DNA from: Chloroflexota bacterium
Lineage (GTDB): Bacteria; Chloroflexota; Limnocylindria; Limnocylindrales; CSP1-4
Direction: 5' to 3'
DNA: 37,707 nucleotides
NCBI GenBank assembly: GCA_030446555.1
Contig: JAUJNA010000003.1
Coordinates: forward strand, 139,122 to 176,828
The position numbers and the translations under genes were made by a program. The notes under the pieces were generated by a model. It did no database searches and was not told where the DNA came from. It was given only the letters and a program-made list of their open reading frames with translations. Positions 1 through 37,707 of this stretch are shown here, one piece after another. Position 1 is the stretch's first letter. Each line of letters opens with the position of its first letter.

Positions 1-189
1 GAGCGCGCCGAGCAGGCACGGGAACGCGCCGCGCTGGAGCGCGAGCGCGCCGAGCAGGCACGGGAGCGCGCCGAGCAGGCACGGGAACGCGCCGAGCAGG
101 CACGGGAACGCGCCGAGCAGGCACGGGAACGCGCCGCGCTGGAGCGCGAGGGCGCTGAGCAGGCACGGGAGCGCGCCGAGCGACAGCGT
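1..189 (+). repeat. Tandem 21-nt repeat, nine units, encoding [14 protein letters not shown] heptads
   Basis: Read directly: gagcgcgccgagcaggcacgg repeated with few variants; units 2 and 7 are gaacgcgccgcgctggagcgc. Confidence 0.95.
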
Positions 190-681
190 GAGTCACAGCA
201 GCGCGATCGTCAGAAGCCAGAGCCCCCGAAGCGGCCGGCTCCTCCTCCGCCCAGCCGGGGATCGGGCGTGGTCTCGTGGCCGGTGTCGGGCTATGTCACC
301 CAGGAGTTCGGGTGCACCGGCTTTGCCTGGGAGCCGCCGAGTGGCGGTTGCGCCCACTTCCACGACGGTATCGACATCACCGCTCGGGACGGCACGCCCA
401 TCCGGGCCGCGGCGTCGGGCGTCGTGGCCTTCGTCGGCTACAACCCGTACGACAACCCCAGGGATCCCGCCTGGATCGTGGTCATCGGTCACGCGGGCAG
501 CTTGGAGACGAGGTACGCACACCTCCAGTCCCGCTACGCGCCGGGTGTCCGCCGCGGTTCACGGGTGAGCCGGGGACAGATCATCGGCTACATGGGTAAC
601 ACGGGATACAGCACCGGCACCCACCTCCACTGGGAGGTGCACCGTTACGGCAGGCCGGTCGATCCGCGCTCCCAGCTCTAA
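1..681 (+). CDS. M23 family peptidase (LytM-like) with N-terminal heptad coiled-coil, 5' truncated by window start
   Basis: Frame 1 is open from base 1 to TAA at 679-681; metal-site motifs HFHDGID and HLHWEV; upstream (ERAEQAR)n coiled-coil. Confidence 0.88.
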
Positions 682-790
682 AGAGCCAAGGACAGCCGAG
701 ACAAGTCTGACCAGGGGTTCACCCGGTGTTGATCGAGCGTTGACCGATCGAGGACATCGGACGCGCGCCGGGCCGGTGTAGGATCGCCCC

Positions 791-2119
791 GTGAAGCGCG
801 TGGTCGCGGTCATCCTCGCGGGCGGGGAGGGTGAGCGCCTGTCGCTCCTGTCGGCCGTTCGCGCGAAGCCGGCCGTCCCGTTCGCGGGCAAGTACAGGAT
901 CATCGACTTCACGCTCAGCAACTGCGTCAACTCGGACATCGACGACGTCGTCGTCCTGACGCAGTACGATCCGCGGTCCCTCAACGACCATCTGGGCGCT
1001 GGTCGGCCGTGGGATCTGGACCGGACCTCCGGCGGCATCCGTGTGATGCAGCCGTACATCGCGCGGAACCGACCCACCGAGTGGTACCGCGGCACGGCCG
1101 ATGCCGTCTACCAGAACCTGGAGTCGCTGTCCCGGTCCGGTGCGGACACCATCCTGGTGCTGGCCGGCGACCACATCTACAAGATGGACTACCAGCCCTT
1201 CGTCCAGGCGCATCGCCGGCGACGCGCCGATGTGACGGTCGCGGTGAAGCGCGTGCCGCTGGGCGACGCGCAGCGCTTCGGCATCCTCGCCCTTGGTGAC
1301 GATGACGAGGTCGTGGAGTGGCAGGAGAAGCCACGCGCCCCCAAGAGCGACCTCGCCAGCCTGGGCATCTACGTCTTCACCCGGCGCGCCCTCGAGACGT
1401 GGCTCACGGAGGGGCGCGCCGACTTCGGCAGGCACGTCATCCCGGCCATGCTCGACGGCGGTGCACGCGTCTTCGGCTACGCCTTCGATGGCTACTGGCA
1501 GGATGTGGGCACGGTCGAGGGCTACTGGCAGGCCCACATGGAGCTGCTGGAGGACCATCCGGCCCTGGACCTGTACGACCGCGACTGGGTGGTCCACACG
1601 CGGTCCGAGGAGCGAGCCCCGGCGCGCATCGGCTCCACGGCCAACGTGCACCGCAGCCTGGTCAGCCATGGCTGCCAGATCGCCGGCACGGTCGAGCGCT
1701 CCGTGCTGTCGCCCGGCGTGCGCATCGATCCGGGCGCCGTCGTCCGGGACAGCGTCGTCATGTTCGACTGCGTCGTCCGGGCGGGCGCGGTCGTGGACCA
1801 CGCCATCCTCGACAAGGAGGTCTCGGTCGGGCCGAACGCGGTCGTGGGCACCGGCAGCAATGACCGTCCCAACACGCTCGAGCCGGAGCGGCTGGCCTCG
1901 GGCCTCACCGTCGTGGGCAAGCGCGCCGTCATCCCGGCCGGCATGCGCATCGGTCGCAACGTGCGCGTCGACGAGGGCGTCAAGGCGGCCGATTTCCGAT
2001 CCACGCGCTCCGTACGCACCGGCGGCACGGTGCACCGTCGGACATCCTCACGAGATGGCGCAGCCAGCGGCGCGGGTGGTGCCGTCGCGGGATCCGCGGC
2101 CGCGTCGTCACGCAGGTAG
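791..2119 (+). CDS. glgC: Glucose-1-phosphate adenylyltransferase
   Basis: 442 aa; N-terminal [57 protein letters not shown]-terminal left-handed beta-helix region. Confidence 0.95.
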
Positions 2120-2632
2120 GTGGATCCGGCCGGCATCGACGCCTGGCTTTCGGACATGGGCGTCGAGCCCGTCGAGCGGGTGGAGCGGGAAGGGGTCGTC
2201 AGCTGGGACCTGATCCTGGATGCCCGACGGCGCCACGACATCCGCGTCACCCTCATCCTGGACCCCGCGCTGGCGCTGGTGGCCTGGGTCCACTACGCGC
2301 CGCCACTGAACGACTCCTTCCGCAAGAGCTACCACCGCTTCCTGCACTGGAACGACGAGCTTCTTTTCGCCAAATTCGCGCTGTCGCAGGACGAGCGGCC
2401 CGTGCTCACCAGCGAGCTGCCGCTCGATCGCCTCGATGCCGATACGCTGGGCCTGACCGTGGCGCGTCTCCTGGCCATCTGCGACCTGCTGCTCGATGAC
2501 TCCGTGGCCTGGCTCTGGCCGGGCGCGAAGCGGGCGCCGGATCCGGGGCGGCCCTCGAGACAGGCGGCGCTGCTCGAGCGCTACGCGGGGCGCCTCCGCG
2601 AGCTGACGCCCACGGAGATTGAGGAGGCCTGA
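2120..2632 (+). CDS. Hypothetical protein, possibly YbjN/type III secretion chaperone-like
   Basis: 170 aa ORF immediately after glgC; composition compatible with YbjN-like fold. Confidence 0.6.
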   Translation: MDPAGIDAWLSDMGVEPVERVEREGVVSWDLILDARRRHDIRVTLILDPALALVAWVHYAPPLNDSFRKSYHRFLHWNDELLFAKFALSQDERPVLTSELPLDRLDADTLGLTVARLLAICDLLLDDSVAWLWPGAKRAPDPGRPSRQAALLERYAGRLRELTPTEIEEA

Positions 2633-2765
2633 GCGCAGAGCCGAGCCGACGCCTGAGCCCAGAGCCGAGCCCGGCGGCCGCTGCGCTACACTCGGCCGAC
2701 CGGCGGCCCGTCCCTGCGCCACCGTCCGCGGAGGAGCCATCCGAGGGGTGGTCGAACAGGTGCGC

Positions 2766-3788
2766 ATGCAACGCCAACGTCCGTCGAGGGCGACCCTGAC
2801 GGGAGAGTCGGCTGACGTCTATTTCGCGCGCGCGGAGGAGATCCTCGCGGCAGAGGGCCTCGATCCACTCGTCGTGATGGAGATCTTCTCGCGTCACGAA
2901 GGGGTCCTGTGCGGCGTGGACGAGGCCAAGGTGCTGCTGGCGCATGTGCTCGGCGAGGCGCCGCCGCAGGAGGCGGTGGTAGAGGCTCTCTCGGACGGTG
3001 ATGCGTTCACGCCCAAGGAGGTGGTGTTGCGCATCCGGGCGCGCTATCGGGCCTTCGGACTCTACGAGACCGCGATCCTGGGCATGATCGCCCAGTCGAG
3101 CGGGTGGGCCACCGCGGCGCGTCGGTGTGTCGACGCGGCGGCGCCGCAGCCGGTCATCAGCTTCGGCGCCCGCCACGTTCACCCGGACATCACCGACACG
3201 CTGGACTATGCCGCGATCGTGGGAGGCTGCGTGGGCGCATCCACGTCGGCCGGTGCTCGCCTCGCCAGCCTGAGTCCGACCGGGACGATGCCCCATTCGC
3301 TGGTGCTCATCTTCGGCGACACGGTCCGTGCCGCGGAGGCCTTCGACCGGGTGCTCTCGGTGGACGTGCCGCGGATCGTGCTGGTCGACACGTTCCGCGA
3401 CGAGGCCGAGGAGGCGCTGCGGGTCGCCCATGCGCTGGGGGACCGCCTCTACGGCATCCGCCTCGACACGCCGGCCGAGCGGGGGCGCGTGACCGCCGAC
3501 CTCGTGCTCGAGGTGCGGGCGCGACTCGACCAGGCCGGCTACCGCCACGTGCGCATCATCATCAGCGGCGGCCTCGACCCCGAGCGCATCACCTATTTCA
3601 AGGATGCCGGGGCGCCCGTCGACTCCTTCGCCGTGGGTGGCTACATCAGCGGCGCCACGCCCATCGACTTCACGGGTGACCTCAAGGAGGTCGACGGCCA
3701 GCCGATCGCCAAGCGGGGCCGCATCCCGGGTGTCACGCCCAGCCCGCGCCTCGAACGGGTGGACCTGACCGCTTGGCGGGCCAGCTAG
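2766..3788 (+). CDS. Nicotinate phosphoribosyltransferase family protein
   Basis: VVMEIFSRHEGVLCGVDEAK, GARHVHPDI, GTMPHSLVLIFGD, IRLDTPAERG, IIISGGLDPERI, FAVGGYISGA; start chosen at ATG 2766 within the longer ORF 2619-3788. Confidence 0.88.
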   Translation: MQRQRPSRATLTGESADVYFARAEEILAAEGLDPLVVMEIFSRHEGVLCGVDEAKVLLAHVLGEAPPQEAVVEALSDGDAFTPKEVVLRIRARYRAFGLYETAILGMIAQSSGWATAARRCVDAAAPQPVISFGARHVHPDITDTLDYAAIVGGCVGASTSAGARLASLSPTGTMPHSLVLIFGDTVRAAEAFDRVLSVDVPRIVLVDTFRDEAEEALRVAHALGDRLYGIRLDTPAERGRVTADLVLEVRARLDQAGYRHVRIIISGGLDPERITYFKDAGAPVDSFAVGGYISGATPIDFTGDLKEVDGQPIAKRGRIPGVTPSPRLERVDLTAWRAS

Positions 3789-3862
3789 CGACCCATGGCT
3801 CCCGGCCGCCTCGCGGCCCTCGCTCGCGGGCGAGGGAACACCAGCCGTGGCAGCATGGGGCG

Positions 3863-4294
3863 ATGGCCGGACAACCAACGCCCGAGGAGCAGGGGTCAGT
3901 CTCACGACGCGATGAGGAGGCGCTCCTCCGCGAGGAGCTGGCCGAGCGGGAGACGGCCTACGGGCTCCTCCAGCGGGGGACCGCCCTGATGCGGCGCGGG
4001 CACAACGCCCAGGCGGCGGTGATCCTGGAGCGAGCGGCTCGCCTGGAGCCCGGCAAGGGCTCCATCGTCGAGGCGCTGGGCCGCGCGTACTACAACAGCG
4101 GCCAGCACGCCCGGGCCGTGGAGGCGTTCCAGGCGCTCCTGGAGATCGACCCGTCGGCCGCGTACGGCCACTTCGGCCTGGGCCAATCGCTGAAGCAGGT
4201 GGGCCGACGGACCGAGGCGCGCACGCACCTGCGCCTCGCCTGCGCCCTGGCGCCCGACTCGCCTCTCTATCGCGAGGCGCTGGGACGCCTATGA
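3863..4294 (+). CDS. Tetratricopeptide repeat protein
   Basis: GRAYYNSGQHARAVEAFQALLEIDPSAAYGHFGLGQSLKQVGRRTEARTHLRLACALAPDSP; ATG at 3863 in frame. Confidence 0.82.
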   Translation: MAGQPTPEEQGSVSRRDEEALLREELAERETAYGLLQRGTALMRRGHNAQAAVILERAARLEPGKGSIVEALGRAYYNSGQHARAVEAFQALLEIDPSAAYGHFGLGQSLKQVGRRTEARTHLRLACALAPDSPLYREALGRL

Positions 4295-5370
4295 CCGACC
4301 GACGGGGGCGCGGCGTCGCGATGGGCCTGGCGGCGGCCCTCGCCGTGGTCCTGGCAGTGCTGACCATCGTGGCGGTGCTCTCCCCGCCGGGGCCGTCGGC
4401 CGGTCCCGGCCCCTCGGGCTCGTTGACGGCCGGTGGACCCCCGTCCGCGCCGCTCTCCGCCGGGCCCTCCACATCGCCCGGCGCGCCAGCCGGCGGAAGC
4501 CCATCGTCCATCGTCGCACCCACCGCCGGCCCGTCCGCGTCACCCGATGCGGCGGCACCCAGGCCGCCCCAGCGGTCCCGTCCCCCCCGAGCCTCGGCTC
4601 CCGCGACGGAGGAACCCACCCGCCGGCCGCGTCGATCACGGGAGCCGACGGCGTCCCGGGAGGCCACCCCGACCGAGGCGCCCACCGCCTCGCCCATCCC
4701 CACGACGGCTCCCGCGAGCGGCGAGGCCTCGATCCGCTTCGTCGACATGGGCCTCGACAGCTTGGTGGCCGAGAGCCCGCGCCGAAGACTGCTGACCTTC
4801 CGCTCGGAGGGCTCCGGGACGGTCCGTGCGACCCTGTCCGATGTCACCGCGGGAAGGGCGCGGCTCTGCCTCTGGCGGGGCGACGCCGACACCGTGGAGG
4901 ACGAGCAGTGACGAGAGATGAGCCGCGGCTCGCTCACCGCTGCCGCTCCTGGCGGGCCCACCACGTGGACCGTCAGTGCCATCACGGCGGAGGGCCTGGA
5001 CGTGCCGGCGGTCGATCTCACGCTCACCTTCCCCTCGGCTGCGCCATCCGTGACCATCGACGGCTTCCGTTTCCAGGGCACCGCCTTCCCGGAGTACAAC
5101 GGCTTCACGGCGGTCGTTCGCGCCGAAGCCGACGGCACCCTGGCGCTGGGCGCCCGATGGCGCGGCGGGGCGCAGCCCTACAGCCTGCGCATCTAGGACG
5201 CGGCGACCGGCGCAACGGTCGATGAGCAGAGCGGCGACGCGGACTCGGTCAGCCATGACTCGACGGTCGCCGGACCGGCGTCCTACCGCATCCGGCTCCA
5301 GAACCAGGTGGAGGTGGCCGAGCAGGACTTCCTCCTCAGCGGCACCATCGCATGGCCAGGAGGCCGGTAG
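4291..5370 (+). pseudogene. Secreted, Pro/Ser/Thr-rich linker protein with beta-sandwich-like C-terminus, interrupted by two in-frame stops (TGA 4909-4911, TAG 5194-5196)
   Basis: The same frame continues through both stops with protein-like sequence (..VEDEQ*REMSRGSLTAAAPGGPTTWTVSAITAEG...AQPYSLRI*DAATGATVDEQSG...YRIRLQNQVEVAEQDFLLSGTIAWPGGR*); N-terminal TM/signal region. Confidence 0.7.
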
Positions 5371-5389
5371 GGCGCGCCTCCGCGGATGC

Positions 5390-5971
5390 TCAGCCGACGT
5401 GTAGCTCACCGCGGGCCGTCAGGCGATCGAGCCAGAACAGGCCGGCGATCGACTTCGCATCGTCGATGAGCCCGGCTTCCGCCATCTCCACCGCTCGGCC
5501 GACGGGCACGCGCGAGAGGTGCAGCCGCTCGTCGGTGCCCGGGCCCGCGTACCCCGCGATGGGCTCGAGATCCGTGGCCAGGTAGAGGTGCATCTCCTCG
5601 GTCGCGAACCCGGGCGCGGTGAAGAAGCGTCCCAGGAGGCGCCAGGTGGCTGCGCGGTAGCCGGTCTCCTCCGCCAGCTCACGGGGCGCGGCACGGTCGG
5701 GGGCTTCGATCGAGCCATCGGCTAGCCGGTCCAGCGTCCCGGCCGGGATCTCCAGGAGCACCCGACCGACCGGGGTCCTGAACTGGCGCACCAGGAGCAC
5801 GTCGCCGTCCACGATGGCGAGGATGGCCACGGCACCCGGGTGCTCCACCACGTCGCGTGTCCGGAGCTCGCCCTGGGCATCCTCTATCGTGTCGGTCCGG
5901 AAGGTGAGGTAGCCGCCGCGGTGGATGACCCTGCTCTCGACGGTGCTCTCGAGCAGTTCCGCGTCGTCCAC
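5390..5971 (-). CDS. NUDIX hydrolase, ADP-ribose pyrophosphatase-like
   Basis: Nudix box AAPRELAEETGYRAATWRLLGRF preceded by LLVRQFRTPVGRVLLEIPAGTLD; GTG start at 5971 is a guess inside a longer ORF. Confidence 0.85.
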   Translation of the reverse strand: MDDAELLESTVESRVIHRGGYLTFRTDTIEDAQGELRTRDVVEHPGAVAILAIVDGDVLLVRQFRTPVGRVLLEIPAGTLDRLADGSIEAPDRAAPRELAEETGYRAATWRLLGRFFTAPGFATEEMHLYLATDLEPIAGYAGPGTDERLHLSRVPVGRAVEMAEAGLIDDAKSIAGLFWLDRLTARGELHVG

Positions 5972-6170
5972 GCAGCCGAGTATGGCGGACCTCCGGCCGA
6001 GTAGGGCGCACCCCCTGGCGTTGCCTGCGCGCACAGGGTCCTGGTACGACTTTCCCATAGCATGTCGCCAGTGGTCACACCTAGGGTCTTCCCAGCGAGC
6101 GACGCGCTCGGAGTGACCTAGTGCCGTCCGTGCCGGGAAGGGCTCGCGCCACGCCCAACGGAGAGTGCCC

Positions 6171-6260
6171 ATGTCATCGATCAAGAAGCTCGTCTTCCGA
6201 CTCGTCGTCCTGTCCTCCTTCGTGCTCGTCTTGGCGGCCCCCTTCCGCTGGAACGCCTGA
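6171..6260 (+). CDS. Possible small membrane peptide (29 aa)
   Basis: MSSIKKLVFRLVVLSSFVLVLAAPFRWNA; single hydrophobic helix with basic N-terminus; below the ORF-track cutoff. Confidence 0.35.
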   Translation: MSSIKKLVFRLVVLSSFVLVLAAPFRWNA

Positions 6261-6331
6261 CCACCGACCGGGGGTGCCGACGAACGGCGCCCCTGGGGGC
6301 GGACGGGGTCGCGGGCAGCGCCTGACCCACC

Positions 6332-6919
6332 GTGCTGCTGCTCTACTTCGTCGCTGCCGGCGTGCTCGTAGGGCTCCTGCTCGGCGGGCGACCGGCCTCG
6401 CTCGCCGAGGTGCGCTTCCGTTGGTGGGCCGTCGCACTGGCCGGCCTGGGCTTCCAGCTGCTGCTCTTCTCCGAGCCCCTCGCGAGCCATGTGGGAGATG
6501 CTGGGCCGCTGCTCTACACCATCTCCACCGCGGTGGTGCTCGCGGCGCTGCTGCGGAACCTCCGGCTGCCTGGCTTTGCCATCATCGCCGCCGGAGCGGC
6601 ACTCAATCTGGCGGTGATCGTCGCCAACGGTGGCCGGATGCCGGCTGATCCGGCCGCATTCGCGGCACTCACCGGCCAGCCGGCGGTGCCGACCGATCGC
6701 TTCAGCAACTCACAGATCGCCTCGCCGGACACGCTGCTCGCCTTCCTGGGCGACACGATGGTGCTGCCGCGCCCGCTGCCCTTCGCCAACGTCTTCTCCA
6801 TCGGCGACCTGCTCATCGGGCTCGGCGCGGCGTCCTTCATCGTCCGCGCGATGAGGCGTCCCGTCGGGGACATCGACCCGCGCGATGGGACGGCACACGT
6901 GAGGGCAGCCAGCCGGTAG
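6332..6919 (+). CDS. DUF5317-like membrane protein
   Basis: LNLAVIVANGGRMPADPAAFAAL, DTLLAFLGDTMVLPRPLPFANVFSIGDLLIGLG; multiple TM segments. Confidence 0.75.
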   Translation: MLLLYFVAAGVLVGLLLGGRPASLAEVRFRWWAVALAGLGFQLLLFSEPLASHVGDAGPLLYTISTAVVLAALLRNLRLPGFAIIAAGAALNLAVIVANGGRMPADPAAFAALTGQPAVPTDRFSNSQIASPDTLLAFLGDTMVLPRPLPFANVFSIGDLLIGLGAASFIVRAMRRPVGDIDPRDGTAHVRAASR

Positions 6920-6957
6920 CCTCTGGTACGGTTCCCCCGCCAGGAGGTCATCCCCAC

Positions 6958-7227
6958 GTGCCACAGATGGATCTCGTCGGCTGGATCGTCGTCGGGCTCA
7001 TCGCCGGGCTGCTCTCGGGCCTCGTCTTCGGTCACCGCACGGCTCGTGGGTGCCTGCCGAACCTCTTGATCGGCGTGCTGGGTGGGATCGTCGGTGGCTA
7101 TCTTGCGCGGGAGCTGCTTGACGTCGATCAGACGGTCGGCTTCATCGCCGCGGTGGTGGTGGCCTTCGTCGGCGCGGTCATCGTCCGCCTCATCCTGGCG
7201 ATCGTCGCGCCCACCGACCGCCGCTAG
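6958..7227 (+). CDS. GlsB/YeaQ/YmgE-like small membrane protein
   Basis: 89 aa, glycine-rich TM segments: GWIVVGLIAGLLSGLVFG...LIGVLGGIVGGYLARELL. Confidence 0.72.
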   Translation: MPQMDLVGWIVVGLIAGLLSGLVFGHRTARGCLPNLLIGVLGGIVGGYLARELLDVDQTVGFIAAVVVAFVGAVIVRLILAIVAPTDRR

Positions 7228-7234
7228 ACGTTCG

Positions 7235-7762
7235 GTGCGATCGCGCATCGGCGTCGTCTCCGACACGCACCTGCCGCGTTTCGGGCGGCGCCTACCACGA
7301 GCCCTCGTCGCGGGGATGCGCACCGCGAGCGTGGATTCGATCCTCCATCTCGGGGACTGGACCGATCGGCTCGTGCTCGACCAGCTGTTGGAGATCGCCC
7401 CCACGGACGGCGTGGCCGGCAACAATGACCCTCCCGAGCTGGGGGAGCTGCTGGGCCACCGCAAGGTCATCGACATCGCTGGGGCTCGCTTCGGCTTGAC
7501 CCACGGCCACGCGGGCCGCGGCCGCTCCACGCCACAGCGGGCGCTCCGGGCGTTCCATGACGTGCCCGACCTGGACGCCATCCTCTTCGGTCATAGCCAC
7601 ATCCCGCTCCTCGAGCGGCTCGACGGCGGTCGGTGGCTCATCAACCCGGGCTCGCCCACCGACCGGCGGCGACAGTCACGCTACACGTGGGTCCTCATGG
7701 AGCTGGTCGACGGGCGGATCGCCCGCGCCGAACTGAACGCCTATGACGATCGGTCGGCCTGA
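7235..7762 (+). CDS. YfcE-like metallophosphoesterase
   Basis: IGVVSDTHLPRFG, ILHLGDWTD, VAGNNDPPEL, LTHGHAGRG, FGHSHIPLLERLDGGRWLINPGSPTDRR; GTG start at 7235 in frame. Confidence 0.9.
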   Translation: MRSRIGVVSDTHLPRFGRRLPRALVAGMRTASVDSILHLGDWTDRLVLDQLLEIAPTDGVAGNNDPPELGELLGHRKVIDIAGARFGLTHGHAGRGRSTPQRALRAFHDVPDLDAILFGHSHIPLLERLDGGRWLINPGSPTDRRRQSRYTWVLMELVDGRIARAELNAYDDRSA

Positions 7763-7961
7763 GTCCCGGTCACCCATCCGCGCCGCGTTGCTGGACGTCA
7801 CGGACCGTCTCGCCGAAAGTACCCCCAGGCCCCTTGACGCGAGTACCGGTCCGGTCCACGATCGTCATGCGCTGGGATCTGCCAGGCTCCCTGCGCGGAC
7901 CCGGTCGCAGTCCGGGCAGCCGCTCCCTCGTCCCTCCGCTCGGTCACCCACAAGGACGCGA

Positions 7962-10900
7962 ATGTCTCGACCGTTCTTTTCTGTGCTCTTCTCCGGCCTG
8001 CTGGCGGTCGCCGTGGTCGCGGCACCGGCGGCCGTCGTGGCCGCGCCCCCCACGGCGTCGGTCCACGGACCAGCCTCCGCCGAACCGGGCCGCACGGTCG
8101 CGCTCACCGTACGTCTCCCCGGTGACGTCGCGGCCATCGACGGTCGTGTCCTCATGGCGCCCGGCGCAGCGGAGCTGCTCGGGGTGGCCCCCGTCGGCGG
8201 CGGTACCGCGTTCCGGCCGGTGGAGGGGCGCGGGGGCTCGGCCTTCGGTGCCTACGGCCTGCGCGCCGTGGGCGGCCAGACCATCGTGCGGCTCGTCCTC
8301 GTGCCGCTTCGGGCGGGCGAGCTCCAGGTGCGTGTCGCCATCGATGCCGCCGCCGATCGCCTGGGACGCCGCCTCGCGGTGACGGGCGGCGACCGACTCA
8401 CGATGCTGCGCATCGGGGGCGGCTCGCGCGTCCTGCGCGCGCCACTCCCCACGGGCCGGACGGTGCCCAGCCGCGCGGCCGGGCCGGCACGCGAGCTCTT
8501 CCGCGGCGGTCGTATCGACCGGCGTGACCTGGACGGCGTCCGTGCTGGCTGGGAGGCGGCTCGGGAGAGGGGCAGCATCTGCGGAGGCGACGCGCTCGAG
8601 GACGTCAACCAGGACGGCTGCGTCGACATCACGGACGTGCAATCGATGCTGGCCTCGAGCGGTGACCGGACGAGCAGCGGCGGGACGAGCAGCGCCGGGA
8701 CGAGCAGCGACGGCCCTGCCGCCACCTCGGCCGGGCGCATCTTCACGGTCGTGAGCGCCGCCGACACGCCCGACGCCGCGCCCGGCAACGGCGTGTGTGC
8801 CGACGCCGATGGCGCCTGCACGTTGCGCGCCGCGATCACCGAGGCCGATTACCTCATCGGCGAGGACCACATCGCCTTCTCGCTTCCGGGTCCGGCTCCT
8901 GCGGTGATCCAGCTGACTGGCCGGCTGCCCATCATCAGTGCGCGGAGCGGCGGCGTGGTCATCGACGGCTACACCCAACCGGGCAGCCGGACGAACGACG
9001 CATCGGTGGGATCCAACGCCATCCCTGGCGTAGAGCTTCGCGGCAACGGCAAACGCGCCAAGGAGGTGGCCATACGCATCACGAGCCCGTACAACACCGT
9101 CCGAGGGGTCATCATCAGCAACGTCTGGCGCGGGATGTTCCTCGACGGGGGCGACGCGCACCACAACACCGTGGTGGGCAACTGGATCGGCTTCACTCGC
9201 GATCAGCAGGCATCCGGTGGCCAGTACGGGATCGTCCTCAACACGGGTGCCAACCAGAACGTCATCGGCACGGCCGCGCTCACCGACCGCAATGTCATCG
9301 GCAACCACGGCGCCGGCGTCGATGAGTACGGACCCGGCACCGACGGCAACATCGTCCAGGGCAACCTGTTCTGCATCCGGCCGAGTGGGTTCACGGAGGC
9401 CACCTGCTCGAGCGGCATCGACCACAACTTCGGACCGAAGAACGGGCTCATCGGAGGCGTGGGCAACGAGCGCAACGTCTTCGGGCCGACCTATCTCCAG
9501 GGGATCGAGCTGTCCCATGGCTACGACCCTTCCAAGCCGTACCTGACCGATACCTCGACCACCTACCAGATCAACGACAACCGGGTCATCGGCAACTGGG
9601 TGGGCTTCCGCGCCGATGGCAGCTTCGACCCGGCGTTCCGCTCGGGCCTGAACGATCCGGGCGCGGGGGACAACGGGCAGGGCATCAACGTCTACGACGG
9701 CTCCAACGACAACATCGTCGAGCGCAACCATGTCGGCTCGCGGTTCGACGGGATCCCGGTCATGTCGCCCAACGCGCTGCGCAACATCGTGCGCGACAAC
9801 ATCATCGGTGAGTCGCCACTGGGCGAACCGGCTCCGCTGACTGGGTGGGGTGTCAAGCTACGCATCGGGACCAAGTCGGACGTCGTCGTGGGCAACACCA
9901 TCCGCAACGCGGCGGCCGGGGGCGTGGGGCTCGTCCAGGACAACGTCTACAACATCCGCATCACGCGCAACATCGTGACCGACACCGCCGGGCCGGCCAT
10001 CGACCTCTATGGTGTGGCCGGTCCCGACCCCAACGACGCTGACGACGCGGATAGCGGCGCCAATACGCTGCTGAACTCGCCGGTCCTCGCGTCGGCCACG
10101 ACGGGACTCGTCACTGGCACGGCCGTGGGCAGCGCCCGGGTGGAGCTGTTCCGTGCGTCTCGTGCCGCAGGGGCCTACGGGCTGCCCATCGAGTTCCTGG
10201 GTGCGACCACCGCCGCGAGCGACGGCACCTGGAGCCTGCCGGTCGCCCTGGCCGTGGGTGATCGCGTGACCGCCCTGCAGATCCGCCCCGATGCCAACAC
10301 GTCGGAGCTGGCAGCGAACGTGGAGGTCACGGCACCTCCCGGACCGGGCGACCTGCTGGCCGCTGACGACTTCGAGCGTAGCGTCTCGAGCGGATGGGGC
10401 ACCGCGACGAGCGGCGGGACGTGGACCCATCGCGGCTCGGTCGCCGCCTTCTCGGTCGCCAACGGGCCCGGGCGGAGCTCCCTGGCCGCCGGTGCCAGTC
10501 GGGAGTCCCGCCTCGCGGTCGGGGCGGCGGACGTGGCCATCACGGGCAACGTGGCCTTCGATCGGCTGCCCAGCAGCGGCAATGCCTTCGCCTACGTGGT
10601 CGCCCGGGCCAACGGCAACGACGCCTACCGCGCAGCGATCCGCGTAGCGTCCAGCGGTGCCGTCTACGTCCGGCTCAAGATGGCCGTCGGGAACGTCGAG
10701 TCGAACATCGCGTCGGAGGTCGCCGTGACGGACCTGACCGCAGCGCCCGGCGCACCCCTCGGGTTCCGGCTGGAAGTGGTGGGCACGCAGCTGCGCTTCC
10801 GTGTCTGGTCCACGACCGGCGCAGAGCCGTCGTCCTGGCTGACGACGGCGACCGACTCGACGGCCAGCCTGCAGGGCCCCGGCTCGGCCGGCCTGCGCGG

Positions 10901-10973
10901 ATATGTCGGTCAGTCGGTCCCGAACGGGCCGGTCACCGTTTCGCTCGACGGCTTCGAGGTCAGACGCGCCTGA
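7962..10973 (+). CDS. Large secreted multidomain protein: cohesin-like, dockerin-like, CSLREA-like motif, right-handed beta-helix, C-terminal LamG-like domain
   Basis: Signal peptide MSRPFFSVLFSGLLAVAVVAAPAAVVAA; dockerin Ca loop DVNQDGCVDITD; CTLRAAITEAD; many N-x-I-x-G-N turns; ATG at 7962 in frame of ORF 7743-10973. Confidence 0.82.
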   Translation: MSRPFFSVLFSGLLAVAVVAAPAAVVAAPPTASVHGPASAEPGRTVALTVRLPGDVAAIDGRVLMAPGAAELLGVAPVGGGTAFRPVEGRGGSAFGAYGLRAVGGQTIVRLVLVPLRAGELQVRVAIDAAADRLGRRLAVTGGDRLTMLRIGGGSRVLRAPLPTGRTVPSRAAGPARELFRGGRIDRRDLDGVRAGWEAARERGSICGGDALEDVNQDGCVDITDVQSMLASSGDRTSSGGTSSAGTSSDGPAATSAGRIFTVVSAADTPDAAPGNGVCADADGACTLRAAITEADYLIGEDHIAFSLPGPAPAVIQLTGRLPIISARSGGVVIDGYTQPGSRTNDASVGSNAIPGVELRGNGKRAKEVAIRITSPYNTVRGVIISNVWRGMFLDGGDAHHNTVVGNWIGFTRDQQASGGQYGIVLNTGANQNVIGTAALTDRNVIGNHGAGVDEYGPGTDGNIVQGNLFCIRPSGFTEATCSSGIDHNFGPKNGLIGGVGNERNVFGPTYLQGIELSHGYDPSKPYLTDTSTTYQINDNRVIGNWVGFRADGSFDPAFRSGLNDPGAGDNGQGINVYDGSNDNIVERNHVGSRFDGIPVMSPNALRNIVRDNIIGESPLGEPAPLTGWGVKLRIGTKSDVVVGNTIRNAAAGGVGLVQDNVYNIRITRNIVTDTAGPAIDLYGVAGPDPNDADDADSGANTLLNSPVLASATTGLVTGTAVGSARVELFRASRAAGAYGLPIEFLGATTAASDGTWSLPVALAVGDRVTALQIRPDANTSELAANVEVTAPPGPGDLLAADDFERSVSSGWGTATSGGTWTHRGSVAAFSVANGPGRSSLAAGASRESRLAVGAADVAITGNVAFDRLPSSGNAFAYVVARANGNDAYRAAIRVASSGAVYVRLKMAVGNVESNIASEVAVTDLTAAPGAPLGFRLEVVGTQLRFRVWSTTGAEPSSWLTTATDSTASLQGPGSAGLRGYVGQSVPNGPVTVSLDGFEVRRA

Positions 10974-11038
10974 GCGTCTAGCTCCGCGACGGTCGCTGCC
11001 GGTTCCCCCGTGGTGACTCGCAGCCGTACCATCGCGCC

Positions 11039-14000
11039 GTGGCACGAGCGGCTCGCAGCCCGGTCATCGTCGGTCGCGACGACTGCCTGGGTCAGCTCGA
11101 GGGGATGCTCGCGGAGGCGGCCGCCGGGCGTCCCAGCGTCGTCATCGTGGAGGGCGAGGCGGGCATCGGCAAGTCGCGCCTGCTGGCGGAGCTGGGGCGC
11201 CAAGCCTCTGAGCGCAGCCACTGGGTGCTCGTCGGCGGCTGCCTGGACATGGCCGGGGGCGGCGTCCCGTTCCTGCCGCTCGCGGAGGCGCTCCGTGGCC
11301 TGAGCCGCTCGACGCCACCCGAGCGTCTGGAGGCCCACCTCGGCCCGGCACGATTCGAGCTCGCCGCGCTCCTGCCCGAACTGTGGCCGGCCGAAGCGTC
11401 GCCGCGATCGGATCCGATACCTGCCGCGGCCACCACCGGCGCCGGTCCAGCGGCCCGCATGTTCGGGGTCGTGCTCTCGCTGATGGGTCGGCTGGGAGCC
11501 GAGGCGCCGGTGCTCGCCGTCTTCGAGGACGTGCACTGGATCGACCGCGCATCCCGTGACCTGGTCACCTTCCTGTGCCGCAACCTGACGCACGAACGGG
11601 TCCTGCTGGTGCTCAGCGTGCGGACCGACGACCTCACGCCGGCCGACCCGACCGCGGCCTGGCTCGCCGAGCTCGAGCGCCAGCCGCGGGTCCACCGGAT
11701 CGGCCTGGACCGACTGGATCGAGCGGGCGTGGCGCACCAGATCGAGGCCATCCTGGGATCGCGGCCGAGCCCCGGCCTGGTGGAGCGCATCGCGTCCCGC
11801 TCCGATGGCAACCCCTTCTTCGTGGAGGAGCTGCTCGCGGCGGAGAACGCCGGGGGGGCAGCGCCGCGAACACTCGAGGCGATCCTCGCTGCCCGGCTGG
11901 CTGGTCTGTCACCCAGCTCCGCGGAGGCCGTGGCGGCCCTGGCGGTTGCCGGGCGACCGGCAGAGGAGACCCTCCTCCGGACGGTGCTCGATCGTCCCGA
12001 GACGGAGGTGCGGGCAGCGCTTCGGGAAGCCATCGACCGGCAGGTCCTGGAGCTGGACCGATCGCGTGGCGCGTATCGGTTCCGGCACGCGTTGCTGGCG
12101 GATGTGGCCCGGACTGGCCTGCTGCCCGGAGAACGCCGCTCGCTCCACGAGCGGTACGCGGAGACGCTCGCCTCACGACCCGAGCTGGCCGACGCCAGTC
12201 CCGCCGGCGCGGCCGCGGAGCTGGCGCACCACTGGGACGCGGCCGACCGGGTCGACGAGGCCTATCGCGCTTCGCTCGACGCAGCAGCGGCGACCGAGTC
12301 GGTCGCCGCTCATGCGCAGGCGTTGCGCCACTACGAGCGTGCGCTGGAGCTGTTCGACCGGGCTTCGCCGGGTGTGGCGACGGACCGTCTCGGACTCCTG
12401 CGCCGCGCGGCCGACGCCGCCGACCTGGCCTCCGAGATTCCGCGCGCGATGGAGCTGGTGGCGGCCGCCCTGGCCATGGTGGATGAAGCGGCAGACCCGA
12501 CGCTGTGTGGCCTGCTGCACGGCCGGCTGGGCTATCTGACCTGGGCCAGCGGCGACGGGCCGGGTGGGTTGCACCACCACCTGGAAGCCGCGCGGCTCGT
12601 CCCCGCCGATCCCCCGTCCGTGGAGCGTGCCCGAGTGCTGGGCGGCCTGGGCGGGGCGCTGATGGGCGTGGGTCGGTATGCCGAGTCGCGTGAGATCTGC
12701 GAGTCGGCGGTCGCCTGTGCCGTCGCGACGGGGGCACGCTCGGAGGAGGCCCGGGCGCGGAACATGCTGGGCTCCGACCTGGTCGCCCTGGGAGACGTGG
12801 CGGAAGGCCTGGAACAGCTCGAGCGGTCCCGACGGATCGCCGCAGAGGCAGGCCCGCCCGAGATGCTCATCGTGACCCACCACAACTACGCCTTGAACCT
12901 GGCGCAGGCGGGTCGCCTGGAGGACGCGCTCGCGGAGGCCGACGCGGGCCGCGAACAGGCTCGCAGGGCGGGTCTCGAACGCCGCTACGGACCCGACCTG
13001 GCCGCCCTGGCGACGGACGTGCTGATCAGACTGGGGCGCTGGGATGATGCGGCCGCCGTGGCCACCGAAGGCCTCGACCTGGATCCCGCGGGGCTGGGCA
13101 CGGTCTACCTGTCGGCGGTTCGGGGACGGCTTCACGCACTCCGAGGCGAGTGGGAGGAGGCGACGGAGCGATTCGAGATCGCGGACCGGCTCGCCGCGGG
13201 CGACGTGGATCCCCATCTCGCTGCCTTCGTCGCTCGGGGACGCGCCGAGCTGCTCCTGGGCGCTGGGGATCCCGGCGGGGCACTGACCGCCGTGCAGAAG
13301 GGGCTGAGCGGGCTGGGCAGCACGCCCGATGCCTACGCTGCCGTACCACTGCTCATGTTGGGCCTCCAGGCGGCGGCCGACCTCGGCGAGCTCTGCCGTG
13401 CCTCGCGCGACGCGGACGGCCTGGCGAGGGCGACCGACGCCGGTGGGGCGCTGAGCGCGTCGGTCCTGGACCTGGACGCACGACGAGCCGATCCCGTGTT
13501 GGGGCCACTCATCGACCTGGCGCTCGCCGAGGGCGAGCGGCTGGAGGGTCGTGCCGAGCCGGCCCGCTGGATGGCGGCGGCAGAGCGTCTGGACGAGCTC
13601 CCCGACCCATATCTCGCTGCCTATGCCCGCTTCCGCGGCGCCGAGGCGGAGCTTCGCTCCCGTGGCGTCCGTGGCGGCCGCGCGGAGCACCTGGCGGCGG
13701 CGCACGCGGCTGCCACTCGGGTCGGGGCAGGCCCGCTGCGGCGCAGCATCGAGGAGCTGGCGCTGCGAGCACGGGTCGCTCTGGCCCCGATGCCCGCGGA
13801 GCCTGCACCCGATGGGGGATCGGCGGAGTCGGGGGCTCCGGTGCCCGCGACACCAGGCGTGGCCGGCCTCTCAGCTCGCGAGGTCGAGGTGCTGCGTCTG
13901 GTCGCTCTGGGTCAGAGCAACGGTGAGATCGCCGAGCGCTTGTTCATCACCCGCAAGACGGCCGCCGTGCACGTGACCCACATCCTGGACAAGCTTGGCG

Positions 14001-14083
14001 TGGCCAACCGCGTGGAGGCGGCCATGGTGGCGGCACGCCTCGGGCTGGCCGCGCCGGCAGACGGGGAGGACCGCGGGTCCTGA
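11039..14083 (+). CDS. LuxR-family transcriptional regulator with AAA ATPase (LAL/MalT-like)
   Basis: Walker A GEAGIGKSRLL near the N-terminus; TPR-like middle; C-terminal HTH LSAREVEVLRLVALGQSNGEIAERLFITRKTAAVHVTHILDKLGVANR. Confidence 0.92.
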   Translation: MARAARSPVIVGRDDCLGQLEGMLAEAAAGRPSVVIVEGEAGIGKSRLLAELGRQASERSHWVLVGGCLDMAGGGVPFLPLAEALRGLSRSTPPERLEAHLGPARFELAALLPELWPAEASPRSDPIPAAATTGAGPAARMFGVVLSLMGRLGAEAPVLAVFEDVHWIDRASRDLVTFLCRNLTHERVLLVLSVRTDDLTPADPTAAWLAELERQPRVHRIGLDRLDRAGVAHQIEAILGSRPSPGLVERIASRSDGNPFFVEELLAAENAGGAAPRTLEAILAARLAGLSPSSAEAVAALAVAGRPAEETLLRTVLDRPETEVRAALREAIDRQVLELDRSRGAYRFRHALLADVARTGLLPGERRSLHERYAETLASRPELADASPAGAAAELAHHWDAADRVDEAYRASLDAAAATESVAAHAQALRHYERALELFDRASPGVATDRLGLLRRAADAADLASEIPRAMELVAAALAMVDEAADPTLCGLLHGRLGYLTWASGDGPGGLHHHLEAARLVPADPPSVERARVLGGLGGALMGVGRYAESREICESAVACAVATGARSEEARARNMLGSDLVALGDVAEGLEQLERSRRIAAEAGPPEMLIVTHHNYALNLAQAGRLEDALAEADAGREQARRAGLERRYGPDLAALATDVLIRLGRWDDAAAVATEGLDLDPAGLGTVYLSAVRGRLHALRGEWEEATERFEIADRLAAGDVDPHLAAFVARGRAELLLGAGDPGGALTAVQKGLSGLGSTPDAYAAVPLLMLGLQAAADLGELCRASRDADGLARATDAGGALSASVLDLDARRADPVLGPLIDLALAEGERLEGRAEPARWMAAAERLDELPDPYLAAYARFRGAEAELRSRGVRGGRAEHLAAAHAAATRVGAGPLRRSIEELALRARVALAPMPAEPAPDGGSAESGAPVPATPGVAGLSAREVEVLRLVALGQSNGEIAERLFITRKTAAVHVTHILDKLGVANRVEAAMVAARLGLAAPADGEDRGS

Positions 14084-14118
14084 GACGGCCGCCGGCCGCT
14101 AGCCGGCCCTCCGGTCGG

Positions 14119-14601
14119 TCACCTGGCGGTCTTCGTCCCGTCCTCCTGGTCGCCCTCTCTCGAGGTGCGGATGGTCGTGAACTGGACCGGCACCTTCCCT
14201 TCGCGCGGCGTGGCCACGAACATCTCGTGGATGAACCGCCCGGAGTCTTCCAGCTCGCGGAGGCATTCGGCCAGGCCTCCGGGGCGATCCTCCACCTGGC
14301 AGAGGTGCGTCTTCACGACGCGCACGTTGCGGTACCCCTGATCGCGCAGGAAGTCCGCGCATTCGCCCGTCAGCTTGTGGTCCTCGTCATCGAGCGAGAA
14401 GACGAACTCGCCCGGTCCCTCGATGCCGTTGCCGCCCACCGACCGGAGGTCGTAGCCCTTGCCGGCCAGCGTGTCGAGCAGCTTGAGCAGCGAGCCCCGC
14501 CGCACCTCCATCGGGTCCGTCTGGATGGGCTCGGAGGGCATCGCCCCCGGCGTGTCCTGCGTAGGCTGCTCGGCCAGTCGGAGTCTGATCTGCTGATGCA
14601 T
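14119..14601 (-). CDS. Hypothetical protein, ACT-like or amino-acid sensing fold possible
   Basis: MHQQIRLRLAEQPTQ...RGSLLKLLDTLAGKGYDLRSVGGNGIEGPGEFVFSLDDED...; alternative longer start exists. Confidence 0.6.
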   Translation of the reverse strand: MHQQIRLRLAEQPTQDTPGAMPSEPIQTDPMEVRRGSLLKLLDTLAGKGYDLRSVGGNGIEGPGEFVFSLDDEDHKLTGECADFLRDQGYRNVRVVKTHLCQVEDRPGGLAECLRELEDSGRFIHEMFVATPREGKVPVQFTTIRTSREGDQEDGTKTAR

Positions 14602-14764
14602 CGCTCGGCCTCCCTGGAAGGGCGCGCGTCCCGATAGCGGCCTCTCTGCCGCGGCCGACGCCATGCTACGCCGAGCCGCATGCGAGAAAGCGGCCGGACG
14701 GTTGCCAGACCGTCCGACCGCTTGATGATGCTCGCTGTTGGTCGGACCCGTCCGGGTCCACCGG

Positions 14765-14968
14765 TCAGGCCCCCGCGTCGGCGGGTCGAGGCTCGACCGC
14801 GGCGGTCCCGCCCGACAGACGGGCGCGGGCCCGGGCGGCCAGCGAGGTGAGGTCGGTGCGGACCTTGCGGCCCGTGCCTGCCTTGCGAACGAGGCGCTCT
14901 CGCTCGGCCTGCTGCACCTGCTCGTCGATGTGCATCTTGGCGAGCTCGTACTGGATGTTCGGGTGCAT
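14765..14968 (-). CDS. Small hypothetical protein (67 aa)
   Basis: MHPNIQYELAKMHIDEQVQQAERERLVRKAGTGRKVRTDL; helical, charged. Confidence 0.55.
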   Translation of the reverse strand: MHPNIQYELAKMHIDEQVQQAERERLVRKAGTGRKVRTDLTSLAARARARLSGGTAAVEPRPADAGA

Positions 14969-15169
14969 CTCTTGGTTCCCCTTCTTCGCTCGGGCGACTG
15001 TCTGTCGCTGATGGATGAACTGTGGCGTCGCGCGGCGGGCGAGCCATCGGGCGCAAGCCTTATCTCGAGGACCTCGCCTACCTCAAAGAAGGGGAGCGGC
15101 GCTGAACGGGGGTCGGCTGCCTTACGGTCCAGTGACCGTCGCGCCGCGCTGACGGGTTGCCGGGCCGCT

Positions 15170-15930
15170 ACGTCGCCGGCGTGGACCGGCATGCGATCGT
15201 GGCGGCTGTCCGCACAGCGGCGCGCGGCCTTCGGTCTGCTGGTCCTCGCAGCCATCGTGGTCCAGATGACAACGAGCATCGGCCAACGTTCTGGTTCGAC
15301 CCGACCCGCTTCTTCGCCTTCGGCGTCGATGTCGCCAGAGCAACGCGTTCGGCGCGTCGCCTCTTCCTGGTACTCGCCGCGCGATGGCGATCGCCGCGAT
15401 CCGACTCACTGGACCTGCTGCGCGGAGCCTCGGTCGTCTACCTGACGCGTCACCTTCATCGTGCCGATGATGCCGGGCAGGTCCTGTCGGGCGCCGATCT
15501 CCAGGTCGCCATCCCCTGGGTGGACTTCGTGCTGCACAAGATCGGCCCCAGACGTGGTGCTGGTCGACTGGCTGGTCGACCTGCGCGGCGCAAAGCAGCA
15601 CGGCGACGCTTCGGCGCGCGGCTTGGTGGCTGGCCGTATCCCTCGGCGTTGGCCCACGCGATGACCGGTCGCCGACGTGGCGGCGCTCGGGCGCGATGTC
15701 CGATGGTCTGGGTCACCGTCACGCTGGTGCGCGGTGCGAGCGACGGCCTGGTATCCGTACCCGTTCCTGGATGACCGGCGAACGGCGGGTACGGCAGCGT
15801 GGCTTTCTACTTCGTGGCCATCCTGATCGGCGTGGTCACCATCGCTGCTGCCGTGATGGTCGTGGGAACCGGATACGGCGACGATCGCCGTGACCGCTTG
15901 AAGGCGATGCGACCAGATCCGTGCGGAACG
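15170..15930 (+). pseudogene. Degenerate Pr6Pr-like multi-TM membrane protein, several frameshifts
   Basis: Consecutive pieces in different + frames: LVLAAIVVQMTTSIGQ; FWFDPTRFFAF; LDLLRGASVVYL; VLSGADLQVAIPWVDFVLHKI; PDVVLVDWLVD; AWYPYPFLD; GGYGSVAFYFVAILIGVVTIAAAVMVVG. Confidence 0.7.
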
Positions 15931-15978
15931 GCGGCCTTGCCGAAGCACGCGCACCTTGCCTCAGTCGGAGCTCAGTGG

Positions 15979-16052
15979 GGTGGCCTACGGGGCTTGAACC
16001 CGTAACCTTCGGAGCCACAATCCGATGCTCTGCCGATTGAGCTAAGGCCACC
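15979..16052 (-). tRNA. tRNA-His (GTG)
   Basis: Reverse complement GGTGGCCTTAGCTCAATCGGCAGAGCATCGGATTGTGGCTCCGAAGGTTACGGGTTCAAGCCCCGTAGGCCACC folds as a cloverleaf; anticodon loop TTGTGGC. Confidence 0.93.
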
Positions 16053-16127
16053 ACGATCCGGGCTGGATCCGGCCGCAATGCTAACCGAGGCAGCAGGACG
16101 CGGCCCGGCCCGCTGATCCGGCTACGA

Positions 16128-16643
16128 CTAGCTCGGTTCGGTCTGACCCCGCCCGGCACAGTCGGCGCAGCGACCGGAGATGGTGAGGTGCCCGACATCA
16201 GCGATGAAGCCGAAGCGGCGCCGCACGGGCCGGACGACGGCTGCAGCCTCCTCAGCATCGAGCTCCCACGTCCCGCCGCAGTGGAAACACTGGAGATGGG
16301 CATGCTCGGCGGTGGGGAGCACGTGGAACTCTTCCCGCCCTGCAGCCGAATGGCTGTGGCTGACGTAGCCCAGCTCCTCGAGGACGTCGAGCGTCCGGTA
16401 GACCGTCGATGGGGTCGTGTCCGGGTCGCGCGCCCGGCAGCGCTCGACGAGATCACTGCCCGTCACGTGACCCTGGGTGGCCTCGAGGACCTCCAGGATC
16501 AGCCGGCGCTGCGGGGTCCAGCGAAGACCGCGCGACCGGATCCGGTCCCGGATCTGCGTCCACATCGCCTCGTCGGGTCCGGCTGGGGGGGTAGCGGTCG
16601 TCGGCTGGGGCAGCGGGGGAGGGGGCGATCCGGGACGGGACAT
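16128..16643 (-). CDS. Fur-family metalloregulator (Zur-like)
   Basis: RSRGLRWTPQRRLILEVLEATQGHVTGSDLVERC...TTPSTVYRTLDVLEELGYVSH; CxxC pairs CFHCGGTWEL and CADC. Confidence 0.88.
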   Translation of the reverse strand: MSRPGSPPPPLPQPTTATPPAGPDEAMWTQIRDRIRSRGLRWTPQRRLILEVLEATQGHVTGSDLVERCRARDPDTTPSTVYRTLDVLEELGYVSHSHSAAGREEFHVLPTAEHAHLQCFHCGGTWELDAEEAAAVVRPVRRRFGFIADVGHLTISGRCADCAGRGQTEPS

Positions 16644-16738
16644 GGCGCGTAGTATAGTCACCACGAGCTGCGACAAGAGTCTGTTACAAGCGGTGGCGAT
16701 AGTCGCGCCTCGCGACCTTCGTCGAAAGGAGCCTCTTC

Positions 16739-17785
16739 GTGCGCCATGCTCGCGCTCTCGTCGTCCTCTTGGCCCTGGCGGCGGGCCTGGTCGCCTGCAC
16801 CGGTGGCTCGGACGCAGCCGCGATCGGCTCCGCGGGCGCGGGAGCGACCACCGGGGCCTCCCTCGGGTGGTACGAGGAGCTGGCTGGGCAGCCGGACAAG
16901 CTCGATGTCGCCACGACCGTGGCCCCCATCAGCTCGCTCGCGCGCAACATCGGCGGCGATCGGATCCGGCTCCGCGGCATCGTGCCCGACGCCACGAACT
17001 CGCACACGTTCGAGCCGAGTCCGTCCGACGCGAAGCACCTGGCCGCGGCCGATCTCATCGTGATGAACGGGCTTCGCCTGGAGCAGCCGACGCTCCGACT
17101 CGCGGAGGCCTCCAAGCGAACGGACACGCCGATCAAGCTCCTCGGCGAGGCGACCATCACCGAGGAAGAGTGGCTGTTCGACTTCAGCTTCCCGGAGTCG
17201 GAGGGCGACCCCAACCCGCATCTCTGGATGAACGTCAGGTACGCGCTTCGATACGCCGAGCTCATGCGCGACTGGTTCAGTGAGGCGGACCCCGCGAACA
17301 GGGACTACTACGCGGCCAACTTCGGCAAGCTGAAGGCACGCCTCGATGAGCTCGACGGGATGATCAGGCAGGGCGTCGCCTCGGTCCCGGAGGGAGACCG
17401 GAAGCTCCTGACCTACCACGACTCCTGGGCCTATTGGGCGCGCGAGTACGGGTTCACGGTCATCGGCGCCGTCCAGGCCTCCGACCTCGGCGATCCCAGC
17501 CCGCGAGATGTGGCCGCCCTCATCGACCAGGTCAGGGCCGAGAAGGTACCCGCCGTCTTCGGCTCGGAGGTCTTCCCGAGCCCCGTCCTCGAGCAGATCG
17601 CTCGCGAATCGGGCGCGAGGTTCGTGGACGCCCTGCGCGACGACGAGCCACCAGCCGAAGAGGGCTCGCCAGAGCACACCTACTACGGCATGCTCAAGAA
17701 GGACATGCAGATCATGATGGAGGCTCTGGGCGGCGATCCGACGATCTTCGACCCTTTCGTCGTGACCGATACCTACCGGTCGTGA
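16739..17785 (+). CDS. Metal ABC transporter substrate-binding lipoprotein (ZnuA/TroA-like)
   Basis: Lipobox LAAGLVAC; VATTVAPISSLARNIGGDRIRLRGIVPDATNSHTFEPSPSD; NPHLWMN; YHDSWAYWAREYGF. Confidence 0.92.
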   Translation: MRHARALVVLLALAAGLVACTGGSDAAAIGSAGAGATTGASLGWYEELAGQPDKLDVATTVAPISSLARNIGGDRIRLRGIVPDATNSHTFEPSPSDAKHLAAADLIVMNGLRLEQPTLRLAEASKRTDTPIKLLGEATITEEEWLFDFSFPESEGDPNPHLWMNVRYALRYAELMRDWFSEADPANRDYYAANFGKLKARLDELDGMIRQGVASVPEGDRKLLTYHDSWAYWAREYGFTVIGAVQASDLGDPSPRDVAALIDQVRAEKVPAVFGSEVFPSPVLEQIARESGARFVDALRDDEPPAEEGSPEHTYYGMLKKDMQIMMEALGGDPTIFDPFVVTDTYRS

Positions 17786-17801
17786 CCTGGTCACGGACGC
17801 C

Positions 17802-18716
17802 GTGACGACGGCGCGGCAGCGATCGACCGTGGCCGAGCCGCTCGTGCGCTTCGAGCGCGTGACTTGCGGCTACGATGGCGAGCCGGTCCTGCGGGACCTT
17901 GACCTGACCATCGGGCAGGGCGCCTTCGTGGGGATCGTGGGCCCGTCCGGTGCGGGGAAGACGACGCTCCTGCGAGCTATGGTCGGCGCGGTGCCGCGGG
18001 TCCGAGGCCGCGTCATCGTGGACGGTCGGGTGGTCGGATCGGGCTCCACCTCCGGCGTGGGATGGGTGCCCCAGCTCCAGACAGTGGACTGGGACTTCCC
18101 CGCGACCGTGCGCGAGGTGGTGCTCATGGGCCGCTGGGGCGATCGGCCCTGGCGCGCCTGGGCGAGCCGTGCGGATCGAGCGCTCGTCGACCGGATGCTG
18201 GAGCGCCTTGGGATCGGCGGCTCCGGCGACCGCCACATCCGCAGCCTATCGGGCGGTCAGCAGCAGCGCGTGTTCCTGGCCCGGGCGATGATCGGCGACC
18301 CGAAGCTGCTGCTCCTCGACGAGCCGACGAGCGGTGTCGACATCAAGACCCGCGACGACGTCCTCCATCTCCTCGCCGATCTCAACCGCGACGGGATGAC
18401 CATCGTCCTGACGACGCACGAGCTGAACTCCGTGGCGGCGCACCTGCCGTGGGTCGTCTGCGTCAACGGGCGGCTCATCGCGGAGGGCGATCCGGAGGAC
18501 GTCTTCACCTCGGCCATCCTGCAGCGGACCTACGCGGCCGATCTCCGCGTCGTCCGCCAGGACGGCACGCTCCTCGTCGCTGACGCTGCGCCGCACCGCT
18601 TGCGCGACGCCCTGCGCCACCGTCATGCAGGCTTCGAACACGCCCACCACGAACACGCGGACGATGACCACATCCACACCGTCGCCGACGTGCCCAGCTC
18701 CCCGGGCACCCGATGA
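17802..18716 (+). CDS. Metal ABC transporter ATP-binding protein with His-rich C-terminal tail
   Basis: Walker A GPSGAGKTTLL, signature LSGGQQQRVFLARAM, Walker B LLLLDEPTSG; tail RHRHAGFEHAHHEHADDDHIH. Confidence 0.93.
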   Translation: MTTARQRSTVAEPLVRFERVTCGYDGEPVLRDLDLTIGQGAFVGIVGPSGAGKTTLLRAMVGAVPRVRGRVIVDGRVVGSGSTSGVGWVPQLQTVDWDFPATVREVVLMGRWGDRPWRAWASRADRALVDRMLERLGIGGSGDRHIRSLSGGQQQRVFLARAMIGDPKLLLLDEPTSGVDIKTRDDVLHLLADLNRDGMTIVLTTHELNSVAAHLPWVVCVNGRLIAEGDPEDVFTSAILQRTYAADLRVVRQDGTLLVADAAPHRLRDALRHRHAGFEHAHHEHADDDHIHTVADVPSSPGTR

Positions 18717-19597
18717 TGGGTCCGCTGACGGACCCCCTGGCCTACGAGTTCTTCCGCCAGGGCCTCGCTGCGTCCCTGCTCGTGGGTGCGCTGTGCGGGA
18801 TGCTCGGCGTATACATCGTCCTGCGCCGGATGAGCTACATCGGTCACGGTCTGTCGCACGCCGTGTTCGGCGGGGCCGTGGTGGCGTACGTGGCGTCCAT
18901 CGACTTCTATGTGGGCGCCGGACTGTGGGGCTTCTTCTCGGCGCTCCTCATCAACGCGGCCGCGCGGCGGCGGCGGATCGCGGCCGACGCGGCGATCGGC
19001 ATCGTCACGACAGCCAGCTTCGCGGTGGGCGTCGCGCTGATCAGCAAGACGCGCAGCTTCACCCGGGACTTCGAGGCCGCCCTCTTCGGCAACATCCTTG
19101 GAGTGACCCCCACGGACCTGGCCGTCGTGGCCAGCGTCACGCTCGCCGTGGGTGCCTTCATCGTCCTCTTCTACAAGCGGCTCCTGTTCATGACGTTCGA
19201 TCCGGAGGTCGCCCCGATCTACGGCGTCAACGTCGGTGTCGTCGACAGCCTCTTCGCCCTTGCCATGGCGGCCACCATCGTCGCGTCGATCAACGTCGTC
19301 GGCGTGACGCTCATCGCGGCGACCCTGGTCATCCCCGCAACGACCGCCCGCCTGCTGACCGACTCGTTCGCGCGGATGGTCGTCCTATCGACGCTGATCG
19401 GGGCGTCAGCCGGGGTCGTCGGGATCTACCTGAGCTACTGGCTCGACGTGTCCTCCGGGGCGACGATCGTCCTGCTGGAAGCCGCCGTCTTCACGGTCGT
19501 CTTCCTGGCCACGGCGATCAGCCGGAGGCGCCCGGACTGGACCGATCGGCCGCTCCCGGCGCTCGCACGCGATCGGGCGGCTGACGACCTGGGTTGA
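18713..19597 (+). CDS. Metal ABC transporter permease (ZnuB/MntB-like)
   Basis: Overlaps the ATPase stop by 4 bp; LVGALCGMLGVYIVLRRMSYIGHGLSHAVFGG; multi-TM. Confidence 0.92.
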   Translation: MMGPLTDPLAYEFFRQGLAASLLVGALCGMLGVYIVLRRMSYIGHGLSHAVFGGAVVAYVASIDFYVGAGLWGFFSALLINAAARRRRIAADAAIGIVTTASFAVGVALISKTRSFTRDFEAALFGNILGVTPTDLAVVASVTLAVGAFIVLFYKRLLFMTFDPEVAPIYGVNVGVVDSLFALAMAATIVASINVVGVTLIAATLVIPATTARLLTDSFARMVVLSTLIGASAGVVGIYLSYWLDVSSGATIVLLEAAVFTVVFLATAISRRRPDWTDRPLPALARDRAADDLG

Positions 19598-19631
19598 CGA
19601 TCGGGCCACGCGGGCCCGGAAGGGCCGTTTC

Positions 19632-20105
19632 TCAGCGCATCCCGCCCCTGCGGGCGATCTCCTGGACGCGGCCGTACTCGTCGCGCAGCCTGTGGACATC
19701 GGCGGCGGCCAGGTGGTAACCGTCCGAGCCTTTCTCCAGCTCACCGAGGCGTCGCTCCGCAGCGCGCCACTCCTGGAGCACCCGGTCGATCGGTCGTGGC
19801 GGGATCTCCTCGATGGCGGTCTCCACCCGGGCCGGCGTGCCGGCCACGCTGCGAGTGGTCTCGGCGAGGACGGTCTGCTCACGTGTCTGATCGAGCGCGC
19901 TCGCAGCGAGTGTCTCGATCCTTCCCGCCAGGTCGACGAACGCCGCCGTCCCGGGCGTGATCCCGCGCTTGCGCTGTTCCAGCTCGACGAGCTCATCCAG
20001 GGTGGTGAGCAGCCGGTCAGAGGCGACCCGCAGCCCCGCCTCGAGCCCGACGGCGCCTGCACCGTCCATCTGGGTCACGCGCCCACCCGCGATCGCCGGC
20101 CCCAT
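19632..20105 (-). CDS. Hypothetical helical protein
   Basis: 157 aa uninterrupted ORF with coiled-coil character. Confidence 0.5.
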   Translation of the reverse strand: MGPAIAGGRVTQMDGAGAVGLEAGLRVASDRLLTTLDELVELEQRKRGITPGTAAFVDLAGRIETLAASALDQTREQTVLAETTRSVAGTPARVETAIEEIPPRPIDRVLQEWRAAERRLGELEKGSDGYHLAAADVHRLRDEYGRVQEIARRGGMR

Positions 20106-20245
20106 GGAAGCTCCCCGGGCAGGTTACTGGCGCCCGCGAGTCCCTCGCCCATCACAGGCCATCCTCTCTCCCTCCCCCACGTCGAGAGGACGACTGTACC
20201 GTACTCGCCAAAGTCTGGATCCAGACCGTTCGCCACGGAGGTCCC

Positions 20246-20644
20246 ATGCGCGTCCCAGGATTCCTCGTGCGCCGCTTCTACGTCCAGGGAAGCCTGCGAA
20301 ACACCGAAGGCGGGTTCGAGCTCCAGGCGCACAACGGGATGGGGCCCGGGACGATCGTGGGTCTGACGAGCATCACGATCGACGGCATGAGCATCGATCC
20401 CCGGCGCATCACCGCACAGCGCCAGGGGGGCAGCGCCGTCCTTGCGGCCACCATCTCGCGTGCCTCGCCGGTCCCCGTCGCGGTCGGGGACCGGGTGACC
20501 ATCCACGTGTCGGGACCGCAGCTGGCTGCCGGGCGACATCGGCTGGAGGTGGAGCTCGTAGAGCGCGATCTGGGCGTGCTCCAGTTGGGCATCACCGAAT
20601 CGCTCGCCGAGGATCCGCGCCCCACCGCTCCGGTCGACTGCTAG
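20246..20644 (+). CDS. Hypothetical beta-rich protein
   Basis: MRVPGFLVRRFYVQGSLRNTEGGFELQAHNGMGPGTIVGLTSITIDG... Confidence 0.6.
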   Translation: MRVPGFLVRRFYVQGSLRNTEGGFELQAHNGMGPGTIVGLTSITIDGMSIDPRRITAQRQGGSAVLAATISRASPVPVAVGDRVTIHVSGPQLAAGRHRLEVELVERDLGVLQLGITESLAEDPRPTAPVDC

Positions 20645-20653
20645 CATCGTCGC

Positions 20654-21376
20654 ATGGTCGCCACTCGGCTGGAGCGCCTGGACCGGCTACCGCACTTCGA
20701 GCATGGTGTGACGCTGGGCGACTTCTTCGTCCCCATCCGGGTCGGGGAGCGGGCTGCGGCGTGGCAACGCCATCTGGTATTGATCCTCGTCGGCGCGCTG
20801 CTGATGGTGGCCGGGGCCTGGCTGTCGTTCCCGGTGCCCCAGATCCAGTTGCCCGGCGTCTACCTGCCGGCGAACCCCTATGTGCCCTTCTCGCTCCAGA
20901 CGCTGGCGGTCCTCTTCACGGGAGCCTCGCTCGGGTTCCGCCGGGGCGTGACCGCGACGCTGCTCTACCTGGCCATGGGCGCCGTCGGACTACCGGTCTT
21001 CGCCGTCGACTCGAACGGTGCGCATGCAGCGGGACTCGACACCATCGTGTCGGTCACGGGAGGACGAGTGGTGCTCGGCGTGACGGGCGGGTACCTCTGT
21101 GGCTTCCTGGTGGCGGGCGCCATCTGCGGCACGCTCGCCGAGCACGGCTGGGATCGCACGCTGCGAGGTTCGCTGGCGACGATGCTCGCGGGCAGCACCG
21201 CCATCTACCTCATCGGCCTGCCATGGCTGAGTGTCGCGGCGCATCTCACGATCCCGCAGACGCTCCAGGTGGGCCTCTACCCCTTCATCCCCGGTGATCT
21301 GGTCAAGGCGGCCGTCGCGGCTGGCCTGCTGCCCGTCGGCTGGTGGATGGTGCGCCGCCGGGCGCACGACCTGTAG
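20654..21376 (+). CDS. bioY: Biotin transporter BioY-like
   Basis: QLPGVYLPANPYVPFSLQTLAVLFTGASLGFRRGVTATLLYLAMGAVGLPVFA...GGRVVLGVTGGYLCGFLVAG. Confidence 0.85.
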   Translation: MVATRLERLDRLPHFEHGVTLGDFFVPIRVGERAAAWQRHLVLILVGALLMVAGAWLSFPVPQIQLPGVYLPANPYVPFSLQTLAVLFTGASLGFRRGVTATLLYLAMGAVGLPVFAVDSNGAHAAGLDTIVSVTGGRVVLGVTGGYLCGFLVAGAICGTLAEHGWDRTLRGSLATMLAGSTAIYLIGLPWLSVAAHLTIPQTLQVGLYPFIPGDLVKAAVAAGLLPVGWWMVRRRAHDL

Positions 21377-21509
21377 GCGCCTGCGCGTGGGCTACGCGCT
21401 CGTCGTGTTCCCACGGCGCGACCTCGCGGCACCGAGCTGAGTCGCCCGTCGTGACCCCGTGCGGCCCCGCCACCCGTTCGCACCAGGGGGCGCCCTTCCG
21501 GGGGCGCGC

Positions 21510-23031
21510 ATGCGCTCCGCCTGCTCGGATCCGACCTGTACCGTCAGGGCGCCGTCGCGGCGGCCGCGAGCATCGTCTACGGATGCGCCGCGACCGTGCC
21601 ACCGGAGCTGGCCACAGGACCGGCCACGGCCGGTCCAGCCGCCACTGCTCCTGACGCTCCCCCGGCGCCGCCACGTTCGCCGGTCGCCTCGCCCGCATCA
21701 CTCCCGCCCGCATCACTCCCGCCCGCGTCGCCGACGCCATCCGGTCCCCGACCGCCGGACGTCGCAGCCATCCAAGCCGTCATCCAGCCCCTGACCGGGT
21801 CGCCGGACGAGTACGACGCCCTCATCGAGCAGGTCGGTGACGCGGACGTCGTACTCCTGGGCGAGCCGTCCCACGGCAGTCACGAGGTCTACCGGGAGCG
21901 AGCCGAGATCACGCGGCGTCTGATCGCCGAGGCGGGGTTCTCGGGCATCGCCATCGAGGGCGACTGGCCGGATGCGTGGCGCGTCGACCGGTACGTCCGG
22001 GATATCGGCGCTGACAGCACGCCGGCCGAGGCGCTCGGCGAGTTCGACGAGTTCCCGGAGTGGATGTGGCGCAACGAAGACTTCGCCTCACTCGTGGGCT
22101 GGCTGCGCGACCACAACGGCTCCCGTCCGTACGACCGCCAAGCGGGCGTCTACGGCCTTGACCTGTACAGCCTTCCGGAGTCGACCGCGGCGGTCGCGCC
22201 GGAGCTTCGCCCTTCGGTGCCGCCGCGGCTGCAGGCATCATCCAGCGCCGGTACACGTGCACCGGGGCCACCGTCGCGCCCGATCCGCCCGACGAGGCGC
22301 CGTCCTGTGCGGAACAGGTCCACGAGGCGCTGCGTGATGCGGCCGCCGTCGCGGACACCGTCCCGCCACAGCACGCGGAGCGGGCGGACCGCGCGTTCTC
22401 CGCCGTGCAGAACGCGCGCATCGTCGTCAACGGCCGCCGCTACACGCTCGGCGAGGGAGCCGATGGCGAGTCGTCCTGGAACATCCGCGACCGCCACATG
22501 GCGGAGACGCTGTGGCGCTGCGCGACCACCTGGAGCGGACGGGCCGCAGCGATCGACTCGTCGTCTGGGCGCACGACTCGCGTCGGTGACGCCCGCGCGA
22601 CCGAGGTCGCCGGCCGTGGACAGCTCAACCTGGGACAGCTGGTGCGTGAGCGACCGGGTGTCGAGTCCGTCATCGTCGGGTTCAGCACGTACACGGGGAC
22701 TGTCACCGCGGCGCACGACTGGGGCGAGCCGGCGCAGGAGATGGACGTCCTGCCGGCACTGCCGGGCAGTCATCCCGACCTGCTCCACGAGGTCTCGCGT
22801 TCGAGCGCGGACGAGTTCCTGGTCGTCCTCGGGGCCGACGCGCCCCCGCCGCTCCGAGAAGAGCGACTCGAGCGGTACATCGGCGTGATCTACCGTCCCG
22901 AGACGGAGCGGGTGAGCCACTACTTCGCGACGCGGATCGCCGAGGAGTACGACCTGCTCATCCATCTCGATGAGACGACGGCCGTCCGGCCGCTGGAGGA
23001 CGCCGTCTTGCTGCCGGACGAGGGCGGCTGA
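21510..23031 (+). pseudogene. Erythromycin esterase-like protein, frame-disrupted
   Basis: Frame A: ADVVLLGEPSHGSHEVYRERAEITRRLIAEAGFSGIAIEGDWPDAWRVDRYVR; later frame: VQNARIVVNGRRYTLGEGADGESSWNIRDRHMAETL; LRDHLERTGRSDRLVVWAHDS in another frame; then VGDARATEVAGRGQLNLGQLVRER...GFSTYTGTVTAAHDWG. Confidence 0.8.
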
Positions 23032-23057
23032 CTGCGGATCGCCGCCCGGTCGGCGGC

Positions 23058-23793
23058 CTAGACGGCCGGCTTCTCCCAGACCGAGATGTGCTTGGGACTG
23101 TCGCTCGTGAACGGCTCCCGCTTCCACCCGCTCCAGCGCTCGCTCAGCGTCATCCCGGCAAGCTGCGCCATCAGGTCGAGCTCCGAGGGCCACGCGTACC
23201 GGAAGGGGATCGACAGGCGCTCGATCCTCTCGTCGACGACGCGGAAGTGGTGGGACGTGAGGCCCTGTCCGGCGACGTCGTACTCGTCGAAGCTCCATCT
23301 CGTCTCGCTCACGTGGTAGGCGCGGATGGCCTCCCCGGGCGGGAGCCGCTGCAGCTCGGGACGCCTACCTCGATGAGGAAGCAGCCGCCGGGCTCGAGGT
23401 GCGCCGCGACGTTGCGGAAGCACGCCACCTGGGCCGCCTGCGTCGTCAGGTTCATGATCGTGTTGAAGACGAGGTAGGCGACGGAGAACATTCCGTCCGG
23501 CTTCGTGGTCGCGAAGTCACCGATGGTCACGCCGATGTCTTCCCCGCCTGGCTTCGCGCGCAGCGCGGCGACCATCGACTCGGACAGCTCGATCCCGTGC
23601 ACCGGGATCCCTCGGTGCGCAAGCGGTAGTGCGCGATCCGGCCCGTCCCGATACCGAGCTCCAGCGCGCGTCCCCTCCCGGCCAGCTCGACGAGGTCGAC
23701 GACCGGGTCGACGACGGCGGGGTCGAACATCTCGGCGGCGGACTCGTCATACCTCGCGGCCACGCGCTCGTCGAAGTGGCCGTCATCGTGCAC
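23058..23793 (-). pseudogene. SAM-dependent class I methyltransferase, split over three reading frames
   Basis: MHDDGHFDERVAARYDE...RGRALELGIGTGRIA (23793 side), then VHGIELSESMVAALRAKPGGEDIGVTIGDF, then IRAYHVSETRWSFDEYDVAGQGLTSHHF. Confidence 0.75.
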
Positions 23794-23805
23794 CTTGGGA
23801 TCCTA

Positions 23806-23848
23806 CTCGCTGCGTTGACCGCTCGGTCGCCCTGTGCTTCGATACGCG
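23806..23848 (-). repeat. Remnant of integrase 5' coding end, diverged copy of 32779-32821
   Basis: ctcgctgcgttgaccgctcggtcgccctgtgcttcgatacgcg vs ctcgctgcgttgacggctaggtccccgcgtgcttcgatacgcg, same length with about six differences; minus-strand peptides RIEAQGDRAVNAAS / RIEARGDLAVNAAS. Confidence 0.75.
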
Positions 23849-23878
23849 ATGCCGCGGCTCCTTGTGAGCGTGAGGCCC

Positions 23879-23914
23879 GCGCCCGTAGCTCAGTGGATAG
23901 AGCGGATGGCTTCG
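23879..23914 (+). repeat. Partial tRNA-Arg (5' half), putative att site
   Basis: GCGCCCGTAGCTCAGTGGATAGAGCGGATGGCTTCG identical to 32953-32988, then diverges; no 3' half follows. Confidence 0.88.
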
Positions 23915-24005
23915 ACCACGGGGCCGCTAAGCGCAGTACCCTCACGCTTGCGGACCTGAGCGAAGACGCTCTGGTTATCCGCTCAAAGCTTAAGAGGGCA
24001 GCACC

Positions 24006-24285
24006 GTGCCGAAGTCCCGAGTGGGAGTGGAAGATCAACGGCCGCAAGGTGGCTCCAGGTCAAGTCGGGAAGGCGCGCTCGAGAAAGCGTTCTCACCCAA
24101 GATCGCGACCGTCGCGAAGGAGCAGGTCGAGCAGCACATCCGCGACGTCAGATGCCCTGTCCATGGCGGAGGACCACAGCGGGTCTCGTCACCGGGCCAG
24201 AGGCCCTCGACACCACGTGGCGACTCTCAGCGAAGTACTGCTGCGACGAGCAGCAGAGCATCGAGGCGGCGCTGGGAGGCTCTTG
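24006..24285 (+). pseudogene. Small hypothetical protein, frame-disrupted
   Basis: Pieces in alternating frames: PKSRVGVE / WKINGRKVAPGQVGKA / LEKAFSPKIATVAKEQVEQHIRDVRCPVHG / TWRLSAKYCCDEQQSIEAALGGS*. Confidence 0.45.
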
Positions 24286-24454
24286 ACGGCAGGCGTACCG
24301 TGACGAGGCCGGTGTAAGACGGCCAACCGATAGACTGACTGACGCCCGTCGTCGTGCTGCTTACACAGCCGGCGGCGGGCGTTCTCATTGAGGAGCGCCA
24401 TGAGCGCAGAGACCAGGAGACGGAGCTGCTGGAGGCTCTCGCTGGGACGTCCTC

Positions 24455-24713
24455 ATGCGGGACGTGCAGCGGTTCCAGGGCGAAGCCGGCATCTCGCAGG
24501 CCAACAGCAAGCGGTACGACCGCATCCAGGACACGCTCGAGGAGCTCGCTGGGATGCTGGTGAGCGAGATGTGGGATACCGAGATGGATAGTGACCCGAG
24601 CTTCAGCGGGCCTCACCGGGGGCATCTGGGACGAGATCGAGCGACGGACGCTCGATTGGGCGGAAGAGGTCGACGCAGCCCGGGACACCCGCCGGGCCGG
24701 AGCGGCGGCATGA
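24455..24713 (+). pseudogene. Small hypothetical helical protein, one frameshift
   Basis: MRDVQRFQGEAGISQANSKRYDRIQDTLEELAGMLVSEMWDTEMDSD.. then GLTGGIWDEIERRTLDWAEEVDAARDTRRAGAAA* in the next frame; stop overlaps the next start as ATGA. Confidence 0.45.
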
Positions 24714-25036
24714 CCGCCGAAGCGACGCTGCTGAGCATCCCGGAAGCGGTCCAGCGAGCCGTAGACGATCTGCCTATCGATCCGGGACAGTGGCTCTATG
24801 ACGTGGTCGGTGAAGTGTTCGAGCGATACGCCTGCAACGATGAGAAGTGCCCGAACCGGCCGGCCTGGGACATCGCCCGGAAAAAGATGTTCGACGAGAC
24901 TGCCACCTCGTTGGACAACGCGATCAACGAGGTGTTGACCAACCGGATCACCAGGGCGCTCGTGGCCTACGCCGGCGAGTACCCCGACGCGCCACGTGCC
25001 TCGTCCACAAAGCCGCTGGTAAGCGCCAGCGCCTAG
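24710..25036 (+). CDS. Hypothetical protein
   Basis: MTAEATLLSIPEAVQRAVDDLPIDPGQWLYDVVGEVFERYACNDEKC...; starts in ATGA overlap with the upstream ORF. Confidence 0.55.
   Translation: MTAEATLLSIPEAVQRAVDDLPIDPGQWLYDVVGEVFERYACNDEKCPNRPAWDIARKKMFDETATSLDNAINEVLTNRITRALVAYAGEYPDAPRASSTKPLVSASA
25005..25025 (+). repeat. 21-bp inverted repeat, left copy (ccacaaagccgctggtaagcg)
   Basis: Exact reverse complement of 27867-27887. Confidence 0.92.
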
Positions 25037-25123
25037 TCTCCGACGGCCACTAAAAGCAGCGCCAATACTCGGTCCTGCCCGCCCCGGCTCCGTGCCGTCG
25101 GCGGGCAGGGCGCATCTCGCCCC

Positions 25124-26518
25124 TTAGTTCGCCCGGAGCTGCTCGAGACGGAGAGCGAGTGCCGCTTCCGTGTCGGCGTGGGCGGGCTCGCCGGCGAGGT
25201 TCGTGAGCTGCCAGGGGTCGGCCGTGAGGTCGAATAGCTCGCGCTCGCCTGTGTCGTACTCGATGTAGTGCCAGAGACCGCTCGGATCGGCGGCGGTCGT
25301 CCGGATGCCCCACCAGAGAGCCGTCCGAAGGCCGCCTGAGTTGTCGGAGCGATGCTCCTCGAGCAGCGCATCACGTCCGAGCGTCCCGGTCCCGTCGACC
25401 ACCGGCAGAAGTGATCGGCCGTCGGGCGCAGCCTGCCCGGTCGGGAAAGGCCCCAAGGTTACGCCGGCGGCCTCGGCGATGGTCGGTGCGAGGTCGATGT
25501 TCTGGACCCACTCACGGACCTCGCGCGCCTCGGCACCCCAGCGCGCTGGCCAGCGCATCCACAGCATCAGCGGCGTCGACGACGAGACACCCTTCAGCGG
25601 CCAGCGGTGGTCACCCCACGCCATCCCGTTGTCGACGGTCAGGATGAAGAGCGTGTTGCTCAGTCGACCCTGCTCGCGGAGCGCGAGCCGGACGTCGCGG
25701 AACATCTCGTCGACCGCGAGCAGCGACCGGCACGCCTTACCGAGTGGCCACCCCTTCGGGAACGTGTCGGACGCGGCCGACTGCGCTTGCATGAACGCCG
25801 GCTCGTCGCCGTCGATCGCGTCCCACGCGGGCGTCAACCGGGTCCCGATCGCCTTGCACCGGGCGTCACCCCTGTGGCGCACCGCTGGCTGCGGGAGCCC
25901 GTATGGGCCGTCAATGCCGTGCGGAGCGAACGGTGACAGGTAGAGGAAGAGCGGCTTGTCGAGCGGCGCCTTCCGCAGGAAGCCGAGCGCCCGATCCCGG
26001 TAATAGTCCGTCGAGTACGGCGCGTTCTTCTGGACACCATCGACCCAGACCGGCACGTCGCGGTAGCCGCCCTCTGCGAGCACGGAGTGGTCCCAACCAG
26101 GAGGCGTCTTGTCCTCGACCAGCACGAAGTCGTTCAGATACTTCCCCGAGGCGATGGTGTGGTAGCCGACGTCCTGTAGCGCTGTGGCGATCGTGACCGA
26201 CGGGTCGAACAGTCGACCGTCGTTCGCCGTCACGCCGTGGTGGTGCGAGTAGAGCCCGGTCAGGAAGGTTGCGCGAGCCGGACAGCAGAGCGGGTCGTTC
26301 CCGAACGCATTCCGGAAGCCGATGCCGCGATCGAGGAAGAACGACGAGAGCACGGGCTGGCGTTCGAACAGCTCGTCCGCGACGTCGGCAGCGAGATCGT
26401 CGAGCATGATCACGACGACGTTCGGCCGCTCATCGCCTGCAGCGGTTGGCCGCGCAGGCACCAGGAGCGCCGCGATCGCGAGCATGACGACCAACGTTCT
26501 CGTCACGAGTCCCCCCAC
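25124..26518 (-). CDS. Exported sulfatase
   Basis: Signal peptide; RPNVVVIMLDDLAADV; formylglycine-type motif CCPARATFLTG; ASGKYLNDF; VDNGMAWGDH. Confidence 0.92.
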   Translation of the reverse strand: MGGLVTRTLVVMLAIAALLVPARPTAAGDERPNVVVIMLDDLAADVADELFERQPVLSSFFLDRGIGFRNAFGNDPLCCPARATFLTGLYSHHHGVTANDGRLFDPSVTIATALQDVGYHTIASGKYLNDFVLVEDKTPPGWDHSVLAEGGYRDVPVWVDGVQKNAPYSTDYYRDRALGFLRKAPLDKPLFLYLSPFAPHGIDGPYGLPQPAVRHRGDARCKAIGTRLTPAWDAIDGDEPAFMQAQSAASDTFPKGWPLGKACRSLLAVDEMFRDVRLALREQGRLSNTLFILTVDNGMAWGDHRWPLKGVSSSTPLMLWMRWPARWGAEAREVREWVQNIDLAPTIAEAAGVTLGPFPTGQAAPDGRSLLPVVDGTGTLGRDALLEEHRSDNSGGLRTALWWGIRTTAADPSGLWHYIEYDTGERELFDLTADPWQLTNLAGEPAHADTEAALALRLEQLRAN

Positions 26519-26898
26519 ATGGCACCACCACGACGGATGGGCCGCGTCACAGTACGCGGAATCGGCGCCCTGTCAATGAGGAGCTCCTTAGTCGATGTCT
26601 ACCTCGGTGCCCGCCCCGCCTTAATCTCCGCCAGGCACCGCGCCATCTCGCGCACGACCGCTTCCTCGCTCGCGGCGATGGGCGGGTCGAGCCCGAGGCC
26701 GCGAAGGAGGCCGTCCAGAAGGCCCCGCTGGCACCCGATACGCCGTTCCTTCCGGCATCGTCCGTGCCCTTGACCCCAGGCCCGCGCCGCCTACGCCCGG
26801 CCAAATCGACGGCGCAAGGGGTCGCAGCGTCGCGCGACTATTCTTTCGGTGGACGGCTAGAGTCGGTGCATCCGGGTATTCGACCGAGCAGGGGGACG

Positions 26899-27835
26899 AT
26901 GAGACTCGCAGCACTTGCGCTGGTGCTCCTGACGAGCTGTACGACGGCCGTCCCAGCCGCTTCGCCGACGACCGTGGCGCAGCCGTCCGGGGCAACGCCG
27001 ACAGAGGCGGCGACAGAGACGCCGATACAGGCGCCCACTCCTACGGACGAGCCGTCGCCCACGCCTAGTGCCACGCTCTCGCCCACAACCGACCTCGGCG
27101 CGCGCGACGCCACCACTCGCGCCGACGGGCATCGCCGACGCCGAGCTCTCGCCTGCGGCGTCGGGCGACGGTCTCGTCCGTCGCGGTCCGCGCGACAGCA
27201 CGCGTATCGCGCTGACGTTCGATGCCGACATGACGGCATCGATGCGACAAGCCGTCCTAGATGGGGAAGCGGCCCACTACGACGCGCGCATCATCGCGCT
27301 GCTCCGTGAAACGTCGACCGAAGCCACGCTCTTCATCACCGGTCTGTGGGCGAAGACGTACCCGTCGCAGGCGCGATCGTTCGCTTCGGATCCGCTTTTC
27401 GAGCTGGCCAACCACTCCTGGGACCACCGTGCGTTCCGGTCGCCTTGCTATGGCTTGGCGGCGGTCACGACGGACAGCGCGCGGCGGCGCCAGATATCCC
27501 GGACTGTCGCGTATCTGCGCGAGCTGACCGGCGTCACGACACGCCACTTTCGATTTCCGGGTGGTTGTCACTCGAGCTCTGACGTCTCTCTCGTCTACGA
27601 CGAAGCACACATCCCCGTGCAGTGGGATGTGGTGTCCGGGGATCCGTTCCAGACGGACGCGAGCGTCATCGTCGACAACGTCCTCCAGGGCACGCGCGGC
27701 GGGTCCATCATCGTCATGCACATGAACGGGCGTCCGAACGCTCCGAAGACCTACCGAGCGCTCAGGACGATCATTCCCGAGCTGAAGTCACGGGGGTATC
27801 GCTTCGTGACGCTCTCGACGCTCCTAGGATCGTAG
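26899..27835 (+). pseudogene. Polysaccharide deacetylase lipoprotein, one frameshift in the Thr/Pro linker
   Basis: Lipobox MRLAALALVLLTSCTT in one frame; catalytic part RIALTFDADMTASM, ANHSWDHRAF, RHFRFPGGCHSS, GSIIVMHMNGRPNAPKT in another frame (ORF 27068-27835). Confidence 0.8.
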
Positions 27836-27866
27836 GGACGAGGCCCTGAGGGAGGCTGGTTGGCAC

Positions 27867-27887
27867 CGCTTACCAGCGGCTTTGTGG
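27867..27887 (-). repeat. 21-bp inverted repeat, right copy (cgcttaccagcggctttgtgg)
   Basis: Exact reverse complement of 25005-25025. Confidence 0.92.
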
Positions 27888-27936
27888 CGCCGTTCTCTTG
27901 TCGCTGGTCCGCGTCACTCCGCCTGGCGGTCAGGCC

Positions 27937-28056
27937 GTGGAGGACCGCCAGATCATCGTCTTCCATCACCCGGACGGAAGGTTCTCGGAGGTCTGGGTCT
28001 ATCCCCAGGACCAGTACCGGATGGACGAGATGATCGCAGCGGGGGCGCCGCGCTAG
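27937..28056 (+). pseudogene. C-terminal fragment of an NTF2/SnoaL-like protein
   Basis: VEDRQIIVFHHPDGRFSEVWVYPQDQYRMDEMIAAGAPR*; no matching N-terminal domain upstream. Confidence 0.5.
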
Positions 28057-28143
28057 GAAAGGGAAAGGGTGACCCATCCGAGGGCCGCCCGCCGCCAATG
28101 GACCACTCGACAACCCTAGCGGCGGACCGCGAGCTCGGCGGTG

Positions 28144-28602
28144 TCAGCTAGTCCCATCGTCGGCCCCATCTGGTCCTGATGCCGCTCGATAGGCGATGCT
28201 GGGCAGCTTCGCGAAGATCAGGTCCACCTGCTGGCTGAACTTCGGGACGTCGGCATGGGGATAGGCGACGCCCAAGCGCTCGTGGAGACCGTTGCGCTCC
28301 GCCATCGCCCGGCGCAAGGCGACGAACGCTGTGCCGGCGGTCGCCAGATCGCCTGCCAGGACCGCCCGCTCGAACGCGGCACGCGCCTCCCTCTCCCGCT
28401 CCTCAGCCGCCTGGAAAGCCGACCGGTGGGCATCTAGCCGCTTCTGCTCCGCCCAGTGCTCCAGCATCGCCTTGTCGGGCCGGCGTAGCCCCTGCGAGCG
28501 CCTCCACTGCTCTTCCTCGGTCGTCATCGTGAACCTCCCAACAGGCCCCCACCCCCACGGTGTCAGGGTGGTCTCGCTCCACTCCCGTCGAGCCGCTGAC
28601 AT
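28144..28602 (-). CDS. Hypothetical helical protein of the mobile element
   Basis: MTTEEEQWRRSQGLRRPDKAMLEHWAEQKRLDAHRSAFQAAEEREREARAAFERAVLAGDLATAGTAF; true start may be near 28527. Confidence 0.5.
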   Translation of the reverse strand: MSAARREWSETTLTPWGWGPVGRFTMTTEEEQWRRSQGLRRPDKAMLEHWAEQKRLDAHRSAFQAAEEREREARAAFERAVLAGDLATAGTAFVALRRAMAERNGLHERLGVAYPHADVPKFSQQVDLIFAKLPSIAYRAASGPDGADDGTS

Positions 28603-28897
28603 CGCGGCCCGCTGCCTTGGCGGCCGCCTTGGCCTGCTTGTAGAACCCCAGGCTCATGCGCATGGCCGGCGAGATCATCGCGTCGTGGGTGCCCTGCTCG
28701 ACGAGCTGCGCCAGTCGCTCCATGGTCGGATCGAAGCGCCACATCTCCGCGAGCTCGCGCACGCGGCGCTGCTCACCCGTCTCGTCCTCTCGTGTCCGGT
28801 ACATCGTCGTGCCTCCTTCAGGCTCTGGCGCCAGACGCGCCTCCAGGTCAGCGATCCGCGCTCTCAGCGCGCGGATCTCGTCATAGGGATCGGTCAT
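28550..28897 (-). CDS. Small coiled-coil protein of the mobile element (MTDPYDEIRALRARIADLEARL...)
   Basis: N-terminal part of ORF 28403-28999; C-terminal boundary unclear because its tail overlaps the next ORF in another frame. Confidence 0.45.
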
Positions 28898-29326
28898 GCC
28901 GGTGCGTCCTCGTCTCCGGTCCTGATGGCGCGCAAGTGCGCATAGGGCGATGGGGTCGGCGCCAGGAGCGTCGGTCCCATCGGCTCCGGCGCGCGCCATC
29001 GCCGGTCGGCTGCACCCTTGGGTGTCAATCCGAACGAGTCAGACCACAGGCGGAGCTCGGAGGCGCGCTGGAACCGACCGAGCTGCACCTGGTCGTACAG
29101 CCCGATGACGATGCGCAGCCCGGGCAGGTCGCCCGGCGTCCAGTGCGCGGCGAACCACGAGCCGAACCAGACGCGCCAGGCGTCTCGTGACTCGTCGGTG
29201 AGCCCACTCGGGAGGCTTCGGTACGCGACCGTGCTGCCAGCCGATGCCGGACGCGGCCTTCCACTCGCCGCGGCGCAGCGGGCGCGGCCGTGGCGTGCGT
29301 CCTTCGGCGAAGCCTTGACCCGCCAT
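28894..29326 (-). pseudogene. TerS-like phage terminase small subunit, one frameshift
   Basis: Composite: MAGQGFAEG..GEWKAASGIGWQHGRVPKPP | SGLTDESRDAWRVWFGSWFAAHWTPGDLPGLRIVIGLYDQVQLGRFQRASELRLWSDSFGLTPKGAADRRWRAPEP. Confidence 0.62.
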
Positions 29327-29409
29327 CAGGAAAAAAACCCCCAGAGTCCTACAGAGGGGAAGACTGCTGCGGCTTGGTCACCGCTACAACGTCGCATCTT
29401 TTGCCCATC

Positions 29410-29640
29410 CCCACCCGGTCCGCGTCATGCCGCACGCTCCGCGAGGTCCCGCAGCGGGCGCGACCGCGTGGACCGTCGCCGGACCGACGAGCTGCCGGAA
29501 ACAGCTCTCTGTCCCCATGGCTGCCAAGGCCGGTCGGCAGACGTACCGGAGACGGCCCGCGCCCCGAGCGGCCAGAAGGCGAGCAGCTCAGCGAGCGGTC
29601 TCAGCTTCGCGCACGCGGCGCACTGACCGATGGTGTGCTC
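29410..29640 (-). pseudogene. Putative small zinc-finger-like ORF, frame-disrupted
   Basis: HTIGQCAACAKLRPLAELLAFWPLGARA then VCRPALAAMGTESCFRQLVGPATVHAV in another frame; Cys pairs. Confidence 0.35.
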
Positions 29641-29644
29641 ACTT

Positions 29645-29683
29645 GCTTTCCGCCCCGTTAGTGGGAGAGGTAGGGGCAGAAAG
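29645..29683. repeat. Hairpin A: gctttccgcccc...ggggcagaaag
   Basis: Inverted repeat arms read directly. Confidence 0.6.
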
Positions 29684-29713
29684 AAACCGAGGACTCCCAC
29701 CGTTCGGAGAAAT

Positions 29714-29752
29714 GCTTTCTGCCCATAGGTCCTCTTCTATGGGGGCAGAAAG
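29714..29752. repeat. Hairpin B: gctttctgcccatag...ctatgggggcagaaag
   Basis: Inverted repeat arms read directly; same arm motif as hairpins A and C. Confidence 0.75.
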
Positions 29753-29799
29753 AAACGCATCCCTCGAGGACACCGCGTAGCGGTACGGGTCGCCCTCCG

Positions 29800-30690
29800 C
29801 CCCTTGCCCCTCGGACCGCTTGACCAGCGCCGAGCGCCTGGGCAAGCGCCCGCTGAAGCGTGATGCGGGCGCGCGCGTCCCCGAGAGGTGCTCGTGGAGC
29901 TCATCCACGGTCTGCCCTGGCGCGGGGCCGAGCGAGCTCGAGTAGGCTTCGTCCGCGCCTCCATGAGCGCCACCTCGGTCTCGTCGCCCAGCGCGACGTA
30001 CTGCCCGTCGACCAGCTCGACGACGAGCGTGTCGGGTGTCTCGTCGAACCGGCTGAGGGCGTGGATGACGCGGATGCTCGGACGGCTGTTGCCCTCGCCG
30101 CGGGCGGATCGAGCAGGATGTCCACGCCGCCGCCGAACGCGGTGGAGCCTCGCGTCGACTCACCCACGTCGCCGCCGCTCTTGCGCTCGTGTCTGATCAC
30201 GACGGCGAACCCTCGGCGGCAGCGGCCTGGAGCGGCTCGATGGCCTCCTGCGCCTGGCCGGCGCTGTTCTCGCCTTCGCCGCGGATGGCCGCGAACTGGC
30301 CGAGCGTATCCACCACGATGAGCCTGGCGCCACGACGACGCGCCTCGGCGACGGCAGCCCTTCACGACGTCTGGCCATGACGAGGCCGATAGGTGTCCCG
30401 CCAGGTGAGCAGGGTGAAGTCGTCACGGTCGAGTAGGTCAGCCCGCCGCAGCGCCTCGCGGAGACTGGCCGGCGGCTGCTCGGTGAGGTAGACGACGCCG
30501 GTCGATCGTCGGCTGGCTCCATGAAATCGAGGCCATCGAGGACCGCCCGGCAGAGCGCCATGACGAACGTCGTCTTGCCGGCGCTCTTGATCTTGCCGCT
30601 CACCTCGGTTCCCGCTCCGAACGCGACATACGGAGGTGCCGGCCACTCGACGGACGGCGGCAGCTCGGCGGCCATCTCACGGGCCGTGCG
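29800..30690 (-). pseudogene. RepA-like / RecA-fold AAA ATPase (phage-plasmid replicative helicase type), several frameshifts
   Basis: Pieces: PPYVAFGAGTEVSGKIKSAGKTTFVMALCRAVLDGLDFMEPA (Walker A); VVYLTEQPPASLREALRRADLLDRDDFTLLTWRDT; RLIVVDTLGQFAAIRGEGENSAGQAQEAIEPLQAAAAEGFAVVIRHERKSGGDVGESTRGSTAFGGGVDILLD. Confidence 0.75.
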
Positions 30691-30703
30691 GAAGAGTCCA
30701 GGT

Positions 30704-30741
30704 TGCTTTCACCCGTACGGGTGGTGTATGGGCAGAAAGCA
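30704..30741. repeat. Hairpin C: gctttcacccgt...gtatgggcagaaagc
   Basis: Inverted repeat arms read directly; located just upstream of the minus-strand ATPase ORF start. Confidence 0.6.
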
Positions 30742-31479
30742 CTTGGAGCGGCGCGGGCACCTAACCACGCATCGGCTCCACGTTCGCGCCACCGTTCAGT
30801 AAGCGCCGTTGCCGTTCGATGAAGTAGCTTTCGTCGGCCGGCCCATCCCAGTCGGTCATGAGGGCATCCATCACGACCGTGTTCCCAGGGCCAAAAGCTG
30901 TCGATAGTCTTCTGCGTCGATCTCGTCCAGGCGCCGTTCGAGTGTCTCGACGCGGGCCTCTAGCTCCCCGACGCGGTCGCGCCGTGGCGGCGGATAGCCG
31001 TATCGCCTCTCGGTCGTCCTGGACGTGCCCCACGGGCCGAGCCGATTAGCCGGTCGAACGGTTCGCACGTCTGGAGCCCGCGATACCGTGAGGCGTCGCT
31101 GGCGACTGGAGCCGTCAGCGTGGCCGCGGGAGTGTCTGAAACACCCGCGGCCTTCCTTTGCGTCGAGCCATCGCCGAGCGTGCGGCCATCGCCGCGAAGT
31201 GAGTTCGCTCGGTTGCGGCTGCGCGAGCGTCACGTTCCGGCCCCGGTACGGTCCTCGGGATGCCCGAATAGAATTGCCGTGCGGCCGCCTCACGGCGGCC
31301 GCGGTGTATTCCAAGGGGTCGCGCCGAGCGCGCAGCGTTAGGCCGCCTACCTTGCCCCACTGTGCTTGCAATCGCCTGGTCGATTGCCATCGCAGCGACG
31401 ATAGTCCTCACCACGAGGTCACCCACGTCCGGTCGCGGACCGCTCAATACTCCGACAAATCGGTGGACACCTATCCGCC

Positions 31480-31901
31480 GGCTTAGACGCTGCGAGGCTT
31501 CGGTAGCCCATCCTCCCGGACCCAACGGCGCACAGTGTCCTCGTTGATGAACCTTCTGGGGGAGCTCGGTGAGGTAGCGGTTGAGTTGATCGGTGACCTC
31601 ACGCCAGCGAAGCGGCTGTCCCAGGGCTTTCATCTGTTCAACATCACGATGCGGTAGTGCGTCGGGAACCTGATACCTGTCGGCCCCGGCGGGTTGTCAC
31701 GAGATTGGTCGGCATAGAGCCGAGCTCCTCGCGCATCTGCGGCCCGGCCATGCGCAGGATGCCTTCCGGAACGTCTTCCAGGTCGTACACCTGGCCCGCG
31801 AGCCAGTCCGATCTCGTGACGAAGGCCATCCGCATCTTCCCACGTGCCAACATCTCCTCAGCGCCTTTGATCTCCTCCGGCGTCGGGTCACGTCCACTCA
31901 T
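31480..31901 (-). pseudogene. Short HTH/excisionase-like ORFs, frame-disrupted
   Basis: MSGRDPTPEEIKGAEEMLARGKMRMAFVTRSDWLAGQ (31901 side) and RRFINEDTVRRWVREDGLPKPRSV* in a different frame near 31489-31555. Confidence 0.4.
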
Positions 31902-32846
31902 AGCTCGTCTCCTGGGTTGAAGCGGCGAGCGGCCGCGATGGCTCGGTCCGAACGGGTCGACGCGGCATAGCGCGCGACCATCTCCCGGCTCCGCCAGCCG
32001 GCGAGCTGCATGAGGTCCGTCTCCTGCATGCCCCCGGCGAGCATCGTGTGGGCGTAGGAGTGGCGGAACTGGTGCGCATGGAGCATCGACACGCCGGCGG
32101 CCGCCCCGCGGTCCCTGAGCGCCTGTGCGATGCCGGAGTCCGTCAGGCGGCCCCTGCGCCCCAGCCAGAGCCAGGGGAGGGCAGCGGCTTCGTGGCGGCT
32201 CCGGAGCCGCACGTAGCGGTCCAGCGCCTTCACGGCCTTGGCTCCGACGTAGACCACGCGCCTCGGCGGCCCTTGCCCATGACGCGGATGACCCCGCTGT
32301 CCAGGTCGAGGTCGTTGGTCATGGCGTCATCGGGCGTCCACCGGAGGTTGGCGCATCTGGCGAGACGTGCGCCCGTCCCGATGAACGTGCGCACGAGCGC
32401 CATGTCGCGCCGCTGCTCGAAGTCCTGCCCTCGCAGGCGGCCAGGATGGCGCGGAGTTGACCGGGCGTGAGCACGTCGGGCTGTTCCTCGGGGATGCGCG
32501 GCTTGCGCATGCGCGCCATCGGCGACTCGCGGATCTCGCCTTCCTCAGCGGCCCAGGCGAAGAACACCTTGAGCGCCACGAAACGGTTGGCCGCGGTGGC
32601 CGGGCGCCAGCGCTCCAGCAGGTGCTCGATGAACGCCTCGACGTGCTCCCGGCGGATGGTCGCCAGGTCGGCTGGCATGCCGCGCTCATCGAGGAACGCT
32701 GCCAGTCGGCCTACCGAGTCCAGGTAGGTGCGCGTCGTGTTCGGGCTGAGGTTGCTGGCGCGGAGGTGACGGGCCCAGCTCGCTGCGTTGACGGCTAGGT
32801 CCCCGCGTGCTTCGATACGCGGTACTGCGGGTGCGGCTCGACTCAT
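31898..32846 (-). pseudogene. Tyrosine recombinase/integrase with two frameshifts
   Basis: N-term SAM-like: WARHLRASNLSPNTTRTYLDSVGRLAAFLDERGM; middle frame: DFEQRRDMALVRTFIGTGARLARCANLRW; C-term: LHAHQFRHSYAHTMLAGGMQETDLMQLAGWRSREMVARYAAS. Confidence 0.85.
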
Positions 32847-32882
32847 GCTCGTGGGGCTCCTGGTGCGGTCCGAAGTCGCGCC

Positions 32883-32938
32883 AGTTTACCGCTCTACAAG
32901 CGCTGTAGGCAAGCCCTCCCGCAGTTATCCGCTCCAAG
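32883..32938 (+). promoter_or_regulatory. Candidate integrase arm-binding repeats (gtttaccgctctacaag, gttatccgctccaag)
   Basis: Two similar words between integrase 5' end and tRNA-Arg; a third, ggttatccgctcaaag, lies at 23973-23988 on the far side of the left att. Confidence 0.4.
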
Positions 32939-32952
32939 TGAGCGTGGAATGT

Positions 32953-33028
32953 GCGCCCGTAGCTCAGTGGATAGAGCGGATGGCTTCGGACCATCAGGTC
33001 GGGGGTTCGAATCCCTCCGGGCGCGCCA
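32953..33028 (+). tRNA. tRNA-Arg (TCG), complete with encoded CCA; attachment site
   Basis: GCGCCCGTAGCTCAGTGGATAGAGCGGATGGCTTCGGACCATCAGGTCGGGGGTTCGAATCCCTCCGGGCGCGCCA; anticodon loop CTTCGGA. Confidence 0.95.
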
Positions 33029-33229
33029 GAAGGACACAACGGGCCTTCACCTCGAGAGCCACCTCGACCAGATCCGCGGATGCCTACGCCGCAGTGGACG
33101 AGTGCTGCGAAATCAACGGCCTTGTTCGCGCTCGGCCCAGCAAGGGGCTTGCGTTCAGGGAGCGGCGACCGCGGACGGACGGCGGTTGCTTGAACCCGAT
33201 GGCGTGATGGTCGTGACGGTCGGTCGCTT

Positions 33230-33600
33230 CGAGGGCCACCACCTCGCTATGCTTCGTCGACGCCGATCCGCCGTCGCTCGGCAGGGTGCCCGGCGTCAGC
33301 GAGGTCCATGTCCGCGATGCGATCGTGACCTGCCAGCTCGAGGGCGACGTGCAGCCGTTCCTCGACGCGCTCGCCGGGACGCGAGTCGTGGACCTCCTCA
33401 TCGAACCCGCGCGTCTCGAGGAGGCGTTCCTCGAGTACTAGGAGGCGGAGGGTGCCGCGGCGCCTCGTGCGGACGCGGCACGAGCCGGGCCGAACGGCCG
33501 TCGTGGATCGCGCGCTCCTCGGTCGCACGGTCCGGGCGTACCGGGGCCGGTCGATCGCATGTGCACTCGCGCCGAGTCGACGCCGCGAATCTGGCGCTCT
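33230..33600 (+). pseudogene. Remnants of an ABC exporter: ATPase C-terminus and permease N-terminus
   Basis: FVDADPPSLGRVPGVSEVHVRDAIVTCQLEGDVQPFLDALAGTRVVDLLIEPARLEEAFLEYY* then LLGRTVRAYRGRSIACALA; no Walker motifs upstream. Confidence 0.5.
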
Positions 33601-33951
33601 TCGTCGGTGTGACCCCGGGTGCCGGTGCGTACTTGCGTCACGGTCTCCCCACGCCGGGACATCGCCGCGCCAGCTGAGCCGGCGCGATGCCCGCCTGCAT
33701 CGAAGTCTGCCGCGGAAGGTCCCGGCGAACCCCTGGGCAATGGGTGACACTACCCCCAGTTGTAACGCCCCTGCCTATTGACCGATGGTACTGGCCCCTG
33801 TGACACTTTTGGGGACCGATGAGACCGCAGCCGCGGGAGCGTCGGAACGGACGGCCCCCGGAACCCAGACCGATCCGTGGCCCAAGCGAGCGGGCCGAAG
33901 GGGCCGATGACCCAGAATCGCCTCGCGTCAGCAAAAAGGGGGCACCATCCC

Positions 33952-35262
33952 ATGGCACGTTCAGTCAGGCGCCGCGCCGGGATCCCGGTCGGCATTCTCA
34001 TCTCGGTCGTCGCGCTCCTGTTGTCCGCGGTCCCGGTGGCCGCCGCCGGGGAGCTGCGCGGCCATCACGGCGGCGAGGCTTGGGCGACGCGTGCGAACGC
34101 GGTCTCCGGCGATATCGCCGTCAAACTCGGCCGCTCCGCGTACCAGCAGTGTCCCTGCAAGGGCACTGACGGCGCGATCGTCTCCAACACGATCAACACC
34201 GTCCGCGCCGGTGAGAATGGCAACGTCTTCAAGGCCGCCGTCACCGAGAGCACGGCGCAGGCCGACAAGCTCTCCGACGGCACGGCGTACACCAGGCTCG
34301 TCTCGGAGATCACCGACGTCAACGCGCTCGACGGCGCGGTGACGGCCGACCTCATCCGCGCTCGCGCGGTGGTCAACGCCACCGAGACGGGCTTCAGCAC
34401 CAGCAGCAAGGGTTCGCGGATCCTGGGTCTCCGGGTCCTCGGCGAGCTCGTCTCGGTCAGCCCCGGTGCCCGGACGAACGTCCCCGGCTTCGGCTTCATC
34501 ACCGTGAAGGACATCGATCGCGGCGGCGACGGCGTGACGCGCCGCACGATCAAGGTCGAGATCCTCCGCATCGTCATCACCCGCGAGAACCGGCTGGACA
34601 TCCCCGTCGGCACGAAGATCACGGTCGGGCACGCCCAAGCGGTCTACAGCCGACTCCAGCCCGTCGGGCTCGTCAGCGGGAGCGCCTTCGCGGCCGACGC
34701 GGTCTCGAACGTCTCCACGGCCTTCGAGAACCGGGTCGGTCGGGCGGCCGCCCTCTACCTGGGCTGCGTCAGCAAGGGTGAAGTCTTCCGCACGAACAAC
34801 GTCGAGCGGGTCAGCGTTCCCGGCATCCTGACCAACGGCACGGGCGTCACGACGCTTCGCGCCGACATCGATTCTTCCCACGCGCTCGGCAAGGGCACCT
34901 CTCGCGTCGAGAACGTGAACCTGCTGGACGGCTTCCTGACCGCCGACGTCATCAAGGGCGTCGCGCTGACGGAGCGGCTCTCGAACGGCGACCGCAGGGC
35001 CTCGTACGCCGGCTCCAGCTTCGTGAACCTTCGCGTCGCTGGCCAGGCCATCGGCGACGACGTCCCGCCGAACACGCGGGTCCCAGTGGCCGGCGTCGGT
35101 GAGCTCGTCCTCTTCGAGACGACCACGACGACCACGCCGGACGAGATCCGCGCGCAGGTGATCATGGTCCACCTCACGGTGGATACCGAGAACAGTTTCG
35201 GTATCCCGGTGGGGACCGAGATCCGCATCGCCTTCGCCCGCACCAAGGTCGAGACCCCGTAG
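33952..35262 (+). CDS. Secreted protein with two tandem copies of a ~190-aa choice-of-anchor P-like module
   Basis: Signal peptide GIPVGILISVVALLLSAVPVAAAG; module ends ITRENRLDIPVGTKITVGHAQAVYSR and VDTENSFGIPVGTEIRIAFARTKVE; ATG 33952 in frame. Confidence 0.78.
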   Translation: MARSVRRRAGIPVGILISVVALLLSAVPVAAAGELRGHHGGEAWATRANAVSGDIAVKLGRSAYQQCPCKGTDGAIVSNTINTVRAGENGNVFKAAVTESTAQADKLSDGTAYTRLVSEITDVNALDGAVTADLIRARAVVNATETGFSTSSKGSRILGLRVLGELVSVSPGARTNVPGFGFITVKDIDRGGDGVTRRTIKVEILRIVITRENRLDIPVGTKITVGHAQAVYSRLQPVGLVSGSAFAADAVSNVSTAFENRVGRAAALYLGCVSKGEVFRTNNVERVSVPGILTNGTGVTTLRADIDSSHALGKGTSRVENVNLLDGFLTADVIKGVALTERLSNGDRRASYAGSSFVNLRVAGQAIGDDVPPNTRVPVAGVGELVLFETTTTTTPDEIRAQVIMVHLTVDTENSFGIPVGTEIRIAFARTKVETP

Positions 35263-35284
35263 GGGACCGCTCGCGCGAACTCGA

Positions 35285-35324
35285 GAAGCCGGCCGGCTGC
35301 CCACCCCGGGCGCCGGCCGGCTTC
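35285..35324. terminator. GC-rich hairpin, likely terminator
   Basis: gaagccggccggc ... gccggccggcttc, 13-bp perfect arms, 23 bp after the CDS stop; no long T-run. Confidence 0.75.
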
Positions 35325-35329
35325 TTCGT

Positions 35330-36002
35330 CTACGTCCCGAATGGGTCTCGGTCCTCCAGCTGGCGGTGGAAGCGGAGCCGCTGCGGGTCGGCGCCGGACG
35401 CGCTCTGGTCCCACGCCTCGACGAGGCGCGTCGCCTCGCCGTCCACGGTGAAGGCGCCCATGCACACGCCGTCACTGTCGCGCTCGACGCCGTTCCACGA
35501 CGCGCGCGCGTCCGAGGAGCGGAAGCGGAACGCCTCGATGACCAGGTCCTTGAAGCCGCCGACGTTGGCGGCGTGGACCACCGCTCGCCAGCCCCGGACG
35601 TGAGCGCTGAGCGAGGTCGTGTCGAGGTCACCGCCGAAGATCCCCCGAGCAGCATGCGTCGCGCACGGAAGATCATGCCGCCGTCCGTGCTGACGCGGGC
35701 ATAGGTGTTGGCATTCATGCCATAGGCCGACCACGACGTTTTGATCCGGCGGCCCAGGACGGCGCGACCTGTCGAGGTGCCGGCATCGGGGAAGCGTCAC
35801 AGCCGGCCTCCGGCGTCACGAGGTAGTCGGACGCCGGACCGACGTCGAACGGATCGATCCGGACGCTCTCATCGATGGTCTGCCATGCCAGTACGAATGG
35901 CCGACCCACGCGTGCGCTGCGCAGATGTCGGTGCTCGCGTTCGATCTTTGCCTGTCCTCGACGAGCCGCGACGAGCCTCCGGGCGCGCCAAGCCCTCTGC
36001 AC
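35330..36002 (-). pseudogene. Hypothetical protein, frame-disrupted
   Basis: FVLAWQTIDESVRIDPFDVGPASDYLVTPEAG | GMNANTYARVSTDGGMIFRARRMLLGG | IFGGDLDTTSLSAHVRGWRAVVHAANVGGFKDLVIEAFRFRSSDARASWNGVERDSDGVCMGAF in three frames. Confidence 0.5.
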
Positions 36003-36049
36003 GCGGCTACTGCGCCCTGTTTCGGTCGACGTACCGGTCGATCGCGACC

Positions 36050-36214
36050 TCAGCCGCGCACGGCGGGCCGCCCGGTGACCACCATCACCTGACGCTCGAG
36101 CTGCCGCAGGCGCCGGGAGGCATCTGCGTGCTGCGCGCTATGGCGATCCATGAGTCGCATCTGTGCCTCCAGCTCCCTGATCTCTCGGAGGAGGCGCGGT
36201 AGCTCGTCGTTCAT
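36050..36214 (-). CDS. Small coiled-coil protein (54 aa)
   Basis: MNDELPRLLREIRELEAQMRLMDRHSAQHADASRRLRQLERQVMVVTGRPAVRG; below the ORF-track cutoff. Confidence 0.45.
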   Translation of the reverse strand: MNDELPRLLREIRELEAQMRLMDRHSAQHADASRRLRQLERQVMVVTGRPAVRG

Positions 36215-36418
36215 AAGAGGGGACTCGGCCTTTCACGCTCGGCGGGCCATCGCATCTTCCTCCGCGCGCAGGGATGAGGCGGTATCGGAACGTGGCGCGG
36301 TCTTACAGGTCCGTGCCAGTGGGTCGCTGCCGGGACGGCCCATGTTTCCGTCATCCGGCAGGGTTCGCCTAGACTCGCGCGACATGTGGCAGCCAGCCAC
36401 CGCGCGAGCGGAGACCCG

Positions 36419-37612
36419 ATGAGCGGCCCGGTCGGCCGTGCCGCCGCGGTGGCCCAGCTCGAGCATGCATGGGATCTGGCGGCGGCGGGGGAGTGGGAGC
36501 AGTCGGGCGCGGCCTACGCCCGCCTCGTGGGCAACCCGGATGCCGAGGTCCATGTGGCGGCGCTCCTCGGGTTGGCTGAGGCGCGCTATCGCCAGGACGA
36601 AGAGCCGGGCGCTCTGCAGGCCTGGCTCGCCGCCACGCAGGCGCCAGAGACGAGCAACAGCTGGCGAGCATGGAAGGCGCTGGCCGCGGCGCGCGTCCGC
36701 GAGGGAGACCTGGCGGGAGCGACGCGCGCGTATCGGGAGGCCGAACGGCGTGCCCCCGCGGAGGACCGACCGGAGATCGCCTCCCGACTCGGCTGGTTGA
36801 CCAAGGAGATGGGCCAGGGACAGGCGGCGCAGCGCTATTTCAGCCGCGCCCGCACCGACGTGGCCCCGTCTCCCGTCGCGACCTGGACGATCCTCGCCCT
36901 GACGGTCGGCATCGGCATCTCCGAGCTGCTGGGCAACGGGCCGCTGTGGATCGGGCTCCTGGGGCTGGACAAGCCGGCCGTCGCGGAGGGCGAGTGGTGG
37001 CGACTGATCACCGTGGCCCTCGTCCATGACGACTCGTTCTTCCTGCACCTCGCCTTCAACATGTACGCGCTCTACATGGTCGGGCCGCTCATCGAAGCGC
37101 TCTACGGCGCGCCACGGTTCGTGCTCGTGTACGTGCTGACAGCGGCGGCGGGCTCGGCTGCCAGTTACATCGTGTCGCCCGGGGTGAACGGCGTGGGCGC
37201 CAGCGGTGCCATCTTCGGACTCTTCGGGATGCTGCTGGTCAGCAACCGCGTCCACCGGCCGGCACTCACCCGCTCGGCGCGCGGCCTGACGGGGCAGATC
37301 GGCATGCTCATCGGCCTCAACCTGGTGCTCGGCTTCTCCATCCCCAACATCGACAACGCGGCGCACATCGGCGGCCTCCTGGCTGGCGCCTGGCTGGGAT
37401 TCGTACTCGTCCCGCGTGGGGCGACGCTGAGCAGCTTCTGGCAGCGCCCGGGCGCTCAGGTCGCCGCGCCGACAGCCGGGCTGCCGGGCGCGTCAGGAGC
37501 GGCTGGGGATGCACGAGTGGGCCGCGACACGATCCTGCGCCTGGCGGGTGTCGTGGCGCTCGTCGCGATCATCGTGCTCGCGGTCGGGCTGGGTCCCCTC
37601 GGCCGCTCCTGA
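36419..37612 (+). CDS. Rhomboid-family intramembrane serine protease with N-terminal TPR-like domain
   Basis: C-terminal half: FFLHLAFNMYALYMVGPLIEALYGAPRFVLVYVLTAAAGSAAS, catalytic GVGASGAIFGLFG, later NIDNAAHIGGLLAGAWLGF. Confidence 0.93.
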   Translation: MSGPVGRAAAVAQLEHAWDLAAAGEWEQSGAAYARLVGNPDAEVHVAALLGLAEARYRQDEEPGALQAWLAATQAPETSNSWRAWKALAAARVREGDLAGATRAYREAERRAPAEDRPEIASRLGWLTKEMGQGQAAQRYFSRARTDVAPSPVATWTILALTVGIGISELLGNGPLWIGLLGLDKPAVAEGEWWRLITVALVHDDSFFLHLAFNMYALYMVGPLIEALYGAPRFVLVYVLTAAAGSAASYIVSPGVNGVGASGAIFGLFGMLLVSNRVHRPALTRSARGLTGQIGMLIGLNLVLGFSIPNIDNAAHIGGLLAGAWLGFVLVPRGATLSSFWQRPGAQVAAPTAGLPGASGAAGDARVGRDTILRLAGVVALVAIIVLAVGLGPLGRS

Positions 37613-37641
37613 AGCGTTCCGAAGGTCACCGGGTCAGCGGG

Positions 37642-37707
37642 TCAGCCGTCCGCTTGCATCAGCAGGTCCCGGCGATGGCCGAAACGGTCGATGAACCGGT
37701 AGAAGTC
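37642..37707 (-). CDS. C-terminal end of an unidentified protein, truncated by window end
   Basis: Reverse strand DFYRFIDRFGHRRDLLMQADG* open to the window edge. Confidence 0.4.
   Translation of the reverse strand, partial: DFYRFIDRFGHRRDLLMQADG

Follow-up and report, generated by a model that had tools for sequence, protein, structure and literature searches.

A 21-bp inverted repeat around a sulfatase and a polysaccharide deacetylase gene in a tRNA-Arg island of a Chloroflexota bacterium

Gene content of the locus

The window, i.e., the whole stretch of 37,707 nucleotides that was analyzed, contains the 21-mer CCACAAAGCCGCTGGTAAGCG at 25005-25025 (+) and its exact reverse complement at 27867-27887 (-). 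These are termed copy A and copy B (Table 1); no other exact inverted pair in the window exceeds 16 bp. The earlier note had described a perfect inverted repeat bracketing a sulfatase and a polysaccharide deacetylase, and both the exact, inverted match and the two gene assignments (PF00884, E = 2.3e-31 and PF01522, E = 7.8e-20) were borne out. The sulfatase (-) and deacetylase (+) genes are divergently transcribed and encode the only two domains between the repeats. The catalytic domain of the deacetylase is open from 27068, with one frameshift near 27110.

Table 1. Positions of the features at the locus (numbering of the window)
Feature	Position	Strand	Details
attL-like left island end	23879..23914	+	Exact 36-nt copy of the tRNA-Arg(TCG) 5' half; identical to 32953-32988
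Gene X	24710..25036	+	108 aa; last codons contain copy A
Copy A, 21-bp inverted repeat	25005..25025	+	Within the last codons of ORF 24455-25036
Strong hairpin 3' of the sulfatase stop	25074..25114	-	Probably the sulfatase terminator; z = -3.3; between sulfatase and copy A
Exported sulfatase	25124..26518	-	464 aa, intact; PF00884; C-C-P-A-R...T-G sulfatase signature
Polysaccharide deacetylase	26899..27835	+	Lipoprotein-type N-terminus; PF01522
30 bp between deacetylase homology end and copy B	27837..27866		Matches nothing nearby
Copy B, 21-bp inverted repeat	27867..27887	-	Outer edge adjoins truncated SnoaL-like gene
SnoaL/NTF2-like gene, 3' fragment	27889..28056	+	Homologous to G061:C210 from residue 77 of 130
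Tyrosine integrase, frameshift-split	31898..32846	-	N part 32319-32846, C part 31898-32257; PF02899, PF00589, PHROG 1
Intact tRNA-Arg(TCG), attR-like right island end	32953..33028	+	

Relatives of both enzymes were identified in the genus and family, with up to 52% identity for the sulfatase and up to 69% for the deacetylase. They never occurred together on one contig among the 107 family genomes, and no bracketing inverted repeats were found around them. A phage origin of the gene pair was considered and rejected on the grounds that no DNA match was found in phage records and that neither protein had viral relatives. The same genome also carries a decayed deacetylase fragment on another contig (C13:9857-9991) with 85% DNA identity, the similarity stopping at 27836, just past the stop codon. 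Near this remnant, a 37-bp tRNA 3'-end duplication (G000:C13, L079 1-60 and 4499-4640) points to another integration of the tRNA type.

On the left side, copy A lies in frame within gene X and displays ordinary GC3 there. No homologues of gene X were found in phages, viral contigs, GTDB, or 177 genomes of the class.

A decaying island at a tRNA-Arg gene

The integrase gene is situated just upstream of the intact tRNA-Arg(TCG). The 9-kb stretch between the 36-nt tRNA copy and this intact gene was interpreted as a tRNA-integrated island because a tRNA half is directly repeated at its ends and the integrase lies beside the intact tRNA. In the genus relatives G076:C75 and G078:C5, the counterpart of window positions 20.2-21.4 kb adjoins that of 33.3-33.7 kb and the island is absent. 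The inverted repeat is internal to the island and independent of its tRNA ends. Frameshifts affect the integrase, the deacetylase N-terminus, and several small genes, and the island looks to be decaying. The surroundings had previously been called phage-like; a decayed tRNA-integrated island describes the element better, the frameshifted tyrosine integrase being its sole recognizable mobile-element gene and no capsid or tail genes having been seen.

Several further features were observed in and around the island. A P-loop ATPase-like gene at 29700-30675 (-) is readable only across several frames, reflecting either decay or sequence errors. Besides the tRNA half, the left island end holds a stretch 85% identical to the integrase 5' end (23806-23914 versus 32779-32988), as if an earlier related element had occupied the same tRNA anticodon-loop site and was later replaced. 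The terminal 15 nt of the tRNA-Arg 3' end (33014-33028) recur exactly at 35976-35990, at a distance of 2.96 kb on the downstream side, which suggests that a second element was inserted at this end of the tRNA; in G079 the rhomboid-protease gene region lies directly 3' of the tRNA. To the right of the tRNA, a C-terminal fragment of an apparent ABC transporter ATPase was present at ~33240-33460, the G076 counterpart being on the other side of the tRNA.

Copy number of the repeat and its expectation by chance

The assembly as a whole (2.09 Mb in 21 gapped contigs, 78% complete) contained no third copy of the 21-mer when up to 3 mismatches were allowed, and the 106 other genomes of the 107-genome family contained none at up to 2 mismatches. 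The exact sequence had no match in IMG/VR or in 85,000 GTDB genomes. A search of the genome and its relatives for the 21-mer, or for the two-gene segment with the same ends, accordingly returned no further copy, and the suggestion of a MITE-like pair was abandoned given the lack of other copies in the genome, family, IMG/VR, and GTDB. Diverged end pairs (at least 14 of 21 positions, within 6 kb, over 1.02 Mb) were about as frequent as those of shuffled 21-mers (39-112 pairs each), giving no signal.

The flanks of copies A and B share identities of 0.30 and 0.33 over 60 nt and are therefore unrelated. Since they share no similarity, there is no larger duplication with the 21-bp pair at its center. 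Neither duplicated gene ends, also proposed earlier, nor a conserved coding segment shared by homologous genes on the two sides accounts for the pair: copy B is not in any recognizable gene, let alone one homologous to that of copy A, and gene X is without homologues in the collections searched. The peptide TKPLVS can be read from both copies, as had been pointed out, but only copy A is within a plausible gene. No target-site duplication was identified, in agreement with the earlier note; CCTCGT precedes copy A, CGCCGT follows copy B, and there is no direct repeat at the edges.

Past the stop codon, the transcript of either divergent gene would carry CGCTTACCAGCGGCTTTGTGG, an orientation that fits a shared regulatory or terminator element 3' of both genes. 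This function is nevertheless highly implausible, in that no stable structure is common to the two sites (z = -0.97 and -0.32), a strong hairpin already follows the sulfatase ahead of copy A, and the sequence is present nowhere else in the genome.

The frequency of such pairs was estimated from 1.02 Mb, half of the genome. For this sample, an order-3 Markov null at distances of 0.5-5 kb gave 4.5 pairs of at least 17 bp, 1.5 pairs of at least 18 bp, and none of at least 19 bp. A distance-matched empirical null using unrelated pairs on the same contigs put the expectation for lengths of 21 bp or more at 0.067 pairs per 1.02 Mb, and extrapolation from shorter lengths gave ~0.08 such pairs per Mb. 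The corresponding chance of such a pair is ~0.003 per window and ~0.15 per genome. Other cases were limited to one isolated pair of 21 bp on C18 and to two small repeat families, on C13 and C6. These families consist of direct and inverted repeats of 20-40 bp (G000:C13 143369-150713 and G000:C6 217078-223387; GTCGAGTCGGATCAGGGCATAGTCA type and TAGGGAATCACCCGATGCGAGG type).

The 21-bp pair is unlikely by chance, as previously asserted, though not astronomically so, and scanning many windows would turn up such a pair now and then. Coincidental identity of two unrelated 21-mers gains some weight from the genome-wide expectation, from the isolated pair on C18, and from the selection of this finding out of many windows. 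It is nonetheless an unlikely origin, as it does not predict that the outer edge of a copy should fall 1-2 bp from a gene breakpoint.

A gene breakpoint at the right copy

The best relative of the SnoaL/NTF2-like fragment was G061:C210, a full 130-aa gene downstream of an msrA-like gene, with a DNA identity of 81% starting at 27889. Agreement with this relative was 46/60 bases outward from 27889 compared to 11/60 inward and 1/22 in the last 22 nt upstream of it. A frameshifted continuation of the SnoaL homology through copy B was rejected, the inward stretch aligning locally no better than shuffled sequence (p = 0.24-1.0, against p < 0.0005 downstream), and a 7-nt AGGCTGG match upstream in the global alignment was judged a chance match. 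The conserved N-terminal half of the SnoaL-like gene was absent upstream and from the genome, and the left flank of the repeat is gene X rather than this missing half.

By this alignment, the breakpoint is placed 1-2 bp from the outer edge of copy B (27887). A breakpoint this close to either repeat edge by chance has a probability of ~0.003 (an estimate based on ten positions in ~2.9 kb). The coincidence of the outer edge of the right copy with a gene breakpoint is the new observation here; with the SnoaL homology beginning at that edge, the repeat is tied to a rearrangement junction and is lifted above a chance occurrence. What it marks is either a past rearrangement of the DNA or a transposon-like cassette since lost, and nothing shows present movement or function.

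A junction of this kind may also arise from an assembly artefact or misjoin. The repeat is exactly 21 bp long, a value that short-read assemblers often use as their smallest k-mer, and the record is that of a scaffold with gaps (C2 with 20 N-gaps) in which the window edges are gap edges. The window, however, has no internal gap, and if two pieces had been joined at a 21-mer common to both, true SnoaL sequence would be expected within copy B, where none is present. An artefact is consequently considered very unlikely.

Origin of the repeat

The slightly favored interpretation, at a probability of about 0.4, is that a passenger unit of 2,883 bp (25005-27887), lacking its own transposase, was transposed and that the 21-mers are its terminal inverted repeats. 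A transposase supplied in trans may have recognized the 21-bp ends and moved the unit, which carried the sulfatase and deacetylase genes, beside or into the SnoaL/NTF2-like gene. An adjacent deletion, later or simultaneous, would have removed the other half of the SnoaL gene, bringing the left repeat up against gene X, and the unit would now be stranded in the decaying tRNA-Arg island. This is consistent with a perfect 21-bp pair beyond chance, with SnoaL-like homology starting at the very edge of the right repeat, and with a bracketed segment that is complete toward either repeat, comprising the sulfatase gene followed by its probable hairpin terminator, an intergenic region, and the deacetylase gene. 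A known precedent is provided by passenger cassettes in which 22-bp inverted repeats flank the cargo and a host gene is interrupted (PMC5444012).

The non-autonomous transposable cassette raised in the earlier note is accordingly possible, and the right repeat edge, which adjoins a truncated gene, supports it, but the absence of a transposase within the unit and of a target-site duplication speaks against it. Further evidence against a transposed unit is that gene X, and not the SnoaL half, forms the left flank, that this half is nowhere in the genome, and that neither the ends nor the unit have another copy in the genome, the 107 family genomes, IMG/VR, or GTDB. The same applies to the diverged end pairs, no commoner than for shuffled 21-mers, and to the sulfatase and deacetylase relatives, which never share a contig and lack bracketing repeats. 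The more specific proposal of a two-gene cassette that modifies surface sugars, moved in trans via 21-bp ends of a type absent from the searched collections and residing inside a tRNA-integrated island, is improbable.

A repair scar is a possible, more doubtful explanation that accounts for several of these absences. Here, copy A would be native to gene X, consistent with its in-frame position and ordinary GC3, and copy B would be a functionless 21-bp inverted filler copied from A by template switching during an illegitimate recombination that joined DNA downstream of the deacetylase to the SnoaL-like fragment. Template switching creates perfect inverted repeats in both prokaryotes and eukaryotes (PMC7954356). 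Such an event would explain the single locus, the non-SnoaL left flank, and the lack of a target duplication, of relatives, and of a transposase; copy B sits at the breakpoint, and other truncated or frameshifted genes are nearby. In contrast, the template would be 2.86 kb away, beyond the short-range events described (PMC7954356), the 30 bp beside copy B (27837-27866) match nothing nearby, and the presence of exactly two complete bracketed genes is left unexplained. The transposed passenger unit fits the complete two-gene content and is slightly favored over the scar.

Inversion by a site-specific recombinase was also evaluated, in which the segment would flip and give gene X an alternative C-terminus. 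The length of the inverted sites and the surface-modifying cargo resemble invertons, a tyrosine integrase is encoded 4 kb away, and TKPLVS is read from both copies in the relevant frame. This is scarcely credible, however. The integrase gene carries a frameshift and goes with the tRNA site, and no invertase gene lies next to the segment. The segment itself consists of coding sequence and not of a promoter, and copy B is located at a truncation junction.

Set in a decaying island, the locus is of modest interest. If the 21-mers are true terminal repeats, this high-GC lineage would harbor a passenger cassette that has no known mobilizing enzyme and offers a route for spreading exported carbohydrate-modifying genes. 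If they are a repair scar, the locus would be a clear example of an inverted repeat that arose at a rearrangement junction and mimics a transposon. Either way, it illustrates the value of checking repeat edges against gene breakpoints.

Comparison with known systems

MITEs are small and dispersed elements. The locus shares with them short terminal inverted repeats and the lack of a transposase; it differs in being ~2.9 kb long, in carrying two coding genes, and in being single-copy. It resembles invertons in having ~20 bp inverted repeats around a segment with cell-surface functions, but there is no adjacent intact invertase, only the frameshifted integrase by the tRNA, and one repeat is at a truncation junction.

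Mobile insertion cassettes (MIC/MICE) such as the qnrS2 element of the Aeromonas plasmid pAC3 (PMC5444012) consist of one or more passenger genes between perfect ~22 bp inverted repeats with no transposase, and the locus shares this arrangement of terminal inverted repeats around passenger genes. One end of such cassettes adjoins a disrupted gene, as at copy B. Of the two outer edges, both of which would be insertion junctions in such a cassette, the right one is a breakpoint, and the left one lies in gene X, for which no homologues were found in the collections searched. In contrast to these elements, the locus has no related insertion sequence, second copy, or target duplication, and the missing half of the disrupted gene does not lie beyond the opposite repeat. 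Membership is not claimed because two defining features were tested and not found, namely a target-site duplication and ends matching an autonomous insertion sequence (searched with as many as 3 mismatches in the genome and 2 in the family, and for exact matches in GTDB and IMG/VR).

The surrounding element corresponds to tRNA-integrated islands with a tyrosine integrase. A 36-nt tRNA-Arg half and the full tRNA bracket the 9 kb, and the integrase is encoded beside the tRNA. It departs from typical islands of this type in that the 5' half of the tRNA is duplicated rather than the usual 3' end, and in the frameshifts of the integrase and several other genes.
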